The notes beneath the pieces were generated by a model, which had not been told where the DNA came from, made no database searches, and saw only the letters and a program-made list of their open reading frames with translations. Position numbers and translations under genes: made by a program. This document shows positions 1-64,000 of a stretch of DNA of 64,000 nt, in pieces (position 1 is the stretch's first letter; every line of letters begins with the position of its first letter). Location of the stretch: positions 1-64,000 of the forward strand of contig NZ_CP130322.1 of the NCBI RefSeq assembly GCF_033025475.1, in the 5' to 3' direction. The DNA comes from Sphingomonas sp. C3-2. Lineage in GTDB: Bacteria; Pseudomonadota; Alphaproteobacteria; Sphingomonadales; Sphingomonadaceae.

Positions 1-1251
1 ATGATCCTTTCCCGCTATGAGCGGATGATTGCCAAACGCTATCTTTTGCCGGGCAAGGGGGAAGGGTTCATCTTCCTCGTCGCCGGGATCAGCCTTTTTG
101 CAGTGATGCTTGGCGTCGCTGCGCTGATCATCGTGATGAGCGTGATGAACGGCTTTCGCGCGGAGCTTTTCGACAAGATCGTCGGGCTCAACGGTCATGC
201 CGTGGTGCAGGGCTATGGCGGCAAGCTCAACGATTGGCGCGATGTGCTCGCCGAGGCGCGCAAGACCCCGGGGGTCACCTCGGCCACCCCGCTTATCGAG
301 CAGCCGCTGATGGCCAGCGCCGATGGCCGCGTCGAGGGCGTTCTGGTGCGCGGGATGGACGTCAAGGACATCACCGGCAACCCGACCATTGCGGGCAACG
401 TCGTGCAGGGCGATCTGCGCAGCCTTCAGCCGGAATCGGATAATGTCGCCATCGGCGCGCGTCTGGCGGAGTCGCTTGGCGTTCGCGTCGGCAGCCAGAT
501 CAGCCTGATCAGCCCGCAGGGGCTCACCACGCCGTTCGGCAGCGTGCCGCGCATCGTCAGCTATCAGGTCGCCGCCATCATCGAGGTCGGCGTTTATGAT
601 TACGACAAGGCCTTTGTCGTCATGCCGATGCAGGATGCGCAGATATTGCTGCTGATGGGCGATGCGGTCGGCATGATCGAGGTCGAGACTGTCGATGCCG
701 ACAAGGTCGGCGAGATCCTCGCGCCGCTTGCCGAAAAGGTCGCCGGCAGCGCCGTGATCTCGGACTGGAAGGCCATGAACTCCCAGCTTTTCGAGGCGCT
801 GGCGGTTGAACGCGTCGCGATGTTCGTCGTGCTGTCGATCATCATCCTCGTGGCGGTGTTCAATATCCTTTCCTCGCTCATCATGCTCGTGCGTGCGAAA
901 AGCCGTGACATTGCGATTTTGCGGACGATGGGCGCCACCCGCGCCGGGCTCATCAAGATCTTCGTCACCGTGGGGGTCACCATCGGCGCGCTCGGCATCG
1001 TCGCCGGCATGATCCTGGGGGCGATCTTCCTCTTCTTCCGTCAGTCGGTGGTGAACTTCATCCAGCTGGTCACCGGGCAAAACCTCTGGGATCCCTCGAT
1101 CCGCTTCCTGACAGAGCTTCCCGCCAAGACCGATCCGTTCGAGGTTCTGGGCATTTGCGCCATGGCACTCGTCTTCAGCTTCCTCGCCACGCTCTATCCG
1201 GCCTTCAAGGCGGCGAGCACTGATCCGGTTCAGGTTCTGCGTTATGAATGA
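1..1251 (+). CDS. lolC: Lipoprotein-releasing ABC transporter permease (LolC/LolE family)
   Basis: Inner-membrane permease of the Lol system, which extracts outer-membrane lipoproteins from the inner membrane and hands them to LolA. The 416-residue protein has the family layout: one N-terminal membrane helix (about residues 25-48), a large periplasmic domain (about 50-270), then three C-terminal helices (about 272-300, 318-345, 375-400), ending in PVQVLRYE. The opening [17 protein letters not shown] is a typical Lol permease start, so the ATG at base 1 is probably the true start although nothing upstream is visible. The stop overlaps the start of lolD by 8 bases. No second permease is seen, which fits a single LolC/E-type protein, the usual state in alphaproteobacteria. 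Confidence 0.95.
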
Positions 1252-1915
1252 CATTCTCTCGACGACCGATCTTCGCCGCAACTTCACCCAGGGTGGGGAG
1301 GTCATCCATGTGCTGCGCGGAGTAAATCTTCGCGTCGCGCCGGGGGAGATTGTCGCGCTCCTCGGCCCCTCGGGCTCGGGAAAATCGACCCTGCTTCAGG
1401 CGGTCGGGCTGCTCGAGGGGGGCTTTGAAGGCTCGATCCGGATCACCGGGCAGGAAGCCTCGAAGATGAATGCCGATGAACGCACCACGCTGCGGCGCGA
1501 TGCGCTCGGCTTCGTCTACCAGTTCCACCATCTTCTCCCCGATTTCACGGCCGAGGAAAATGTGGTGCTGCCCCAACTCATTCGCGGGGCGGAGAACGAA
1601 CCCGCGCATGCCCGGGCAAAGACATTGCTCTCAACGCTCGGCCTTGGTCATCGGCTTTCGCACCGTCCCAGCCAGCTTTCGGGCGGCGAGCAGCAGCGCG
1701 TGGCCGTCGCTCGCGCGCTCGCCAACCGTCCGGCGCTGGTGCTCGCGGATGAACCCACCGGCAATCTCGACGAGCACACGTCCGACGTGGTGCTTGGCGA
1801 ATTTCTCCGGCTCGTGCGAGAAGAGGGCTCGGCGGCCTTGGTCGCCACGCATAATGAGCGCCTTGCCGCGCGGATGGACCGCGTGGTCCGCCTGCACGAC
1901 GGGGTGCTCGAATAA
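1244..1915 (+). CDS. lolD: Lipoprotein-releasing ABC transporter ATP-binding protein LolD
   Basis: ATPase subunit that powers lipoprotein release with the permease just upstream. The 223-residue sequence has a Walker A loop GPSGSGKST (about residues 41-49), the ABC signature LSGGEQQR (about 145-152), Walker B LVLADEP (about 165-171) and the H-loop ATHNE near the end. Length is normal for LolD. The start ATG lies inside the last codons of lolC, so the two are probably translationally coupled in one operon. Confidence 0.96.
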
Positions 1916-1932
1916 CTGGGAAGGGGGATCCC

Positions 1933-2409
1933 ATGCGCGTTACCGATTTTGCCGTAAACATGCCCGGCGGGGAAAGCCGCCACCTGGCCGAATATGCCGG
2001 TAAGGTTCTGCTCATCGTCAACGTCGCGTCGCGCTGCGGCTTCACGCCGCAATATACCGGGCTCGAGGCGCTTTACCGCAAATATCAGGGTCAGGGCTTC
2101 GAGATTCTGGCCTTCCCCTGCAACCAGTTCGGTGCGCAGGAACCGGGCGATGCCGCTGAAATCGCCAGTTTCTGCAGCCTGAACTATGACGTCACCTTCC
2201 CGCTCTTCGCGAAGGTTGAGGTCAACGGCCCGGGCACCGATCCACTTTACGCTTATCTGAAGCGCGCGCGCACCGGCATTTTCGGCACCGGCCGGATCAA
2301 GTGGAACTTCACCAAGTTCCTCGTCGATCGCTCGGGCAATGTGGTCGAACGCTTTGCGCCGACAACAAAGCCCGAGGCGATCGAGGCCGCGATCGCGCGG
2401 CTGCTCTGA
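1933..2409 (+). CDS. Glutathione peroxidase family protein
   Basis: Thiol peroxidase that reduces hydroperoxides, probably with thioredoxin or glutathione. The 158-residue protein has the peroxidatic cysteine at residue 35 in NVASRCGFTPQY, the FPCNQFGAQEP segment with the conserved Gln, and WNFTKFL with the conserved Trp and Asn, so the Cys-Gln-Trp-Asn tetrad is intact. It is the cysteine, not selenocysteine, form. An AGGGGG-rich ribosome-binding site sits a few bases before the ATG. It follows lolD by 17 bases and may be cotranscribed, with no functional link apparent. Confidence 0.93.
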   Translation: MRVTDFAVNMPGGESRHLAEYAGKVLLIVNVASRCGFTPQYTGLEALYRKYQGQGFEILAFPCNQFGAQEPGDAAEIASFCSLNYDVTFPLFAKVEVNGPGTDPLYAYLKRARTGIFGTGRIKWNFTKFLVDRSGNVVERFAPTTKPEAIEAAIARLL

Positions 2410-2949
2410 TCAGGTTACGCGGCGCGCGATCATCAGCGCCGCGACCCCGCTCATCACGAAACTGATGCCGAGGATGTAACCGGGCAGCGTCATCGCGGTG
2501 AAGGGGATGGTCATCAGGATCAATATGTCGAGCAGGATGTTGAGCACACCCATGCCGATCATGATCCAGCGGTGCCGCGGAAAGCGGATGCCCCAATAAA
2601 TCTCGAGCGCGCCGCGCACACCCAGCCAGATGGCGACGAGCAGGGTAATCGAAATCGCCCCTGACATGGGCCGTGCGATCATCATCACGCCCACGATCAG
2701 CGTCAGCAGCCCGAACAATATGTCGTACCAGCGCGATTCGTGCCCGGTTCCGCCAATGCCCGAAGCGATGGCGGCAACCCCCGAAATGATCAGCGCCACC
2801 CCGACATAGACGGTAACCGCAATCGTCGCCGGAAACGGCCAGACAAATGCCAATATGCCCAGAACAAGCGAAATCACGCCATAAGCGATCAGCCATTTGC
2901 GCCCGCGCTTGAACGGATCTGGCGCTGCTTGTGATGCATCATCCATCAT
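2410..2949 (-). CDS. HdeD-family (DUF308) multi-pass membrane protein
   Basis: A 179-residue hydrophobic protein with about six predicted membrane helices arranged as pairs, the pattern of DUF308/HdeD proteins. HdeD in E. coli is linked to acid resistance at high cell density; the role here is unknown. The N-terminus (about 20 residues) is polar and acidic, followed by WLIAYGVISLVLGILAFVW. Its stop abuts the stop of the convergent glutathione peroxidase gene with no gap. It is transcribed divergently from dnaE, with a 110-base shared upstream region. Confidence 0.85.
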   Translation of the reverse strand: MMDDASQAAPDPFKRGRKWLIAYGVISLVLGILAFVWPFPATIAVTVYVGVALIISGVAAIASGIGGTGHESRWYDILFGLLTLIVGVMMIARPMSGAISITLLVAIWLGVRGALEIYWGIRFPRHRWIMIGMGVLNILLDILILMTIPFTAMTLPGYILGISFVMSGVAALMIARRVT

Positions 2950-3059
2950 CTCTGCCCCTTCGCAATGTCTCGTTTCGATGTCTAAACGAAAGACGGGTAA
3001 AGGCGTTCCGGCGGTGATCCACGCTTTTCAAATCGCGGCGGAAAGCCTAGCGTGAATCG

Positions 3060-6000
3060 ATGTCTCACGCCGCTTATGTACCCCTTCGTATCTTTTCGTC
3101 CTTCACCATGCTCGATGGCGCAATCGAGCCGAAGAAGATCGCCTCGCGCGCCCGCGACCTTGGCTTTCCTGCCGCCGCGATCACCGATCGCAACGGCATG
3201 TACGGCGTCATGGCCTTTTCGGACGGGTGCAAGGGCTCGGGCGTGCAACCCGTTATCGGCACCATGCTGTGCGTGGCGCGTCCCTCGGTCGACGGCGCGG
3301 AACGCTGCTTCGATTGGCTCGCGCTCTATGCGCAGGACGAAGCGGGCTATGACAATCTCTGCGCGCTGGTATCGGCGGCGCATCTCGATCGCCCGGTCGA
3401 GGAACAGGCGCATGTCGAACTCTCGGCGTTGCAGGGGCGTACCGACGGTCTGATCGCGCTCACTGCGGGCGGCGAAGGCGCGCTCGCGAAGCTGCTCGCC
3501 GAAGGGCAGGCCAATCACGCCGCCGCCTATCTCGACAAGCTTCAGGCGCTGTTTCCCGATCGGCTCTATATCGAGATCGCGCGCCGGAACGAGGATGTGG
3601 AAACGCAGGCCGAGCCGCATCTCATCGAACTCGCCTATGCGCGCAATCTGCCGCTCGTCGGCACCAATCCGTGCTGCTTTTCCGAGCCCGATTTCCACGC
3701 CGCACACGATGCGATGCTCTGCATCGCGAGTTCATCGTATGTAGAAAGCGACGATCGCAAGAAAAGCTCGCCCGATGCCTGGCTGAAGCCGGTCGAGGAA
3801 ATGCAGCGGCTTTTCGAGGATCTGCCCGAAGCGCTCGCCAACACGCTCGTCGTCGCGCAGCGCTGTGCTTTCATGGCGCCCAAGCGACCGCCCATTCTGC
3901 CCAGCCTTGCGGGCGACCGCGAGGGGGAAGCGAAGAAGCTGCGCGAGGATTCCTTTACCGGGCTCGAAAACCGGTTGGAAGTGGCTGGCATCACCGACCC
4001 GGCCGAGCGCCAGCCCTATTTCGATCGCCTCGAATTCGAGCTGGGCATCATCATCCAGATGGGCTTTCCCGGCTACTTCCTGATCGTTGCCGACTTCATC
4101 AAATGGGCCAAGGATCACGATATTCCCGTGGGGCCGGGCCGTGGTTCGGGCGCGGGTTCGCTCGTCGCCTGGGTGCTGACGATCACCGATCTCGATCCGC
4201 TGAAACTCGGGCTGCTCTTCGAACGCTTCCTCAACCCGGAACGCGTCTCGATGCCCGACTTCGATATCGACTTCTGCGAAACCCGGCGTGAAGAGGTGAT
4301 CCGCTACGTCCAGCAGAAATATGGCCGCGACCATGTGGCGCAGATCATCACCTTTGGGCGCCTCAAGGCCCGCGCCGTGCTCAAGGACACCGGCCGTGTT
4401 CTGCAGATGAGCTATGGTCAGGTCGATCGCCTCGCCAAGCTCGTGCCGAACCATCCGACCGATCCGTGGACGCTGGAACGGACGATGGAAAAGGGCGGGG
4501 TGGCCGAGTTCCGCCACGAGTACGAAACCGACAAGGAGGTCCGTCGGCTCGTCGATCTCGCAATGAAGCTGGAAGGCCTGCCGCGCCACAGCTCCACCCA
4601 CGCCGCCGGTGTGGTGATCGGCGATCGTCCGCTCGATCAACTGGTGCCGCTCTACCGCGATCCGCGCTCGGATATGCCGGTCACCCAGTTCGACATGAAA
4701 TTCGTCGAGGGCGCGGGCCTCGTCAAATTCGACTTTCTGGGCCTGAAGACGCTTTCGGTTCTGCAAAAGGCGGTGCAGCTCCTCGCCAAGCGCGGGGTGA
4801 CGATCGATCTTAGCAGCCTCGCCTGGGATGACGTCGATACCTATGCCCTGCTTCAGCGCGGCGATACGGTGGGCGTGTTCCAGCTCGAATCCGAAGGCAT
4901 GCGCCGCACGCTTGCGGCCGTTCGCCCCACCAATTTCGGCGACATCATCGCGCTCGTCTCGCTCTACCGTCCGGGTCCGATGGATAACATCCCAACCTTC
5001 GGCGCGCGTAAGAATGGTCGGGAAGAGATCGAATATCCGCACATGTTGCTGGAGCCGATCCTGAACGAAACTTACGGGATTTTCGTCTATCAGGAACAGG
5101 TGATGCAGGCCGCGCAGATCCTCGCGGGCTATTCGCTCGGCGAAGCAGATCTTCTGCGCCGCGCAATGGGTAAGAAGATCAAGGCGGAAATGGATGCCCA
5201 GCGCGCCCGCTTCGTCGAAGGTTGCGCCGAAAAGGATATCGCTGCCGCCAAGGCGAACGAATTGTTCGACTTGATCGACAAGTTCGCGGGCTACGGCTTC
5301 AACAAGTCGCACGCCGCCGCCTATGCGCTGCTCGCCTATCAGACGGCGTGGCTGAAGGCGCATCACGCGCCCGAATTCTTCGCGGCGTCGATGTGCTACG
5401 ATATGGCGCTGACCGACAAGCTCAGCATTTTCGTCGATGATATGCGCCGCCTTGAAATCCCGTGCCTGCCGCCGTGCATCAACGCCAGCGAAGCCGAGTT
5501 CACGGTCGAGCAGGGCGAAGACGGCCTGTCGGTGCGCTATGCGCTCGCCGCGCTCAAGGGCGTGGGCGAAAAAGCGATGGACGGCGTCGTCGACGAACGG
5601 CTCAAGGCCGGGCCTTTCCAGTCGCTCGACGATTTTGCCGACCGGATCGATCCCAAGCTGATCAACCGTCGCCAGATGGAAAGCCTGGCCGCGGGCGGCG
5701 CGTTCGACGCGCTCGAACCCAACCGCGCGGGCGTTCATGCGGTGGCGGAGACGATCCTGGCGGTCGCCGCCAGTGCGGAGCAGAGCCGGACCAGCGGGCA
5801 GGGCGGTCTTTTCGGCGATTTCGAAGCCAAGACCACGACGATCAAGGTGCCGCAGGATGCGCACTGGTCGCTTGCCGAGCGTATGGCCGAGGAAAAGGAC
5901 GCTTACGGCTTCTACTTCTCGGCGCATCCGATCGATCGCTTCCGCCACATCGCCGACGGGCACGGCGCCCGCAGCTATGCCGCGCTCTGCGCGCAGCCCG

Positions 6001-6545
6001 GCGGGGCAGAGGCCAGCCGCACCATGGCGACGATGGCGGGCCTTGTCGAAGACGCGCGCTGGCGCACCTCCGCGCGGGGGCGCCGCTATATGATGGCCAC
6101 CTGCTCCGATGCGTCCGGCCAGTATATCGCCACCTGTTTCGAGGAAGATCTCGGCAAGGAGCTTGAGGAAATCGCGCGCGAAGGCGGCTGCGTGCTCTTC
6201 ACGGTCGAGCTTGATCGCCGCCCGGGCGAAGATGCCCCGCGCGTCACGATCAAGCGCATCCAGCGTTTCGAGCAACTGGCTGGCGCCACGCGCCTGACAT
6301 TGGAAGTCGGCGTTTCCAGCGAAGCCGCGATCCGCACGCTCGCGCAACTGCTTGCCTCTGCGCAAGGGGGACGGGGCGAACTGGTCATCGATGTCGCGCT
6401 GCCCGATGGCGCGTCGGCGCGGCTCAGCGCGGGGCGGGATTTCTCGCTCGATGCCGAGCTTTCCGCGCGCATCGAAACGGTCACCGGCGTCACCTCGGTT
6501 TCGCTCCGCACCACCGACACGCCCCGGCTTGCACTCGTTTCCTGA
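3060..6545 (+). CDS. dnaE: DNA polymerase III alpha subunit
   Basis: Catalytic polymerase subunit of the replicative holoenzyme. The 1161-residue length is normal for DnaE1. The polymerase active site SMPDFDIDF places the metal-binding aspartates at residues 400 and 402, matching E. coli D401/D403, and QFDMKFVEG supplies the third acidic region. The order is an N-terminal PHP domain (about 5-270), the polymerase core (about 280-800), helix-hairpin-helix motifs and a C-terminal OB fold. The PHP domain starts LRIFSSFTMLDG, so the metal-binding His of the usual HSxYSLLDG motif is absent; this PHP domain is probably structural only, with proofreading by a separate DnaQ. The ATG at 3060 gives the usual MSHAAYVPLR start. 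Confidence 0.97.
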   Translation: MSHAAYVPLRIFSSFTMLDGAIEPKKIASRARDLGFPAAAITDRNGMYGVMAFSDGCKGSGVQPVIGTMLCVARPSVDGAERCFDWLALYAQDEAGYDNLCALVSAAHLDRPVEEQAHVELSALQGRTDGLIALTAGGEGALAKLLAEGQANHAAAYLDKLQALFPDRLYIEIARRNEDVETQAEPHLIELAYARNLPLVGTNPCCFSEPDFHAAHDAMLCIASSSYVESDDRKKSSPDAWLKPVEEMQRLFEDLPEALANTLVVAQRCAFMAPKRPPILPSLAGDREGEAKKLREDSFTGLENRLEVAGITDPAERQPYFDRLEFELGIIIQMGFPGYFLIVADFIKWAKDHDIPVGPGRGSGAGSLVAWVLTITDLDPLKLGLLFERFLNPERVSMPDFDIDFCETRREEVIRYVQQKYGRDHVAQIITFGRLKARAVLKDTGRVLQMSYGQVDRLAKLVPNHPTDPWTLERTMEKGGVAEFRHEYETDKEVRRLVDLAMKLEGLPRHSSTHAAGVVIGDRPLDQLVPLYRDPRSDMPVTQFDMKFVEGAGLVKFDFLGLKTLSVLQKAVQLLAKRGVTIDLSSLAWDDVDTYALLQRGDTVGVFQLESEGMRRTLAAVRPTNFGDIIALVSLYRPGPMDNIPTFGARKNGREEIEYPHMLLEPILNETYGIFVYQEQVMQAAQILAGYSLGEADLLRRAMGKKIKAEMDAQRARFVEGCAEKDIAAAKANELFDLIDKFAGYGFNKSHAAAYALLAYQTAWLKAHHAPEFFAASMCYDMALTDKLSIFVDDMRRLEIPCLPPCINASEAEFTVEQGEDGLSVRYALAALKGVGEKAMDGVVDERLKAGPFQSLDDFADRIDPKLINRRQMESLAAGGAFDALEPNRAGVHAVAETILAVAASAEQSRTSGQGGLFGDFEAKTTTIKVPQDAHWSLAERMAEEKDAYGFYFSAHPIDRFRHIADGHGARSYAALCAQPGGAEASRTMATMAGLVEDARWRTSARGRRYMMATCSDASGQYIATCFEEDLGKELEEIAREGGCVLFTVELDRRPGEDAPRVTIKRIQRFEQLAGATRLTLEVGVSSEAAIRTLAQLLASAQGGRGELVIDVALPDGASARLSAGRDFSLDAELSARIETVTGVTSVSLRTTDTPRLALVS

Positions 6546-6582
6546 TTGTCTAACATTCCTGTAAATAAAACAGGAGAGTTGG

Positions 6583-8187
6583 ATGCTTGGCGGGATGCAG
6601 GATTTCGAGCTGCGCGTGCCTCGTTTGCTCGACTATGCGGCGCGCGAACATGGTGGCCGGGAAATTGTCAGCTACTGGGCGGACGGAACCACCACGCGCA
6701 CGAACTGGGCGGGCATTGCCCGCGATGCGCGCAAGCTTGCGCAGGCGCTTGAACGACTGGGGTTGAAAAAGGGCGACCGTGTCGGCACGCTGGCGATGAA
6801 CCATGGCCGCCATCTGGCCGCATGGTACGGCGTGATCGGCATGGGCGGCGTGATCCACACGATCAACCCGCGCCTGTTCGACGAACAACTCGTCTATATC
6901 GCCAATCATGCCGAAGACCGCGTCCTGCTATACGACCGGGCGTTTCAGCCGATTGTCGATCGTCTGCGCGATCAATGGACGACCATCGAGCATTATGTCT
7001 GCTTCGATTCCCCGGGGCTCGACGGGTTCGAGGCGCTGATCTCGCCCTTCTCGGGGGACTATGCCTGGGATGAGGGATCGGAACGCGAACCCTGCATGCT
7101 CTGCTATACCAGCGGCACCACGGGCAATCCAAAGGGTGTGCTCTACGAACATCGGTCCACGGTGATCCACGCCGTGTCTGAAATTTCGCCCTCCTGCTTC
7201 AACCTTGAACCGCGTTCGGTCGCCTTGCCGATCGTGCCAATGTTCCACGCAGCGGGCTGGGGGCTTCCCTTTGCGGGCGCGATTGCTGGCGCCAAATTCG
7301 TCTTTTCGGCGATCAACGATGCCGCCGTGCTGTGCCGCCTCATGAACGAGGAAAAGGTCACCCATTCGGCGGGCGTACCAACCGTGTGGCTCGCCATGTT
7401 CAGCCATATCGACCAGACCGGGCTCAAGCCCGAATATCTGCAACTCGTCACCATCGGCGGGTCGGCGGCACCCCGTGCAATGATCGAGCGGTTGATGGGG
7501 ATGGGCATTCGTGTCGGCCACGCCTGGGGGATGACCGAAACCTCCCCCATCGGCACCATGGGCGCGCCCACCTGGAACTGGGATGAGCTCAGCTTCGATG
7601 AACAGGTGGATCAGGTGTCGAAACAGGGCCGGGTTCCCTTCGGCGTCGAACTGCGCGTGGTGGACGGCGACGGCAATGTGCTGCCGCGCGACGGCACCTC
7701 ATCGGGCCGTCTGCAGGTGCGCGGCCCCTGGGTGCTCCGGCGCTATTTCCAGGATGAAGCCGGCGATTGCATCGATGCGGAGAACTGGTTCGATACGGGC
7801 GACGTGGCGGTCCTCCACCCATGCGGCACGATGCAGATCACCGACCGGTCAAAGGACGTCATCAAGTCGGGCGGCGAATGGATCAGTTCGGTCGAACTGG
7901 AAAACGCTGCGGTCGGCCACCCCGACATTGCCGAAGCCGCGGCGATCGGCGTCCATCACCCCAAATGGGACGAACGCCCGCTGCTCCTCGTCGTCCGCAA
8001 GGCCGGGGCAGACCCTTCGGCGGCCGATATCCATGCCTTCCTGTCAGACAAGGTGGCCAAATGGTGGCTTCCTGACGAGATTCTGTTCGTCGATAGCCTG
8101 CCGCACACCGCAACGGGCAAACTGCTGAAAACCGCACTCCGGGCGCAATATGCCGATCATGTCCTGCCCACCGCCAAGGCGGCGTGA
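6583..8187 (+). CDS. Long-chain/medium-chain acyl-CoA synthetase (AMP-binding enzyme)
   Basis: ATP-dependent fatty acid-CoA ligase of the ANL superfamily. The 534-residue protein has the P-loop [11 protein letters not shown] beginning at Tyr175, the acyl-adenylate motif [11 protein letters not shown], the hinge-region aspartate in [10 protein letters not shown], and the C-terminal catalytic lysine in the [11 protein letters not shown] segment. The closest family pattern is the FadD3/AlkK type of medium- and long-chain ligases; the exact substrate cannot be read from sequence. An AGGAG site lies 8 bases before the ATG. It stands alone, 37 bases after dnaE. Confidence 0.93.
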
Positions 8188-8196
8188 CGGGACGGA

Positions 8197-9267
8197 TCAG
8201 AACAGGTTGAACTGGTCTCCGGCGGGGGCCTTGAAAAGATCGCAGCGGAGCGGCCTCATCGGTTCCCGGTTGAGGCCGTTCTTGCGACAGGCGATCCTGA
8301 AGCGCGCGCGGATCAGTTCCGCCCATGGGCCGCTACCGCGCATCCGCCCGTAAAAATTTGGATCATTGTCACGCCCCCCGCGCAGCGAACGGACGATCGC
8401 CATCACCTTGTCCGCGCGGTCGGGATAATGCGCGTCGAGCCAGGCGCCAAACAGCGGCGCCACCTCGTGCGGCAGCCGCAGCGGGATGAACGATGCGTGG
8501 GATGCGCCGGCTTCGGCTCCCGCTTCGATCAGCGCCTCGATCTCATGGTCGGTGATCGCGGGTATCACCGGTGAAATCGACATGACGACGGGAATGCCCG
8601 CCTCGCTCAGCGCCTTCACCGCCGCAAGCCGGCGGCGCGGCGCGGGCGCGCGCGGCTCCAGCGTCATCGCGATATGCGGATCGAGCGAGGTGATCGAAAC
8701 CATCACCGAAACAAGCCCCTTTGCCGCCATCGGCGCCAGCAGGTCGATATCACGCACGATCCGGTCGGATTTGGTGGTGATCAGCAAGGGGTGCTGCGTT
8801 TCAGCCAATATAGCCACGCAATCGCGCATGATGTGCCAGTCGCGTTCGATCGGCTGATACGGGTCGGTATTGGTCCCCATCGCGATCGGCGCGACGGTAT
8901 AGCTGGGCTTCGACAATTCCTTGCGCAGCAGCGCGGCTGCACCGGGCTTGGCAAAGAGCCGCGTCTCGAAATCGATGCCGGGCGACAGGTCGTGATAGGC
9001 ATGGCTCGGCCGCGCAAAGCAGTAGATGCAGCCATGCTCACAACCCGAAAAAGGGTTAATAGACAGGGTAAACGGAATGTCTGGAGAGTTGTTTCGCGTG
9101 ATGATTGTGCGCGGGTGAAGGACGGTTACGGTCGTCCTCAATCGCGGGATTTCACCATCGACCAACTCTCTTTCGTCGACCCAATCTCCATCAACCTCTT
9201 GATGTAGAGTGTTAAATCTGGTGCAGGCCCGATTGTTTGTTGCGCCTCGTCCACGTTCCTTACGCAT
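8197..9267 (-). CDS. PA0069-family radical SAM protein (restored, chimeric gene)
   Basis: Radical SAM enzyme of the PA0069/Rv2578c type (SplB-related); the reaction is unknown. The cluster-binding motif is C76-E-H-G-C80-I-Y-C83, followed by FARPSHAYHDLSPG, characteristic of the family. The gene is a mosaic: codons up to about C76-E-H are AT-richer, differ from the host copy, and come from the inserted element, whereas everything after is GC-rich host sequence. I chose the ATG at 9267 (MRKERGRGATNN) because family N-termini begin with a short basic stretch before GRGA. The open frame extends to 9348, but those extra residues do not look like the family. With this start the protein is 356 residues, about normal. 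The stop lies 9 bases from the acyl-CoA synthetase stop. Confidence 0.85.
   Translation of the reverse strand: MRKERGRGATNNRACTRFNTLHQEVDGDWVDERELVDGEIPRLRTTVTVLHPRTIITRNNSPDIPFTLSINPFSGCEHGCIYCFARPSHAYHDLSPGIDFETRLFAKPGAAALLRKELSKPSYTVAPIAMGTNTDPYQPIERDWHIMRDCVAILAETQHPLLITTKSDRIVRDIDLLAPMAAKGLVSVMVSITSLDPHIAMTLEPRAPAPRRRLAAVKALSEAGIPVVMSISPVIPAITDHEIEALIEAGAEAGASHASFIPLRLPHEVAPLFGAWLDAHYPDRADKVMAIVRSLRGGRDNDPNFYGRMRGSGPWAELIRARFRIACRKNGLNREPMRPLRCDLFKAPAGDQFNLF
9034..9039 (-). repeat. Direct repeat copy 1 at element/host junction
   Basis: GAGCAT on the minus strand, encoding Glu-His of the restored CEHGC motif. Downstream sequence (GGCTGC...) is GC-rich host gene; upstream is the AT-richer element. 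Because this stretch is also conserved coding sequence, the exact crossover could lie a few bases either way. Confidence 0.65.
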
Positions 9268-9330
9268 TGCGTCACTAGAACATAAAGTGAACGAAATCGC
9301 AAGCCGTTCGATGGGCGCTCTTCGATTCCG

Positions 9331-9349
9331 AGCAATAGATACAGCCATG
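9331..9349 (-). repeat. 19-nt internal copy of the insertion target
   Basis: Minus-strand CATGGCTGTATCTATTGCT matches the host target at 9018-9036 (CATGGCTGCATCTACTGCT) at 17 of 19 positions. The two differences are both C to T and fall at the third positions of the target's Cys and Tyr codons. The sequence on either side is not radical SAM-like, so this is not simply a gene fragment. It lies inside the element between the hairpin region and the replacement gene start. It may be a guide or recognition segment, or a relic attachment site. Confidence 0.6.
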
Positions 9350-9380
9350 GACAGCGATGAAAAAATCAGCGGCTGGTTTG

Positions 9381-9469
9381 TGAGTGCAATGGGCTTCGCA
9401 TCCCATATAGAATCACACTCAGGTTTCTTTACCTATCTGCGGCTGCACGCCGCCAGTTCGCTCTGAACT
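9381..9469 (-). ncRNA. Candidate structured RNA of the inserted element
   Basis: Four small inverted repeats lie end to end between the cargo stop codon and the 19-nt target-like segment. They are AGTTC/GAACT (9455-9469), GCGGC/GCCGC (9439-9453), AGGT/ACCT (9421-9434), and TGAGTG/CACTCA (9381-9386 with 9416-9421) enclosing ATGGG/CCCAT (9389-9406). No plausible ORF covers them. Read on the minus strand, a scaffold of hairpins is followed about 30 bases later by the target-like segment. Each stem is only 4-6 bp, so the case rests on their clustering. No promoter or terminator was established; the 30-base linker has a run of T (minus strand). Confidence 0.4.
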
Positions 9470-9508
9470 CCACACTCATATGTCAGGATATTTATCTATC
9501 GATGCCAT

Positions 9509-10075
9509 TCATTTGTTTGCGTGAAACCAATCTATGAACCGTTTGCTCAGGTCAGTTACATCTTCGCGTAGTTGGATTGCTGCCTTGTAAGCCGTGGTAC
9601 GCTCAAGGCTGAACTGACCACGTTGATAGACGACCTTTGTGAAGTGCCTAAAAGGATCGAGGTCGCCTTCTCGTGTAGCTGGTCCACGACCAACGCCAGC
9701 AGCATAATCATCAAAGTGTTCAATCATATCGCGCAATGCCTTGAGGCCATTGTGACCGTTTATTTGAAAAGTGTTATCAAACTTGGCCACGGCATGATCA
9801 GTAGCACTTTCTACTGGGCTAAGTTTCCTCAGCGTTCTAACGGTGGTGCGATACAGCCAGAGACGGATGATGAAGTTTTCCCAGTGATACTCCACCTCAA
9901 ATCCGCGAGCCATTTCGTCTGCTGTGTCTGCGATCTGATCCAGCTCGCGCCATGAAAGAACGAGCATGTTCCATGCGTGGGTATGGCGTGGTTTGTAATA
10001 GTCCCAAATGACGCCTTGCTCTTGAACGGAACGCATTCGCAAATCCTCGACCGTGATCTCAAACCACATTTTCAC
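9509..10075 (-). CDS. Element cargo: 188-aa helical protein with HEPN-like R-x4-H motif
   Basis: I do not recognise this protein as a named family. It looks all-helical, with aromatic-rich N-terminal helices (WDYYKPRHTHAWNML; WENFIIRLWLYRTTVRTL) and the motif L-R115-D-M-I-E-H120-F-D-D-Y in the C-terminal half. R-x4-6-H is the catalytic signature of HEPN RNases, often found in toxin and phage-defence proteins, so a HEPN-like RNase is a reasonable guess but not shown. Codon use is AT-richer than all neighbours, consistent with transfer. The start is GTG at 10075 or ATG at 10069; neither has a good ribosome-binding site. The stop of the truncated radical SAM fragment is only 3 bases upstream, so translation is probably coupled to it. 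Confidence 0.7.
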   Translation of the reverse strand: MKMWFEITVEDLRMRSVQEQGVIWDYYKPRHTHAWNMLVLSWRELDQIADTADEMARGFEVEYHWENFIIRLWLYRTTVRTLRKLSPVESATDHAVAKFDNTFQINGHNGLKALRDMIEHFDDYAAGVGRGPATREGDLDPFRHFTKVVYQRGQFSLERTTAYKAAIQLREDVTDLSKRFIDWFHANK

Positions 10076-10078
10076 TTG

Positions 10079-10411
10079 CTAGAAACGGCTTGCAATCCCA
10101 GATTTTCGGCGCCTTTGCGGGTTTACACATCTGTTACTGGGATGCTCGCACCCGCGATAGGGATTGATCGAACGGTCGAAGAAAATATCGGGTGAGTAGT
10201 TGCGTGTGATGATCGTGCGTGGATGCTCGATGGTCACTGTCGTCCGCGCTGGGGGCGTCTCGCCGTCGATCTGCGCCTGCTCATCGCGCCAGTCGCCGTC
10301 CAGCTCGCGTCCGGGAAGGTTGAAGCGGTCGCTCAGCCGGTTGAGCGTAGCGCCGCGGGCAGGGCGACGTCGGGCATCCATCCGAAGATGGTGCCCGACA
10401 TTGTGGAACAT
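10079..10411 (-). pseudogene. Truncated host 5' half of the radical SAM gene
   Basis: The original N-terminal part of the PA0069-family gene, GC-rich like its neighbours. It aligns residue by residue with the restored copy (GRELDGDWRDEQAQIDGE here against QEVDGDWVDERELVDGE there; TRNYSPDI against TRNNSPDI; SINPYRGCEH against SINPFSGCEH). After Cys-Glu-His (bases 10142-10150) it runs into element sequence and adds about 23 foreign residues before TAG at 10079-10081. It lacks the second and third cluster cysteines and cannot be active. It starts 28 bases after the lytic transglycosylase stop, in the same operon, so it should still be transcribed and carry transcription into the cargo gene. The likelier start is ATG 10381. 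Confidence 0.85.
10142..10147 (-). repeat. Direct repeat copy 2 at host/element junction
   Basis: GAGCAT on the minus strand, the last six bases of the host 5' fragment that still match a radical SAM gene (Cys-Glu-His). Immediately after it the reading frame turns into unrelated, AT-richer sequence (CCCAGTAACAG...). Confidence 0.65.
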
Positions 10412-10439
10412 ATCAAGAACAAATGTGTGAGGCGCGCGC

Positions 10440-12197
10440 TCAGTCTGCGGTCAGTGCCCGGGTCCGCGGGTCGATGCGAACGGCGGTTGCGCCGCGCAGC
10501 CCCGGGAAGCGCGGCCACATGCCCTGCGCCAGCGCCGCCAGGCTCGACGACGGATCACCGGCATTGCGCTGGTACATCCAATAGTTGCGCAGGACGATGG
10601 TCACATATCCGCGCGTTTCCCAATAGGGCAGCGATTCGATGTAGAGCAGCGGATCGCCGCCATCGATGTTGCGGGCGTTCCAGTCGCGCACGGGCGCGGG
10701 GCCGGCATTATAGGCCGCGATCACCTTGGGCAGCAGCCCCTGCGTTCCCTGGAAATCGCGCAGATATTCCATGTAGCGCTGGCCGAATTCCATGTTGGTG
10801 GAAGGATTGGTCAGCGCCTCGCGCGACGGATCACCGCCCCGATCCCGCGCCATATGGCGCGCGGCGGCCGGCATCACCTGCATCAAACCGTAAGCCCCAG
10901 CCGGGCTCACCACGTCGCGGCGGAAGTTCGATTCCTGCAGTGCGTGCGCGAACACCAGCGACTTGTCGACGCGCCAGCCGCCATCGGGCACCCAGTCGGG
11001 CGCGGGGTAGCGCGCATTGGCCGATGGATTGGCGCCGGATGGGCCGTTGTGCGAAAGCCAGATCTGCGTTTCGGGCAGGTTCAGCCGCGCGGCGAGCGAT
11101 ACCATCGCGGCATGATCGCCGCGCCCGCCGATCCGCGCCTGATGGCGCAGCGTTTCATCCGCCAGCCGATATTCGCCAATCTCGTTGAAGGCGATCGCCG
11201 CCCGCACATTATTGAGCTTGGACAGGCGCTTCCAGTCGGCCGAAAGCATGTCCGGCCCGGTGTCGTTCCTGGGCGCGAGGCCGAGCGCCTGCGCCGCGAG
11301 CAGGCCATAAAAGGTTTCGTCCATGCGCGCGGCGATGCGCAGCCGTTCCTGCACGCGCGCCGGTTGCCCGCCGGCCATGTCGGCACGCGCGGCCCAGAAA
11401 TGGCCGGCGGCGCGAAATTCGCTGTCATCCCCACGCGCGGCGACCGCCTGGAACGCGGTGCTGGCTTCGCGGAAATCGCGGTCGCGCCAGGCGGCAAGCC
11501 CGATCACCCATTCGGCATGGGTGGCCCAGACGCCGGGGCCGCGCCGGGCTTTTCCAGCCAGCTGGCGCGCGGCCGCATCATTCCCGGTGAGATAATAAGA
11601 CCAGGCCACGCGCTGCTGCCATTCGGTAAGCGCCTCGGGGGTCAGCTGGCCTTCGACTTCGGAGATCAATTTCTCGGCGCTCGCCGGATCGTCGATCTTG
11701 ATGAGCGGCAGAATCTTGGCGCTCAGCGCGTCGGCAATCGGATCGCCCTTGGTCGCCGAAGCGCGCGCACGCACGGGCTTGCCGCCGAGCCACACCATCT
11801 TCTGCGTCTCGGGGATGGAGGGCAGGGAGGTGCCCCCGCGCGTCGTCGCCAGGCGGGTAAGCTGCGCGGCGCGGGGCATGTCGGGTGCCGCGTTGATCAG
11901 CGATACCAGCGGATCAAGCTCCACCTTGGGTGAGCCCTTGGCCAGGAACAGCTCGGCCCGGGCATAGGGGGCCAGCAGATCGTCCTTCAGCGCGTCGATC
12001 CGCATGGCGGCATCGGCCCATTGCTGGGTACGAATCGCCGCAAAGATCGCGCGATATTCCTCGCGCTCCGAAGCCGAGAGCTGGCGCGGCAAATCTTCGC
12101 GATCCGATTTTTTGACACTGGCCAGCGTTTCGTTCGCGATCACCGGCTGCGCGACGATCGCGAGCATCGCGCCCGCCAGGAAAAACTTAAGCTTCAA
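10440..12197 (-). CDS. slt: Soluble lytic murein transglycosylase (Slt70-like)
   Basis: Periplasmic enzyme that cleaves the MurNAc-GlcNAc bond of peptidoglycan, forming 1,6-anhydroMurNAc. The 585-residue protein has a signal peptide ([21 protein letters not shown]), a long superhelical alpha domain (about 30-400) and a C-terminal SLT domain. The catalytic glutamate is E422 in ALQESNFRRD, followed by SPAGAYGLMQVMPAAA and AYNAGPAPVRDWN. The start is TTG at 12197 and overlaps the stop of the upstream glycosylase gene (TTGA), so coupling is likely. It is the middle gene of a three-gene operon ending in the disrupted radical SAM gene. Confidence 0.94.
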   Translation of the reverse strand: MKLKFFLAGAMLAIVAQPVIANETLASVKKSDREDLPRQLSASEREEYRAIFAAIRTQQWADAAMRIDALKDDLLAPYARAELFLAKGSPKVELDPLVSLINAAPDMPRAAQLTRLATTRGGTSLPSIPETQKMVWLGGKPVRARASATKGDPIADALSAKILPLIKIDDPASAEKLISEVEGQLTPEALTEWQQRVAWSYYLTGNDAAARQLAGKARRGPGVWATHAEWVIGLAAWRDRDFREASTAFQAVAARGDDSEFRAAGHFWAARADMAGGQPARVQERLRIAARMDETFYGLLAAQALGLAPRNDTGPDMLSADWKRLSKLNNVRAAIAFNEIGEYRLADETLRHQARIGGRGDHAAMVSLAARLNLPETQIWLSHNGPSGANPSANARYPAPDWVPDGGWRVDKSLVFAHALQESNFRRDVVSPAGAYGLMQVMPAAARHMARDRGGDPSREALTNPSTNMEFGQRYMEYLRDFQGTQGLLPKVIAAYNAGPAPVRDWNARNIDGGDPLLYIESLPYWETRGYVTIVLRNYWMYQRNAGDPSSSLAALAQGMWPRFPGLRGATAVRIDPRTRALTAD

Positions 12198-12934
12198 TGT
12201 TCCAGTCCCTTGGTCAACAATCTCAGATCCTTCCAGGCATCGGCCTTGCGCGCCGGGTTCTGGATCAGGAAGCGCGGCGCGAACGTCGCAACCGCTTCGA
12301 TTTCAACCCCATTGTCGTTGATGATGTGCGTTTGCCCGCGTGCGGCGGGAAGGTCCATGCCCAGCACCGCCTGGCACGTCGCCTGCCCCATGAGCAAAAG
12401 CCGGCGCGGGTGAACCAGCGCGGCATGGCGGCGGGCCAATCGGCCCAGCGCCTTGTGGTGTGCCGGATCGATCCGGCCACCGGCGGGCCGCGCCAGCGCG
12501 ATCGATCCCAGATAGGCGGTTCCGCGATCCTGCCCCACGGCGGCCAGCATGCGATCCAGCAATTGCCCCGTTTCGTCGGAGAGCAGGCGTTCCGCCTCGG
12601 CGTCGGCCGCTTCGGGCATATCGACAAGGATCATCACCGTTGCACCCGCGGTGCCTTCCGGCAGCACGCGGCGGTCAACAGGCGAATCGTCGGGCAGCGC
12701 GCCGTGGCTTGCCAGCCAGTTCCGAAATGCTTCGATCGTCTCTGGCATGGCGGTTCTGGCCGCAGGCACCTGCGGCGCGGGAACTGCCGCTACGGCACGC
12801 GCGACCGGCCGGCTGCGTTCCGCCAGCCAGTTCCTTGGCACCTCGTCGATCATCACGTCGACACCGGCTTCCTGCCACCAGTCAAGTACGCTCAACGCAC
12901 TCGCCGTATTCATGATCTCAGCCCCCGCTTCCAT
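12194..12934 (-). CDS. Uracil-DNA glycosylase superfamily protein, degenerate
   Basis: Related to family 4 uracil-DNA glycosylases, which remove uracil from DNA. The fold is suggested by [11 protein letters not shown] (motif A position), [17 protein letters not shown] (matching the usual TNVVKWRPPGNR region), [18 protein letters not shown] and the C-terminal HP/NP-type loop [13 protein letters not shown]. The four cysteines that bind a 4Fe-4S cluster in family 4 are missing (only one Cys is visible), and the GExPG motif has become DMPEA. It may therefore have a changed or lost activity. I chose ATG 12934, giving 246 residues; the open frame continues to 13039 without family-like sequence. It is the first gene of the slt operon, divergent from the ETF-QO gene. 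Confidence 0.75.
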
Positions 12935-13052
12935 CAAAACACTAGAGTCAGAGGTTGACGGCGGGGTCAATCTAATTGCACGGGCTATTGTGACAAAGCG
13001 TTGTACGGGTGCGATGACAGGATGCATGGCGCCCTGCATGGAGGGAAGCGGA
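12935..13052. promoter_or_regulatory. Divergent promoter region, glycosylase operon / ETF-QO
   Basis: 118 bases between divergent starts. On the minus strand TTGACC and CTCTAG are 17 bases apart and end about 7 bases before the ATG at 12934, a weak sigma70-like match that would give an almost leaderless transcript. On the plus strand GAGGGAAGCGGA just before 13053 is the ribosome-binding site for ETF-QO. No repressor site is obvious. Confidence 0.3.
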
Positions 13053-14705
13053 ATGAGTGAACGGGAATCGATGCCCTATGACGTCGTGATTGTCGGCGCG
13101 GGGCCTGCTGGCCTCGCAGCGGCGATCCGGCTGAAACAGCTGGCAAATGAGCAGGGCAGCGAACTCTCTGTCTGCGTGCTCGAAAAGGGCTCGGAAGTGG
13201 GCGCGCACATCCTGTCCGGTGCGGTCGTCGACCCCAAGGCGCTTGATGAGCTGCTGCCCGAATGGCGCACCATGGGCTGCCCGATGGCCGAAGTGCCGGT
13301 GACGGAAAACCATCACTGGGTGCTCACCGAGAACAAGAAATATGAAATGCCGCACATCATGATGCCGCCTTTCATGAACAACAAGGGCACCTATACCGGT
13401 TCGCTCGGCAATCTTTGCCGCTGGCTCGCCGAACAGGCCGAAGGGCTCGGCGTTGAAATCTTTCCGGGCTTCGCTGCGGCTGAAATCCTGTTCAACGAGG
13501 ATGGCTCGGTAAAGGGCGTCGCCACCGGCGATATGGGCATTGCGCGCGATGGTTCGCGCAAGCCCGATTATCAGCCCGGCCTTGAACTCCACGCAAAATA
13601 CACCTTCTTCGCCGAAGGCGTGCGCGGTCACCTGACCAAGGAGCTGAAGCGGATCTACGATCTGGAGGCGGATTGCCAGCCGCAGGTCTACGGCATCGGC
13701 CTCAAGGAACTGTGGGATATCGATCCCGCCAAGCACGTCCCCGGCCGCGTCATTCACAGCCAGGGCTGGCCGCTTGACGATGCATGGGGCGGCGGCTTCC
13801 TCTATCATCAGGCGAACGGCCAGGTCGCGCTCGGTTTCGTTGTCGCGCTCAGCTACAAGAACCCGCATATGTCGCCCTTCATGGAATTCCAGCGTTGGAA
13901 GACGCATCCGGAAATCCGCAAGATTTTGGAAGGCGGCAAGCGCGTGTCCTATGGCGCGCGTGCGATCAACGAGGGTGGCTGGCAGTCGGTGCCCAAGCTC
14001 ACCTTCCCGGGTGGCGCGCTGATCGGCTGTTCGGCCGGTTTCGTGAACGTGCCGCGCATCAAGGGCAGCCATACCGCGATGAAGTCGGGCATGCTCGCCG
14101 CCGAAGCCGCTTTCGAGGCGATCGCAGGCGGCCGTGAGGCCGACGAGATCACCGCATATCCCGATGCGCTCAACAGCAGCTGGGTAGCCAAGGAACTCAA
14201 GAAGGTCCGCAACGTCGAGCCCGCCGTCGCCAAGTTCGGCGGCACCTTTGGCACGATCATCGCCGGCGCCGACATGTGGATGCGCCAACTCGGCCTCGGC
14301 CTGCCGTTCACCTTCGGCCACAAGCCCGATCACAGCAAGCTGTGGCGTGCGGACCAGTGCCAGAAGATCGACTATCCCAAGCCCGATGGCGTCATCAGCT
14401 TCGATCGCCTCTCGTCGGTGTTCCTCTCGAACACCAACCATGAGGAAGATCAGCCCTGCCACCTGACGCTCAAGGATCCCGACGTTCCGATCAACTACAA
14501 TCTGCCCGTGTTCGACGAACCCGCGCAGCGTTACTGCCCGGCGGGCGTGTACGAAGTCGTTGGTCAGGACGAAGGAAATCCGCGGTTCCAGATCAACGCG
14601 CAGAACTGCGTCCACTGCAAGACGTGCGACATCAAGGATCCCTCCCAGAACATCAACTGGGTGGTTCCCGAAGGTGGCGGGGGGCCGAACTATCCCAATA
14701 TGTAA
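13053..14705 (+). CDS. Electron transfer flavoprotein-ubiquinone oxidoreductase
   Basis: Inner-membrane-associated ETF-QO passes electrons from acyl-CoA and amino-acid dehydrogenases, via ETF, to ubiquinone. The 550-residue protein has the FAD Rossmann motif [17 protein letters not shown] (about residues 11-27) and the C-terminal 4Fe-4S ligands in [10 protein letters not shown] plus [17 protein letters not shown]. Length matches the family. ATG 13053 has a GGAAG-type ribosome-binding site; an upstream extension of the open frame is not family-like. It probably works with the acyl-CoA pathway genes typical of sphingomonads, though ETF itself is not in this window. Confidence 0.96.
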
Positions 14706-14709
14706 TCGC

Positions 14710-16353
14710 CTGACGGCAGCGGCGCTTTTTGCCGCGCTGGCACTTCCCCTCCCGGCATCGGCCAATCGGCCCGATGCCGTGGAGATGGCGGAATATGTAC
14801 GGGCGCGTCTGGCGGATTCCGCCGGGCGCCCCGATCTGGCGGTTGCCAGCTATTCGGTTTTGCTTGCCGATAATGCAGGCGATCCGGCGATGGCGCTGCG
14901 CGCCTATCGCGGCGGCATCGGGGCGGGAGACATGGTGCTCGCCGTTCGGGCCGCGCACGCGCTCGATCAGGCCCAGCAACTGCCGCCCGATGGCCTTGTG
15001 CTGCTCTATGCCGATGCCCTTTCCCGGCAGGATTGGGCGGGTCTTGATGCGACGATCACGCGCATCGAAGGGCAGAATAATTTCTCGTTTCTCGCGCCCA
15101 TCCTGCGCGCCTGGGCCGAATTCGGGCAATCCGGAAACGGCTCCGCCATTTTGGATCGTCCCACGCAAAGCGCGCTCACCGGTGTCTATGCGGGTGAACA
15201 GCGCGCGCTGATGCTTCTCGCCGAAGGCCGCGCAGACGAAGGCTATTCCACGCTACTCGCACTGAATTCGGGCGCCACGGGCATTGCCGGCAATGTCATT
15301 CGGATCGGCTCAGCGGGGCGGTTGAGCGCGCTGCGCCGGCGCGATCTCGCCAATGCGCTGCTCGTTTCGAACGATGCGTCGATCCGCGCGGTGGCGGCGC
15401 TCGTTGCCAAGGGGCGCAAGGTGCCCGGCGCCATCGATAGCGCACAAAAGGGCGCGGCGACCCTGCTTGCGCGGCTCGCCAGCGATATCGGTCGGCAACA
15501 GCCCACGCCCGTTGCGCTGGCGCTGGCGCGTTCGGCGCTGCTCCTTGATCCGCAAAATGACGGCATCCGGCTTCTCACCGGCGCCATGATGGCCGCGCAG
15601 GGCAATCCCGAAGGCGGGATCATGCTGCTTGCGACCATCAACAAAAAAGGGCCCTGGGCGGCCGACGCGCTCGATGGTCGCGCGCGGCTTCTCGTCGATG
15701 CCGATCGTCCCGCCGACGCGCTCGCAATTGCGCAGGGGCTGGCGCAATCGCCCAATGCCCGGGCACAGGATTTCATCCGGCTCGGTGAGATCTACATGGC
15801 GATGAAGCGCCCGTTGGACGCCGTTAGTGTCTATGACCGCGCCATCGCGCTTGCCGAACGCGACGAAGGCGGGGCGCCCTGGTCGTACTGGCTGTTCAAG
15901 GGCAGCGCGCAGCATGATGCGGGGCAGTGGCCGGCGGCCCGCGATGCGCTTGCCAAGGCGGTAGCACTGGCCCCCGATCAGGCGATCGCCTTGAACTATC
16001 TCGGCTATTCGCAGCTCGAACGCCGCGAAAATCTCGATGAGGCCGAACGGCTCATACGCAAGGCCAGTGAGCTGCGCCCTAAGGACAGCGCTATCACCGA
16101 TTCGCTGGGCTGGACCTATTTCGTGCGCGGCAAGGTGCCCGAAGCGATCATCACGCTTGAGCGCGCCGTGCGCGATGAACCGGGTGAGCCGACGATCAAC
16201 GAGCATCTGGGCGATGCCTATTGGACAGCGGGGCGCCGGATCGAGGCGCGTTATGCCTGGAATGCCGCGCTCATCCATGCCGATGAAAAGGCGGCGGTGC
16301 GGCTTCGTGCCAAGATCGATTTCGGCCTCACCCCGGAAACCATTTCGCCCTGA
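14710..16353 (+). CDS. Secreted tetratricopeptide-repeat protein
   Basis: A protein of about 547 residues with a hydrophobic signal-like start (LTAAALFAALALPLPASA) and then several TPR motifs, best seen near the C-terminus (LNYLGYSQLERRENLDEAER; DSLGWTYFVRGKVPEAI; HLGDAYWTAGRRIEARYAW). TPR proteins of this type act as periplasmic scaffolds; the partner is unknown. The start is uncertain: no ATG, GTG or TTG lies just before the signal-like segment. CTG at 14710 would include it. GTG 14779 or ATG 14785 would drop it, and TTG 14560 would overlap ETF-QO by 146 bases. The gene follows the ETF-QO stop directly and ends 4 bases before ispE, so an operon is likely. Confidence 0.82.
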   Translation: MTAAALFAALALPLPASANRPDAVEMAEYVRARLADSAGRPDLAVASYSVLLADNAGDPAMALRAYRGGIGAGDMVLAVRAAHALDQAQQLPPDGLVLLYADALSRQDWAGLDATITRIEGQNNFSFLAPILRAWAEFGQSGNGSAILDRPTQSALTGVYAGEQRALMLLAEGRADEGYSTLLALNSGATGIAGNVIRIGSAGRLSALRRRDLANALLVSNDASIRAVAALVAKGRKVPGAIDSAQKGAATLLARLASDIGRQQPTPVALALARSALLLDPQNDGIRLLTGAMMAAQGNPEGGIMLLATINKKGPWAADALDGRARLLVDADRPADALAIAQGLAQSPNARAQDFIRLGEIYMAMKRPLDAVSVYDRAIALAERDEGGAPWSYWLFKGSAQHDAGQWPAARDALAKAVALAPDQAIALNYLGYSQLERRENLDEAERLIRKASELRPKDSAITDSLGWTYFVRGKVPEAIITLERAVRDEPGEPTINEHLGDAYWTAGRRIEARYAWNAALIHADEKAAVRLRAKIDFGLTPETISP

Positions 16354-16357
16354 CGCC

Positions 16358-17200
16358 ATGCCGATGCTTGAAGAAACCGCCTGGGCCAAGATCAATCTGG
16401 CGCTTCACGTCCGTGCCCGCGGCGCGGATGGCTATCACCGGATCGAAAGCCTGTTCGTCTTCGCCCGCAATGGGGACAGGCTGCGCGCGGAGGAAGCGGA
16501 CACACTCTCGCTCGAGATTTCGGGCGAATTTGCTCCGATGTTGGCGGACGAGGGCGACAATCTGGTGCTGCGCGCCGCGCGGGAAATGCAGGCCCGGTTC
16601 GGCATTGCGCGCGGCGCGCGGATCTGGCTCGAAAAGAACGTGCCCGTCGCGGCGGGGCTGGGCGGGGGCTCGGCGGACGCCGCCGCCGCCATGCGTCTGC
16701 TCGCGCGGCTCTGGGGTGTCGACGGAAACGATTCGGCGATGATGCAGATTGCCGCCGGGCTCGGCGCCGATGTGCCCGCCTGCCTCGCAAGCCGCACGCT
16801 GCGTGGTGAGGGGCGGGGGGACGAACTCGATTTCATCGACGGAACGGCGCTTTCCGGGCGCCCGATCCTGCTCGTGAACCCACGCATTCCGCTGGCAACC
16901 GGCCCTGTTTTCAAGGGCTGGGATCAGGTCGATCGCGGTCCGCTTGCGCATGGCGATCCGCTCGCCGCCGCACGGGCCGGGCGCAACGATCTTGAGCCAC
17001 CCGCCTTCGCGCTGGTCCCGCAAATTCGCGAGCTGGTCGAGGCACTTGGAACGCTTCCCGGCGTCACGCTCGCGCGCATGTCGGGCTCTGGCGCCAGCTG
17101 CTTTGCGCTGTTCGAGGATGTAAACGCGATGGCACAAGGCACCTCCGCGCTCCGTGCCCGCTGGCCTGGCTATTGGTACTGCGCAAGCGCGCTTCGATAG
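16358..17200 (+). CDS. ispE: 4-diphosphocytidyl-2-C-methyl-D-erythritol kinase
   Basis: GHMP kinase of the non-mevalonate (MEP) isoprenoid pathway; it phosphorylates the 2-hydroxyl of CDP-methylerythritol. The 280-residue protein has the N-terminal AKINLALHV motif, the ATP loop PVAAGLGGGSADAAA (about residues 95-110) and the C-terminal MSGSGASCFALF. Length is normal. The ATG at 16358 is chosen because MLEETAWAKINL matches family starts. It follows the TPR gene by 4 bases. Confidence 0.96.
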   Translation: MPMLEETAWAKINLALHVRARGADGYHRIESLFVFARNGDRLRAEEADTLSLEISGEFAPMLADEGDNLVLRAAREMQARFGIARGARIWLEKNVPVAAGLGGGSADAAAAMRLLARLWGVDGNDSAMMQIAAGLGADVPACLASRTLRGEGRGDELDFIDGTALSGRPILLVNPRIPLATGPVFKGWDQVDRGPLAHGDPLAAARAGRNDLEPPAFALVPQIRELVEALGTLPGVTLARMSGSGASCFALFEDVNAMAQGTSALRARWPGYWYCASALR

Positions 17201-17253
17201 GCCGCGCGCCCCAGCGGATGGCCAATTCGGGGCCAAGCGCGTAAAGAGCAGAT

Positions 17254-17997
17254 ATGTTGCCGCTTCATCTTCCCGGTCGCGCAGAATCGGGCATTCTCAT
17301 CATCGTCGATCACGCCTCGAACCATGTTCCCGAAGATATTGATCTCGGCGTATCGGATAGCATCTTGAGCGATCACATGGCCGTCGATATCGGCACATGG
17401 GATCTGTGCCATGACATTGCCGAGCGTTTGGCTGCCCCCGCGGTGCTCGCCACCGTGTCGCGCCTCGTGATCGATCTCAACCGCGAAAAACATGCGCCGG
17501 GGCTGATCCCCACGCAGAGCGACGGCCACGCCATCCCCGGCAATGCCACGCTGGGTGAGGACGCCCGCACCGGTCGTATCGCGCGCTTCTGGGATCCCTA
17601 TCACGGCGAGGTGAAGAAACTGATCGCGCAGTACCGGCCCGAAATGCTGGTCTCGCTGCACAGCTTCACCCCGGCGCTCAAAAGCGATCCCGATCAGGCC
17701 CGCCCGTGGCAGATCGGCGTCCTCTATAATGAGGATGACCGCGCCGCGCGCCAAGCGATCCCCATGTTCAGCGCCGCGGGCGCCGAAACCGGCGACAATC
17801 TGCCCTATTCGGGCAAGGTGTTGAACGCGACGATGAACCTCCACGGCGAGGATGGCGGCATCGCCTATCTCGGGCTCGAGGTGCGGCAGGATCTCATCTC
17901 CACGCCAACGGGTGTCGCGAAATGGGGAGAGATCATCGCCCCCGTCATCGCCGAAACCCGGCTGAGGCTTGCGCGCCAGGCCGGTTTGCCGACATAA
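17254..17997 (+). CDS. N-formylglutamate amidohydrolase family protein
   Basis: Zn-dependent hydrolase of the HutG/PF05013 family. HutG hydrolyses N-formyl-L-glutamate at the end of one histidine pathway, but many family members are of unknown use. The 247-residue protein has the conserved IIVDHASNHVPEDI segment (about residues 12-25), DIGTWD, SRLVIDLNR, the HSFTP motif and GLEVRQDLI near the end. No other histidine-degradation genes are visible nearby, so the substrate is open. It is followed 30 bases later by ilvD. Confidence 0.88.
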   Translation: MLPLHLPGRAESGILIIVDHASNHVPEDIDLGVSDSILSDHMAVDIGTWDLCHDIAERLAAPAVLATVSRLVIDLNREKHAPGLIPTQSDGHAIPGNATLGEDARTGRIARFWDPYHGEVKKLIAQYRPEMLVSLHSFTPALKSDPDQARPWQIGVLYNEDDRAARQAIPMFSAAGAETGDNLPYSGKVLNATMNLHGEDGGIAYLGLEVRQDLISTPTGVAKWGEIIAPVIAETRLRLARQAGLPT

Positions 17998-18027
17998 TCG
18001 CGACCGGGGGAGAAGGCGTGGTGAGAC

Positions 18028-19746
18028 ATGCACCGGATCGACAAGACCAAACTCCCCAGTCGCCATGTGTCCCTCGGGGCCCAGCGCGCGCCGCATCGTA
18101 GCTATTATTACGCGATGGGGATGACGGGCGAGGACATCGCCAAGCCCTTTGTCGCGGTCGCCTCGGCCGGCAATGATTCCGCGCCCTGCAACACCACGCT
18201 CAACGCCCAGGCCGATTTCTGCCGCGAGGGCGTGATAGAAGGCGGCGGAACGCCGCGTCGGTTCAACACCATCACCGTTACCGATGGCATTGCCATGGGC
18301 CATCAGGGGATGAAGAGCTCGCTCGTCAGCCGCGAGGTGATCGCCGATTCGATCGAATTGTCGGTGCGCGGCCATTGCTATGATGCGCTGGTCGGCTTTG
18401 CCGGATGCGACAAATCCCTGCCGGGGATGATGATGGCGATGCTCCGGCTCAACGTTCCATCGATCTTTGTCTATGGCGGCTCGATCCTGCCCGGCAGTTT
18501 CCACGGGCGCGACGTCACCGTGGTCGATGTGTTCGAGGCGGTCGGCCGGCATGAGGCCGGCAATTGCCCGCTCGAGGAACTGATCGCGCTCGAAAAGGTC
18601 GCCTGTCCCGGCCACGGCGCCTGTGGCGGGCAGTTCACCGCCAACACCATGGCCTGCGTTGCCGAGGCGATCGGGCTTTCGCTGCCGCACAGCAACATGG
18701 CCCCGGCGCCCTATCGCAGCCGCGACGATATTGCGCGCAGCGCCGGGCGTCAGGTGATGGAACTGCTGGCGAAAAACCTCAGGCCGCGTGACATATGTAC
18801 GCCACAAGCCTTTGAAAATGCTGCACGGGTTGTGGCCGCTACGGGCGGATCGACGAACGCCGCGCTCCATCTTCCTGCGATGGCGAATGAAGCGGGCTTC
18901 GCATTCGATCTGTTCGACGTGGCCGAGCTTTTCCGGTCGACCCCCTATATCGCGGACCTTAAACCCGGCGGGCAATATGTCGCGCGCGATCTCCATGATG
19001 CAGGCGGCGTCTACATGGTGATGAAGACGCTGCTGGCCGAGGGCTTGCTGCATGGGGATTGCCGCACCGTCACCGGAGCCACGCTTGGCGAGAATATCGA
19101 CGAGGTCACCTGGAACCCCGATCAGAAAGTGATCTTCGACGCCAAGATGCCGATCTCGCCCACCGGGGGCGTGGTGGGCTTGCGCGGAACGCTCGCGCCC
19201 GACGGGGCGATCGTGAAGATCGCGGGGATGCACCGGCTGTCCTTTTCCGGCCCCGCGCGCGTCTTCGATTGCGAGGAGGATTGTTTCGCCGCCGTCGAGG
19301 CGCGCGATATTGCCGAGGGGGCGGTGATCGTCATCCGCTATGAAGGGCCAAAGGGCGGCCCGGGCATGCGCGAGATGCTCGCCACCACCGCCGCGCTTTA
19401 CGGGCAGGGCATGGGCGAAAAGGTCGCGCTCATCACCGATGGCCGCTTCTCGGGCGCGACGCGGGGGTTCTGCATCGGCCATGTCGGCCCCGAAGCGGCG
19501 GACGGCGGGCCGATCGCGCTGGTCGAGGATGGCGATATCATCGCGATCGACGCCGAAGCAGGGACCATCGATCTCGCTGTTTCCGACGCGGTTCTGGAGG
19601 CGCGCTGCAAGAACTGGGTACCGCGCCGGACCGATTATAATTCGGGCGCGATCTGGCGGTTTGCACGCAATGTCGGCCCGGCACGCTACGGCGCCGTCAC
19701 CCATCCCGGCGCGCGTGCCGAAACGCATGTCTATGCTGACATCTGA
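18028..19746 (+). CDS. ilvD: Dihydroxy-acid dehydratase
   Basis: Fe-S enzyme that converts 2,3-dihydroxy-isovalerate and 2,3-dihydroxy-3-methylvalerate to the 2-keto acids in valine and isoleucine synthesis. The 572-residue protein has the IlvD/Edd motifs with three cluster cysteines ([40 protein letters not shown]) and the C-terminal [10 protein letters not shown] and [13 protein letters not shown]. The pattern [17 protein letters not shown] and a GQF-type third motif place it on the IlvD rather than Edd side, though some paralogues act on sugar acids. No other ilv genes are adjacent. Confidence 0.93.
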
Positions 19747-19786
19747 TCGTTGCACTTGGGGCCAAGGCATTGAATAAACCGGTCTC

Positions 19787-21175
19787 ATGACCGGATATTA
19801 TCGCCCCATTCTTACCGCTGCGGCCATGCGCGCCGCCGAAGAACACGCCATGGCCGATGGCACCAGCGTCGATACGCTGATGGACCGCGCGGGCCATGCG
19901 GTTGCCGAGGCGGCATGGCGTTTTGGCGGCGGCCGCCCGGTGCTCATCCTGTGCGGCCCCGGAAACAATGGCGGCGACGGTTATGTCGCGGCGCGCTATC
20001 TCTCCGAACGCGGCGTTCCTGTCCGCGTGGCGGCCAGCGCCGATCCGCGCACCGAAGTGTCGATCCGCGCGCGCCAGACATGGACCGGTCCGGTCGAGCC
20101 GCTCGCCACAGTCGCGCCCGGCGCGGTTCTCGTCGACGCGCTGTTCGGCACCGGCCTCACGCGTCCGCTCGACGGCACGATTGCGGATCCGCTGGCCCGG
20201 TGTGTCGCGGCCGCGCATTTCAGCCTCGCAGTCGACGTGCCGAGCGGCATGGACGCGGATAGTGGCGCGCTGCTCGCGCCCTTGCCGCATTTCGACATGA
20301 CGATCGCGCTCGGCGCGCTGAAGCCCGCGCACCGTCTGCAACCGGCTGCGGCGCATTGCGGCGCGGTCATCATCGGCGATATCGGCATCGCGATCGAAAG
20401 CCGCTGGACTGAACTCGCACAGCCGCGCCTGAAGGCGCCGGGCCCGCTCGATCACAAATATAGCCGCGGGCTCGTGGCCGTGGTGGCGGGCGATATGCCC
20501 GGCGCGGCGCGGCTTGCCGCCATGGCGTCAGCGCGGGCAGGGGCGGGCTATGTCCGGCTTTACGGCGCGTCAGTACAGGCTGACGCCATCGTTTCCCATC
20601 CCGTTGAGGCGCTGGAAAGCGATCTGGCGGATGCCCGCATCGGCGCGCTCCTCATTGGGCCGGGGCTTGGCCGGTCAAATGCCGCGCGGCGTCTGCTCGC
20701 TTTGGCCCTAGCCACCGACCGGCCTTTGGTGATCGACGCCGATGCGCTCCACCTCCTGAAGGGCGTTGGCCTCAAGACGCTGGCGCGGCGAACCGCCCCC
20801 GCCATCCTCACCCCGCATGGCGGTGAGTTCACCGCGCTCTTTGGTGACGGGCAGGGGGGCAAGATCGACCGTACCCTCGTGGCGGCCGCGCGCGCCAATG
20901 CGGTGATCGTGCACAAGGGCGCCGACACCGTGGCCGCCGCGCCGGATGGGCAGGTGACGGTCGCACCGCCTGCATCCTCATGGCTGTCCACCGCAGGAAC
21001 GGGCGATGTTCTGGCCGGGATTACCGCCGCGATGCTCGCGCGCGGGCTGGCGCCACTGGCTGCTGCCGAGGCCGGGCTATGGCTCCATGCAGAGGCTGCG
21101 CGCCTTTCCGGGCCAGCCTTTATCGCAGATGACCTTGCATCCAACCTCGCGCGCGCTATTGCCCCGTGCCTGTGA
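19787..21175 (+). CDS. nnrD: Bifunctional NAD(P)H-hydrate epimerase / ADP-dependent NAD(P)H-hydrate dehydratase
   Basis: Repairs hydrated NADH and NADPH. The N-terminal half (about residues 1-205, YjeF_N) has the epimerase loop ILCGPGNNGGDGYVAARYL and DALFGTGLTRP. The C-terminal half (about 220-460, YjeF_C kinase-like fold) has LTPHGGEF, VIVHKGADTV and the nucleotide-binding STAGTGDVLAGITAAMLARG. The two-domain fusion is common in bacteria. The stop overlaps the start of the downstream methyltransferase gene by 10 bases. Confidence 0.95.
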   Translation: MTGYYRPILTAAAMRAAEEHAMADGTSVDTLMDRAGHAVAEAAWRFGGGRPVLILCGPGNNGGDGYVAARYLSERGVPVRVAASADPRTEVSIRARQTWTGPVEPLATVAPGAVLVDALFGTGLTRPLDGTIADPLARCVAAAHFSLAVDVPSGMDADSGALLAPLPHFDMTIALGALKPAHRLQPAAAHCGAVIIGDIGIAIESRWTELAQPRLKAPGPLDHKYSRGLVAVVAGDMPGAARLAAMASARAGAGYVRLYGASVQADAIVSHPVEALESDLADARIGALLIGPGLGRSNAARRLLALALATDRPLVIDADALHLLKGVGLKTLARRTAPAILTPHGGEFTALFGDGQGGKIDRTLVAAARANAVIVHKGADTVAAAPDGQVTVAPPASSWLSTAGTGDVLAGITAAMLARGLAPLAAAEAGLWLHAEAARLSGPAFIADDLASNLARAIAPCL

Positions 21176-22374
21176 CTGAAAATTCCGAAATCATCCGCAT
21201 CGCCGCGCGCGGCGACGGCGTTACCGCCGATGGGCGCCATGTTCCGCTTGCCGCGCCGGGGGATCACGTCCTTCCCGATGGCAGCCTCGTGCCCGGTCCG
21301 CATCACGCCGAACCGGCCTGCCCGCATTATCCCGAATGCGGCGGTTGCCAGCTCCAGCATCTCGACGAACCGAGCTTCACCGACTTCGTGATCGATCGGG
21401 TGCGCAACGCGCTCGCGGCGCAAAAGGTGGACTTGCCCGAATTCCGCCCGGCGCACGTCTCGCCCGCCAGAAGCCGCCGCCGCGCGAGCTTTCGTGCCGA
21501 GCGGCGCGGCCGCAAGATCCTGTTCGGCTTCAATGCCGGGCAATCGCACCGCATCGTCGACTTGAAGGATTGCGCGACGCTCGATCCCGCGTTGCAGGCG
21601 CTCATTCCGCCGCTGCGGGCGATGATCGGGCCGATGCTGCAGGAAAAACGCGCCGTCGGCGTCCGCATGACGCTCGCCGATCAGGGCATCGATCTTCTGC
21701 TGGAAAATATCGAGGCCAATGGCCTCGAAGCGGCCGAGGGGCTGTCGCGCTTTGCCGAAAAGCATCGGCTCGCCCGGCTTTCGATCGATGACGGCTTTGG
21801 CCCCCAGACGCGCTGGGAACCCGAACCCGTGACCGTCACGCTGGGCGGCATTCCCGTGCCGCTCCCGCACAACGCCTTCCTGCAGGCGACGGCCGATGGC
21901 GAAACCGTGCTCGTCGCTGCCGTGCTGGAAGCGATCGGGGACGCGCCCACCGCAGCCGATCTGTTCTCCGGTCTCGGCACCTTCGCGCTCGCCGTCGCGC
22001 AAGGCAGCCGCAAGGTCTATGCCGCAGAGGCGTCGCGCGATGCCGCCGCCTCGCTCAAATCGGCGTCGGGCCGCGCGATGCGCCAGGTCTTTGTCGAGCA
22101 CCGCGATCTCTATCGCCGCCCGCTGACGACCGCCGAGCTCAACCGCTTCGGCGCGATCATCCTCGATCCGCCCCGGGCGGGCGCCGAAGCGCAGATCGCC
22201 GCGCTCGCCGCCTCCACCGCGCCGCGCATCGCCTATATTTCCTGCAATCCGGCCACCTTCGCGCGCGATGCGAAGACGCTGGTCGACGGCGGCTACCGGC
22301 TCGATTGGGTCCGTCCCGTGGGCCAGTTCCGCTGGTCCACCCATGTCGAACTGGCGGCGGCCTTTTCGCGCTGA
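21166..22374 (+). CDS. RNA (uracil-C5) methyltransferase, TrmA/RlmD family
   Basis: SAM-dependent enzyme that makes 5-methyluridine in rRNA or tRNA. The 402-residue protein has an N-terminal region with cysteines in CPHYPECGGCQLQH (Fe-S site of the RlmC/RlmD type), then the methyltransferase fold with AADLFSGLGTFALAVA, IILDPPRAGAEAQ and the catalytic-cysteine motif YISCNPATFARD. Which uridine it modifies (rRNA U747/U1939-type or other) cannot be told from sequence. It starts inside the nnrD gene. A strong hairpin follows the stop. Confidence 0.92.
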   Translation: MPVTENSEIIRIAARGDGVTADGRHVPLAAPGDHVLPDGSLVPGPHHAEPACPHYPECGGCQLQHLDEPSFTDFVIDRVRNALAAQKVDLPEFRPAHVSPARSRRRASFRAERRGRKILFGFNAGQSHRIVDLKDCATLDPALQALIPPLRAMIGPMLQEKRAVGVRMTLADQGIDLLLENIEANGLEAAEGLSRFAEKHRLARLSIDDGFGPQTRWEPEPVTVTLGGIPVPLPHNAFLQATADGETVLVAAVLEAIGDAPTAADLFSGLGTFALAVAQGSRKVYAAEASRDAAASLKSASGRAMRQVFVEHRDLYRRPLTTAELNRFGAIILDPPRAGAEAQIAALAASTAPRIAYISCNPATFARDAKTLVDGGYRLDWVRPVGQFRWSTHVELAAAFSR

Positions 22375-22381
22375 GATTATC

Positions 22382-22405
22382 CCGGCCCGCCATTGCGCGG
22401 GCCGG
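22382..22405. terminator. Bidirectional hairpin between convergent genes
   Basis: Inverted repeat CCGGCCCGC / GCGGGCCGG (9 bp, 6-base loop) between the convergent methyltransferase and MAPEG genes. A short T run follows on the plus strand (GGTTTCC). Position and strength fit a shared terminator. Confidence 0.7.
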
Positions 22406-22410
22406 TTTCC

Positions 22411-22842
22411 TCAAAAGACGATCATCGCCGCGCGGATCGCCAGCGCGATCAGGCAGAACGACGCCAGCATGAAGACGCCAAAGCGCAACGCGATCCGGTT
22501 GCCCAGCACCTGCACAAGGCTGTGCACGATGCGCAAGGCCACATAGCCCCAGGCAATCATGGCATTGAGCCCGCTTCCGGCACCAAGCAGCGCCAGCGTC
22601 AGCGCCACCGCATAGAAGAGCGTCGGTTGCTCCATCAGATGGTTGTAATTATCCGCCTTCCAGCGGACGGTGGCGGGCAATCCGGCGGTCAGCTCGCGCG
22701 GCGGTTTGTCGGGATCAAGCGCCACACCCGCGCGGCGCATCGCGGGCAGGCGGGTGGCATACATCCACGCCCATATGATCATCGACCAGAGGATCAGGGC
22801 CACCACCGGCTGTAATATCGCTGTCTGGGGCGTCATCGCCAT
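22411..22842 (-). CDS. MAPEG family membrane protein
   Basis: A 143-residue four-helix membrane protein of the MAPEG family (membrane-associated proteins in eicosanoid and glutathione metabolism). Helices appear at about 10-28, 65-85, 90-110 and 120-140. It contains ADNYNHLMEQPTLFYAVALT, the conserved N-x-x-E-Q loop of the family. Bacterial members are uncharacterised, some with glutathione transferase activity. It is the second of two adjacent paralogues, separated by 6 bases. Confidence 0.85.
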   Translation of the reverse strand: MAMTPQTAILQPVVALILWSMIIWAWMYATRLPAMRRAGVALDPDKPPRELTAGLPATVRWKADNYNHLMEQPTLFYAVALTLALLGAGSGLNAMIAWGYVALRIVHSLVQVLGNRIALRFGVFMLASFCLIALAIRAAMIVF

Positions 22843-22848
22843 TCTCCC

Positions 22849-23274
22849 TCAAAGCGTCGCGAGTAGCGCGGAAATGGCGAGGATCAGGAGAATGATCGAC
22901 GACAGCGCGAACAGTGGAAAGCGGATCGAGATGCGGTTCACCGTCACCTGAACCACGCTGTGCACGACGCGCAAGCCGACATAGGCCCAGGCCAGCGCAA
23001 CGCTCTGCGGTGTCGCCGCGCCGGCGACTGCGAGGATCACGACCGTCGCGTAAAAGATCGTCGGCTGTTCCATCAGATGCGCATAATTATGCGCCTTCCA
23101 GTTCACATCGGCCGGCAATACGCCTTCAAGATCGGCGCCGCGTCCGCCCACCGCCTTGGACAGATCGATGCCCATGCGCTTCAGCGCGGGGAGGCGCGTG
23201 GCGCCCATCCAGACGAGCATCACGAGCGACCAGATCACCAGCACGGCCGCTGGCGTCAATATCTGCAGAGTCAT
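22849..23274 (-). CDS. MAPEG family membrane protein (paralogue)
   Basis: A 141-residue paralogue of the next gene downstream, with the matching loop AHNYAHLMEQPTIFYATVVI and the same four-helix pattern (WSLVMLVWMGATRLP near the start). Shared features over the full length indicate tandem duplication. It is the first gene of a two-gene unit. The function is not known beyond the family link to glutathione or lipid metabolism. Confidence 0.85.
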   Translation of the reverse strand: MTLQILTPAAVLVIWSLVMLVWMGATRLPALKRMGIDLSKAVGGRGADLEGVLPADVNWKAHNYAHLMEQPTIFYATVVILAVAGAATPQSVALAWAYVGLRVVHSVVQVTVNRISIRFPLFALSSIILLILAISALLATL

Positions 23275-23278
23275 GAAA

Positions 23279-23310
23279 ACACCCCCTCCCGTTATGGCGG
23301 GAGAGGGTGT
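23279..23310 (-). terminator. Terminator downstream of the ornithine decarboxylase gene
   Basis: ACACCCCCTCCCG / CGGGAGAGGGTGT forms a 13-bp stem with one G-T position. On the minus strand it is followed by TGTTTTC, a short T tract, so it can stop transcription coming leftwards from the decarboxylase gene that ends at 23350. Confidence 0.7.
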
Positions 23311-23349
23311 CTCAACTTGTTTCGGTCGTCAAATGAAACGGATTGGCGG

Positions 23350-24552
23350 TCAGCTCACGCGATTGAGCGAAACCACGCTGCCCGAACGCCGCGGCGCATC
23401 CGCTTCCTCGGTCAGATAGGTGCTGGCCATCGGCTCATCCTCGACGATCACCGTCTCGGTGGCGCCAAAGCCGTTGAACGCGGTGCGCATCGCGCAGCCA
23501 TAAGCGCCCAGCATGCCGACCTCGATATAATCACCCACGGTGACATCGGCGGGCAGCATGAACGGGCCCGCCATATGGTCGAGATCGTCGCAGGTGGGGC
23601 CGTAAAAGCTGAACGCCATTTCGCGCGTTTCGCTCTCTTCTTCGCGCACCAGCTGCACCGGGAAGCGCCAGCCGACATGCGCTGCATCGAACAGGGCGCC
23701 GTAGGCACCGTCGTTGATGTACAGCTCATCGCCGCGGCGACGCTCGACGCGCACCAGCAGGCTCGCATATTCGGCGCACAGCGCGCGGCCGGGTTCGCAC
23801 CACAGTTCAGCCGAATAGCTGATCGGCAGGCTTTCGAAGGCCGCGTGGATCGCCTGGAAATAGCTTTCCAGCGCCGGCGGCTCCATGCCCGGATAGATCG
23901 ACGGGAAACCGCCACCGACATCGACCAGATCGACGGTAACCGCCGCCTGCACGATCGCCTGGCGCACGCGCTCCATCGCCTCGACATAGGCCTGCGGCGT
24001 CATCGCCTGGCTGCCCACATGGAAGCAGATGCCCAGCGTGTCGGCGGCCTGACGTGCGGCGAACAGCAGCTCCGTTACTTCCGACGGTTCCGCACCGAAT
24101 TTCGACGCCAGGCTGAGCTTCGAGTGGTCCGACGACACGCGCAGGCGCACTGCCAGCGTCAGGTCTTCGGCATTGCGCGTCGCGCGCTGGATCTTCTTCA
24201 GCTCGTCCATCGAGTCGAGCGAGAAGGTGCGCACGCCGTGCGTGAAATAAGCTTCCTCGATCGCTTCCTCGGCCTTTACCGGGTGCATGAAGCACAGCAC
24301 GGCTTCGGGCAGCGTCGACGCAACCAGGCGCACTTCTGCAATTGAAGCGACGTCGTAATGCGTGATTCCGCTGTCCCAGAGGATCTGGATCAGATCGGGG
24401 GATGGGTTCGCCTTTACCGCATAAAGCGCACGGCCCGGAAACTTCTCGACGAAGAAGCGGGCTGCACGACGGGCTGCGTGCGGACGAACGAGCGTAACCG
24501 GCTGTACCGGACGGAGGGCAGCTAGCCCCAGCGCGCTATGGTGCTTGTGCAA
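23350..24552 (-). CDS. Type III PLP-dependent decarboxylase, ornithine/lysine decarboxylase
   Basis: Makes putrescine (or cadaverine) by decarboxylating ornithine or lysine. The 400-residue alanine-racemase-fold protein has the PLP lysine in LYAVKANPSP (about residue 45), the HVGSQ motif, the glycine-rich GGGFPSIYPG, ELWCEPGRALCAEY binding the PLP phosphate, and CDDLDHMAGPF near the active site at the subunit interface. The start is TTG at 24552 with GGAGG 9 bases upstream. It sits next to the carboxyspermidine genes, so supplying putrescine for spermidine is the natural reading. It has its own promoter and terminator. Confidence 0.93.
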   Translation of the reverse strand: MHKHHSALGLAALRPVQPVTLVRPHAARRAARFFVEKFPGRALYAVKANPSPDLIQILWDSGITHYDVASIAEVRLVASTLPEAVLCFMHPVKAEEAIEEAYFTHGVRTFSLDSMDELKKIQRATRNAEDLTLAVRLRVSSDHSKLSLASKFGAEPSEVTELLFAARQAADTLGICFHVGSQAMTPQAYVEAMERVRQAIVQAAVTVDLVDVGGGFPSIYPGMEPPALESYFQAIHAAFESLPISYSAELWCEPGRALCAEYASLLVRVERRRGDELYINDGAYGALFDAAHVGWRFPVQLVREEESETREMAFSFYGPTCDDLDHMAGPFMLPADVTVGDYIEVGMLGAYGCAMRTAFNGFGATETVIVEDEPMASTYLTEEADAPRRSGSVVSLNRVS

Positions 24553-24626
24553 CTCAAGGGACCTCCAGTGGGTAGTTCCAAACGAAGCTGCCTTGCGGTG
24601 GAAGTCCCATGGGGCAGCGGAGGCGC

Positions 24627-24655
24627 GATATATGGTGGGGGGGGCTGGGTGTAAA
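24627..24655 (-). promoter_or_regulatory. Putative sigma70 promoter of the ornithine decarboxylase gene
   Basis: On the minus strand TTTACA (-35) and TATATC (-10) are separated by exactly 17 bases, with an expected transcript start near 24619 and a leader of about 67 bases. The spacer is C-rich. It lies just downstream of the preceding gene's terminator, as expected for an independent unit. Confidence 0.5.
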
Positions 24656-24677
24656 GAGCGTTTATAACATTCGTTCC

Positions 24678-24713
24678 TTTTGCCGCAGGAATGCTACGTT
24701 TCCTGCGGCAAAA
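24678..24713 (-). terminator. Strong terminator after the carboxyspermidine decarboxylase gene
   Basis: TTTTGCCGCAGGAA / TTCCTGCGGCAAAA is a perfect 14-bp inverted repeat with an 8-base loop. Stem ends in A and T runs make it a classic factor-independent terminator usable in both directions. It separates the CASDH-CASDC pair from the decarboxylase unit. Confidence 0.85.
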
Positions 24714-24734
24714 CGGGGCTAATCCGCGATAATG

Positions 24735-25907
24735 TCAGGACAGCCGATCGCGGAAATCGGCATAGCCGAACTGCTTGATAAGCCTCAGTGAGTCGGTTTC
24801 GCTGTTCCACAGCGCGATCGACGGAAGCGGAACGCCGTTGAAGGTGTTCGTCTTTACCATCGAGTAATGCGCCTGATCGAGAAAGGCGATCCGGTCGCCC
24901 ACCTGCGGGGCCGCTGCAAAGCCGTAGTCGCCGATCACATCCCCTGCGAGGCACGAAGGGCCGCCCAGGCGCATCGTGACGCCCTCAGGGGCCTCTGAGA
25001 GCATTGCAGGGCGATACGGCGCCTCGATCACGTCGGGCATGTGGCAGGTGGCCGAAATGTCCGTGATGCCGATCGGCATGGCATTCTCGAACGTGTCGAG
25101 GATCTCGCCCACCAGAATGCCCGCGTCGAGCGCTACGGCCTCGCCCGGTTCGATATAGACCGTAAGCCCGGTGCGTTCGCGAATGTCCTTCAGAAAGGCC
25201 ACCAGTTCGTCACGCTGATAGTCTGAACGCGTCACATGATGCCCGCCCCCGAAATTCAACCATTTCAGCTGGCCGAAATAGGGCGCGATCTGCGGCTCAA
25301 GCGCTTCCCAGGTCCGGCGCAGCGGCTCGAAATCCTGTTCGCACAGCGTGTGGAAATGGAGGCCGGAAATGTCCTCCATATCCTCGGGGCGCAGCTGCGA
25401 TACCGGAAAGCCAAGGCGTGAGCCGGGCTGGCACGGATCATATTTGGGCACTTCGCCTTCGCTGTGCTCGGGGTTGAGCCGCAGCCCGAGGTCGAACTGC
25501 TCGCCGGCGGCGCGCGCGGCCGCGATCTCGGCGGCAAAACGACGGTGCTGCATCGGGGAGTTGAAGACCACCGTGTCCGAAAGCCGGAAGATCTCGGGCA
25601 GGTCCGCGGCCTTGTATCCCGCGCAATAGGTTTCGACGATGCCGTGATAATGGTCGCGGCCAAGCTGCGCTTCCCACAGGCCGGAGGCGCAGACCCCGTC
25701 GAGATATTCGCCGACGACATCGCCGAGCGACCACATGGAAAAGGCCTTGAGCGCGAGCAGCACCTTCGCGCCCGATCGGTCGCCGATATCCTTCAGCGTC
25801 GCCAGATTGCGGCGGATCGCCGCCTCGTCGACGACGAAACAGGGGGAAGGAACGCGCTTCAGGTTGAAATGGGCAAATGCCCCCGGATCACCGGCTCTGG
25901 TTTCCAT
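24735..25907 (-). CDS. nspC: Carboxy(nor)spermidine decarboxylase
   Basis: PLP enzyme that removes CO2 from carboxyspermidine (or carboxynorspermidine) to give spermidine (or norspermidine). From ATG 25907 (METRAGDPG) it is 390 residues. PSPCFVVDEAAIRRNL opens the barrel, LLALKAFSMW holds the PLP lysine, GLRLNPEHSEGEVPKYDPC and GLHFHTLCEQ are diagnostic NspC motifs, and YIEPGEAVALDAG and GPSCLAGDVIGDY close the site. It is preceded by the dehydrogenase of the same pathway, 116 bases away. Confidence 0.93.
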   Translation of the reverse strand: METRAGDPGAFAHFNLKRVPSPCFVVDEAAIRRNLATLKDIGDRSGAKVLLALKAFSMWSLGDVVGEYLDGVCASGLWEAQLGRDHYHGIVETYCAGYKAADLPEIFRLSDTVVFNSPMQHRRFAAEIAAARAAGEQFDLGLRLNPEHSEGEVPKYDPCQPGSRLGFPVSQLRPEDMEDISGLHFHTLCEQDFEPLRRTWEALEPQIAPYFGQLKWLNFGGGHHVTRSDYQRDELVAFLKDIRERTGLTVYIEPGEAVALDAGILVGEILDTFENAMPIGITDISATCHMPDVIEAPYRPAMLSEAPEGVTMRLGGPSCLAGDVIGDYGFAAAPQVGDRIAFLDQAHYSMVKTNTFNGVPLPSIALWNSETDSLRLIKQFGYADFRDRLS

Positions 25908-26023
25908 CAGGTCTCTCTTTAACGACGATCCCGCGGGAAACGTCGGCCCGGCCATGCCGAACCGCCGCCCCGCGGGAAATATTGTTCATCGGCCCGGATA
26001 TCCGGGCTGGTCGGGCTGCGGGA

Positions 26024-27241
26024 TCAGAAATCCAGCGGCTTGTCGAGTTCGACAACCTGCCAGGGCAGGCCGTGCTTGTTCAGCATGTCCATGAACGGAT
26101 CGGGATCGAACTGTTCCATGTTGAACACGCCTTCGCCCTTCCAGGCGCCGGTCAGCACCATCGCCGCGCCGATCATTGCCGGAACGCCGGTGGTGTAGCT
26201 CACCGCCTGGTTGCCGGTTTCTGCATAGGCTTCTTCGTGGTCGCAGACGTTGTAGATATAGACGGTCTTGGGCTTGCCGTCCTTCTCGCCGGTCGCGATG
26301 TCGCCGATGTTCGTCTTGCCCTTGGTGGTCACGCCCAGGCTTGCCGGTTCGGGCAGAACGGCCTTCAGGAACTGCAGCGGAATGATTTCCTTGCCTTCAT
26401 AGATCACCGGATCGATCCGGGTCATGCCGACATTCTGGAGCACTTCGAGGTGCTTCAGATACTGGTCGCCAAAGGTCATCCAGAAACGGATGCGCTTGAT
26501 TTCGGGATAGTGCGTCGCAAGCGATTCCAGCTCCTCATGATACATGAGGTACATGTTCTTTTCGCCGACCTGGTCGAAATCGAACACCTGCTTGGTCGAC
26601 AGCGCGGGCGTTTCCACCCACTGGCCGTTCTCATAGTGACGCGCGGGCGCGGTCACTTCGCGGATGTTGATTTCCGGGTTGAAGTTGGTCGCGAAATGCT
26701 GGCCATGATCGCCGCCATTGCAGTCGAGAATGTCGAGCGTGTCGATGCGGTCGAGGTGATGCTTCTTCAGATGGCTTGCGAACACGCTCGTCACGCCCGG
26801 GTCGAAACCCGAACCGAGCAGCGCCATCAGGCCCGCTTCCTTGAAGCGCTCATGATACGCCCATTGCCAGCTATATTCGAACTTGGCTTCGTCGCGCGGC
26901 TCGTAATTGGCCGTGTCGAGATAGTTCACGCCGGTCTTGAGGCACGCCTCCATGATCGTCAGATCCTGGTAGGGCAGCGCGAGGTTGACGACGAGTGCGG
27001 GCTGCACCTTCGCGATCAGCGCGGCGGTTGCATCGATATCATCCGCGTCGACTTCGGCGGTGTCGATGGTGACGCCGGTACGTGCCTTCACCGAATCGGC
27101 GATCGCATCGCACTTGAACTTGCGGCGGCTCGCCAATGTGATGTGCGAGAAAATATCGCTGTTCATCGCCATTTTGTGAACCGCGACCGAGCCGACGCCG
27201 CCGGCACCAATGACAAGGACCTTGCTCAATTCTGTCTCCAT
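26024..27241 (-). CDS. Carboxy(nor)spermidine dehydrogenase (saccharopine dehydrogenase family)
   Basis: NADPH-dependent enzyme that condenses aspartate semialdehyde with putrescine (or diaminopropane) to form carboxyspermidine (or carboxynorspermidine). The 405-residue protein starts with the Rossmann motif VLVIGAGGVGSVAVHK and has the family segments LPYQDLTIMEACLKTGVNYLD, GFDPGVTSVFA and TTGVPAMIGAAMVL. ATG 27241 is listed; TTG at 27229 (giving MSKVLVIG) has a better-placed GGAG and may be the real start. Together with the decarboxylase genes downstream it completes the S-adenosylmethionine-independent route to spermidine. Confidence 0.93.
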   Translation of the reverse strand: METELSKVLVIGAGGVGSVAVHKMAMNSDIFSHITLASRRKFKCDAIADSVKARTGVTIDTAEVDADDIDATAALIAKVQPALVVNLALPYQDLTIMEACLKTGVNYLDTANYEPRDEAKFEYSWQWAYHERFKEAGLMALLGSGFDPGVTSVFASHLKKHHLDRIDTLDILDCNGGDHGQHFATNFNPEINIREVTAPARHYENGQWVETPALSTKQVFDFDQVGEKNMYLMYHEELESLATHYPEIKRIRFWMTFGDQYLKHLEVLQNVGMTRIDPVIYEGKEIIPLQFLKAVLPEPASLGVTTKGKTNIGDIATGEKDGKPKTVYIYNVCDHEEAYAETGNQAVSYTTGVPAMIGAAMVLTGAWKGEGVFNMEQFDPDPFMDMLNKHGLPWQVVELDKPLDF

Positions 27242-27313
27242 GAAAGGAAAAGTTGGGCGCTATATAGGGATGCAATGTTACAGGGCAAAATCTTTGTACG
27301 AAAGGAAGGCAAA

Positions 27314-28276
27314 ATGCGGGGGGCAACGCGCGATGGCGTCATGGAGGCAGCCGGCAAAATCGCCGCGATCGTACCGCCGACACCCCTGATTTCGCTGCAA
27401 TTGAACGGCCACGCACTGTGGTGCAAGGCAGAGGCGCTGCAACCCATCGGCGCGTTCAAGCTGCGCGGCGCATGGCACCGGCTGAGCGCGCTCGCACCGT
27501 CGGACCGCGCCGCCGGCGTCGTCGCCTTTTCGTCCGGGAACCATGCCCAGGGCATTGCCTGGGCGGCGCAGCGCCTCGGCATGCCCGCGCTCATCGTGAT
27601 GCCCGCTGATGCGCCGGCAAAGAAACTGGCCGCCACCCGCGCGCTTGGCGCGGAAATCGTCACCTATGATCGGCACCTTGAAAGCCGGGAAGAGATTGCC
27701 GCGCGCATCGCAACGGAGCGCGGCGCCGTGCTCGTACCCAGTTTCGACGATCCCTGGGTGGTGGAGGGGCAGGGCAGTACCGGCGTCGAAATCGCCGCCC
27801 AGCTTGCCGAGCGTGGGCATCCCGGGCCTGCGCGCATCATCATCCCTTGCGGCGGCGGTGGCCTCGCGGCCGGCATCGCGCTGGCGTGCCCCGATGCCGA
27901 GATCATCGTGGTGGAGCCTGAGGGTTGGGACGATATGGCGCGCTCGCTCGCCGCCGGCCAGATCGTTCCCGTCGGCCCGGATGCGCCCCACACCGCCTGT
28001 GACGCGCTTCAGACGCGGCAGGTCGCACCAATTACCTTCGATGTGCTGAAGGCGCGGGGCGCACGCGGCGTCGCGGTTTCGGAAGCCGAGGTCGAAACCG
28101 CGATCCGTTTCGCCTTCGATCAATTTCGAATCGTGCTCGAACCCGGCGGCGCGGTTGCGCTCGCGGCGGCACTTGCGGCAAAGATCCCGCTTGGCGACGG
28201 CACGGTGCTCGTGCTGTCGGGCGGCAATATCGATGCGCAGGCCTATGCGCGCATTATCGCAAAGGGGGCGGATTGA
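27314..28276 (+). CDS. Threonine/serine dehydratase (fold-type II PLP enzyme)
   Basis: Deaminates threonine or serine to the 2-keto acid, or acts as a serine/hydroxyaspartate dehydratase. The 320-residue length lacks the regulatory C-terminal domain of IlvA, so it is the short, catabolic-type enzyme. The PLP lysine is in IGAFKLRGAWH, FSSGNHAQGIAWAA follows, and the phosphate-binding loop is PCGGGGLAAG. ATG 27314 is chosen because AGGAAGG lies just upstream; ATG 27275 would add 13 unlikely residues. It is divergent from the carboxyspermidine dehydrogenase gene. The stop overlaps the next small gene (TGATG). Confidence 0.9.
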   Translation: MRGATRDGVMEAAGKIAAIVPPTPLISLQLNGHALWCKAEALQPIGAFKLRGAWHRLSALAPSDRAAGVVAFSSGNHAQGIAWAAQRLGMPALIVMPADAPAKKLAATRALGAEIVTYDRHLESREEIAARIATERGAVLVPSFDDPWVVEGQGSTGVEIAAQLAERGHPGPARIIIPCGGGGLAAGIALACPDAEIIVVEPEGWDDMARSLAAGQIVPVGPDAPHTACDALQTRQVAPITFDVLKARGARGVAVSEAEVETAIRFAFDQFRIVLEPGGAVALAAALAAKIPLGDGTVLVLSGGNIDAQAYARIIAKGAD

Positions 28277-28467
28277 TGGAGGGGATGTTGGGCGCGGCTG
28301 CGGGGTTTGCGGCGCATGCGGGGCCGGCGTTGCTGATGATCGCGGCCTTCCTCCTCGCGCTTGCCGGAAGCCGGATGCTGATGCGCGGGGAGAACCGTCA
28401 AAAGGCGGTACTGATGCTCGTTTGCGCGGTCGTCTTCGTTATCAATGTGGCGATCTGGACGGTTTAA
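28276..28467 (+). CDS. Small membrane protein, 63 residues
   Basis: MEGMLGAAAGFAAHAGPALL opens a protein with two membrane helices (about residues 17-35 and 44-62) joined by a short basic loop with RMLMRGENRQK. I do not recognise it. The ATG overlaps the stop of the dehydratase gene by one base, so it is probably coupled to it. GC-rich coding bias fits the host. A clear terminator follows within 10 bases, which supports a real gene end. Confidence 0.6.
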   Translation: MEGMLGAAAGFAAHAGPALLMIAAFLLALAGSRMLMRGENRQKAVLMLVCAVVFVINVAIWTV

Positions 28468-28476
28468 AAAATAACC

Positions 28477-28498
28477 CCGCCGCAATGGCTTGCGGCGG
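28477..28498. terminator. Bidirectional terminator
   Basis: CCGCCGCAA / TTGCGGCGG, a 9-bp stem with 4-base loop, flanked by an A-rich run on the left (AAAAAATAA) and T-rich (ATTTTTTG) on the right. It lies between convergent genes and fits termination on both strands. Confidence 0.85.
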
Positions 28499-28527
28499 AG
28501 TCATCATTTTTTGCGCGAAGATCGAAA

Positions 28528-29184
28528 TCAGCGGATCGGCGAGTTCGGATCGAGCCGCATGTCGAGATAATTGTCGACCGATTTCATCAGGTCCACCATT
28601 TCATGCTCGAAGAAATGGTTCGCCTTGGGGATCTCGTCATGATGGATCGTGATGTGCTTTTGCGTGCGCAGCTTGTCGACCAGCTTCTGCACCGCGCTCG
28701 GCGTCACGACTTCATCGCCCGTGCCCTGGATGATGATGCCCGAGGACGGGCAGGGCGCGAGGAAGGTGAAATCATACATGTTCGCCGGCGGGGCGATCGA
28801 GATGAAGCCCTTGATCTCGGGGCGGCGCATCAGCAGCTGCATGCCGATCCACGCGCCAAAGCTGAACCCGGCGATCCAGGTGGTCTGCGCTTCGGGGTGA
28901 AAACTCTGCACCCAGTCGAGCGCGGCCGCCGCGTCCGAAAGCTCGCCGACGCCGTTGTCGAACGTGCCCTGCGACTTGCCGACGCCGCGGAAGTTGAAGC
29001 GCAGCGTGGCAAAGCCGCGACGCTGGAACGTCTTGTAGAGCGCCTGCGTGATCCGGTCGTTCATCGTGCCTCCGCCCTGCGGATGCGGATGAAGGATCAT
29101 CGCGACAGGTGCGCGGGGGCGGGGCGGCGGGCTGAAACGCCCTTCAAGGCGGCCTTCGGGGCCGGGAATGATGACTTCAGGCAT
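28528..29184 (-). CDS. Alpha/beta hydrolase (COG2945 type)
   Basis: A 218-residue serine hydrolase of unknown substrate. It has the family opening LHPHPQGGGTMND, FNFRGVGKSQG, the nucleophile elbow GFSFGAW (G-x-S-x-G), an acid in GTGDEVV and a terminal His in KANHFFEHE. I chose ATG 29184 (MPEVIIPGPEGRLEG); the long upstream open frame is not protein-like. This gene is often found beside cysteine desulfurase and suf genes in alphaproteobacteria, and here it is divergent from two desulfurase genes. Confidence 0.85.
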   Translation of the reverse strand: MPEVIIPGPEGRLEGRFSPPPRPRAPVAMILHPHPQGGGTMNDRITQALYKTFQRRGFATLRFNFRGVGKSQGTFDNGVGELSDAAAALDWVQSFHPEAQTTWIAGFSFGAWIGMQLLMRRPEIKGFISIAPPANMYDFTFLAPCPSSGIIIQGTGDEVVTPSAVQKLVDKLRTQKHITIHHDEIPKANHFFEHEMVDLMKSVDNYLDMRLDPNSPIR

Positions 29185-29303
29185 GGCACCTTCAGATAGA
29201 ATTTGAGTTTGGCGCAGCTTCATGGCGACATGGGGCTGTGCATCGACGTGCCAGCCTATATAGAAATTGGCTAGGGTTTCGCAATCAGATCGGATGACTA
29301 AGG

Positions 29304-30386
29304 GTGTCTGACCGACTTTATCTGGACCACGCGGCGACAACGCCGGTGATCCCCGCCGCGCGTCAGGCGATGATGGAAGGGCTGGAACGCTGGGCCAATC
29401 CATCCTCTCCCCATGCCGAGGGGCGCGCCGCGCGCGCCGCACTTGAGGATGCGCGCGCACGCATCAAAAAGGCGCTGGGCTGGGAGCATGAGCTGATTTT
29501 CACCAGCGGCGCGACCGAGGCGATCGCCATCGCGCTGCGCCGTGCCGCGGGCGTCGACGCATGCTTTGTCTCGGCGGTCGAGCATGATGCGGTGCACCGC
29601 ACCGTACCCGGCGCCTACTTTCTTCCTGTTCAGCCCGATGGCACGGTTTCGGCGGAGGCTCTCACCGGCCGCCTTGGCGCGCTGGGGGCGCAGCGGCCGC
29701 TTGTCGCGATCCAGTCGGTCAACAACGAAACCGGCGTCATGCAGCCGCTGGCTGATCTGATCCCGATCGTGCACGGCGCGGGCGGCATTTTCTTTGCCGA
29801 TTGTTCGCAGTCCGCGGGCAAGCAGCCTTTGCCGCTGGAGGCCGATCTCATATCGATCTCCGCGCACAAGCTGGGCGGCCCGCCGGGCATCGGCGCGCTG
29901 CTCATTCGCAACCTCGCCGATATCGCGCCCGATGGCGGGCAGGAAAAGGGCTATCGCGGCGGCACCGAAAATCTCCCGGCGGTCCTGGGCTTTGCCGCCG
30001 CGCTCGAAGCCTCCAATGCCTGGGTGAAGCGCGCCGAGGATCTGCGCGCGCATCTCGACGGCGCGGTCGAGGCGGCCGGCGGCGTCATTGCGGCAAAGCG
30101 CAGCCCGCGCATTCCCACCATCGCCACCTATCGCATGCCCGGCATGGCGTCGTCGGCGCAGCTGATCCAGTTCGACATGGCGGGCATCTCGGTCTCGGCG
30201 GGCGCGGCCTGTTCCTCGGGCACGCTCAAGACCAGCCATGTGCTGATGGCGATGGGCTGGAGCGAGCGGGAGGCGACCGAGGTCGTCCGGGTCTCCTTCG
30301 GGCCCGATACCACGCGCGCTGGCGTTTACCGCTTTGTCGAGCAATGGCAGCGCCTTGCACGGGAGGCGAAGACCCGCACGGCATGA
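29304..30386 (+). CDS. Cysteine desulfurase (NifS/IscS family), first copy
   Basis: PLP enzyme that takes sulfur from cysteine for Fe-S cluster and other sulfur biosynthesis. The 360-residue protein has LYLDHAATTPV at the start, the PLP lysine in ISAHKLGGPPGIGAL, and the catalytic persulfide cysteine in SAGAACSSGTLKTSH. All key residues are present. The start is GTG at 29304. The stop overlaps the start of the second desulfurase (ATGA), so the two are co-translated. Confidence 0.92.
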   Translation: MSDRLYLDHAATTPVIPAARQAMMEGLERWANPSSPHAEGRAARAALEDARARIKKALGWEHELIFTSGATEAIAIALRRAAGVDACFVSAVEHDAVHRTVPGAYFLPVQPDGTVSAEALTGRLGALGAQRPLVAIQSVNNETGVMQPLADLIPIVHGAGGIFFADCSQSAGKQPLPLEADLISISAHKLGGPPGIGALLIRNLADIAPDGGQEKGYRGGTENLPAVLGFAAALEASNAWVKRAEDLRAHLDGAVEAAGGVIAAKRSPRIPTIATYRMPGMASSAQLIQFDMAGISVSAGAACSSGTLKTSHVLMAMGWSEREATEVVRVSFGPDTTRAGVYRFVEQWQRLAREAKTRTA

Positions 30387-31504
30387 AACCCGTCATCTAT
30401 CTCGATTATCAGGCCACCACGCCGCTCGCCCCCGAGGCGGCGGCCGCGATGCGGCCCTGGCTCGATGCGAAATTCGCCAACCCGCATTCTCCCCATCGCC
30501 TTGGGCGCGAGGCTTCCGCCGTCGTCGAACTGGCGCGCGATCGGATCACGGGCGTATTGGGGGGCACAGGCGGACGCCTGCTCTTCACGGGCGGTGCCAC
30601 CGAGGCCGCAAATATGGCCATTCAGGGCGCGTTGCGCGCGGCCCATCCCGCGCGGCGCAAGGTGGTCACCATCGTTACCGAACATGCCTGTGTGCGCGAT
30701 ACCGCGCTGTGGCTGGGGCGCAACGGTTTCGAATGCGAGCTGCTTCCGGTCGGGCCCGATGGTCTTGTCTCGCTCGACATGGCCGAAAGGGTTATTGATG
30801 CGCGCACCGCCTTGGTCGCGGTGATGCTGGTCAATAATGAAATCGGCGTCATCCAGCCCGTCGCGCAGATTGCCACGATCGCCCGAAAAAATGGCGCACT
30901 GTTTTTCTGCGATGCGGTGCAGGGCTTTGGCCGCGTCTCGCTGCCGATCGATGCGTGCGATCTCATCGCGCTCTCGGCGCACAAGGTTTATGGCCCCAAG
31001 GGGATCGGTGCGCTCTGGGTGCGGGATGGGGTCACGCTCGAACCCCTGCTTCATGGCGGGGGGCAGGAGGGCGGTATCCGCTCGGGCACGCTGTCCCCAG
31101 CGCTCTGCGTCGGTTTCGGCGCCGCCGCCGTGCTGCTCGCCGAGCGGCGTGAACAGGATGCCGCGCATGTCGCGACCTTGTCTGCCATGGCGCTCGACTA
31201 TCTTTCAGATTGGTCAATTAATGGATCAATATATGATCGTTACGCCGGAAATCTGAATGTTCGCGTGAAGGGCCTTGATGCCGCACGGCTCATTTCCGAA
31301 GTCCGCGGCGTCGCCTTTTCGGCGGGCTCGGCCTGTGCCAGCGGTTCGGGACGGCCCAGCCATGTGCTGAGCGCACTTGGGCTGTCCGATGCGGAGGCGC
31401 GGTCGAGCATCAGGCTTGGCTTTGGTCGCTACACGACCGAAGGGGAACTGCGCACGGCGCTTGAGTTGATCGAGGAAGGCGCGCGGCGCCAGGGGGTGAT
31501 GTGA
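30383..31504 (+). CDS. Cysteine desulfurase (NifS/IscS family), second copy
   Basis: A 373-residue desulfurase: VIYLDYQATTPLAPEA at the start, PLP lysine in LSAHKVYGPKGIGALWV, and catalytic cysteine in SAGSACASGSGRPSHVL. It is closer to canonical IscS than its upstream neighbour, which suggests that the pair diverged long ago rather than by recent duplication. The AT-rich stretch near 31210-31250 (WSINGSIYDRYAG) is unlike the rest of the gene. It overlaps the ferredoxin gene at its stop. Confidence 0.93.
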   Translation: MKPVIYLDYQATTPLAPEAAAAMRPWLDAKFANPHSPHRLGREASAVVELARDRITGVLGGTGGRLLFTGGATEAANMAIQGALRAAHPARRKVVTIVTEHACVRDTALWLGRNGFECELLPVGPDGLVSLDMAERVIDARTALVAVMLVNNEIGVIQPVAQIATIARKNGALFFCDAVQGFGRVSLPIDACDLIALSAHKVYGPKGIGALWVRDGVTLEPLLHGGGQEGGIRSGTLSPALCVGFGAAAVLLAERREQDAAHVATLSAMALDYLSDWSINGSIYDRYAGNLNVRVKGLDAARLISEVRGVAFSAGSACASGSGRPSHVLSALGLSDAEARSSIRLGFGRYTTEGELRTALELIEEGARRQGVM

Positions 31505-31842
31505 ACATGACGACCATCAAATTCATCAGTGCGGATGGTCAGTCGGTCAGGCAAGTCGAGGGCCGGCCCGGCGACAATCTTCTGTCGCTGGCGCAGAATG
31601 ACGGGCAACCGCTCGAGGGGACGTGCGAAGGCCAGATGGCCTGCTCGACCTGCCATGTCATCGTTGACGCCGAAGATTTCGCCAAGCTGCCCCCGGCCTC
31701 CGAAATGGAGGAGGATATGCTCGATCTTGCCGCCGGTGCGACGCGGACGAGCCGGCTTTCGTGCCAGATCTGGATCGACGAAAAGCTCGATAAACTCACG
31801 GTTCGTATCCCCGGTGAGGCACATAATATGCAGGGGCGTTGA
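31501..31842 (+). CDS. 2Fe-2S ferredoxin (adrenodoxin/ISC type)
   Basis: Electron donor for Fe-S cluster assembly or a related redox chain. The 113-residue protein has the cluster ligands in GTCEGQMACSTCHVI (C-x5-C-x2-C) and RLSCQIW further on, the vertebrate-type (adrenodoxin, ISC Fdx) spacing. The start is GTG 31501, overlapping the desulfurase stop, or ATG 31507. Its position after two cysteine desulfurases supports a role in Fe-S assembly. Confidence 0.9.
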   Translation: MNMTTIKFISADGQSVRQVEGRPGDNLLSLAQNDGQPLEGTCEGQMACSTCHVIVDAEDFAKLPPASEMEEDMLDLAAGATRTSRLSCQIWIDEKLDKLTVRIPGEAHNMQGR

Positions 31843-31867
31843 TTTACGTAAAACTTTCGCCCATATG
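31839..31867 (+). promoter_or_regulatory. Putative promoter of the SRP RNA gene
   Basis: TTGATT (-35) and CATATG (-10) are spaced by 17 bases, and the expected start near 31874 coincides with the 5' end of the RNA stem (GGGAG). The -35 overlaps the ferredoxin stop codon. Confidence 0.5.
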
Positions 31868-31873
31868 CCGCTC

Positions 31874-31968
31874 CGGGAGTCGGGCGGACGTAACAGTCGC
31901 CAACCCGGTCAGGTCCGGAAGGAAGCAGCCGTAACGATATCGTTGCGGGTCGTTCCGGCTCCCACCTT
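31874..31968 (+). ncRNA. ffs: Signal recognition particle RNA, small (4.5S) bacterial type
   Basis: RNA component of the signal recognition particle; with Ffh it targets nascent membrane proteins. The conserved apical region GGTCAGGTCCGGAAGGAAGC at about 31908-31927 is diagnostic: it holds the GGAA tetraloop and the asymmetric internal loop bound by Ffh. The ends pair as GGGAGTCGG with CCGGCTCCC, closing a rod of about 90 bases. The gene lies between the ferredoxin gene and dnaX, the same place as in many alphaproteobacteria (ffs upstream of dnaX-ybaB). Ends are approximate by a few bases. Confidence 0.95.
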
Positions 31969-32097
31969 CCACATGTGAGCAGGCCGGCGGGGCGATCATG
32001 CGCGCCGCGCCCGATCGGGTTGATCGGGCACAGGAAAAGCGGGCGCGACGAAACAGCAATGGTTCCCCGTCATGGGAAACCGCTCTAGGGTGCGAGC

Positions 32098-33864
32098 ATG
32101 TCCGAATCCAACCAGCCTTACCGCGTACTTGCGCGCAAATACCGGCCGCAGAACTTTTCCGAGCTGATCGGGCAGGATGCGATGGTGACGACGCTTGGCA
32201 ACGCGATCAAGCGTGGCCGGCTCGCCCATGCGTTTCTGCTCACCGGCGTCCGCGGCGTGGGCAAGACGTCGACCGCGCGGCTCATCGCCAAGGCGCTCAA
32301 CTGCATCGGTCCGGACGGGCAGGGTGGCCCCACGATTTCGCCGTGCGGCGTGTGCGAGCCGTGCCTCGCAATTGCCGAGGGGCGGCATATCGACGTGGTC
32401 GAAATGGACGCGGCCTCGCACACCGGTGTCGACGATGTCCGCGAGATTATCGAGGCTGTGCGCTACGCCGCCGTTTCGGCGCGTTACAAGGTCTATATCA
32501 TCGACGAGGTCCACATGCTCAGCAAGAACGCGTTCAACGCGTTGCTGAAGACCCTCGAAGAACCGCCTGCGCATGTGAAGTTCCTGTTCGCGACGACCGA
32601 GGTGAACAAGGTTCCCGTCACCGTTCTGTCGCGCTGCCAGCGTTTTGATCTGCGGCGGATATCGGCGGATATGCTTGCCGCGCATTTCGCGATGGTCGTC
32701 GATAAGGAAGGCGTTCAGGCCGAACCCGAAGCGCTCGCCCTCGTTGCCCGCGCGGCCGAAGGCTCCGCGCGCGACGGACTCTCGATCCTCGATCAGGCGA
32801 TCGCCCATGCCGATATGGATGGGCATGGCGTCACGGCGGCACAGGTCCGCGAAATGCTTGGCCTGTCGGATCGCGGTGCGGTGCGGCGGCTGTTCGGGCA
32901 GATCCTTTCGGGCGATTCGCAGGCGACGCTCAAGGGCCTGCGCGATCAGCATGATCTGGGCGTCGAGCCCGTGGCTATCCTGCGCGCGCTGCTTGAAACC
33001 GTGCACGGGACGACGCTCGCGAAGGTCGGCGGCAATGAAGATCCGGCGCTCTCGGTCGAGGAGCGCGAGGCGCTGGCCGATTGGGCGTCCAAGCTCTCCT
33101 TCGCCGCACTGCACCGGCTCTGGCAATTGCTGCTCAAGGGGCATGACGAGGTCGTCCGCGCCTCGATGCCGATCGAGGCTGCCGAAATGGCGATCCTGCG
33201 GGTGATCCATGCGTCGCAGCTGCCCGATCCGGGCGAACTCGCGCGCAAGATCGCGGGCGGCGAACCCATCCCGATGCCCATGCCTGCCGCCGCTGCGTCG
33301 GCTCCGGCGCCCGCGCCAGCACCGGCGCCAGCGGTGGCGCACGAGCCCGTCGCGCCGGTTGCACCCCCGGCGCAGGATTTTGCGCCGGTACAGGATATGG
33401 CCCCTGAACCCGCCTATTTCGACGCGCCGGAGGACATGACATCCTTCGCGCCCGAACAGGCTGCGCCCGCCCCCGAGCCTGCAGCGCCCGCGCCTGTCCT
33501 TCCGGCGAGCTTTGCCGAAATGATCGATATGCTCATGCACAATGGTCGCGCGCATATGGCGCAGCAACTGCATGACTATATCGGGCTGATCCGCTATGCG
33601 CCGCCCGATCTCAAGATCCGGCCGACCAAGCCGATGGCGAGCGAGTTCAACCGCGACCTTGCCGTGGCACTGAAAGCGATCACCGGCGTTACATGGGAAG
33701 TCGCCTCGCCCGATGAAGAGGCCGAGCCGACGCTGCTGGAGCAGGAGCATATGCGCGAACGCGCGGCGCGCGACGCGATCATGGCAACGCCGCTGGTACA
33801 GGCGGTCTTGAAAGAGTTTCCCGATGCCGAACTGCTTGAATATAAGCAGGCCGCGCAGGGGTGA
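32098..33864 (+). CDS. dnaX: DNA polymerase III subunit gamma/tau
   Basis: Clamp-loader ATPase. The 588-residue protein has Walker A GVRGVGKTSTAR (about residues 50-61), a zinc-binding module ending CGVCEPC, the DEVHMLSKNAFNALLK Walker B region, and the SRC motif LSRCQRFD. A Pro/Ala-rich linker (about 395-465) joins the ATPase core to a tau-like C-terminal domain (about 470-588) that contacts the polymerase. I see no clear slippery A-run for making a short gamma form. It is followed by ybaB, the usual dnaX-ybaB pair. Confidence 0.96.
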   Translation: MSESNQPYRVLARKYRPQNFSELIGQDAMVTTLGNAIKRGRLAHAFLLTGVRGVGKTSTARLIAKALNCIGPDGQGGPTISPCGVCEPCLAIAEGRHIDVVEMDAASHTGVDDVREIIEAVRYAAVSARYKVYIIDEVHMLSKNAFNALLKTLEEPPAHVKFLFATTEVNKVPVTVLSRCQRFDLRRISADMLAAHFAMVVDKEGVQAEPEALALVARAAEGSARDGLSILDQAIAHADMDGHGVTAAQVREMLGLSDRGAVRRLFGQILSGDSQATLKGLRDQHDLGVEPVAILRALLETVHGTTLAKVGGNEDPALSVEEREALADWASKLSFAALHRLWQLLLKGHDEVVRASMPIEAAEMAILRVIHASQLPDPGELARKIAGGEPIPMPMPAAAASAPAPAPAPAPAVAHEPVAPVAPPAQDFAPVQDMAPEPAYFDAPEDMTSFAPEQAAPAPEPAAPAPVLPASFAEMIDMLMHNGRAHMAQQLHDYIGLIRYAPPDLKIRPTKPMASEFNRDLAVALKAITGVTWEVASPDEEAEPTLLEQEHMRERAARDAIMATPLVQAVLKEFPDAELLEYKQAAQG

Positions 33865-33901
33865 TGGTTGATAAAATTTTTTAAGTGCAGGGTATAGTAT
33901 C

Positions 33902-34225
33902 ATGAAAAGTCTTGATGAAATCCTGAACATGGCAAAAAATGTTCAGGATGAACTTGAAAAGGCGCAGGCCAATCTCGACACGATCGAGGTTGAAGGCGTG
34001 TCGGGCGGCGGGCTGGTGAAGGTGACCGCCACGGCCAAGGGCCGGATCGTTGGCATCAATATCGACGACAGCCTGCTCGCTCCATCGGAAAAGCAGATGC
34101 TTGAAGACCTGATCGCGGCCGCCATCAACGATGCGCGCGGCAAGGCCGATGCGGCATCGAGCGCCGAGATGAGCAAGATGACCAGCGGCCTTCCGCTGCC
34201 CCCGGGCTTCAAGCTGCCGTTCTGA
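33902..34225 (+). CDS. ybaB: Nucleoid-associated protein, YbaB/EbfC family
   Basis: Small dimeric DNA-binding protein, 107 residues, beginning MKSLDEILNMAKNVQDEL and ending with KMTSGLPLPPGFKLPF, both family hallmarks. It is thought to shape the nucleoid. The position 37 bases after dnaX is conserved across bacteria. The short spacer is AT-rich (TTGATAAAATTTTTTAAG) with TATAGT near the start, so a second promoter for ybaB alone is possible. Confidence 0.95.
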   Translation: MKSLDEILNMAKNVQDELEKAQANLDTIEVEGVSGGGLVKVTATAKGRIVGINIDDSLLAPSEKQMLEDLIAAAINDARGKADAASSAEMSKMTSGLPLPPGFKLPF

Positions 34226-34226
34226 T

Positions 34227-35288
34227 TTGCGCTGGCTGCTGGCTTCGGGCTTGATGTTGGCAACGGGGTGCGCCTCGTTGCCAACCGCGCGAAGCGCGGG
34301 CTGCGATGCAACTGTCCCCACCGCTGCCAGCGCCCCTGAAGAAACGGCGATGGCGTCCCGCCTGCTCGACGTCATGACCTTTAATGTCGAGGGATTGCCC
34401 TGGCCCGCGCGCAGCGGCCGGTCCGCCTCCCTCAAGGCAATCGGCGAACATATCCGCGATTTGCGCCACCGGGGCAAAGCCCCCGACGTCATCCTGTTTC
34501 AGGAAGCCTTTGCCCGGCCAGCAACCCGCATGGTCGAGGCAACCGGCTATCCCACGATCGTTCCCGGGCCCGGCCATCGCGCCCGGTCGACGGTGCCGCG
34601 CGGTGGCACCAGGCGGCCCGGCGCACGCGTCTGGGGCAAGGGGGAGGTCGGTCTGAAATTTCTTGGCTCGGGGCTTGCGATCGTCAGCGAATATCCGGTG
34701 ACCGACAGCTTTGTTTCGGCCTTTGCGCGCAAAAGCTGTGCGGGCATCGATTGCCTGTCCAACAAGGGCATGGTGCTCGCGCGCCTGCACATCCCCGGCG
34801 TGCCCGCGCCGGTCGAATTGCTGACAACGCATATGAACTCGCAGCGCGCCTCGCGCGTGCCCAGCCGCCGTTACAACGCCGTCCATCTCGCCCAGACCAA
34901 CGAACTGCAGGCCTTTATCGGGATGAACAGCGATCTGTCCGCGCCGCTCATCTTCGGCGGCGATTTCAACATGCGCCACGAGCAGCTTCGCTTCGATCAT
35001 TTCGAACGCAAGGTGGCGATGAAGCTCGTCCACCGCGAATGCGGGGCCTTCCCCGAACGCTGCGACGTCCGCATGTCGTGGGACGGCGATGCCCCGTGGA
35101 TGGATACGCAGGATCTGCAACTCTACAGCGACGGCGCGGCGGTTCAGGTCGAACCCATCCGCGTCGAGGCCTGGTTCGATGGCCCCGAAAAGGGCGGCAG
35201 GCTGTCGGATCACGATGCCTACCGCGTCGTCTATCGGCTCAGTTGGCCGAAAACTGCCGCACCGTACGTGCCCGATTGCGGCGGCTGA
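34227..35288 (+). CDS. Lipoprotein of the endonuclease/exonuclease/phosphatase fold
   Basis: A 353-residue DNase I-like-fold protein. The start has a lipoprotein signal with lipobox LATGC (Cys at about residue 15), so it is probably membrane-anchored. Fold motifs are VMTFNVEGLPWP, DVILFQEAF (catalytic Glu), THMNSQ, FGGDFNMRH and the terminal SDHDAYRV with the catalytic Asp-His. Such secreted proteins act on sphingomyelin, phosphoinositides or nucleic acids; the substrate here is unknown. The start is TTG at 34227, 1 base after the ybaB stop. No partner gene is apparent. Confidence 0.85.
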   Translation: MRWLLASGLMLATGCASLPTARSAGCDATVPTAASAPEETAMASRLLDVMTFNVEGLPWPARSGRSASLKAIGEHIRDLRHRGKAPDVILFQEAFARPATRMVEATGYPTIVPGPGHRARSTVPRGGTRRPGARVWGKGEVGLKFLGSGLAIVSEYPVTDSFVSAFARKSCAGIDCLSNKGMVLARLHIPGVPAPVELLTTHMNSQRASRVPSRRYNAVHLAQTNELQAFIGMNSDLSAPLIFGGDFNMRHEQLRFDHFERKVAMKLVHRECGAFPERCDVRMSWDGDAPWMDTQDLQLYSDGAAVQVEPIRVEAWFDGPEKGGRLSDHDAYRVVYRLSWPKTAAPYVPDCGG

Positions 35289-35291
35289 TCG

Positions 35292-35993
35292 TCAATCGAG
35301 ACAACTGTCGAGCCGGTCGCGCTTGACCGTTCCGATCCACGCTGCAAGTCGGTTGCCGTGGCGCCTTGTAAAGCCGCTCGGGGCAATCGCCTCGCGCTTC
35401 TTGGGCAGCGGCAGCACTGCCGCGATCCGCGCGGCCTCGGTCGGCGAAAGATTGCTCGCATCCTTGCCGAAATAGCGCTGCGCCCCGGCATTGACGCCGT
35501 AGGTGCCGATGCCCGTCTCGGCGATGTTCAGATACACCTCCATGATCCGCTTCTTGCCCCAGATCAGCTCGATCAGGACGGTGAACCAGACCTCCAGCCC
35601 TTTGCGGACAAAGCCGCCGCCCTGCCACAAAAAGGCGTTCTTCGCGGTCTGCTGGCTGATCGTCGATCCGCCGCGAATGCGCCCGCCCTTGGCATTGTGC
35701 CGGATCGCCTTGGCAATCGCTTCCTGGTCAAATCCCCGGTGCGAACAGAATTTGCCGTCTTCGCCGGCGATCACCGCGCGCGCCATGTCGCGGTCGATTT
35801 CGGAAAGCGGCATCCAGTCCTTGCGAATGCCGTTGCCCGCCACAAGGTCGCCGATCATCGTCGCGGTCACCGGTGGCGGCACGAATTTATAGATCGTCAC
35901 CCAAAGCAGGGAAATGCCGATGAAATACAGGACGATACGGGTTATCATCCAGAAAATGCGTGAGGGAAGCGTGCGCGGTTTTGCCTTGGCCAT
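35292..35993 (-). CDS. mtgA: Monofunctional biosynthetic peptidoglycan transglycosylase
   Basis: GT51 enzyme that polymerises lipid II into glycan strands at the inner membrane, without a transpeptidase domain. The 233-residue protein has an N-terminal membrane helix (about 17-37), the first catalytic glutamate motif AGEDGKFCSHRGFD and RGGSTISQQTAKNAFL, followed by KKRIMEVYLNIAETG with the second glutamate. Length is typical. It is convergent with the lipoprotein gene, with 3 bases between stops. Confidence 0.95.
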   Translation of the reverse strand: MAKAKPRTLPSRIFWMITRIVLYFIGISLLWVTIYKFVPPPVTATMIGDLVAGNGIRKDWMPLSEIDRDMARAVIAGEDGKFCSHRGFDQEAIAKAIRHNAKGGRIRGGSTISQQTAKNAFLWQGGGFVRKGLEVWFTVLIELIWGKKRIMEVYLNIAETGIGTYGVNAGAQRYFGKDASNLSPTEAARIAAVLPLPKKREAIAPSGFTRRHGNRLAAWIGTVKRDRLDSCLD

Positions 35994-36057
35994 ATCCGGC
36001 TGTTAGCAAAGCCTTTGGGCCTGCGTCACCCCAATGCGGCGGCCGCCCGCGGCGAAT

Positions 36058-37569
36058 TTACTGATATTGCTCGGGCATCCGGTTTTCGTCGATATAATCG
36101 CTGAACCGCGTAACCTTGCTGTCGAAGCGCAGGCGCACCGTGCCGGTGGCACCGTGACGTTGCTTGGCGATGATCAGCTGCGCCAGGCCGCTGATCTTGA
36201 AGTCTTCCTGCAGCCAGGCGTTATATTTGTCGACTTCCTCGGCGGTCGATTCCGCACTGGGTTCGGCCGGTTTCTTGAACGAGTGATAATAATCCTCGCG
36301 GTACACGAACCAGACCATGTCGGCGTCCTGTTCGATCGATCCCGATTCGCGAAGGTCGGACAGCTGCGGGCGCTTGTCGTCGCGCGATTCCACCGCGCGG
36401 CTCAGCTGCGACAGCGCGATCACCGGCAGGTTCAGTTCCTTGGCCAGCGTCTTGAGGCCACGGCTGATTTCCGAGATTTCCTGCACGCGGTTACCGTCGC
36501 TCGACTTGCCCGAGCCCTGAAGCAGCTGAAGATAGTCGATGATGATGAAGCCGATGTCATGGCGTCGCTTCAGGCGGCGCGCACGAGTACGCAGCGCGGC
36601 AATGGTGAGGCCGGGCGTGTCGTCGATGAACAGCGGCAGATTTTCCAGCTCGCCCGATGCGCGCGCCAGATTGCGGAAATCCTGCTGGCTGATCTTACCC
36701 ATACGCAGATTTTCGCCGCTGATCCCCGATTGCTCGGACAGGATACGCGTCGCCAGCTGGTCGGCCGCCATTTCGAGGCTGAAGAACGCGACCTTGGCAC
36801 CCACCGACTTTTTCGGGTCGATGCCGTCTTCCATGTCGCGCTGGTAGCGTTTCGCCGCGTTGAACGCGATGTTGGTGGCAAGCGAGGTCTTGCCCATACC
36901 GGGGCGGCCGGCAAGGATGATAAGGTCGGAATGGTGCAGACCACCGATGCGCGAATTGACGTTTTCGAGCCCGGTCGTGACGCCGGACAGGCCGCCGCCG
37001 GCGTTCAGCGCCTTTTCGGCCATCTCGATCGCCGTACGGCTCGCCTGGAGGAAGGATTTGACCGACCCCGTCTCGCCGCCTTCTTCGGCCACGCGGTACA
37101 GCGCGACTTCGGCCTCCTCGATCTGCTTGCGGGGATTTACCTCGTCGCTGGTGTCCATCGCCTTGTCGACCAGCTCGCGGCCGACGCCGATCAGCGCGCG
37201 GAGCATCGCAAGCTCGTAAATCTGCTCGGCAAAGTCGCGCGCGCCGATCAGCGAGGCGCTGCTGCCCGTCAGCCGCGCCAGATAGGCGGGGCCGCCCAGC
37301 GCCTTCATCGCCTCGTCAGTTTCGAACATCGGGCGTAGCGTCACCGGGTTCGCCACCATGTTCTTGGTGACGAGTTTGAGGATCGCGTCATAGATACGGC
37401 CGTGCACCGGCTCGAAGAAATGCTCGGCGCGCAGCTTCTGCATCGCGTCTTCTGCAACGCGGTTGTCGATCATCATCGCGCCCAAAAGCGCGGCTTCCGC
37501 CTCGATATTCTGGGGCAGTTCGGGCGCGGTGCCGTCCTGGGCGGGAATGAGTCGAAGCATGTCAGACAT
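36058..37569 (-). CDS. dnaB: Replicative DNA helicase
   Basis: Hexameric helicase that unwinds DNA ahead of the replisome. The 503-residue protein has the N-terminal helical DnaB domain beginning ELPQNIEAEAALLGAMM, a linker, and the RecA-like C-terminal ATPase with Walker A LAGRPGMGKTSLATNIA (about residues 218-234), Walker B FIIIDYLQLL and DLRESGSIEQDADMVWFVYR. ATG 37569 (MSDMLRLIP) is chosen; the open frame extends further but not with family-like residues. DnaA boxes lie about 50 bases upstream. Confidence 0.97.
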   Translation of the reverse strand: MSDMLRLIPAQDGTAPELPQNIEAEAALLGAMMIDNRVAEDAMQKLRAEHFFEPVHGRIYDAILKLVTKNMVANPVTLRPMFETDEAMKALGGPAYLARLTGSSASLIGARDFAEQIYELAMLRALIGVGRELVDKAMDTSDEVNPRKQIEEAEVALYRVAEEGGETGSVKSFLQASRTAIEMAEKALNAGGGLSGVTTGLENVNSRIGGLHHSDLIILAGRPGMGKTSLATNIAFNAAKRYQRDMEDGIDPKKSVGAKVAFFSLEMAADQLATRILSEQSGISGENLRMGKISQQDFRNLARASGELENLPLFIDDTPGLTIAALRTRARRLKRRHDIGFIIIDYLQLLQGSGKSSDGNRVQEISEISRGLKTLAKELNLPVIALSQLSRAVESRDDKRPQLSDLRESGSIEQDADMVWFVYREDYYHSFKKPAEPSAESTAEEVDKYNAWLQEDFKISGLAQLIIAKQRHGATGTVRLRFDSKVTRFSDYIDENRMPEQYQ

Positions 37570-37617
37570 GGGGCTGCTTTTCGCGCACCCGGGCGCAGGG
37601 CTCAAGGGGAACAAGGC

Positions 37618-37637
37618 TGTGGATAAAATGTGGATGA
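37618..37637. promoter_or_regulatory. Two DnaA boxes in the dnaB upstream region
   Basis: TGTGGATAA at 37618-37626 is a perfect DnaA box (TTATCCACA on the minus strand). TGTGGATGA at 37629-37637 differs by one base. They are 11 bases apart, one helical turn, in the same orientation, and lie 49-68 bases before the dnaB start codon. This suggests binding by DnaA and possible control of dnaB, and perhaps of the divergent UPF0262 gene. Confidence 0.6.
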
Positions 37638-37728
37638 ATTGTGCATATCTGGTGTGTCGCGGTGGCTGTGCATCCCCCGTCGCGGCAAGAGGTTGAGGCA
37701 AAGCGATAACCCGGATACAGCGCAAGAA

Positions 37729-38211
37729 ATGTCGGATCCGCGCATCATCGCTATCGAGCTGGACCAGGCGACGATCATCTGGCGCAATGCCGATGTCGAG
37801 CAGGAACGCCGGATCGCGATCTTCGACATTCTCGAAAATAACTTCTTCGCCCCGCAACGCGCGCAGGCCGAGGGGCATGCCGGTCCCTATGCCATCCAGT
37901 TGCGCGTGGAGGAGGGGCGGCTTGCGATCGATATCAGCAATTCGGATCGCGAGCCGATCGGCACCATCATCCTCGGGCTTGGGCGGTTCCGCCGGCCGAT
38001 CAAGGATTATTTCGCGATCTGTGACAGCTATTTCCAGGCGATCCGCCAAGCCACGCCGCAGCAGATCGAAACGGTGGACATGGCGCGCCGCGCGATCCAC
38101 AACGACGCCGCGTCGCTCCTCATGGAGCGGCTCGAGGGGAAGATCGACGTCGATTTCGATACGGCGCGGCGGCTTTTCACGCTGATCTGCGTCTTGCACA
38201 TTAAGGGGTAA
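37729..38211 (+). CDS. UPF0262 family protein
   Basis: A 160-residue cytosolic protein of the alphaproteobacterial UPF0262 family. It opens MSDPRIIAIELD and contains RRIAIFDILENNFF, LGRFRRPIKDYF, and MARRAIHNDAASLL. The function is unknown; in related genomes it often sits near hisD or dNTP-related genes. Here it is followed within 11 bases by a GH25 gene, divergent from dnaB. Confidence 0.88.
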   Translation: MSDPRIIAIELDQATIIWRNADVEQERRIAIFDILENNFFAPQRAQAEGHAGPYAIQLRVEEGRLAIDISNSDREPIGTIILGLGRFRRPIKDYFAICDSYFQAIRQATPQQIETVDMARRAIHNDAASLLMERLEGKIDVDFDTARRLFTLICVLHIKG

Positions 38212-38222
38212 ATTCGGGGGAC

Positions 38223-38915
38223 ATGGCCAAGCGGACGGTTAAGGGACTGCTTTTGCGGTTGGGCGGAGCCGTGGTGCTGTGCGCGGTGGGTGCGGTCGGC
38301 GCCTATGGCTATGCGCGCCAGTGGCGACCATCGACGCAACTTTATCCCATCCAGGGGGTCGATATCTCGTCCGAACAGGGCCTGGTCCACTGGCCCACGG
38401 TCAAGGGGGCAGGGGCCGATTTCGCCTATTTGCGCGCAACCGATGGGCTGACCGGCCGGGATGAAAGCTTCACCAGCCACTGGGCGGAGGCGAGCAGCGC
38501 GGGTCTGCGGCGCGGCGCCTATCATCAGTTCAGCCTGTGCCGTCCGGCGGCCGAGCAGGCGACGGCCTTCATCGCCACCGTTCCGCGCGAGGAAGCGGCG
38601 CTTCCGCCTGCCATCATCTTCGATTTTCAGGAAAACTGCGGCGCACGCCCCGAGAAGGCGCAGCTCCAGCGCGCCGCGCAGACGCTCATCGACATGATCG
38701 AGGCGCATAGCGGGCGCCCCGCGGTCCTCCGCGTCTCCGACGATTTTCAGGACGAATATGACATTACCGGCATCGCCCCGCGGACGATGTGGCGCGCGCG
38801 CAACTTTTTGGCGCCCGATGCCGAAAAACAGCCCTGGGTGATGTGGCGCGCATCCGATTTACATCGTATCGACGGCGTCGAAGGCCCCGTTGACTGGAAT
38901 GTAGTGCATCAATGA
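38223..38915 (+). CDS. GH25-family (Chalaropsis-type lysozyme) protein with altered catalytic motif
   Basis: A 230-residue protein with an N-terminal membrane anchor or signal (LLLRLGGAVVLCAVGAVGAYG), then the GH25 barrel: QGVDISSEQGLVHWPTVK, FAYLRATDGL, RRGAYHQFSLC and the end QPWVMWRASDLHRIDGV. GH25 muramidases cut peptidoglycan between MurNAc and GlcNAc. The catalytic D-x-E motif after beta strand 4 is not intact: the region reads AIIFDFQENCG, with Gln where the glutamate is expected, unless the next Glu takes its place. It overlaps cdd by 4 bases. Confidence 0.82.
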   Translation: MAKRTVKGLLLRLGGAVVLCAVGAVGAYGYARQWRPSTQLYPIQGVDISSEQGLVHWPTVKGAGADFAYLRATDGLTGRDESFTSHWAEASSAGLRRGAYHQFSLCRPAAEQATAFIATVPREEAALPPAIIFDFQENCGARPEKAQLQRAAQTLIDMIEAHSGRPAVLRVSDDFQDEYDITGIAPRTMWRARNFLAPDAEKQPWVMWRASDLHRIDGVEGPVDWNVVHQ

Positions 38916-39358
38916 CAGACAGGCAGAAGCTCTTTTCCGCGGCCCGCGCGGCGGCGGCGCATGCGCATGCGCCCTATTCGAATTTCGCGGTCGGCGCCGC
39001 GCTGTTGCTCGACGATGGCGAGATCGTGACCGGCACCAATTTTGAAAATGCCAGCTACGGCCTTTCGCTCTGCGCCGAGACCGTCGCACTCGCCAAGGCG
39101 AACAGCGAAGGCAAGTTGCGCCGCGTGGTTGAAGTGGGCGTGATCGGCGGCATGATCGGCGCGGGCGGCGCGCTTTCGGGCGATCAGCCCGTGCGCCCCT
39201 GTGGCCGCTGCCGCCAGATCCTGAACGAGGCCGCGCAGATCGGCGGGCACGACATCACGGTGCACTGCGCCTCGGCCGATGCCTCGGTCGAGGAAAGCTT
39301 CCGGCTATCCGATCTTCTGCCCCACGCATTCGGCCCCGCCGATCTGGGCATAGGCTGA
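38912..39358 (+). CDS. cdd: Cytidine deaminase
   Basis: Zn enzyme of pyrimidine salvage that deaminates cytidine and deoxycytidine. The 148-residue homotetrameric-type protein has the substrate motif YSNFAVGAALL, FENASYGLSLCAETV with the zinc cysteine and catalytic glutamate, and RPCGRCRQ with the two other zinc cysteines. It overlaps the GH25 gene and is followed by dcd, another cytosine-nucleotide deaminase. Confidence 0.96.
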   Translation: MTDRQKLFSAARAAAAHAHAPYSNFAVGAALLLDDGEIVTGTNFENASYGLSLCAETVALAKANSEGKLRRVVEVGVIGGMIGAGGALSGDQPVRPCGRCRQILNEAAQIGGHDITVHCASADASVEESFRLSDLLPHAFGPADLGIG

Positions 39359-39398
39359 AAATTCGATTACGGGCATCGCATCAAGAGGGGACAGATAA

Positions 39399-39953
39399 AT
39401 GGCAATCCTGAGCGACAAGTGGATTCGCGAACGTGCGATGGCCGACGGCATGATCGAGCCGTTCGTCGAAAACCAGCGGCGCGACGGTTGCATCAGCTAT
39501 GGCCTGTCCTCTTATGGCTATGACGCCCGCGTCGCCGACGAGTTCAAGATCTTCACCAATGTCGACTCGGCGGTCGTCGATCCCAAGGATTTCGCGTCGA
39601 ACAGCTTCGTCGATCGCAAGACCGACGTCTGCATCATCCCGCCCAATTCGTTCGCGCTCGCGCGCACGGTCGAATATTTCCGCGTGCCGCGCGACGTGCT
39701 GGTGATCTGCCTCGGCAAATCCACCTATGCGCGCTGCGGAATCATCGTGAACGTCACCCCGCTCGAACCGGGCTGGGAAGGGCATGTCACGCTCGAATTT
39801 TCGAACACGACGCCGCTTCCGGCGAAGATCTACGCCAATGAGGGCGCCTGCCAGTTCCTGTTCCTCAAGGGCAATGAACCATGCGAGGTCAGCTATGCCG
39901 ATCGCGCCGGAAAATATATGGGGCAACGGGGGGTTACGCTGCCTCGTCTGTAG
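39399..39953 (+). CDS. dcd: dCTP deaminase
   Basis: Converts dCTP to dUTP, the main route to dTTP precursors. The 184-residue trimeric enzyme has [38 protein letters not shown] with the catalytic region (GKSTYAR and the glutamate in LEPGWEG) and [20 protein letters not shown]. Length is normal. A GGGGACAG-type site is upstream of ATG 39399. Confidence 0.97.
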
Positions 39954-40033
39954 TATTTCCGCCAAGCATTCGTTGACGTCTCGTTCCAACAGGCGCACCC
40001 TGTAGCCGTCCCTAACAAGGGAGGGTGTGTGTG

Positions 40034-40426
40034 ATGACTACGTTCAATGGATTGATCGTTCTGCTCGCCCGTGTCCTGCTCTCCGCCATCTTCATCTGGA
40101 GCGGGTGGGGCAAGGTTGCCGATATCGGCGGTACCGCCGCCTATATCGCCAGCTCCGGCCTGCCGACGATCCTGGCATGGCCTTCCGCCTTCTTCGAACT
40201 CATCGTCGGCCTGTTCGTCCTCATTGGCTTTCAGACCAAATGGGCCGCGCTGGCGCTGGCGTTCTTCTCGTTCGTAACGGCGTTTCTGTTCCACACCGGG
40301 TTTGCCGACCCGATGCAGCAGATCAATTTCTTCAAGAATCTGGCGATGACCGGCGGATTTCTGATGCTCTACGCCTACCCGCACAATCACTACAGCATCG
40401 AAGCCGTCTGGACCGAAGAGGATTGA
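40034..40426 (+). CDS. DoxX family membrane protein
   Basis: A 130-residue four-helix inner-membrane protein of the DoxX/DoxD-like family, with the start LIVLLARVLLSAIFIWSGWG and the end NLAMTGGFLMLYAYPHNHYS. Family members are linked to quinone-related oxidation of sulfur or thiols in some species; most are uncharacterised. The start is ATG 40034, with an upstream GTG-rich stretch giving other choices. It lies 80 bases after dcd, with no functional link visible. Confidence 0.85.
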   Translation: MTTFNGLIVLLARVLLSAIFIWSGWGKVADIGGTAAYIASSGLPTILAWPSAFFELIVGLFVLIGFQTKWAALALAFFSFVTAFLFHTGFADPMQQINFFKNLAMTGGFLMLYAYPHNHYSIEAVWTEED

Positions 40427-40493
40427 TAGCTCCGCCTGAGCACCGGGCGCGGGCGTTTCCGCCCAACCGCCCGGCCTCTAGCGGCCCTGTGCG

Positions 40494-41264
40494 TCAGAAT
40501 ACCGGCTGATTGGCCGGATCGTCGGGGTCGACGATCGACGTATGGATGCCGCATTCCACCTTGTCCCACCCGCGCCACCGGCCGGCACGCGGATCTTCGC
40601 CGGGCCGCACCTTGCTGGTGCAGGGCTGGCACCCGATCGAGGGGTAGCCCTCGGCTTCCAGTGGATGGCGCGGAAGGTCGTTTGCCTCGAAATAGGCGTC
40701 CAGATCTTCCTTGGTCCAGCTGGCGAGCGGATTGACCTTCAGGCGGTCACCATCCAGTTCGAACCGGGGCAGGCCGGAGCGCGTGGCGGACTGGAAGCCC
40801 TTTCGCCCGGAAATTGAGCTATCATACCCAGTCAGCTGTTTTTCCAGGGGAATTACCTTGCGGATCTCACAGCAGCCATCGGGGTCGTACGACCAGCGAA
40901 GTTCGTTGTCGTCCTTTGCCGCAAGCGTCTCCGGATCGGGACGATAGGTGATCACATTGGTCAGGCCGAGATGAGCCACCAGCGCGTCGCGGTAGCTCAG
41001 CGTTTCGGGAAACATCTTCAGCGTGTCGCCGAACAGCACGGGCGTATCCCGGTCGATCGAGGCGATCAGGTGCAGCAGCACCGCAGACTCGGCACCGAAG
41101 GACGACACCACCGCAACCCGGCCCAGAACGCCTTCCTCGAACAGCGTGCGCAGCATCTCAACCGTGTCGATACCCCGAAAACGGTTGTTCAGTGCGATCG
41201 CATCTTCCTGGCGAAAGCGCGGGCGCGCGTCGATGATGTCGGCCTGTCGCAATGCTTTAGCCAT
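40494..41264 (-). CDS. cysH: Phosphoadenylyl/adenylyl-sulfate reductase (4Fe-4S, APS-type)
   Basis: Reduces activated sulfate to sulfite in assimilation. The 256-residue protein has the adenylyl-sulfate binding fold SSFGAESAVLLHL and two cysteine pairs, GCCEIRK and GCQPCTSK, which bind a 4Fe-4S cluster, plus the catalytic ECGIHT. That CC...CxxC pattern is the accepted mark of APS reductases, and PAPS-specific enzymes lack it. ATG 41264 (MAKALRQAD) is chosen. It ends the cobA-DUF2849-cysI-DUF934-cysH operon and overlaps DUF934. Confidence 0.94.
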   Translation of the reverse strand: MAKALRQADIIDARPRFRQEDAIALNNRFRGIDTVEMLRTLFEEGVLGRVAVVSSFGAESAVLLHLIASIDRDTPVLFGDTLKMFPETLSYRDALVAHLGLTNVITYRPDPETLAAKDDNELRWSYDPDGCCEIRKVIPLEKQLTGYDSSISGRKGFQSATRSGLPRFELDGDRLKVNPLASWTKEDLDAYFEANDLPRHPLEAEGYPSIGCQPCTSKVRPGEDPRAGRWRGWDKVECGIHTSIVDPDDPANQPVF

Positions 41265-41682
41265 GACGCCTTTTCCAAGCCGGAACGGCCGGGTCGACCG
41301 CGGTCTGGTAAACCGTCTCGTAGCGTTCAAGCTCAGTCTTCACCACCGCCGGGTCAAGCGGGTGGCGCGGCGCGAAGCTGTCGAACCCGCAGCGGCGCAT
41401 ATGCGAAATCTGGTCCACCAGAACATCGCCTTCGGCGCGCAGCTCGCCCACATAGCCGGCCTCGCGCAGGATGCGCGCGGCCGAATAGCCGCGGCCGTCG
41501 CGAAAGGCCGGAAAGCTCACCTCAATCAGCGCAAGCCGGTCGAGAAAGGGGAGCAGCGCGCGCACATCCTCGCCCGGCTCGATCCGGACGGCGGTCGCGT
41601 TCGACTGGCCCAGAAACGCGTCGAGCGTTACCGCCGGTTCTTCATGCGGGGCATCGTCGCGGAAGGAAATCGCATCAACCAT
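41257..41682 (-). CDS. DUF934 family protein (sulfite reductase-associated)
   Basis: A 141-residue protein with FPAFRDGRGYSAARILREAG, the core motif of DUF934/COG3749, and LRAEGDVLVDQISHMRRCGFD. It is known only from gene context, always beside assimilatory sulfite or nitrite reductases, and is thought to help the pathway. It overlaps both cysI and cysH at its ends, which supports coexpression. Confidence 0.9.
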   Translation of the reverse strand: MVDAISFRDDAPHEEPAVTLDAFLGQSNATAVRIEPGEDVRALLPFLDRLALIEVSFPAFRDGRGYSAARILREAGYVGELRAEGDVLVDQISHMRRCGFDSFAPRHPLDPAVVKTELERYETVYQTAVDPAVPAWKRRHG

Positions 41683-43306
41683 AAATCGCTTCCTTGAAAG
41701 GCTCCATGCCGACGCGGCGATAGGTGTCTACGAAGCGCTCGTCCTGCTGGCGCAGCGCCTTGTAGACGTCGGTCACCTTCTCGATCGCATCGACCACGCC
41801 GTCCTCGTCGAAACCGGGGCCGGTGATCTTGCCCAGGCTCACATCCTCGGCGCCCGAGCCGCCCAGCAGCAGCTGGTAGTTTTCGGTGCCTTTGCGGTCG
41901 ACGCCCAAAATGCCGATATGGCCGGCATGGTGATGGCCGCACGCGTTGATGCAGCCCGAAATCTTCAGCTTCAGCTCGCCCAGGTCGCGCTGACGATCGA
42001 GATCGGCAAAGCGCTTGGCGATCTTCTGCGCCACGGGGATCGAACGGGCATTGGCCAGGCTGCAATAATCAAGCCCCGGGCAGGCGATGATATCGCTGAT
42101 CAGGTCGAGATTGGGCGTCGCCAGATCGGCTTCGGCCAGCGCCTGCCAGACGACGTAGAGATCGGCCTTTTTCACATGCGGCAGCACGATGTTTTGGGCA
42201 TGCGTCACGCGCAGTTCGTCAAAGCTGTAGCGCTCGGCAAGGTCCGCGATCACGTCGATCTGGTCGGCCGTCGCGTCCCCCGGAATGCCGTCGACCGGCT
42301 TCAGGCTGATATTGGCGATGGCATAGCCGGGCTGCTTGTGCGCAATCACCTGCTGGTCCACCCACAGGCGGAAATCGGGGTCGGACAGGTCGATCTCGTC
42401 GCTCAGTCCGGCTTCGAACGCGGGGCTTGCGAAAAACGCGCGGATCCGTTCCAGCTCGGCCGCCGGCGGGGTGATGCCCAGCGTCCGCACATGGGCGAAT
42501 TCTTCCTCCACCTGGCGCTTATATTCCTCGACGCCGATCTCGTGGATCAGGATCTTGATGCGCGCCTTGTACATGTTGTCGCGGCGGCCATAGCGATTGT
42601 ACACGCGCAGGCAGGCCTCGAGATAGGCGAGCAGCTCGTCGGCCTCGATGAAGTCCTTGATTTCGGGCGCGATCATCGGGGTACGGCCCATGCCGCCGCC
42701 CGCAAACACGCGTCCGCCAAGCACGCCGTCCTTCGTCACCAGCTCGATGCCGATGTCGTGCAGCCGCATCGCCGCCCGGTCCTCGGGGGCCGCGATCACC
42801 GCGATCTTGAACTTGCGGGGCAGGTAGCTGAATTCGGGGTGAAAGGTCGACCATTGGCGCAGAAGCTCGGCCCAGGGGCGCGGATCCGCCACTTCGTCCG
42901 CTGCGGCGCCGGCATATTGGTCGGAACTGATATTGCGGATGCAGTTGCCGCTGGTCTGGATGGCGTGCATCTCAACCGTCGCCAATTCAGCAAGAATATC
43001 AGGTGCTTCGTCCAGCTTAATCCAGTTGTACTGGAGGTTCTGGCGCGTCGTGAAATGGCCATATCCGCGGTCGTATTTGCGCGCGATATGCGCCAGCATG
43101 TGCATCTGGCGGCTGTTCATCGTGCCATAGGGCACCGCGACGCGCAGCATATAGGCGTGCAGCTGCAGATAGAGCCCGTTCATCAGCCGCAGCGGCTTGA
43201 ACTGGTCCTCGCTCATCGCGCCCGACAGGCGACGCTTCACCTGGTCGCGAAACTCCTCGACGCGGGCATCGACGATCGACTGGTCATATTGGTCATATTG
43301 ATACAT
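41675..43306 (-). CDS. cysI: Assimilatory sulfite reductase, siroheme hemoprotein
   Basis: Six-electron reduction of sulfite to sulfide at a siroheme-4Fe-4S site. The 543-residue protein has the substrate-binding arginine regions and the cluster cysteines in CPGLDYCSLANAR and CINACGHHHAG (C-x5-C and C-x3-C), the latter close to the siroheme. The first half has RKYDRGYGHFTTRQNLQYNW, a family landmark. It could also be called a nitrite/sulfite reductase, but the surrounding cobA, DUF934 and cysH indicate sulfite. Confidence 0.94.
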   Translation of the reverse strand: MYQYDQYDQSIVDARVEEFRDQVKRRLSGAMSEDQFKPLRLMNGLYLQLHAYMLRVAVPYGTMNSRQMHMLAHIARKYDRGYGHFTTRQNLQYNWIKLDEAPDILAELATVEMHAIQTSGNCIRNISSDQYAGAAADEVADPRPWAELLRQWSTFHPEFSYLPRKFKIAVIAAPEDRAAMRLHDIGIELVTKDGVLGGRVFAGGGMGRTPMIAPEIKDFIEADELLAYLEACLRVYNRYGRRDNMYKARIKILIHEIGVEEYKRQVEEEFAHVRTLGITPPAAELERIRAFFASPAFEAGLSDEIDLSDPDFRLWVDQQVIAHKQPGYAIANISLKPVDGIPGDATADQIDVIADLAERYSFDELRVTHAQNIVLPHVKKADLYVVWQALAEADLATPNLDLISDIIACPGLDYCSLANARSIPVAQKIAKRFADLDRQRDLGELKLKISGCINACGHHHAGHIGILGVDRKGTENYQLLLGGSGAEDVSLGKITGPGFDEDGVVDAIEKVTDVYKALRQQDERFVDTYRRVGMEPFKEAIYG

Positions 43307-43307
43307 G

Positions 43308-43604
43308 TCAGATCACCCAGTTGCCGGCATCGGGGTCGGCGGGTTTCAGGGTAAGGTCGGGGCGCACCGTGGGGCCAAGCGCGCGGATGCGATCCTTGAT
43401 ATGCGCGGGGCGCGGGCCGTCCGCCGTGGCGGTGGCCTCGATCACATAGGGCGCGTTGACGCGCCGGGACGCTTCCTCGCGGCGGGCAATATCCTCGCCC
43501 TGTTCATCGACATCGACGGCATCCTCGACATGGCGGGACCAATCCGAACCGGTCCACCACACCACGTCGCCCGTCGGCAAATCATTCCCCGTCAGGATCT
43601 TCAC
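43308..43604 (-). CDS. DUF2849 domain protein
   Basis: A 98-residue protein starting VKILTGNDLPTGDVVWWTG (GTG start at 43604 with GGAGG 8 bases upstream) and ending DAGNWVI. DUF2849 proteins are alphaproteobacterial and sit between siroheme synthase and sulfite reductase. The role is unknown, possibly a small partner of the reductase. The start overlaps the stop of cobA (GTGA). Confidence 0.85.
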   Translation of the reverse strand: MKILTGNDLPTGDVVWWTGSDWSRHVEDAVDVDEQGEDIARREEASRRVNAPYVIEATATADGPRPAHIKDRIRALGPTVRPDLTLKPADPDAGNWVI

Positions 43605-44386
43605 GCAAGAACCTCCGCCTGTCTGGCAAATTGAAACAGCCGATCTTCGGCATCCGAATGTAAAACCACGTCGCCCACGACGATCAGCGCCGGGCTCTTC
43701 ACGCCCTCGCGCACGATCAGGTCGCCCAGATCCGCGAGCAGGCTGCGCAGCGCGCGGGAATCGCCACGCGTCCCCTTTTCCAGAACCGCCACGGGCATAT
43801 TGGGGGCAACGCCGTCGGCGATCAGCTTGTCGGCGATCTCGCTCGCGGTCGCCACCCCCATGTAGATGACGAGCGTTCGACCTTTTCCGGCAAGGCCGGA
43901 CCAGTCCTGCTCGGTCAGCCCCTTGCACTGGCCAGCGACAAAGCTGACCGCGCTTGCGGCGTCACGGTGGGTGAGGGGCAGGTTCGCCTCGGCCGCGCAG
44001 CCGATCGCCGCCGAAATGCCGGGGACGACGTCAACCGAAACACCGGCCTTGCGGCAGGCCTCGACTTCCTCGCCGCCACGCCCGAAAATAAAGGGATCGC
44101 CGCCCTTCAGGCGGATCACCGTTTCGCCCTTCAGCGCCTCGGCCACCAGCAGCGCGTTGATCGCCTCCTGCGCCATGGTGTGGCGGGCGCGGCTCTTTGC
44201 CACCGAAATCAGCCGGGCAGAGGCAGGCGCCATCGCGATGATCGAATCGTCGACCAGCCCGTCGTGCACCACCACGGTCGCGCGGGCGAGCGCGCGCACG
44301 GCCTTGACGGTCAGCAGGTCCGGATCGCCCGGCCCCGCGCCGACAAGCGTCACGGTCCCGGCGGAAAGGGGGCGGCTCTGGTTCAT
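43601..44386 (-). CDS. cobA: Uroporphyrinogen-III C-methyltransferase
   Basis: Two SAM-dependent methylations of uroporphyrinogen III give precorrin-2, the precursor of siroheme, the cofactor of the sulfite reductase encoded downstream. The 261-residue protein has the SUMT motifs VGAGPGDPDLLTVKAVRAL, VIRLKGGDPFIFGRGGEE, VPGISAAIG, and DRLFQFARQ. It is the first gene of the operon. The precorrin-2 dehydrogenase/ferrochelatase (CysG N-terminal part) is not fused and not seen here. Confidence 0.95.
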   Translation of the reverse strand: MNQSRPLSAGTVTLVGAGPGDPDLLTVKAVRALARATVVVHDGLVDDSIIAMAPASARLISVAKSRARHTMAQEAINALLVAEALKGETVIRLKGGDPFIFGRGGEEVEACRKAGVSVDVVPGISAAIGCAAEANLPLTHRDAASAVSFVAGQCKGLTEQDWSGLAGKGRTLVIYMGVATASEIADKLIADGVAPNMPVAVLEKGTRGDSRALRSLLADLGDLIVREGVKSPALIVVGDVVLHSDAEDRLFQFARQAEVLA

Positions 44387-44448
44387 GACAGGCAGATGAC
44401 GCCTCGGCCGCTCGAAATCAAAGCAGGGATTTTATCGGGGGCGCTAGT

Positions 44449-45858
44449 TCAACTATCGCTGAGCCCGATTCCGATAAACGCGCGGGCATGCTCGGCCTCG
44501 AGCGAGGCGACCGGAAACACGCAGTGATCGGCCGTGTAGAAGCCTCCGGGGCGGTGGTTTCCGGACAGGCCAAGCCCGCCGAAAGGGGCCGCCGCATGCG
44601 GGCGCAGGATCGTCCGGTTCCATCCGATCAGCCCGGCGCGCACTTCAGCCCAGAACCGCTCATAATCCGCCGGGTCGCTGCCGATCAGCGTGGCCGCCAG
44701 CCCGAAACGCCCGCTATTGGCCTCGCGCAGCGCCGCGTCGAAATCGGAAACGCGCACCAGTTGCAGCACCGGCCCGAAAATCTCGTCTTCGCAAGGCTCG
44801 GAGACGTCGGTGACGTCGATGATCGCCGGGGTCAGAAATGGCTTGCCGGGAAAAGGGCGCTCCAGCGGAATGACCGGCTTGCCGCCCGCTTCGATCAGGC
44901 GCTGATACCCCTGCTCGACGGCCTCGGCCTGCGCCTCGTCGATCATCGGCCCCATGAACGGGGCAGGGCTGTCGAGCGGCGCCCCGATGATCATCCGTTT
45001 CAGGATATTGCGGATCTCGGCCAGAAATGGCTCGAAGCGCCCGTCTTCCACGATCAGTCTGCGACCGGCCGTGCATCGCTGCCCGCCCGCGCCGAAAGCC
45101 GATTGTACGATCAGCGCAGCCGCCGAATGCACCTCGCTCGTATTCCAGAGCAGGATCGGATTGTTGCCGCCCAGGCTCATCGACACCAGCAGATCGTGCC
45201 GATCGGCAAGCAAGCCCTTCAGCTTTAATCCGCTGCGTGCCGATCCGGTGAAGAACAGCGCATCGACGTCGCGTTCGCGCGCCAGCGCTTCGCCCGTTTC
45301 GGGGCCGCCCGGCAACAGACGAAGCGCATTTTCCGGGATACCCGCTTCATGGCAGGCCGAAACCAGAAAGGCGCCGGTCGCGGCCGCGCGCTCGGATGGC
45401 TTGAACACCACGGTATTACCGGCGATCAGCGCGGGCACGATCTGCCCGCCCGGCAGGCTTGCCGGCATCGCATAGGGGGTGATGACGGCGACAACGCCTA
45501 GCGGACGGTGGCGTACCGCGCTGCGCGCGCCCATGTCCCCCTCCAGCCTGCGCTGCGGCGTGCGATCGGCATAGGCGCTTACCGACACATCGACCTGCGC
45601 GATCACCGCCTCGGCCTCGGCCCGGGCTTCCCAGAGGGGCAGCCCGCTTTCGCGCGCGATCAGGTCGATAAAGTCATCGAGCCGTATGCGCAGGATATTG
45701 GCAAAGCGCCGCAGCGTTTCAATTCGTACCGTTAGCGGTTTTGCCGCCCAGGCTGCCACGCCCCCTCGCGCCGCCTGCACCTCGGCGGCGGCATTGCCCT
45801 CCGCCGCCCGCCAAATCTCAACCCCAGTCGCGGCTTCCCGCGAAATCAGTTCCTGCAT
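44449..45858 (-). CDS. astD: Succinylglutamate-semialdehyde dehydrogenase-like protein, altered active site
   Basis: Aldehyde dehydrogenase of the AST arginine-degradation pathway, by similarity. The 469-residue protein has the catalytic cysteine in GAGGQRCTAGRRLIV, typical of AstD, VVFKPSE and FTGSARSG for NAD binding, and EIFGPVLQLV. The general-base glutamate of the usual LE(L/M)GG motif is replaced by serine: the sequence reads VSMSLGGNNPIL. No other ast genes are adjacent. It may be inactive or have shifted specificity. It shares its 3' flank with the cobA operon promoter region. Confidence 0.82.
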   Translation of the reverse strand: MQELISREAATGVEIWRAAEGNAAAEVQAARGGVAAWAAKPLTVRIETLRRFANILRIRLDDFIDLIARESGLPLWEARAEAEAVIAQVDVSVSAYADRTPQRRLEGDMGARSAVRHRPLGVVAVITPYAMPASLPGGQIVPALIAGNTVVFKPSERAAATGAFLVSACHEAGIPENALRLLPGGPETGEALARERDVDALFFTGSARSGLKLKGLLADRHDLLVSMSLGGNNPILLWNTSEVHSAAALIVQSAFGAGGQRCTAGRRLIVEDGRFEPFLAEIRNILKRMIIGAPLDSPAPFMGPMIDEAQAEAVEQGYQRLIEAGGKPVIPLERPFPGKPFLTPAIIDVTDVSEPCEDEIFGPVLQLVRVSDFDAALREANSGRFGLAATLIGSDPADYERFWAEVRAGLIGWNRTILRPHAAAPFGGLGLSGNHRPGGFYTADHCVFPVASLEAEHARAFIGIGLSDS

Positions 45859-45860
45859 CC

Positions 45861-47261
45861 TTAGACGCCGCCCCCCATTGCATCCCCCATGCGGCGAATG
45901 GCCGCCACCTTGCGTTCCAGCGCCGTCCAGTCATCGGCCTGATCGATCCGCGCCCAGATCGCCTCTACCTCGTCGATATGCATCGAGCAGGGGGCTTCAT
46001 CACGCCAATAGTCATGGTCCAGACGCACGGCCGGGCCATAGCTGGCAAGCGCGCCCTTCAGATCGTCAAAGGCCGGGCTGTCATAGCGCGCCGCCGCCGT
46101 TTCGCTGCGCAACTGCCCGCCGCGCCAGTCGAAGAAGAACCGGTCGATCTCAACCGAGTTTTCCATCAGCGCGCGCTCAAGCGCCCCGGTCATCGCCTTG
46201 TCCGCCACCGCGCCGCGCGATTTGACGCCAAGGCGTCGCAGCAGCGCAGCCAGAAGCGATTCCTCATAATAGGCTGCGAAATGCTCCAGCGCGGGCACCA
46301 GTTCCTCGGCCCTGGCAATCAGGCGCAGCGCCACGGCGAGCTGGACGACGTCCCAGTGCACCGCCTCGGCCTGTCGGCCAAAGGCATAGAGCCCCTGATG
46401 GTCGAAATAGGCGGCGGTGAACGCCGGGTCGTAAAAGGGCGTGAAGCGCCATGGGCCATAGTCGAAACTTTCGCCCGAAACATTGATGTTGTCGGTGTTG
46501 AGCACGCCGTGAACAAAGCCGGCCCCGATGAAAGAGGGGGCGAGCACCGCCGTTTTCTCGACCACCTTGGCCAGCAGCTGTGCTGCCGCGTCTTCGCCTG
46601 CTTCCGTGCCGAAATAGTGTTTCAGCGTATAGGCGACGAGGCGTTTCATCCCCTCGGCATCCTTCAGATGGGCAAGCCGCTGAAAGGTCCCGATCCGGAT
46701 ATGGCCATGGCTGAGGCGGACGAGCACCGAAGAGCGCGTGGGAGAGGGCTCGTCGCCACGTTCCAGCGCCTCGCCGGTCTCGATCAGCGAAAATGTCTTC
46801 GACGTTTCGACGCCAAGCGCCTCGAGCATCTCGGTCGCCAGGATTTCGCGCATGCCACCCTTCAGCGTCAGCCGCCCGTCGCCAAATCGGCTCCACGGCG
46901 TCTGGCCGGATCCCTTGGTGCCCAGATCCATCAAGCGATCGCGCCCGTCGCGCATCTGCGCGAACAGGAAACCGCGGCCATCGCCCAGTTCGGGGTTGTA
47001 TACGCGGAACTGGTGCCCGTGATAGCGCAGCGCCAGCGGCTGCTCCAGATTGCCGGGCAACGGTTCGAAGCGGCCAAAATGCGCGATCCACTGCGCATCG
47101 CTCAATCCGTCCAGCCCAACGGTCTCGGCCCAGCGGTCATTCCGGAAACGCAATCGCGTCTGCGGGAAGGTCGCGGGCGCGACGGCGTCATAGAACGAAT
47201 CTCCGAGGGAAAGAATCGGTGTTTCAGGGCGATAAATGGCGGGTTGCGGCGCGAACGTCAT
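45861..47261 (-). CDS. selO: Protein AMPylase SelO (YdiU family)
   Basis: Pseudokinase-fold enzyme that transfers AMP to protein Ser, Thr or Tyr, affecting redox proteins. The 466-residue protein has the signature MDLGTKGSGQTPWSRFGDGR, MREILATEMLEALG, VRLSHGHIRIGTF, and the metal site GVLNTDNINVSGESFDYGPW. Length is near the usual 480-500. ATG 47261 begins MTFAPQPAIY. It lies 2 bases from the astD start, in the same direction, so the two may be cotranscribed. Confidence 0.93.
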   Translation of the reverse strand: MTFAPQPAIYRPETPILSLGDSFYDAVAPATFPQTRLRFRNDRWAETVGLDGLSDAQWIAHFGRFEPLPGNLEQPLALRYHGHQFRVYNPELGDGRGFLFAQMRDGRDRLMDLGTKGSGQTPWSRFGDGRLTLKGGMREILATEMLEALGVETSKTFSLIETGEALERGDEPSPTRSSVLVRLSHGHIRIGTFQRLAHLKDAEGMKRLVAYTLKHYFGTEAGEDAAAQLLAKVVEKTAVLAPSFIGAGFVHGVLNTDNINVSGESFDYGPWRFTPFYDPAFTAAYFDHQGLYAFGRQAEAVHWDVVQLAVALRLIARAEELVPALEHFAAYYEESLLAALLRRLGVKSRGAVADKAMTGALERALMENSVEIDRFFFDWRGGQLRSETAAARYDSPAFDDLKGALASYGPAVRLDHDYWRDEAPCSMHIDEVEAIWARIDQADDWTALERKVAAIRRMGDAMGGGV

Positions 47262-47299
47262 ACCGCGATATGGAGGGGGAAAGGGGAAAGGCGCAACCT

Positions 47300-48157
47300 A
47301 TGGCCGCATTTAACGATGGATATTGGTGGTCCAACGACAATCTGCGCCTGCATTTCCGGGATTATGCAGGCCCCGATGATCGCGCACCCGTGCTGTGCAT
47401 TCCGGGGCTGACGCGCAACGCCCGCGATTTCGAGGGGGTTGCCCAGCGGCTTGCCGGGCGTCGGCGCGTCATTTGCGTCGATCTGCGCGGGCGCAGCGAA
47501 AGCGCCTATGCCAAGGATCCGATGACCTATGTCCCGCTCACCTATGTGCAGGACATCCAGCGTCTGTTCGAAGAACTCGGGCTTGCCAAGGCGGTGCTGT
47601 TCGGAACTTCGCTCGGCGGCATCGTGACGATGCTGCTCGCGGCCACCGGCACGCAGAAATTCACCGGCGTTCTCCTCAACGATGTCGGTCCGGAGATCGA
47701 TCCGCGCGGGCTCGACCGTATTCGCGGTTATGTCGGCAAGACGAGCAGCTGGCCCACCTGGGTCCATGCGGCGCGCGCGCTCGGCGAATCCAGCGCCGAT
47801 GTCTATCCCGAATATGGGCTTGAGGATTGGCTCCGCATGGCCAAGCAGCTCTACAAGGTCAACGCGCAGGGACGGATCGTGCCCGACTATGACGCGCGGA
47901 TCGCCGAGCCCTTCCGGATGCCGGGCGGGGAAGCTGGGGTCGATCTCTGGCCCGCGTTCAAGGCGCTCCAGCGCATCCCGACGCTCGTCATACGCGGCGA
48001 GAATTCGGATATCCTGTCCGCCGACATTGCCACCCGCATGGTCGCGCGGCTCGACAATGGCCGCCTCGTCACGGTTCCGGGCGTGGGCCACGCGCCGACA
48101 CTGGACGAGCCCGAGGCCGCCGCCGAGATCGATCAGTTCCTCGACACGCTTGGCTGA
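47300..48157 (+). CDS. Alpha/beta hydrolase
   Basis: A 285-residue hydrolase with LCIPGLTRNARDF (oxyanion region), VDLRGRSES, the nucleophile elbow FGTSLGG, NDVGPEIDP, an acid near IRGENSDIL and the catalytic His in VPGVGHAPTLDEPE. The substrate is unknown. ATG 47300 (MAAFNDGYWWS) has a nearby purine-rich site and starts 39 bases from the divergent selO start. It is followed 5 bases later by the glycosyltransferase fragment. Confidence 0.88.
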   Translation: MAAFNDGYWWSNDNLRLHFRDYAGPDDRAPVLCIPGLTRNARDFEGVAQRLAGRRRVICVDLRGRSESAYAKDPMTYVPLTYVQDIQRLFEELGLAKAVLFGTSLGGIVTMLLAATGTQKFTGVLLNDVGPEIDPRGLDRIRGYVGKTSSWPTWVHAARALGESSADVYPEYGLEDWLRMAKQLYKVNAQGRIVPDYDARIAEPFRMPGGEAGVDLWPAFKALQRIPTLVIRGENSDILSADIATRMVARLDNGRLVTVPGVGHAPTLDEPEAAAEIDQFLDTLG

Positions 48158-48162
48158 CGATC

Positions 48163-48762
48163 GTGACGCTGCATATTTTGCATCTGGCCGATGCGTTCGA
48201 CACGGGCGGCAGCGCAAAGCGCACGGTCGCGCTCATCAACGTCTTTGGCAACCGCGCGCGCCATGTGATCGCGACGAACCAGCCCGTCGCCCCCGCCACC
48301 GCGCGTGGCATCGCCAAGGACGTTCGCGTTGATTTCACCACCGATTGCCCACCCATTGGCGGCAGCCCTTCGGTCGCGCGCTATCAGGCGCTTGCGCGCT
48401 ACATGCGGCGTTTCGATCTCGTGCTCAGCTATGATTGGGGCGCGATCGATGCGGTCATGGCGCGGCGCCTGTTTCCCGCGGGTGTGCCGATGCTCATCCA
48501 TCACGAATATGCCCTTGATGCGCACGAGGCTGAGCGGCCGCGCTTCGAACGGAATATCTACCGGCGTATTGCGCTGGCGGGGGCGCATGCGCTGGTGCTA
48601 TCGTCCGACGCATTGGCTGAGCGTGCGACGAAGCACTGGAAGCAGCCGCATGATCGCGTGCACATCGTGCCGAAAGGCAATGAAAAGGCCATAAATGCGT
48701 GGTTCGCTGCGCTTTACGGGGGCACCGCCGGGCAATCTGGGGTGCTCGCCGCAAAAGGCTGA
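48163..48762 (+). CDS. N-terminal half of a GT4-type glycosyltransferase
   Basis: A 199-residue protein matching only the acceptor-side domain of glycosyltransferase family 4: LHILHLADAFDTGGSAKRTV at the start, FDLVLSYDWGAIDAVMARRL, HHEYALDAHEAERPRFERN, ALVLSSDALAERA and VHIVPKGNEKAINAW. Full-length GT4 enzymes have about 370 residues, with a C-terminal nucleotide-sugar domain that is missing here. The frame ends with GTAGQSGVLAAKG at an ordinary stop, with no sign of the lost half downstream. It may be a remnant or an accessory fragment. The start is GTG at 48163. Confidence 0.7.
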   Translation: MTLHILHLADAFDTGGSAKRTVALINVFGNRARHVIATNQPVAPATARGIAKDVRVDFTTDCPPIGGSPSVARYQALARYMRRFDLVLSYDWGAIDAVMARRLFPAGVPMLIHHEYALDAHEAERPRFERNIYRRIALAGAHALVLSSDALAERATKHWKQPHDRVHIVPKGNEKAINAWFAALYGGTAGQSGVLAAKG

Positions 48763-48824
48763 TTTTGTCCGCGCATTTTACGTGAACGCTGCTATAGCGA
48801 CCCCGATTTGAGGGAGTTTTCGAA

Positions 48825-50228
48825 TTGTTCAAGGGTCTGAAGCCCATCATATACGGCGGCCGCGAAGTTTGGCCGATCGTGGAAGGCGGCAAGGGCGTTG
48901 CCGCAAGCAACCATATGAGCTCTGGCGCCTGGGCGGCTGCCGGGGGCATTGGCACGGTCTCCGCGGTCAACGCCGACAGCTATGATCCGACGGGCAAGAT
49001 CATTCCGCAGATCTACCATGCGCGCACGCGTCGCGAACGCCATGAGGAACTGATCCAGTACGCCATCGACGGGGCCGTCGAGCAGGTGAAGCGCGCCCAT
49101 GACATTGCGGGTGGCAAGGGCGCGATCAACATCAACGTGCTTTGGGAAATGGGCGGTGCGCAGAAGGTTCTGCACGGCGTTCTCGAACAGACCCGCGGCC
49201 TTGTCGCCGGCGTCACCTGCGGCGCGGGCATGCCCTATAAGCTGTCCGAAATCGCGGCGCAGTACGAAGTCAGCTATCTCCCCATCGTCAGCTCGGGCCG
49301 CGCCTTCCGCGCGCTCTGGAAGCGCGCCTATTCCAAGGCGGCGAACTGGCTGGCGGCGGTGGTGTACGAAGATCCCTGGCTTGCTGGTGGCCATAACGGC
49401 CTGTCGAACGCCGAAGATCCGCTGAAGCCCGAAGATCCCTATCCGCGCGTCAAGGCGCTGCGCGATACGATGCGCGAAGGCGGCATTTCGGACGATGTGC
49501 CGATCGTGATGGCGGGCGGCGTCTGGTTTCTGCGCGACTGGAACGACTGGATCGACAATCCCGAGCTTGGCAGCATCGCCTTCCAGTTCGGCACGCGTCC
49601 ACTCCTCACCAAGGAAAGCCCGATCCCTGAGGAGTGGAAGGCGCGCCTGATGACGCTTGAGGAAGGCGACATCCTGCTCCATCAATTCTCGCCGACCGGT
49701 TTCTATTCTTCGGCTGTTCGCAATCCCTTCCTGCGCAGTCTTGAGGCGCGATCTGAACGTCAGATCGCGTTTTCGGGCGAGGCTGCGGGCGATCACCAGT
49801 TCCAGCTTGACGTCGGCGTCAAGGGCAAGAGCTTCTGGGTCACGCGCAACGATCTGCTGCGCGCGCGCGAATGGCACGGCCATGGCTTCACCGAAGCGCT
49901 GAAGACGCCCGACAACACGCTCGTCTTCGTGACGCCGTCGGAACGCGACGAAATCCGCAAGGATCAGGCCGATTGCATGGGCTGCCTCAGCCATTGCGGT
50001 TTCTCCAGCTGGATGGACAGCGAAACCAATTCGACCGGGCGTCTGGCCGATCCGCGCAGCTTCTGCATTCAAAAGACGCTGCAGGACATCGTTCATGGCG
50101 GCCCTGTCGACAACAACCTGATGTTCGCCGGTCACGGCGCCTATAATTTCAAGAAAGATCCGTTCTATTCCAATGGGTTCGTACCGACTGTTAAGCAACT
50201 GGTCGATCGTATCCTGACGGGCGACTGA
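48825..50228 (+). CDS. Flavin-dependent NAD(P)H oxidoreductase/nitronate monooxygenase-like protein
   Basis: TIM-barrel flavoprotein of the 2-nitropropane dioxygenase superfamily, 467 residues, long for that family. It has NHMSSGAWAAAGGIGTVS at the start, VTCGAGMPYKL, PIVMAGGVWF (flavin phosphate region), and a distinct C-terminal part with CMGCLSHCGFSSWM. The four-cysteine C-terminal segment (CMGCLSHCGF and FCIQKTLQ) suggests a metal site. The substrate is unknown. The start is TTG at 48825 (LFKGLKPIIYGGR). Confidence 0.88.
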   Translation: MFKGLKPIIYGGREVWPIVEGGKGVAASNHMSSGAWAAAGGIGTVSAVNADSYDPTGKIIPQIYHARTRRERHEELIQYAIDGAVEQVKRAHDIAGGKGAININVLWEMGGAQKVLHGVLEQTRGLVAGVTCGAGMPYKLSEIAAQYEVSYLPIVSSGRAFRALWKRAYSKAANWLAAVVYEDPWLAGGHNGLSNAEDPLKPEDPYPRVKALRDTMREGGISDDVPIVMAGGVWFLRDWNDWIDNPELGSIAFQFGTRPLLTKESPIPEEWKARLMTLEEGDILLHQFSPTGFYSSAVRNPFLRSLEARSERQIAFSGEAAGDHQFQLDVGVKGKSFWVTRNDLLRAREWHGHGFTEALKTPDNTLVFVTPSERDEIRKDQADCMGCLSHCGFSSWMDSETNSTGRLADPRSFCIQKTLQDIVHGGPVDNNLMFAGHGAYNFKKDPFYSNGFVPTVKQLVDRILTGD

Positions 50229-50240
50229 TCCGATGTGCGC

Positions 50241-50263
50241 GGGGGCGTCGCACGCGACACCCC
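50241..50263 (+). terminator. Possible terminator hairpin
   Basis: GGGGCGTCGC / GCGACACCCC, with one mismatch, 13 bases after the oxidoreductase stop. There is no good T tract, so it may be only a structured 3' end. Confidence 0.4.
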
Positions 50264-50394
50264 TGCGCCCCTCATGTCGTTTTTGTATCCGAAAAGCGCG
50301 GTGGCGGTTTGCCGCGTGGCACCCCACACGCTACACCGGTATGGCTAAGCCTATGCGTTTATAGGGATTGGCCTGACCCGGAAGGAATGCGCGC

Positions 50395-50760
50395 GTGGCC
50401 CTGCCCATTGCAAAAATCTTGATGGCGGTGCCTTGGGGCAAGGTGATCGAAAACGCCCCGTTGCTGGTCAATCAGGCGCAGCAGCTCTGGTCGGCATCAT
50501 CGCGCCGCAAATCGCCCAATGACGAGAGCTCCAGTCCGTCGGTGGATCCCGAGGCGCTGGCGCGCCGGATCGCGACGCTCGAACGCAATAATGAAGATCT
50601 GCGCGCGCAATTGTCGCAAACCAACGCGCTGATCGTTGAGCTTACGGAGCAGAATGCGGTCCTGATCGGGCGTGTAGAGCGCAACCGTGCGCTGCTCTAT
50701 ATGGCGTCGGCCACGGCGCTGCTGGCGCTTGTCGGCGTGATCTGGCTGGCGCAGGCTTAA
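50395..50760 (+). CDS. Coiled-coil membrane protein of unknown function
   Basis: A 121-residue protein with a central polar, heptad-like region (LARRIATLERNNEDLRAQLS) and a C-terminal membrane helix (about residues 101-118, ATALLALVGVIWLAQA). It is therefore probably C-tail anchored in the inner membrane. I do not recognise the family. The start is GTG at 50395. It sits alone between the oxidoreductase and the convergent rimO gene. Confidence 0.7.
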   Translation: MALPIAKILMAVPWGKVIENAPLLVNQAQQLWSASSRRKSPNDESSSPSVDPEALARRIATLERNNEDLRAQLSQTNALIVELTEQNAVLIGRVERNRALLYMASATALLALVGVIWLAQA

Positions 50761-50801
50761 GGCCTAAGGCCGGCAGCACGCGCCACCGGCCTCAATCCCG
50801 A

Positions 50802-52133
50802 TCAGTTTACCGGCACCCCGAACAGGTCGTGCTCGTCCGCATCCTCGATCTCGACCTGAATGATATCGCCGGGCTTCAGCCCCTCGGCGTCGCGCAGGTG
50901 CACTTCGCCGTCGATTTCAGGGGCGTCGGCCTTGGAACGGCCGGTGGCGCCGCCTTCGTCGTCGACGACATCGATGATCACGTCGAGCGTGCGGCCGATC
51001 TTGGCTTCCAGCTTGGCGGCTGAAATGCGCGCGGTCAGATCCATCAGGCGCGCATAGCGCTCTTCCTTCACCTCTTCCGGCACCGGATTGGGAAGGTCGT
51101 TCGCCGCCGCACCTTCAACCGGCTCGAAGCGGAAGGCGCCGACACGGTCGAGCTGCGCTTCTTCCAGCCAGTCCATCAGATACTGGAAGTCGTCTTCCGT
51201 TTCGCCGGGGAAGCCGACGACAAAGGTCGAACGGATCGCGATATCGGGCGCGATCTCGCGCCAGTTGCGAATGCGCTGCAGCACCTTGGATTCGTTCGCG
51301 GGGCGCTTCATCGCCTTGAGAACATTGGGCGCTGCGTGCTGGAACGGAATGTCGAGATAGGGGAGAACAAGCCCTTCGGCCATCAGCGGGATGACATGGT
51401 CGACATGGGGGTAGGGGTAGACATAGTGCAGCCGCACCCATGCGCCCAGCTTGCCCAGTTCGCGCGACAGGTCGGTCATATGCGCGCGGACTTCCTGGCC
51501 CTTCCAGTCGCGCGGCTGATGCTTGATGTCGACGCCATAGGCCGAGGTGTCCTGACTGATCACCAGAAGCTCTTTGGTTCCGGAAGCGATCAGCTTTTCG
51601 GCCTCGCGCAGGATCGCGTCGGGCCGGCGGCTCACCAGATCGCCGCGCAGCGCCGGGATGATGCAGAAGCTGCAGCGATGGTTGCAGCCTTCCGAAATCT
51701 TCAGATAGCTATAGTGGCGCGGGGTCAGCTTCAGCCCGTTCTCGGGCACCAGATCAAGGAACGCGCTCGGCGGAATGGGCGCTGCATCGTGCACCGCGCC
51801 GACGACATCTTCATATTGATGCGCACCGGTGATCGCGAGCACATCGGGGAAGCGTTCGCGGATCGCTTCGGCTTCCTTGCCCATGCATCCGGTCACGATC
51901 ACGCGGCCGTTTTCGGCGATGGCTTCGCCAATCGCTTCCAGGCTTTCTTCCTTGGCGCTGTCGAGAAAGCCGCAGGTGTTGACGAGCACGACGTCGGCAC
52001 CCGCATAATCGGGGGACATCGCATAGCCGTCAGAGCGCAGCTTGGTGAGAATGCGTTCGCTATCGACAAGGTTTTTCGGGCAGCCGAGCGAAACCATGCC
52101 GATCTTGGGCGGAGTGGGGAGTTCAATTGCCAT
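50802..52133 (-). CDS. rimO: Ribosomal protein uS12 methylthiotransferase RimO
   Basis: Radical SAM enzyme that adds a methylthio group to the conserved aspartate of ribosomal protein S12. The 443-residue protein has the N-terminal UPF0004 domain with cluster cysteines in [26 protein letters not shown] and VTGCMGKEA, the radical SAM motif [21 protein letters not shown] (RimO-specific) and a C-terminal TRAM domain. ATG 52133 ([12 protein letters not shown]) is chosen over the longer open frame. Confidence 0.96.
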
Positions 52134-52172
52134 GAGTGCGGGCGCACATAATGGCTTTTGAGGCAAATGTCA

Positions 52173-53216
52173 TCACTCCACGCGCATCGCGTCTCCGGGG
52201 ATGATCTCGACGATCGTATCGCCGGCCTGCAGCGCGCGGGCCTCTGGCTCCCAAAAGCCGATCGGCGTCTCGCCGCGATAGATGCGCACTACAACGCCCG
52301 TCTCGATGGCGGACATCGGCTTGCCGATCTCGTGCGGCTCCACGGTGCGCTCGGCCAGCTTCACGCGGCCACCTGTCGCCGCCAGATCGACCATGTAATC
52401 AGTGATGTGCGGGCCATGGGCTGATCCGGCCAGCAACAGCCCGGCAAAGCTTACCGGGTTGATCACCGTCGTCGCGCCGGCCTGCTTGGCGAGCACCTCA
52501 TTATCCTCGGCGCGCACGATCACGCTGATCGGTACCTCGGCTGCCAGATGCCGGACGGTGAGCACGATCAGGATCGAGGTATCGTCCCGCCCGGCCGAAA
52601 CAATCACCGCGCGGGCGCGCGTGATCTCGACATCCATCAGTGTCGCGTCGCGCGAAGCATCGGCTTCAAGCACCAGGCATCCCAGCGCTTCGGCCGCCTC
52701 CAACGCGGCCGGTGATCGGTCGATGACGACAATGTCCCCCGGTTTGGTGCCGCGCGCGATGAGTTCGTGGACGGCCTCGGAGCCGCTGGTACCAAAGCCG
52801 CAGACGACGACATGGTTGTGCAGATTGCGCTGGAGAAGCTTCATGCGCCACTTGTCCCAGGTTCGCTTGATGACGAAGTTGTAGGTTGTGCCGAGAAAGA
52901 TCAGCACGACGAAAACACGGATAGGGGTCACGATCAGCGCGTCGAAAAGTCGCGCGCGCTCGGAAACCGGGGCAATATCGCCATAGCCGGTGGTCGTGAT
53001 CGAGATCATCGTGAAATAAATGACATCGATCAGGCTGATTTCGCCGTCATAGCTGTCGCGCAGCCCTTCGCGGTCGATCCAGTGCACGCCCACGGCGATG
53101 GATACGAGCAGGAGCACGAACAAGACGCGCCAGCCGATCGAAACCCACACCGGTGTGTCGGCACGGCGCTGCAAGGTTGCATACTGCATGTCGCGTATGG
53201 ATTTACGCCATCGCAT
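52173..53216 (-). CDS. Two-helix potassium channel with RCK (TrkA-N) domain
   Basis: A 347-residue K+ channel. Two membrane helices (about residues 28-46 and 95-118) flank the pore loop SITTTGYGD, the K+ selectivity filter. The cytoplasmic part has VVVCGFGTSGSEAVHEL (Rossmann RCK domain binding a nucleotide or Ca2+), VVIDRSPAALEAAE, and a C-terminal TrkA-C part with VVRIYRGETPIGFWE. It may regulate K+ efflux. It lies 39 bases upstream of rimO in the same direction. Confidence 0.92.
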   Translation of the reverse strand: MRWRKSIRDMQYATLQRRADTPVWVSIGWRVLFVLLLVSIAVGVHWIDREGLRDSYDGEISLIDVIYFTMISITTTGYGDIAPVSERARLFDALIVTPIRVFVVLIFLGTTYNFVIKRTWDKWRMKLLQRNLHNHVVVCGFGTSGSEAVHELIARGTKPGDIVVIDRSPAALEAAEALGCLVLEADASRDATLMDVEITRARAVIVSAGRDDTSILIVLTVRHLAAEVPISVIVRAEDNEVLAKQAGATTVINPVSFAGLLLAGSAHGPHITDYMVDLAATGGRVKLAERTVEPHEIGKPMSAIETGVVVRIYRGETPIGFWEPEARALQAGDTIVEIIPGDAMRVE

Positions 53217-53276
53217 CAGGGATTTGCCTCCGCCGCATTGGCCCGAACTTAACGCAATCGGGCGAATGCACCAGCC

Positions 53277-54040
53277 TCAACGATAGGCCGTGGCCAGGCT
53301 TTCGAGCGAGGCCTCATGCGTCAGGTCGAGATGCAGTGGCGTCACCGTCACATATTCCTCGGCAATCGCCTCCAGGTCGGTGCTACGTTCCGGGGTGCGC
53401 AGGCTGCTGCCCAGCGCGAACCAGTAATAGTCGTAACCGCGCGGATCGGTGCCGGTCACAATGCGGTTGCGGCCATAATCATGGAACCCCTGCCGCACCA
53501 CCTTCACGCCCTTCACCTTGTCCGGTGCGGTCGCGGGGAAGTTGACGTTCACCAGCGTGCGGTACGGCATGTCCATGTCGAGCAGGGGCTTGAGCACTTT
53601 CGCGCCCCAGGCTTCCGCCACGGCAAAGGGGACATGGTCGCCCATGCCCTCACGGGCATAGACCTGGCTCAGCGCAATCGAACGAACGCCGGCAAGTGCG
53701 CCTTCCATCGCGGCCGAAACCGTGCCCGAATAGGTCACGTCCTCGGCCAGATTGGCACCGCGGTTGACGCCCGACAGAATGAGGTCCGGTTTCGCCCCTT
53801 CGATGACCTGGCCCAGCGCCATCAGCACCGAATCCGTGGGCGTCCCGCTCACCGAAAAACGGCGCGGATCATGGCGACGAATGCGCAAGGGACGGGTCAG
53901 CGTCAGCGAATGGCCGGCGCCCGACTGCTCCTCCATCGGCGCCACGATCCAGATATCGTCCGAAAGCGTCCGGGCGATCGTCTCCAGCACCTTGAGGCCG
54001 GTTGCATGAATACCGTCGTCATTGGTGAGGAGAATGCGCA

Positions 54041-54041
<1 letters not shown>
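53277..54041 (-). CDS. surE: 5'/3'-nucleotidase SurE
   Basis: Metal-dependent nucleotidase that dephosphorylates nucleoside monophosphates and is linked to stress survival. The 254-residue protein has the metal-binding LLTNDDGIHATGL (Asp-Asp), LSGVNRGANLAEDVTYSGTV and the terminal SLESLATAYR. Length is typical. Its start codon overlaps the serS stop by one base, so it is the second gene of a serS-surE pair. Confidence 0.95.
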
Positions 54042-55381
<1,340 letters not shown>

Positions 55382-55531
55382 TCAGCCTGAGCCTCGCCCA
55401 TATTGGCGCGGTGCAATCAAAATGTGATCATAAGGTGGTTGGCGTGCCGCTGCACTGTCGCTCTCCGCCGCAAAAGCCGGGTCTCCAAATATAATCGAAA
55501 ATGGCGGCCAGATGTTTTATGAAACTTATTT

Positions 55532-55561
55532 TGCGTAATATGCTTATGAAATTGTTACGCA
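55532..55561. repeat. Inverted repeat upstream of dksA
   Basis: TGCGTAA at 55532-55538 and TTACGCA at 55555-55561 form a perfect 7-bp inverted repeat with a 16-base spacer. It could be an operator or a transcript stem; no regulator is identified. Confidence 0.35.
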
Positions 55562-55638
55562 TAAGTCCAATGTTGCACATCGCAACGATTTCGCCGTGAA
55601 AAAGCAAATTAGCATCAATTGATTCGAAAGCTTGTAAA

Positions 55639-55655
55639 TTGGCACGGCTCTTGAT
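55639..55655 (+). promoter_or_regulatory. Sigma54-like -24/-12 element upstream of dksA
   Basis: TTGGCACGGCTCTTGAT matches the sigma54 consensus YTGGCACGNNNNTTGCW at all but one of the defined positions (A for C in TTGC) with exact spacing. Alternatively, TTGTAA at 55632 and TTATAG at 55655 (17-base spacing) would serve sigma70. Confidence 0.35.
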
Positions 55656-55728
55656 TATAGCCGCCGCCGGGGAGATGCGCCTGCGCAGGTAAAAGCCTGG
55701 CGGCCGGTAACACGTAACGGAGATGGGC

Positions 55729-56193
55729 ATGGCGACTGCGTTCACGGGCACTGGGGCAAATGGGGATACGGTCCTTAACGTACCCTCGCTCGATACAGAT
55801 TATCGCCCTTCGTCAGACGAACCTTTCATGAATGATCGGCAGCTGAATTATTTTCGTGAAAAGCTGCACGCGTGGAAAGAAAGCATCCTTCGCGAATCCC
55901 GCGACACGCTGAACCAACTGCAGGTCGACTCGCTGCGCGAACCCGATGTCACCGATCGCGCTTCCAGCGAAACCGATTGGTCGATCGAATTGCGCACCCG
56001 TGATCGCCAGCGCAAGCTGATTTCCAAGATCGACGCAGCGCTGCGCCGGATCGATGAAGGTGAATATGGCTATTGCGAAGTTACTGGCGAGCCGATCTCG
56101 CTTGCGCGCTTGGAAGCACGGCCGATTGCAACCATGACTGTCGAGGCGCAGGAACGTCACGAACGTCAGGAAAAAATTTCGCGCGACGAATAG
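55729..56193 (+). CDS. dksA: DksA-family transcription regulator with one zinc-finger cysteine
   Basis: RNA polymerase secondary-channel protein that, with ppGpp, adjusts transcription in starvation. From ATG 55729 (GGAG 6 bases upstream) it is 154 residues. The coiled-coil tip aspartates of E. coli DksA (DxxDxA) match DVTDRASSE, and the C-terminal part reads YGYCEVTGEPISLARLEAR. Three of the four zinc cysteines are missing, as in other alphaproteobacterial DksA proteins such as that of Rhodobacter sphaeroides, so it does not depend on zinc binding in the usual way. Confidence 0.94.
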   Translation: MATAFTGTGANGDTVLNVPSLDTDYRPSSDEPFMNDRQLNYFREKLHAWKESILRESRDTLNQLQVDSLREPDVTDRASSETDWSIELRTRDRQRKLISKIDAALRRIDEGEYGYCEVTGEPISLARLEARPIATMTVEAQERHERQEKISRDE

Positions 56194-56200
56194 GGCCTTT

Positions 56201-56225
56201 ATCGGCCGGGATTATCTCGGCCGAT
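56201..56225 (+). terminator. Hairpin after dksA
   Basis: ATCGGCCG / CGGCCGAT, an 8-bp perfect stem with a 9-base loop, 7 bases after the dksA stop. It lacks a T tract but its position suggests a 3' end structure. Confidence 0.45.
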
Positions 56226-56286
56226 TGCCGAAAATTGGCGCGGCGCATCAATGCTGGTGAGTGTTTCAGTTCGCGTTTCGGTGGAT

Positions 56287-56312
56287 GCGCTGCGGATGGT
56301 CATCCGCAGCGC
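56287..56312 (-). terminator. Perfect inverted repeat after the DUF465 gene
   Basis: GCGCTGCGGATG / CATCCGCAGCGC, a 12-bp perfect inverted repeat with a 2-base centre, 11 bases beyond the stop of the leftward DUF465 gene. It is probably its terminator, without a T tract. Confidence 0.5.
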
Positions 56313-56323
56313 GATTCACGGCC

Positions 56324-56479
56324 TTAGCTACTGGCCATCTCTTCCTTGATCTTGAGTTTTTGCTTTTTCAGTTGGGAGAGCAGCCCGAGATCTGGAGACG
56401 GTCGACGACTTTCCTCGGCTATGCGACTCTCGAGCCCGGTATGCTTTGCTTCGAGTGCCGAGAAATGTGCCTGTTCCAT
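56324..56479 (-). CDS. DUF465 (YdcH-like) small protein
   Basis: A 51-residue helical protein, MEQAHFSALEAKHTGLESRI at the start and LLSQLKKQKLKIKEEMAS at the end, the DUF465 pattern of two short helices with a basic second half. The function is unknown. A purine-rich GGAGACAGAAGG lies directly before ATG 56479. A related gene lies on the other strand close by, so the two DUF465 genes are divergent. Confidence 0.8.
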   Translation of the reverse strand: MEQAHFSALEAKHTGLESRIAEESRRPSPDLGLLSQLKKQKLKIKEEMASS

Positions 56480-56651
56480 CCTTCTGTCTCCTTCTGGCTG
56501 GATGTTGGTCACAGCATTGAAGCATGGCTTTGGCATGGTGTCTCCCCCCCAAATGAGCAGTTCGGTAAAAGGCTCCACAGGTGCGACGTGCCGTTGACGA
56601 ATGCAGAATGACGCGCGACTGTAGGGCGCTTTCCAATTATCCGAAGGGCCG

Positions 56652-56852
56652 GTGGAAGACATGGAAGAGGTGCGCGAACGCCTTGAAATTCTGAGGGCGC
56701 AGCATCGTGAACTTGACGAACGCATCGCCGACCGCGCGCAAGGCGCGATCATTGATCAACTGGAACTCGCCCGGCTCAAACGTCAAAAACTGCGCCTGCG
56801 CGATGAAATCGCTTTGTGCGAGGATGCGTTGATCCCGGACATCATCGCCTGA
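56652..56852 (+). CDS. DUF465 (YdcH-like) small protein, second copy
   Basis: A 66-residue helical protein with RLEILRAQHRELDERIADRA and LARLKRQKLRLRDEIA, matching DUF465. The start is GTG 56652 or ATG 56661. It is longer than the first copy by a C-terminal tail (LCEDALIPDIIA). It is followed 58 bases later by the RcdA-like gene. DUF465 proteins next to rcdA are seen in other alphaproteobacteria, but no role is known. Confidence 0.8.
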   Translation: MEDMEEVRERLEILRAQHRELDERIADRAQGAIIDQLELARLKRQKLRLRDEIALCEDALIPDIIA

Positions 56853-56910
56853 ACGCTGACGCAGCCCCTTTGCTAGTGCCCCTACAACCAAAATATGCGA
56901 TGCTTCCTGA

Positions 56911-57363
56911 ATGGATCATATGGACACGGCATCGCCGCTGAAACGGCGCCTCGTTGAGGCTCTTTACGAAGAGGCGATGTTTTTGGCAGACGAGGCGCGA
57001 GCCTATTTCGATGAACATGGCCAGGACGATCGTAACAAGATGGAGCCGCTTTTGCGTGTCGGCTTCTCATGCGAGTCGCTGAAGGTAACCGCACGATTGA
57101 TGCACGTGATCGCATGGCTTTTGGTGCAGCGGGCTGTCGATGCAGGAGAGATCAGTACGTCCGACGCACGCCAGCCCGCCCGCCGGCTCGGTCATGCGTC
57201 TGCCAGCGAACCCGATATTGTCGGCCAACTTCCCGAAGACGCTCAAAACCTTATCGCACAAAGCAATCAACTCTACGAGCGCGTTCGCCGGCTTGATGCC
57301 GGAATGAGCCTGAGCGAAAGCCCGGCGCAATCGTTGATGCGGCGCTTGGAGACCTCGCTTTAA
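56911..57363 (+). CDS. rcdA: RcdA homologue (DUF1465), CtrA-degradation adaptor
   Basis: In Caulobacter RcdA is an adaptor that helps ClpXP degrade CtrA at the G1-S transition. This 150-residue protein has the family signature FSCESLKVTARLMHVIAWLL followed by VQRAVDAGEIS, and the mid-part LPEDAQNLIAQSNQLYERVRRL. Sphingomonads have CtrA, so a cell-cycle role is plausible, but not shown. The start MDHMDTASPLKRRLV has alternative ATG 56920. Confidence 0.88.
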   Translation: MDHMDTASPLKRRLVEALYEEAMFLADEARAYFDEHGQDDRNKMEPLLRVGFSCESLKVTARLMHVIAWLLVQRAVDAGEISTSDARQPARRLGHASASEPDIVGQLPEDAQNLIAQSNQLYERVRRLDAGMSLSESPAQSLMRRLETSL

Positions 57364-57372
57364 CGCATCGGC

Positions 57373-58353
57373 TCAGCGCATTTTGGCAGCGAGAGCCGCT
57401 TTGGCGTCGGCATATTGCTCGCCTAGGCGCGCGATCAGGTTCGCCGCCGGTTCGACTGCACGGATCGCGCCGATGCCCTGACCGGATCCCCAGATATCGC
57501 GCCAGGCCTTCCTGGCTTGATTGCTCCCCGAACCGAAGTTCATCGTCGTCACGTCACCCTTGGGCAGATTGTCGGGATCGAGGCCGGCGGCCTCTATCGA
57601 CTGCCGCAGATAATTGCCGTGTACACCGGTAAACAGGTCGGAATAGATGATGTCGGATGCCCGTCCGGCCACGATGCCTTCCTTGTACTGGCTTTCCGCA
57701 TTGGCCTCCGCCGTCGCAATGAACGGGGAGCCGATATAGGCGAGATCGGCCCCCATCGCCTGCGCGGCGAGGATCGACCGGCCATGCGCGATCGCCCCGG
57801 ACAGGGCGAGCGGACCATCGAACCATTCCCGGATTTCCTGAACAAGCGCGAACGGCGACAAGCGTCCGGCATGTCCGCCGGCCCCAGCCGCAACCGCGAT
57901 CAGGCCGTCGGCGCCTTTTTCAACCGCCTTGCGCGCAAAGCGGTCGTCGATCACGTCATGGAGCGTGATCCCACCCCATTGATGAACCGCGTTGTTGAGA
58001 TCCTCACGGGCGCCAAGCGATGTGATGATGATCGGGACCTGCCATTTCGCACAGGTTTCGAGATGGGTTTCCAGACGATCATTGGATCGGTGGACGATTT
58101 GGTTGACCGCAAAAGGAGCGGCCGGACGCTCGGGATTGTCGCGGTTCCACGACGTCAGTTCCTCAGTGATCTGGTGCAGCCATTCGTCAAGCACCGAATG
58201 CGGCCGCGCATTGAGCGCGGGAAAGGATCCTACGATCCCTGCCTTGCATTGCGCGATCACCAGATCGGGGCAGGAAACAATGAAAAGCGGCGAGCCGATA
58301 ACGGGCAGCCGCAGGCGATCGAAAAGTGGTGAGGCCAGGGTCATGGGCGCCAT
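57373..58353 (-). CDS. Nitronate monooxygenase family protein
   Basis: FMN-dependent oxidase of the 2-nitropropane dioxygenase family, 326 residues. It has SPLFDRLRLPVIGSPLFIVS at the start, the substrate-channel GADGLIAVAAGAGGHAG with the catalytic histidine of the GAGGHAG motif, ALSGAIAHGRSILAAQAMGA (flavin phosphate) and YIGSPFIAT. It probably detoxifies nitronates such as propionate 3-nitronate. ATG 58353 or ATG 58344 could be the start. It is convergent with rcdA. Confidence 0.92.
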   Translation of the reverse strand: MAPMTLASPLFDRLRLPVIGSPLFIVSCPDLVIAQCKAGIVGSFPALNARPHSVLDEWLHQITEELTSWNRDNPERPAAPFAVNQIVHRSNDRLETHLETCAKWQVPIIITSLGAREDLNNAVHQWGGITLHDVIDDRFARKAVEKGADGLIAVAAGAGGHAGRLSPFALVQEIREWFDGPLALSGAIAHGRSILAAQAMGADLAYIGSPFIATAEANAESQYKEGIVAGRASDIIYSDLFTGVHGNYLRQSIEAAGLDPDNLPKGDVTTMNFGSGSNQARKAWRDIWGSGQGIGAIRAVEPAANLIARLGEQYADAKAALAAKMR

Positions 58354-58511
58354 TCTTGCCCGGTGTTAACCGCCTGTCCAGCAGGATGAATTTGACGCTA
58401 CGGCATCGTCTGACGCCATGCAGGGTGCTTGAGGTGAGTCGTGCGATAGGTCACTTGCCCGCGTCTTGGGTTGGCGGCGCCGATGCCCCATTACATCGGC
58501 GCTACACCAGA

Positions 58512-59342
58512 TCACAATTTCGAAAAATCGAGATTTTGAGGCGCCTGTCGCCCAGTGATCGCCTGCACTCTGCGGTCGAACAGCGGGTCCAGCGCTTCAG
58601 GTTGCGGGATGATCCAGTATTCGCCATCGGCCATGGCCGCGAATACGCGCTCGGCAAAGTCGTCGGGCGACAAGCCGTTGGCGGTGAGCATTGTCCGCAT
58701 CGTGTCGACAAACGCGGCAGTCTCAGGCGTCACCTTGTCGCCAAACGGATCGTTGAAGATGCTGCTCTGCACCGGGCCAGGCGCAAGCAGTGAAACGCGA
58801 ACGGGCGCCCCAATCATCTGCATTTCAAGGTGCAGAGACTCCGTGAGCGCTACGACTGCGGCCTTGGTGGTCGAATAGGGGGCCATTAGCGGGCTCGGGA
58901 GAAAACCACCCACCGATGCTGTGTTCACGATATGCGCAGGCCGCTGCGCCGCCAGCAGGCGGGGAACGAAGGCGCGAATGCCATGAAACACGCCATCGAC
59001 GTTGACAGCCATCGACTGACGCCAACGCCGGGGTTCGATTTCCCATGTAAATCCGGTCGCCATCACGCCCGCATTATTGAACAACGCATCGACCTGGCCG
59101 AAGCGCTGCCAGGCCTGTTCGGCAAGTTTGTCCACCGCATCCATATCCGTCACGTCGGTGGGTATCGCGAGTACTTCTGCGTCGATGGTCTCGGCAAAGC
59201 TGTTCAGCAAATCGGCGTTTACATCGGCGAGTACGAGTCTCATGCCTTTTTCTGCGGCTTTGCGGGCCAAGCCTGTACCGATGCCGCTGGCCGCTCCCGT
59301 GATTACGGCCACTCCGCCTTCGATCATCACTTCATCAACCAT
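58512..59342 (-). CDS. Short-chain dehydrogenase/reductase
   Basis: NAD(P)-dependent oxidoreductase, 276 residues. It has the dinucleotide loop VITGAASGIGTGLARKAAEKG, NNAGVMA, the catalytic Ser in VNTASVGGF, and YSTTKAAVVALTESLH with the Tyr-x3-Lys pair, so all catalytic residues are present. The substrate is unknown; classical SDRs of this type act on steroids, terpene alcohols or aromatic diols. It is divergent from the arylsulfatase operon, with a palindromic operator between the genes. ATG 59342 (MVDEVMIEGG). Confidence 0.9.
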   Translation of the reverse strand: MVDEVMIEGGVAVITGAASGIGTGLARKAAEKGMRLVLADVNADLLNSFAETIDAEVLAIPTDVTDMDAVDKLAEQAWQRFGQVDALFNNAGVMATGFTWEIEPRRWRQSMAVNVDGVFHGIRAFVPRLLAAQRPAHIVNTASVGGFLPSPLMAPYSTTKAAVVALTESLHLEMQMIGAPVRVSLLAPGPVQSSIFNDPFGDKVTPETAAFVDTMRTMLTANGLSPDDFAERVFAAMADGEYWIIPQPEALDPLFDRRVQAITGRQAPQNLDFSKL

Positions 59343-59370
59343 GGAATCCTCTACGCTTTGAATTGTTGAA

Positions 59371-59393
59371 CTGTACGAAACTATATCGTACAG
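59371..59393. promoter_or_regulatory. Palindromic operator between the SDR and sulfatase genes
   Basis: CTGTACGA-AACTATA-TCGTACAG, a perfect 8-bp inverted repeat with a 7-base spacer, 28 bases from the SDR start codon and 32 bases from the sulfatase start. This is the pattern of TetR-family operators. It overlaps sigma70-like -10 hexamers (TATATC on the plus strand; TATAGT on the minus strand). No TetR gene is in the window, so the regulator may be encoded elsewhere. Confidence 0.65.
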
Positions 59394-59424
59394 AATGTGG
59401 GAAATAACAAATGGGAGGATGATG

Positions 59425-61785
59425 ATGCCCTTTTCAAAAGGAAAGCGGCGTGCGCACAAAATGCTATATTCGTGCGGACTTCTGGCATTTTCTGTGTTTT
59501 CTCAGGCTTCGGTGAGCGCGCAGGGCACTCTCCCGCTGCCGCCATCCCCCTTTGCCGGCAAGATTGGCAACACGTATTCCGATTCGACGCCATCCTTCCC
59601 GAAACCGATCACCGCACCCGATGGTGCGCCCAATATCTTCCTGATCCTGACCGATGACGTCGGGTTCGGTGCTGCTTCCACCTTTGGCGGTCCTATTGCG
59701 ACGCCCAATCTCGACAGGCTTGCCAAGCGCGGGCTGGTCTATAATCGCTTCCACACAACGGCCATGTGCTCGCCGACGCGCGCCGCGCTTCTGACCGGGC
59801 GTAACCATCACGCGGTTGGTAATGCGGTCGTCAGCGATATCGCTACGGGTTATCCGGGCTATTGGTCTGTGATCCCGCGAAGCGCGGCGACTGTCGCCGA
59901 GGTTCTGCGCCAGAGCGGCTACAATACCGCCATGCTCGGCAAGCATCACAATATCCCGATGCAGCAAACGTCGCAGGCGGGGCCATTCGATCAGTGGCCA
60001 ACCGGCCTCGGCTTCGAGCAATTCTACGGTTTTCTTGGCGGTGATACCGAGCAATGGACGCCCAAGCTCTATCGCGGCAACGCGCCTGCCGAACAGAAAT
60101 ATGACAAGGATCCGAGTTATATTCTCGACCGGGATTTGGCGGATGAAGCGATCAGCTACATCCATGGTCAAAAAGCGGCCGCACCGAACAAGCCATTTTT
60201 CCTCTACTATGCGCCAGGAACGGCGCATGCGCCGCATCAGGCGCCTGAAGAATGGATCGCGAAGTTCAAGGGCCAGTTCGACAAGGGCTGGGATGTCATT
60301 CGTTCCGAAACGCTGAAACGTCAGATCGCGATGAAGATCGCGCCTGCGGGGACCAAGGACACGCCTCGTCTGAAGGATATCCCTGCTTGGAGCAGTCTCA
60401 ACCCGGATCAAAAGCGGCTCTATTCCCGGATGATGGAAGTCTATGCCGGAATGCTCGCTTATCAGGATGCGCAATTTGGCCGGGTGCTCGATGAACTCGA
60501 CCGGATGGGGGAAAGTGGCAACACGCTCGTCATGTTCATCGAAGGGGATAATGGCGCGTCTACCGAAGGCTCGATGCAGGGCAGCACCAACGAACTGGGC
60601 ACCTTCGCCAACGGTGCCACCGAAGACATGGCGTATCTGAACAGCATGCTCGACAAGCTGGGCGGCAAGGACAGCTATGGTCACTTTCCCGTAGGCTGGG
60701 CATGGGCGATCAATGGCCCATTCCCCTGGGCCAAGCAGATCGCATCGCATCTGGGCGGCACGCGTAATGGTCTCGTGGTTTCCTGGCCGGATCGCATCAA
60801 GACGCGCGGGGTCCGTTCGCAATTCACCCATGTGGTCGATGTTATGCCGACGATCCTTGAGGCGGTCGGGATCAACGCACCCGATAGTGTCAACGGCGAA
60901 AAGCAACAAAGGGTGGATGGCATCAGTTTCGCCTACAGCTTCGACGCGCCGAGCGCTCCGGAGCAGCACGAAACCCAGTATTTCGAGATGATCGGCACGC
61001 GCGCGATCTATCACAAGGGCTGGTTCGCCAGCACTACGCCGGCGCGGGTCCCCTGGGTCATGGGCGCGTCCGATCGCGATGCGATGCACTATGACTGGGA
61101 ATTGTACGATCTCAGCAAGGATTTCTCGCAGGCCAATAACATTGCAGCGAAGCATCCTGAAAAACTGTCTGAGCTAAAGGCGCTGTGGACCTCAGAGGCG
61201 CAGCGAAATCAGGTTTTTCCGATCGATGATCGGCAGACCCATGATCGCTCGGCATCGGCCAAGATTGCATTCGCCCCGCGCCGCAAGAATTTCGTCTATT
61301 GGGGGAAGGGGATCAGCGTCGCTGACACCGTGGCCCCGCCGATCCGTGGCCGATCTTTCCGCATCGTGGCGAATGTCGACATTCCGCAGGGCGGCGGCAA
61401 CGGCGCCATCGTGGCGAGCGGCAGCAAGTTTGGCGGGTGGAGCTTCTATCTCGATAACGGCCGCCCCGCAGTACATATGGCCTTCACCCAACAGCCGGCT
61501 CACCAGTCGAGCGTGATCGCAAAGGAAGTCCTTCCTGCAGGGCCGGCACAGGTCGTCTATGATTTCGATTATGACGGCGGCGGCTATGGGCGCGGAGGCC
61601 TGATGCGTATCAGCATAGGCGACCGCGAAGTCGCGCGCGGCAGGATCGATCGTACCGTCCTCGTTACCGCCGGGCTCGGCGAAACATTCGACATCGGCGA
61701 CGATACCGGCGCCACCGTGATCGATTATCCCGGCGACAAGCGCTTCAATGGCGGCATCTCGAAGGTAGAGGTTTTCCCGAAATGA
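59425..61785 (+). CDS. Secreted arylsulfatase, first of a tandem pair
   Basis: Type I sulfatase that removes sulfate from aryl or other sulfate esters. The 786-residue protein has a signal peptide (ends about ASVSA), the active-site CSPTRAALLTGR with the cysteine at residue 115 that is converted to formylglycine, the metal-binding LILTDDVGFG at the N-terminus, and a second metal region with MFIEGDNGAS. A C-terminal beta domain (about 630-786) includes GGWSFYLDNG. ATG 59425 is chosen because GGGAGG lies 6 bases upstream. The stop overlaps the next sulfatase start (ATGA). Confidence 0.92.
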   Translation: MPFSKGKRRAHKMLYSCGLLAFSVFSQASVSAQGTLPLPPSPFAGKIGNTYSDSTPSFPKPITAPDGAPNIFLILTDDVGFGAASTFGGPIATPNLDRLAKRGLVYNRFHTTAMCSPTRAALLTGRNHHAVGNAVVSDIATGYPGYWSVIPRSAATVAEVLRQSGYNTAMLGKHHNIPMQQTSQAGPFDQWPTGLGFEQFYGFLGGDTEQWTPKLYRGNAPAEQKYDKDPSYILDRDLADEAISYIHGQKAAAPNKPFFLYYAPGTAHAPHQAPEEWIAKFKGQFDKGWDVIRSETLKRQIAMKIAPAGTKDTPRLKDIPAWSSLNPDQKRLYSRMMEVYAGMLAYQDAQFGRVLDELDRMGESGNTLVMFIEGDNGASTEGSMQGSTNELGTFANGATEDMAYLNSMLDKLGGKDSYGHFPVGWAWAINGPFPWAKQIASHLGGTRNGLVVSWPDRIKTRGVRSQFTHVVDVMPTILEAVGINAPDSVNGEKQQRVDGISFAYSFDAPSAPEQHETQYFEMIGTRAIYHKGWFASTTPARVPWVMGASDRDAMHYDWELYDLSKDFSQANNIAAKHPEKLSELKALWTSEAQRNQVFPIDDRQTHDRSASAKIAFAPRRKNFVYWGKGISVADTVAPPIRGRSFRIVANVDIPQGGGNGAIVASGSKFGGWSFYLDNGRPAVHMAFTQQPAHQSSVIAKEVLPAGPAQVVYDFDYDGGGYGRGGLMRISIGDREVARGRIDRTVLVTAGLGETFDIGDDTGATVIDYPGDKRFNGGISKVEVFPK

Positions 61786-64000
61786 TACGTTCGCTCGCAG
61801 CCATTTTACTCGCTGGTTCGGCAACTTCGGCGCTCGCTGGTGGCTCTGTCCTCCCGGCGCCCGAGCAGCCGTTTGCCGGCAAGATCGGTAACACCTATGC
61901 AGATTCGACAGCGGCGTTTCCAAAGCCGGTGTCGGCGCCTGCCAATGCGCCGAACATATTCCTCATCATCACCGATGACGTGGGGTTTGGCGCAGCTTCC
62001 ACCTTTGGCGGACCGATCCCGACCCCCAATCTCGATCGGCTTGCGGAACGCGGGCTCGTCTATAATCGCTTCCATACAACCGCCATGTGCTCGCCGACGC
62101 GTGCGGCACTGTTGACCGGGCGTAACCATCACGCCGTTGGAAATGGCATCGTTGCCAATTTATCGACCGGATTTCCTGGTTATAACAACCTGATGCCTGA
62201 CAGTGCTGCCACGGTTGCAGAGGTTCTGCGTCAGAACGGTTATAATACGGCGATGTTTGGCAAGCATCACAATGCACCGGAGGCACATGTATCGCCTGAG
62301 GGGCCATTCGATCTCTGGCCGACCGGGCTCGGTTTTGAGCAGTTTTATGGGTTCATGGCTGCTGAGACGAACCAGTTCACGCCAGCCCTCTATCGCGACA
62401 CCACTGCCATCCCGACATTGACGGAAGGTGTGCTCGACAAAGCCTTGGCGGACGAGGCGATCCACTGGATCCATAGCCAGAAAGCCGCAGCTCCGGAAAA
62501 GCCCTTCTTCATGTATTACGCAACGGGCTCGGCGCATGCCCCCGTCCAGGCGCCGGCCGAGTGGATCGCGAAGTTCAAGGGCCAGTTCGACAAGGGCTGG
62601 GACGTCGTTCGCAGCGAAACTGCCGCCCGCCAGAAAAAACTCGGTGTGGTACCGGCCAATGCCAAGAATACTCCACGTCCCGATGGGATCCGCGCATGGG
62701 CCGATATCAGCCCTGATGAACGCCGGATCAACGCGCGCATGATGGAGGCCTATGCCGCCATGCTCGCTTATCAGGATGATCAGATCGGCCGTATTCTCAG
62801 CGAACTGGATCGGATGGGTGAGGGGGGCAATACCCTCGTCATGTTCATCGAAGGGGATAATGGCGCGGCTGCCGAGGCAGGGCCCAATGGCAGCACGAAC
62901 CCTATGTCCAACTTTGCCAACGGGATGAAGGAGACCGTTCAGGATCTTGTCGACAATATCGACAAGATCGGCGGGCCTGAAACCGTCTCCAACTACGGCG
63001 ATGGCTGGGCTTGGGCTACCAACGCACCGTTCCGTATGTTCAAGCAATATGCCTCGCATCTCGGCGGCACGCGCAATGGTTTCGTGGTTTCATGGCCGGA
63101 TCGTATCAAGGCGCGCGGCGTCCGTGGCCAGTTCACCCATGTGGTGGACGTCATGCCGACGATCCTTGAAGTAACCGGCATCGCTGCGCCTGAACGAGTC
63201 AATGGTGTCGATCAGCAGCCGATCGATGGGGTCAGCTTCGCTTACAGTTTCGACAATGCATCTGCACCGGAGCGTCATACGACGCAATATTTCGAGATGA
63301 TGGGCAATCGCGCCATCTATCACAATGGCTGGCTCGCCAGCACGACACCGGAAGATGCGCCGTGGAAGGATGTTCGTGGCGGTGTCTTGCCCAGCGAATA
63401 TAAGTGGGAACTCTACGATCTTCGGAATGACTTTTCTCAAGCCAATGATCTGGCGGCAAAGCAACCCCAGCGACTTGCCGAGATGAAGGCCGTGTTCGAA
63501 GCCGAGGCAAGGCGCAACAATGTGCTCCCGCTCGACAATCGGCTTAATCTGGAACGCTTTTCGGCGGCCCAAAGCCAAAACCCGAAGCGCGATCGCTATG
63601 TCTATTGGGGCGGCAATCTCAGCATTCCGGCGCTGCGCGCGGCGCCGCTGCTTGCCCGTGGATTCCGGATCTCGGCCGATATCGACCTGTCTTCGGCACC
63701 CACCAATGGGCCGCTCGTGTCGCTTGGCAGCAAGTTTGGCGGTTGGGCCTTTTACGTCAAGGATGGTCGACCGATCGCGCTCATGGCTGCGACCCAGCAG
63801 AAGGGCGATCAATCGCGCGTTGCAGCACAGGCTCAATTGCCTGCCGGGAAATCCAATCTGGTATTCGAGTTCACCTACGATGGCGGCGTGAACGGCGGTG
63901 GGGAAATGGCGATCCTGTCCAATGGCAAGGAAATCGGTCGGGGCCGCATTGCCCGGACGATCTCGAAGCTGCCGGAAATGACCGATACGCTGGACATCGG
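61782..64000 (+). CDS. Secreted arylsulfatase, second of a tandem pair (partial, runs off window)
   Basis: Second type I sulfatase, truncated by the window end after about 739 residues and expected to be near the length of the first. The start MIRSLAAILLAGSATSALA is a signal peptide, and the formylglycine cysteine is at residue 103 in CSPTRAALLTGRN. The two proteins align over their full length, with shared segments such as FAGKIGNTYADST here against FAGKIGNTYSDST, and EWIAKFKGQFDKGWDV in both. This indicates tandem duplication followed by divergence. ATG 61782 overlaps the first gene's stop codon, so it is translationally coupled. No sulfatase-modifying enzyme is visible here. Confidence 0.92.
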   Translation, partial: MIRSLAAILLAGSATSALAGGSVLPAPEQPFAGKIGNTYADSTAAFPKPVSAPANAPNIFLIITDDVGFGAASTFGGPIPTPNLDRLAERGLVYNRFHTTAMCSPTRAALLTGRNHHAVGNGIVANLSTGFPGYNNLMPDSAATVAEVLRQNGYNTAMFGKHHNAPEAHVSPEGPFDLWPTGLGFEQFYGFMAAETNQFTPALYRDTTAIPTLTEGVLDKALADEAIHWIHSQKAAAPEKPFFMYYATGSAHAPVQAPAEWIAKFKGQFDKGWDVVRSETAARQKKLGVVPANAKNTPRPDGIRAWADISPDERRINARMMEAYAAMLAYQDDQIGRILSELDRMGEGGNTLVMFIEGDNGAAAEAGPNGSTNPMSNFANGMKETVQDLVDNIDKIGGPETVSNYGDGWAWATNAPFRMFKQYASHLGGTRNGFVVSWPDRIKARGVRGQFTHVVDVMPTILEVTGIAAPERVNGVDQQPIDGVSFAYSFDNASAPERHTTQYFEMMGNRAIYHNGWLASTTPEDAPWKDVRGGVLPSEYKWELYDLRNDFSQANDLAAKQPQRLAEMKAVFEAEARRNNVLPLDNRLNLERFSAAQSQNPKRDRYVYWGGNLSIPALRAAPLLARGFRISADIDLSSAPTNGPLVSLGSKFGGWAFYVKDGRPIALMAATQQKGDQSRVAAQAQLPAGKSNLVFEFTYDGGVNGGGEMAILSNGKEIGRGRIARTISKLPEMTDTLDI

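What the first reader, a model, noticed from the sequence alone, without database searches (positions are those of the whole stretch)
9331..9469. Structured RNA region followed by a 19-nt near-copy of the insertion target
Four adjacent hairpins (9381-9469) are followed, about 30 bases on, by CATGGCTGTATCTATTGCT, matching the target site at 17 of 19 positions. The segment begins within 3 bases of the inferred insertion point. Both mismatches are C-to-T changes at third positions of target codons. A U there could pair with G as well as A, so an RNA of this sequence would tolerate silent variation in the target. This scaffold-then-guide order resembles RNA-guided mobile systems (omegaRNA, CAST crRNA, IS110 bridge RNA), though no known effector is encoded.
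Basis: partly seen in the sequence, partly recalled or inferred. Interest (0 to 1): 0.85.

Follow-up and report, generated by a model that had tools for sequence, protein, structure and literature searches.

The report
Gene-repairing mini-element with structured segment
The stretch lies inside a 1.1-kb mobile element that cuts into a conserved radical-SAM gene and repairs it with its own copy of the gene's front end; relatives of the element use the same site without the supposed RNA 'guide', so a serine integrase, not an RNA, most likely chooses the target, while the structured segment itself is real and unexplained.

Summary
The hairpins exist, and the 19-mer at 9349-9331(-) matches the insertion site at 17/19. 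Shuffled inserts reach 17 in only 2 of 2000 trials.

The segment lies in a ~1108-bp insert (9038-10145) in a PA0069-family radical-SAM gene. The insert carries one cargo ORF (188 aa, no known family) and a diverged replacement 5' end with its own GTTC-N7-GTTC (LexA-type) box. That 5' end restores the gene.

I found 13 more insertions at the same codon in three other sphingomonad genera. Thirteen of the 14 share a left-end motif; cargo differs. The G618 copy encodes a large serine recombinase just inside the motif. A viral contig with a 58%-identical recombinase carries the same motif beside it.

Only one relative (G622) shares the structured region and target-like segment. Every base pair is kept there, but 12 of the segment's bases are paired inside the fold. 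Eleven other relatives have no target-like segment (best 10-13/19), yet insert at the same place.

So an RNA guide is not needed for targeting and is not supported. Best reading: an integrase-mobilised, gene-repairing mini-element of which one subtype carries a conserved structured RNA or DNA of unknown role.

The parts
8197..9267 (-). restored radical-SAM gene (PA0069 family): element-borne 5' end (9267-9038) fused in frame to the host 3' part (9037-8197)
   Evidence: NF033668.1 E 1.5e-136; open frame; 5' end only 60-65% identical to the old 5' end
10146..10411 (-). old 5' fragment of the host gene, cut off after ..NPYRGCE
   Evidence: tblastn; joining it to the 3' part gives an intact 377-codon frame
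9038..10145 (-). inserted mini-element, about 1108 bp
   Evidence: boundaries from comparison with 13 other insertions at the same site
10121..10145 (-). left-end motif (inferred recombinase attachment half-site): GCATCCCAGTAACAGATGTGTAAAC
   Evidence: shared by 12 other insertions and by viral contig L082 next to its serine recombinase
9509..10075 (-). cargo ORF, 188 aa, helical protein of unknown family
   Evidence: no Pfam/PADLOC/NCBIfam match; five convincing relatives in other alphaproteobacteria; model pLDDT 81 with no PDB match
9335..9499 (-). conserved folded domain: closing helix 9499-9493 with 9341-9335; multi-hairpin domain 9478-9381; helix 9375-9371 with 9346-9342
   Evidence: all pairs kept in G622
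9331..9349 (-). 19-nt target-like segment, largely paired within the fold
   Evidence: 17/19 to own target
9278..9292 (-). GTTC-N7-GTTC (alphaproteobacterial LexA-type) box of the replacement 5' end
   Evidence: similar spacing in 11 of 14 copies; the uninterrupted gene in 4 same-genus genomes also has such a box
9018..9042 (-). right junction (attR) over the codons GCEHGCIYC

Best explanation
A non-autonomous integrative element, moved in trans by a large serine recombinase, sits in the attachment site formed by the codons GCE|HGCIYC of the PA0069-type radical-SAM gene. Recombination between the element's attP (end of its own 5' gene copy, core TGYGA, then roughly SCAnCCCCGYAACRGTTGTGTAA) and the chromosomal attB (same core, then GCATGGCTGCATCTACTGC) inserts cargo plus a spare 5' gene end. 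The host keeps a working gene frame under the element's own LexA-type box. Shown by sequence: site, boundaries, family, horizontal spread, restored reading frame. Inferred: catalysis by the serine recombinase, circular intermediate, function of the restored gene. The structured segment belongs to one subtype and is not needed for targeting; its 19-nt resemblance to the site is most likely a retained or copied recombinase half-site (B'), now held in the fold.
For: Fourteen insertions at the same codon in four genera. Left-end motif in 12 mini-elements and in G618, and beside the serine recombinase of viral contig L082, 58% identical to the G618 protein. Replacement 5' ends travel: G000/G622 89% identical while their host 3' parts are 59%; G351/G742 89% vs 66%. 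Same-genus genomes have the uninterrupted gene. The target-like segment is absent from 11 relatives at the same site. The match length (19 nt, starting just past the core) is about one serine-integrase half-site (own knowledge).
Against: The recombinase was seen at this site in only one genome, cut short near a contig end, on a different contig from the matching right end. No such gene is in the window's own genome. No circle or mobility was shown. The half-site origin of the 19-mer is inference: its left neighbour (GTC) is not the core sequence, so it is not a clean attR.
Confidence: 0.8

Rival explanations
1. RNA-guided insertion: the folded RNA is a scaffold and the 19-mer pairs with the target DNA to steer a recombinase supplied in trans.
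For: 17/19 and 16/19 matches to the elements' own targets; fold conserved with unrelated cargo; two of the three differences in G622 would still pair as G-U.
Against: Eleven relatives insert at the same codon without any such segment. The segment is paired inside the fold, with a matched change. G622 has a true mismatch (ATG for ATC). No RNA-guided enzyme is encoded in the element. The fold was found nowhere else in about 440 genomes searched with the model.
Confidence: 0.06
2. Decayed remnant (about the 19-mer only, compatible with the best explanation): it is the right half of an old attB/attR captured from an earlier host, and the fold is neutral or cargo-linked.
For: GAGCATGGCTGTATCTATTGC occurs as a natural target allele in genome G380. 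About half-site length. Flanks eroded differently in the two copies.
Against: The segment is better conserved than the spacer before it, and one of its changes is compensated in the fold.
Confidence: 0.35
3. The fold is a DNA signal in cis (transfer origin, packaging or recombinase accessory site) that lets this subtype be carried by a helper.
For: Conserved inverted repeats linked to the element's right end, not to the cargo.
Against: No matching signal found in plasmids or viral contigs. Changes that keep pairing through G-U favour RNA.
Confidence: 0.2

Closest known systems
Staphylococcal cassette chromosome (SCC), including pseudo-SCC elements without ccr
   Same: Large serine recombinases, one site in a conserved gene, varied cargo, copies without the recombinase (own knowledge; papers such as PMC10581047 and PMC6222049 found by search)
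   Different: These are about 1 kb with usually one cargo gene, in alphaproteobacteria, inside the gene rather than at its 3' end, and they replace the gene's 5' end and promoter region
SXT/R391 ICEs in prfC
   Same: [quoted passage not shown] that the element supplies a new 5' end is own knowledge (Hochhut and Waldor 1999)
   Different: Tyrosine integrase, large conjugative element; here no integrase or transfer genes
Temperate phages with large serine integrases (phiC31/TP901-1 type)
   Same: attP x attB with unlike arms and a short shared core; viral contig L082 carries the motif beside its recombinase
   Different: Here non-autonomous, single cargo, gene-repairing
IS110 bridge RNA / TnpB omegaRNA
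   Same: Structured sequence beside a target-like segment
   Different: No such enzyme in the element; segment missing in most relatives

Membership tests
Serine-integrase integrative elements | Encodes a large serine recombinase | tested here: not met
   Window copy has none; G618 copy has one with a Resolvase domain (PF00239), cut short near the contig end
Serine-integrase integrative elements | One attB, constant attL/attR with a short shared core and unlike arms | tested here: met
Serine-integrase integrative elements | Excision and integration by the enzyme | not testable with these tools
   needs an experiment
IS110 / bridge-RNA elements | DEDD recombinase next to the RNA | tested here: not met
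   only a 188-aa helical protein with no match to any family
IS110 / bridge-RNA elements | Target-binding segment in every copy, tracking its target | tested here: not met
   absent in 11 relatives at the same site
TnpB/IscB omegaRNA or CAST crRNA systems | RNA-guided nuclease or Cas protein in the element | tested here: not met
   no such match among the element's ORFs
Known RNA families (Rfam 15) | Match to a covariance model | tested here: not met
PA0069-family radical SAM (host gene) | NCBIfam NF033668 above cut-off | tested here: met
   455 bits against 360

The most novel reading that the evidence does not exclude
One subtype of these elements makes an RNA whose 3' strand copies the attachment half-site and helps a serine recombinase find or choose its target: an RNA-assisted large serine recombinase.
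Probability: 0.05. Interest if true: 0.95.

Novelty: new variant of a known kind. Interest (0 to 1): 0.5.

Why it matters
A family of very small, mostly single-cargo elements that repair the gene they invade, and bring an SOS-type box with the repair, is an economical way to spread genes at one safe site. It gives a defined, probably serine-recombinase, attachment site in sphingomonads, a source of uncharacterised cargo genes, and a conserved folded segment whose likeness to the target can be tested directly.

Tried and rejected
Other copies of the fold: none in the own genome, in the other 195 genomes of the genus of G622, in 248 of the order (two weak 72-nt hits judged chance), in plasmids or in viral contigs. 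The recombinase in 235 further family genomes: only distant (about 30%) proteins. Phages or viral contigs carrying the replacement 5' end: none; plasmid hits look like ordinary host genes. Function of the cargo by fold: no match. G613, G669, G676 not counted as elements: second copy not located, assembly gap, or two contigs. G687 is a larger, decayed insertion at the site, not counted. Promoter/terminator scan uninformative.

Full report
OBSERVATION. The minus strand at 9468-9381 holds the hairpins, and the 19-mer CATGGCTGTATCTATTGCT lies at 9349-9331. The intact target CATGGCTGCATCTACTGCT (codons H G C I Y C) lies at 9036-9018. The match is 17/19; 2 of 2000 shuffled inserts do as well against any 19-mer near the insertion point.

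WHAT SURROUNDS IT. The host gene is a PA0069-family radical SAM. Its old 5' fragment (10411-10146) ends after ..NPYRGCE. About 1.1 kb later a diverged second 5' end (9267-9038) runs in frame into the host 3' part. Joining the old fragment to the 3' part gives an intact frame. Four same-genus genomes have the gene uninterrupted. The insert holds one 188-aa ORF without any family match. Its relatives lie in other alphaproteobacteria, two of them near tyrosine integrases, not in the radical-SAM gene.

A FAMILY AT ONE SITE. Searching for a doubled 5' end in sphingomonads gave 13 more insertions at the same codon (G165, G213, G351, G397, G475, G601, G618, G622, G633, G721, G737, G742, G746). They carry different cargo: DUF4145, DUF2199, a serine recombinase, or unknown ORFs. 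Thirteen of the 14 share the left end, roughly GA(G/C/A)CAnCCCCGYAACRGTTGTGTAA; G737 has another left end. All have a replacement 5' end (in G618 on another contig), 11 of 14 with a GTTC-N7-GTTC box 243-254 bp before the junction. The replacement ends travel: G000 and G622 are 89% identical there but 59% in the host 3' part; G351 and G742 89% against 66%.

THE LIKELY ENGINE. In G618 the element begins with a serine recombinase (Resolvase domain). The reading frame ends early near a contig end and the matching right end is on another contig. Among viral contigs one (L082) has a 58%-identical recombinase with the motif TGCGACCACGCATACACGGTTGTGTA, and a second partial copy of it, just upstream. 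The shared core TGYGA with unlike arms fits serine-integrase attachment sites (own knowledge). The window's genome has no such recombinase, so the copy here is non-autonomous.

THE STRUCTURED SEGMENT. Only G622 shares it: about 90% identity in the folded part, with unrelated cargo. The fold has a 7-bp closing helix, a multi-hairpin domain and a 5-bp helix. All 91 pair cells are kept, with two pairs changed on both sides and five on one side; slid structures pair 29-46%. Caution: there are two sequences, and the structure was derived from them. Twelve bases of the 19-mer form the 3' strands of two of these helices. One base of it that differs non-silently in G622 (C to G) is matched by a change in its partner (G to U).

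GUIDE TEST. G000 matches its own target at 17/19 and G622 at 16/19; the eleven other insertions tested give 10-13/19, as shuffles do. Since they use the same codon, the segment is not required for targeting. Tracking rests on one base.

LITERATURE. Searches of the held library found no report of elements at this gene. SXT/R391 in prfC is the nearest gene-5'-end case (PMC2791158); SCC elements are the nearest serine-recombinase case.

VERDICT. A new variant of a known kind: integrase-mobilised, gene-repairing mini-elements. The fold and its likeness to the site remain unexplained.

Noticed in passing
window 31872-31969 (+): Bacterial small SRP RNA gene, ordinary
   Followed up: no
window 9278-9292; L056-L059: The PA0069-type radical-SAM gene itself has a conserved GTTC-N7-GTTC box upstream, suggesting it belongs to the SOS (DNA-damage) regulon
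   Followed up: partly
L070 (G687), about 4800-8400: Larger decayed insertion at the same site, with transposase-like sequence and homopolymer-rich (possibly misassembled) stretches
   Followed up: partly
L004 3952-4014 and 4756-4818: A 21-codon stretch at the end of one ORF is repeated at 67% on the far side of two small ORFs: possibly another gene-repairing small insertion
   Followed up: no
L067 (G737), about 870: Insertion at the same site with a different left end, perhaps from a different recombinase
   Followed up: partly
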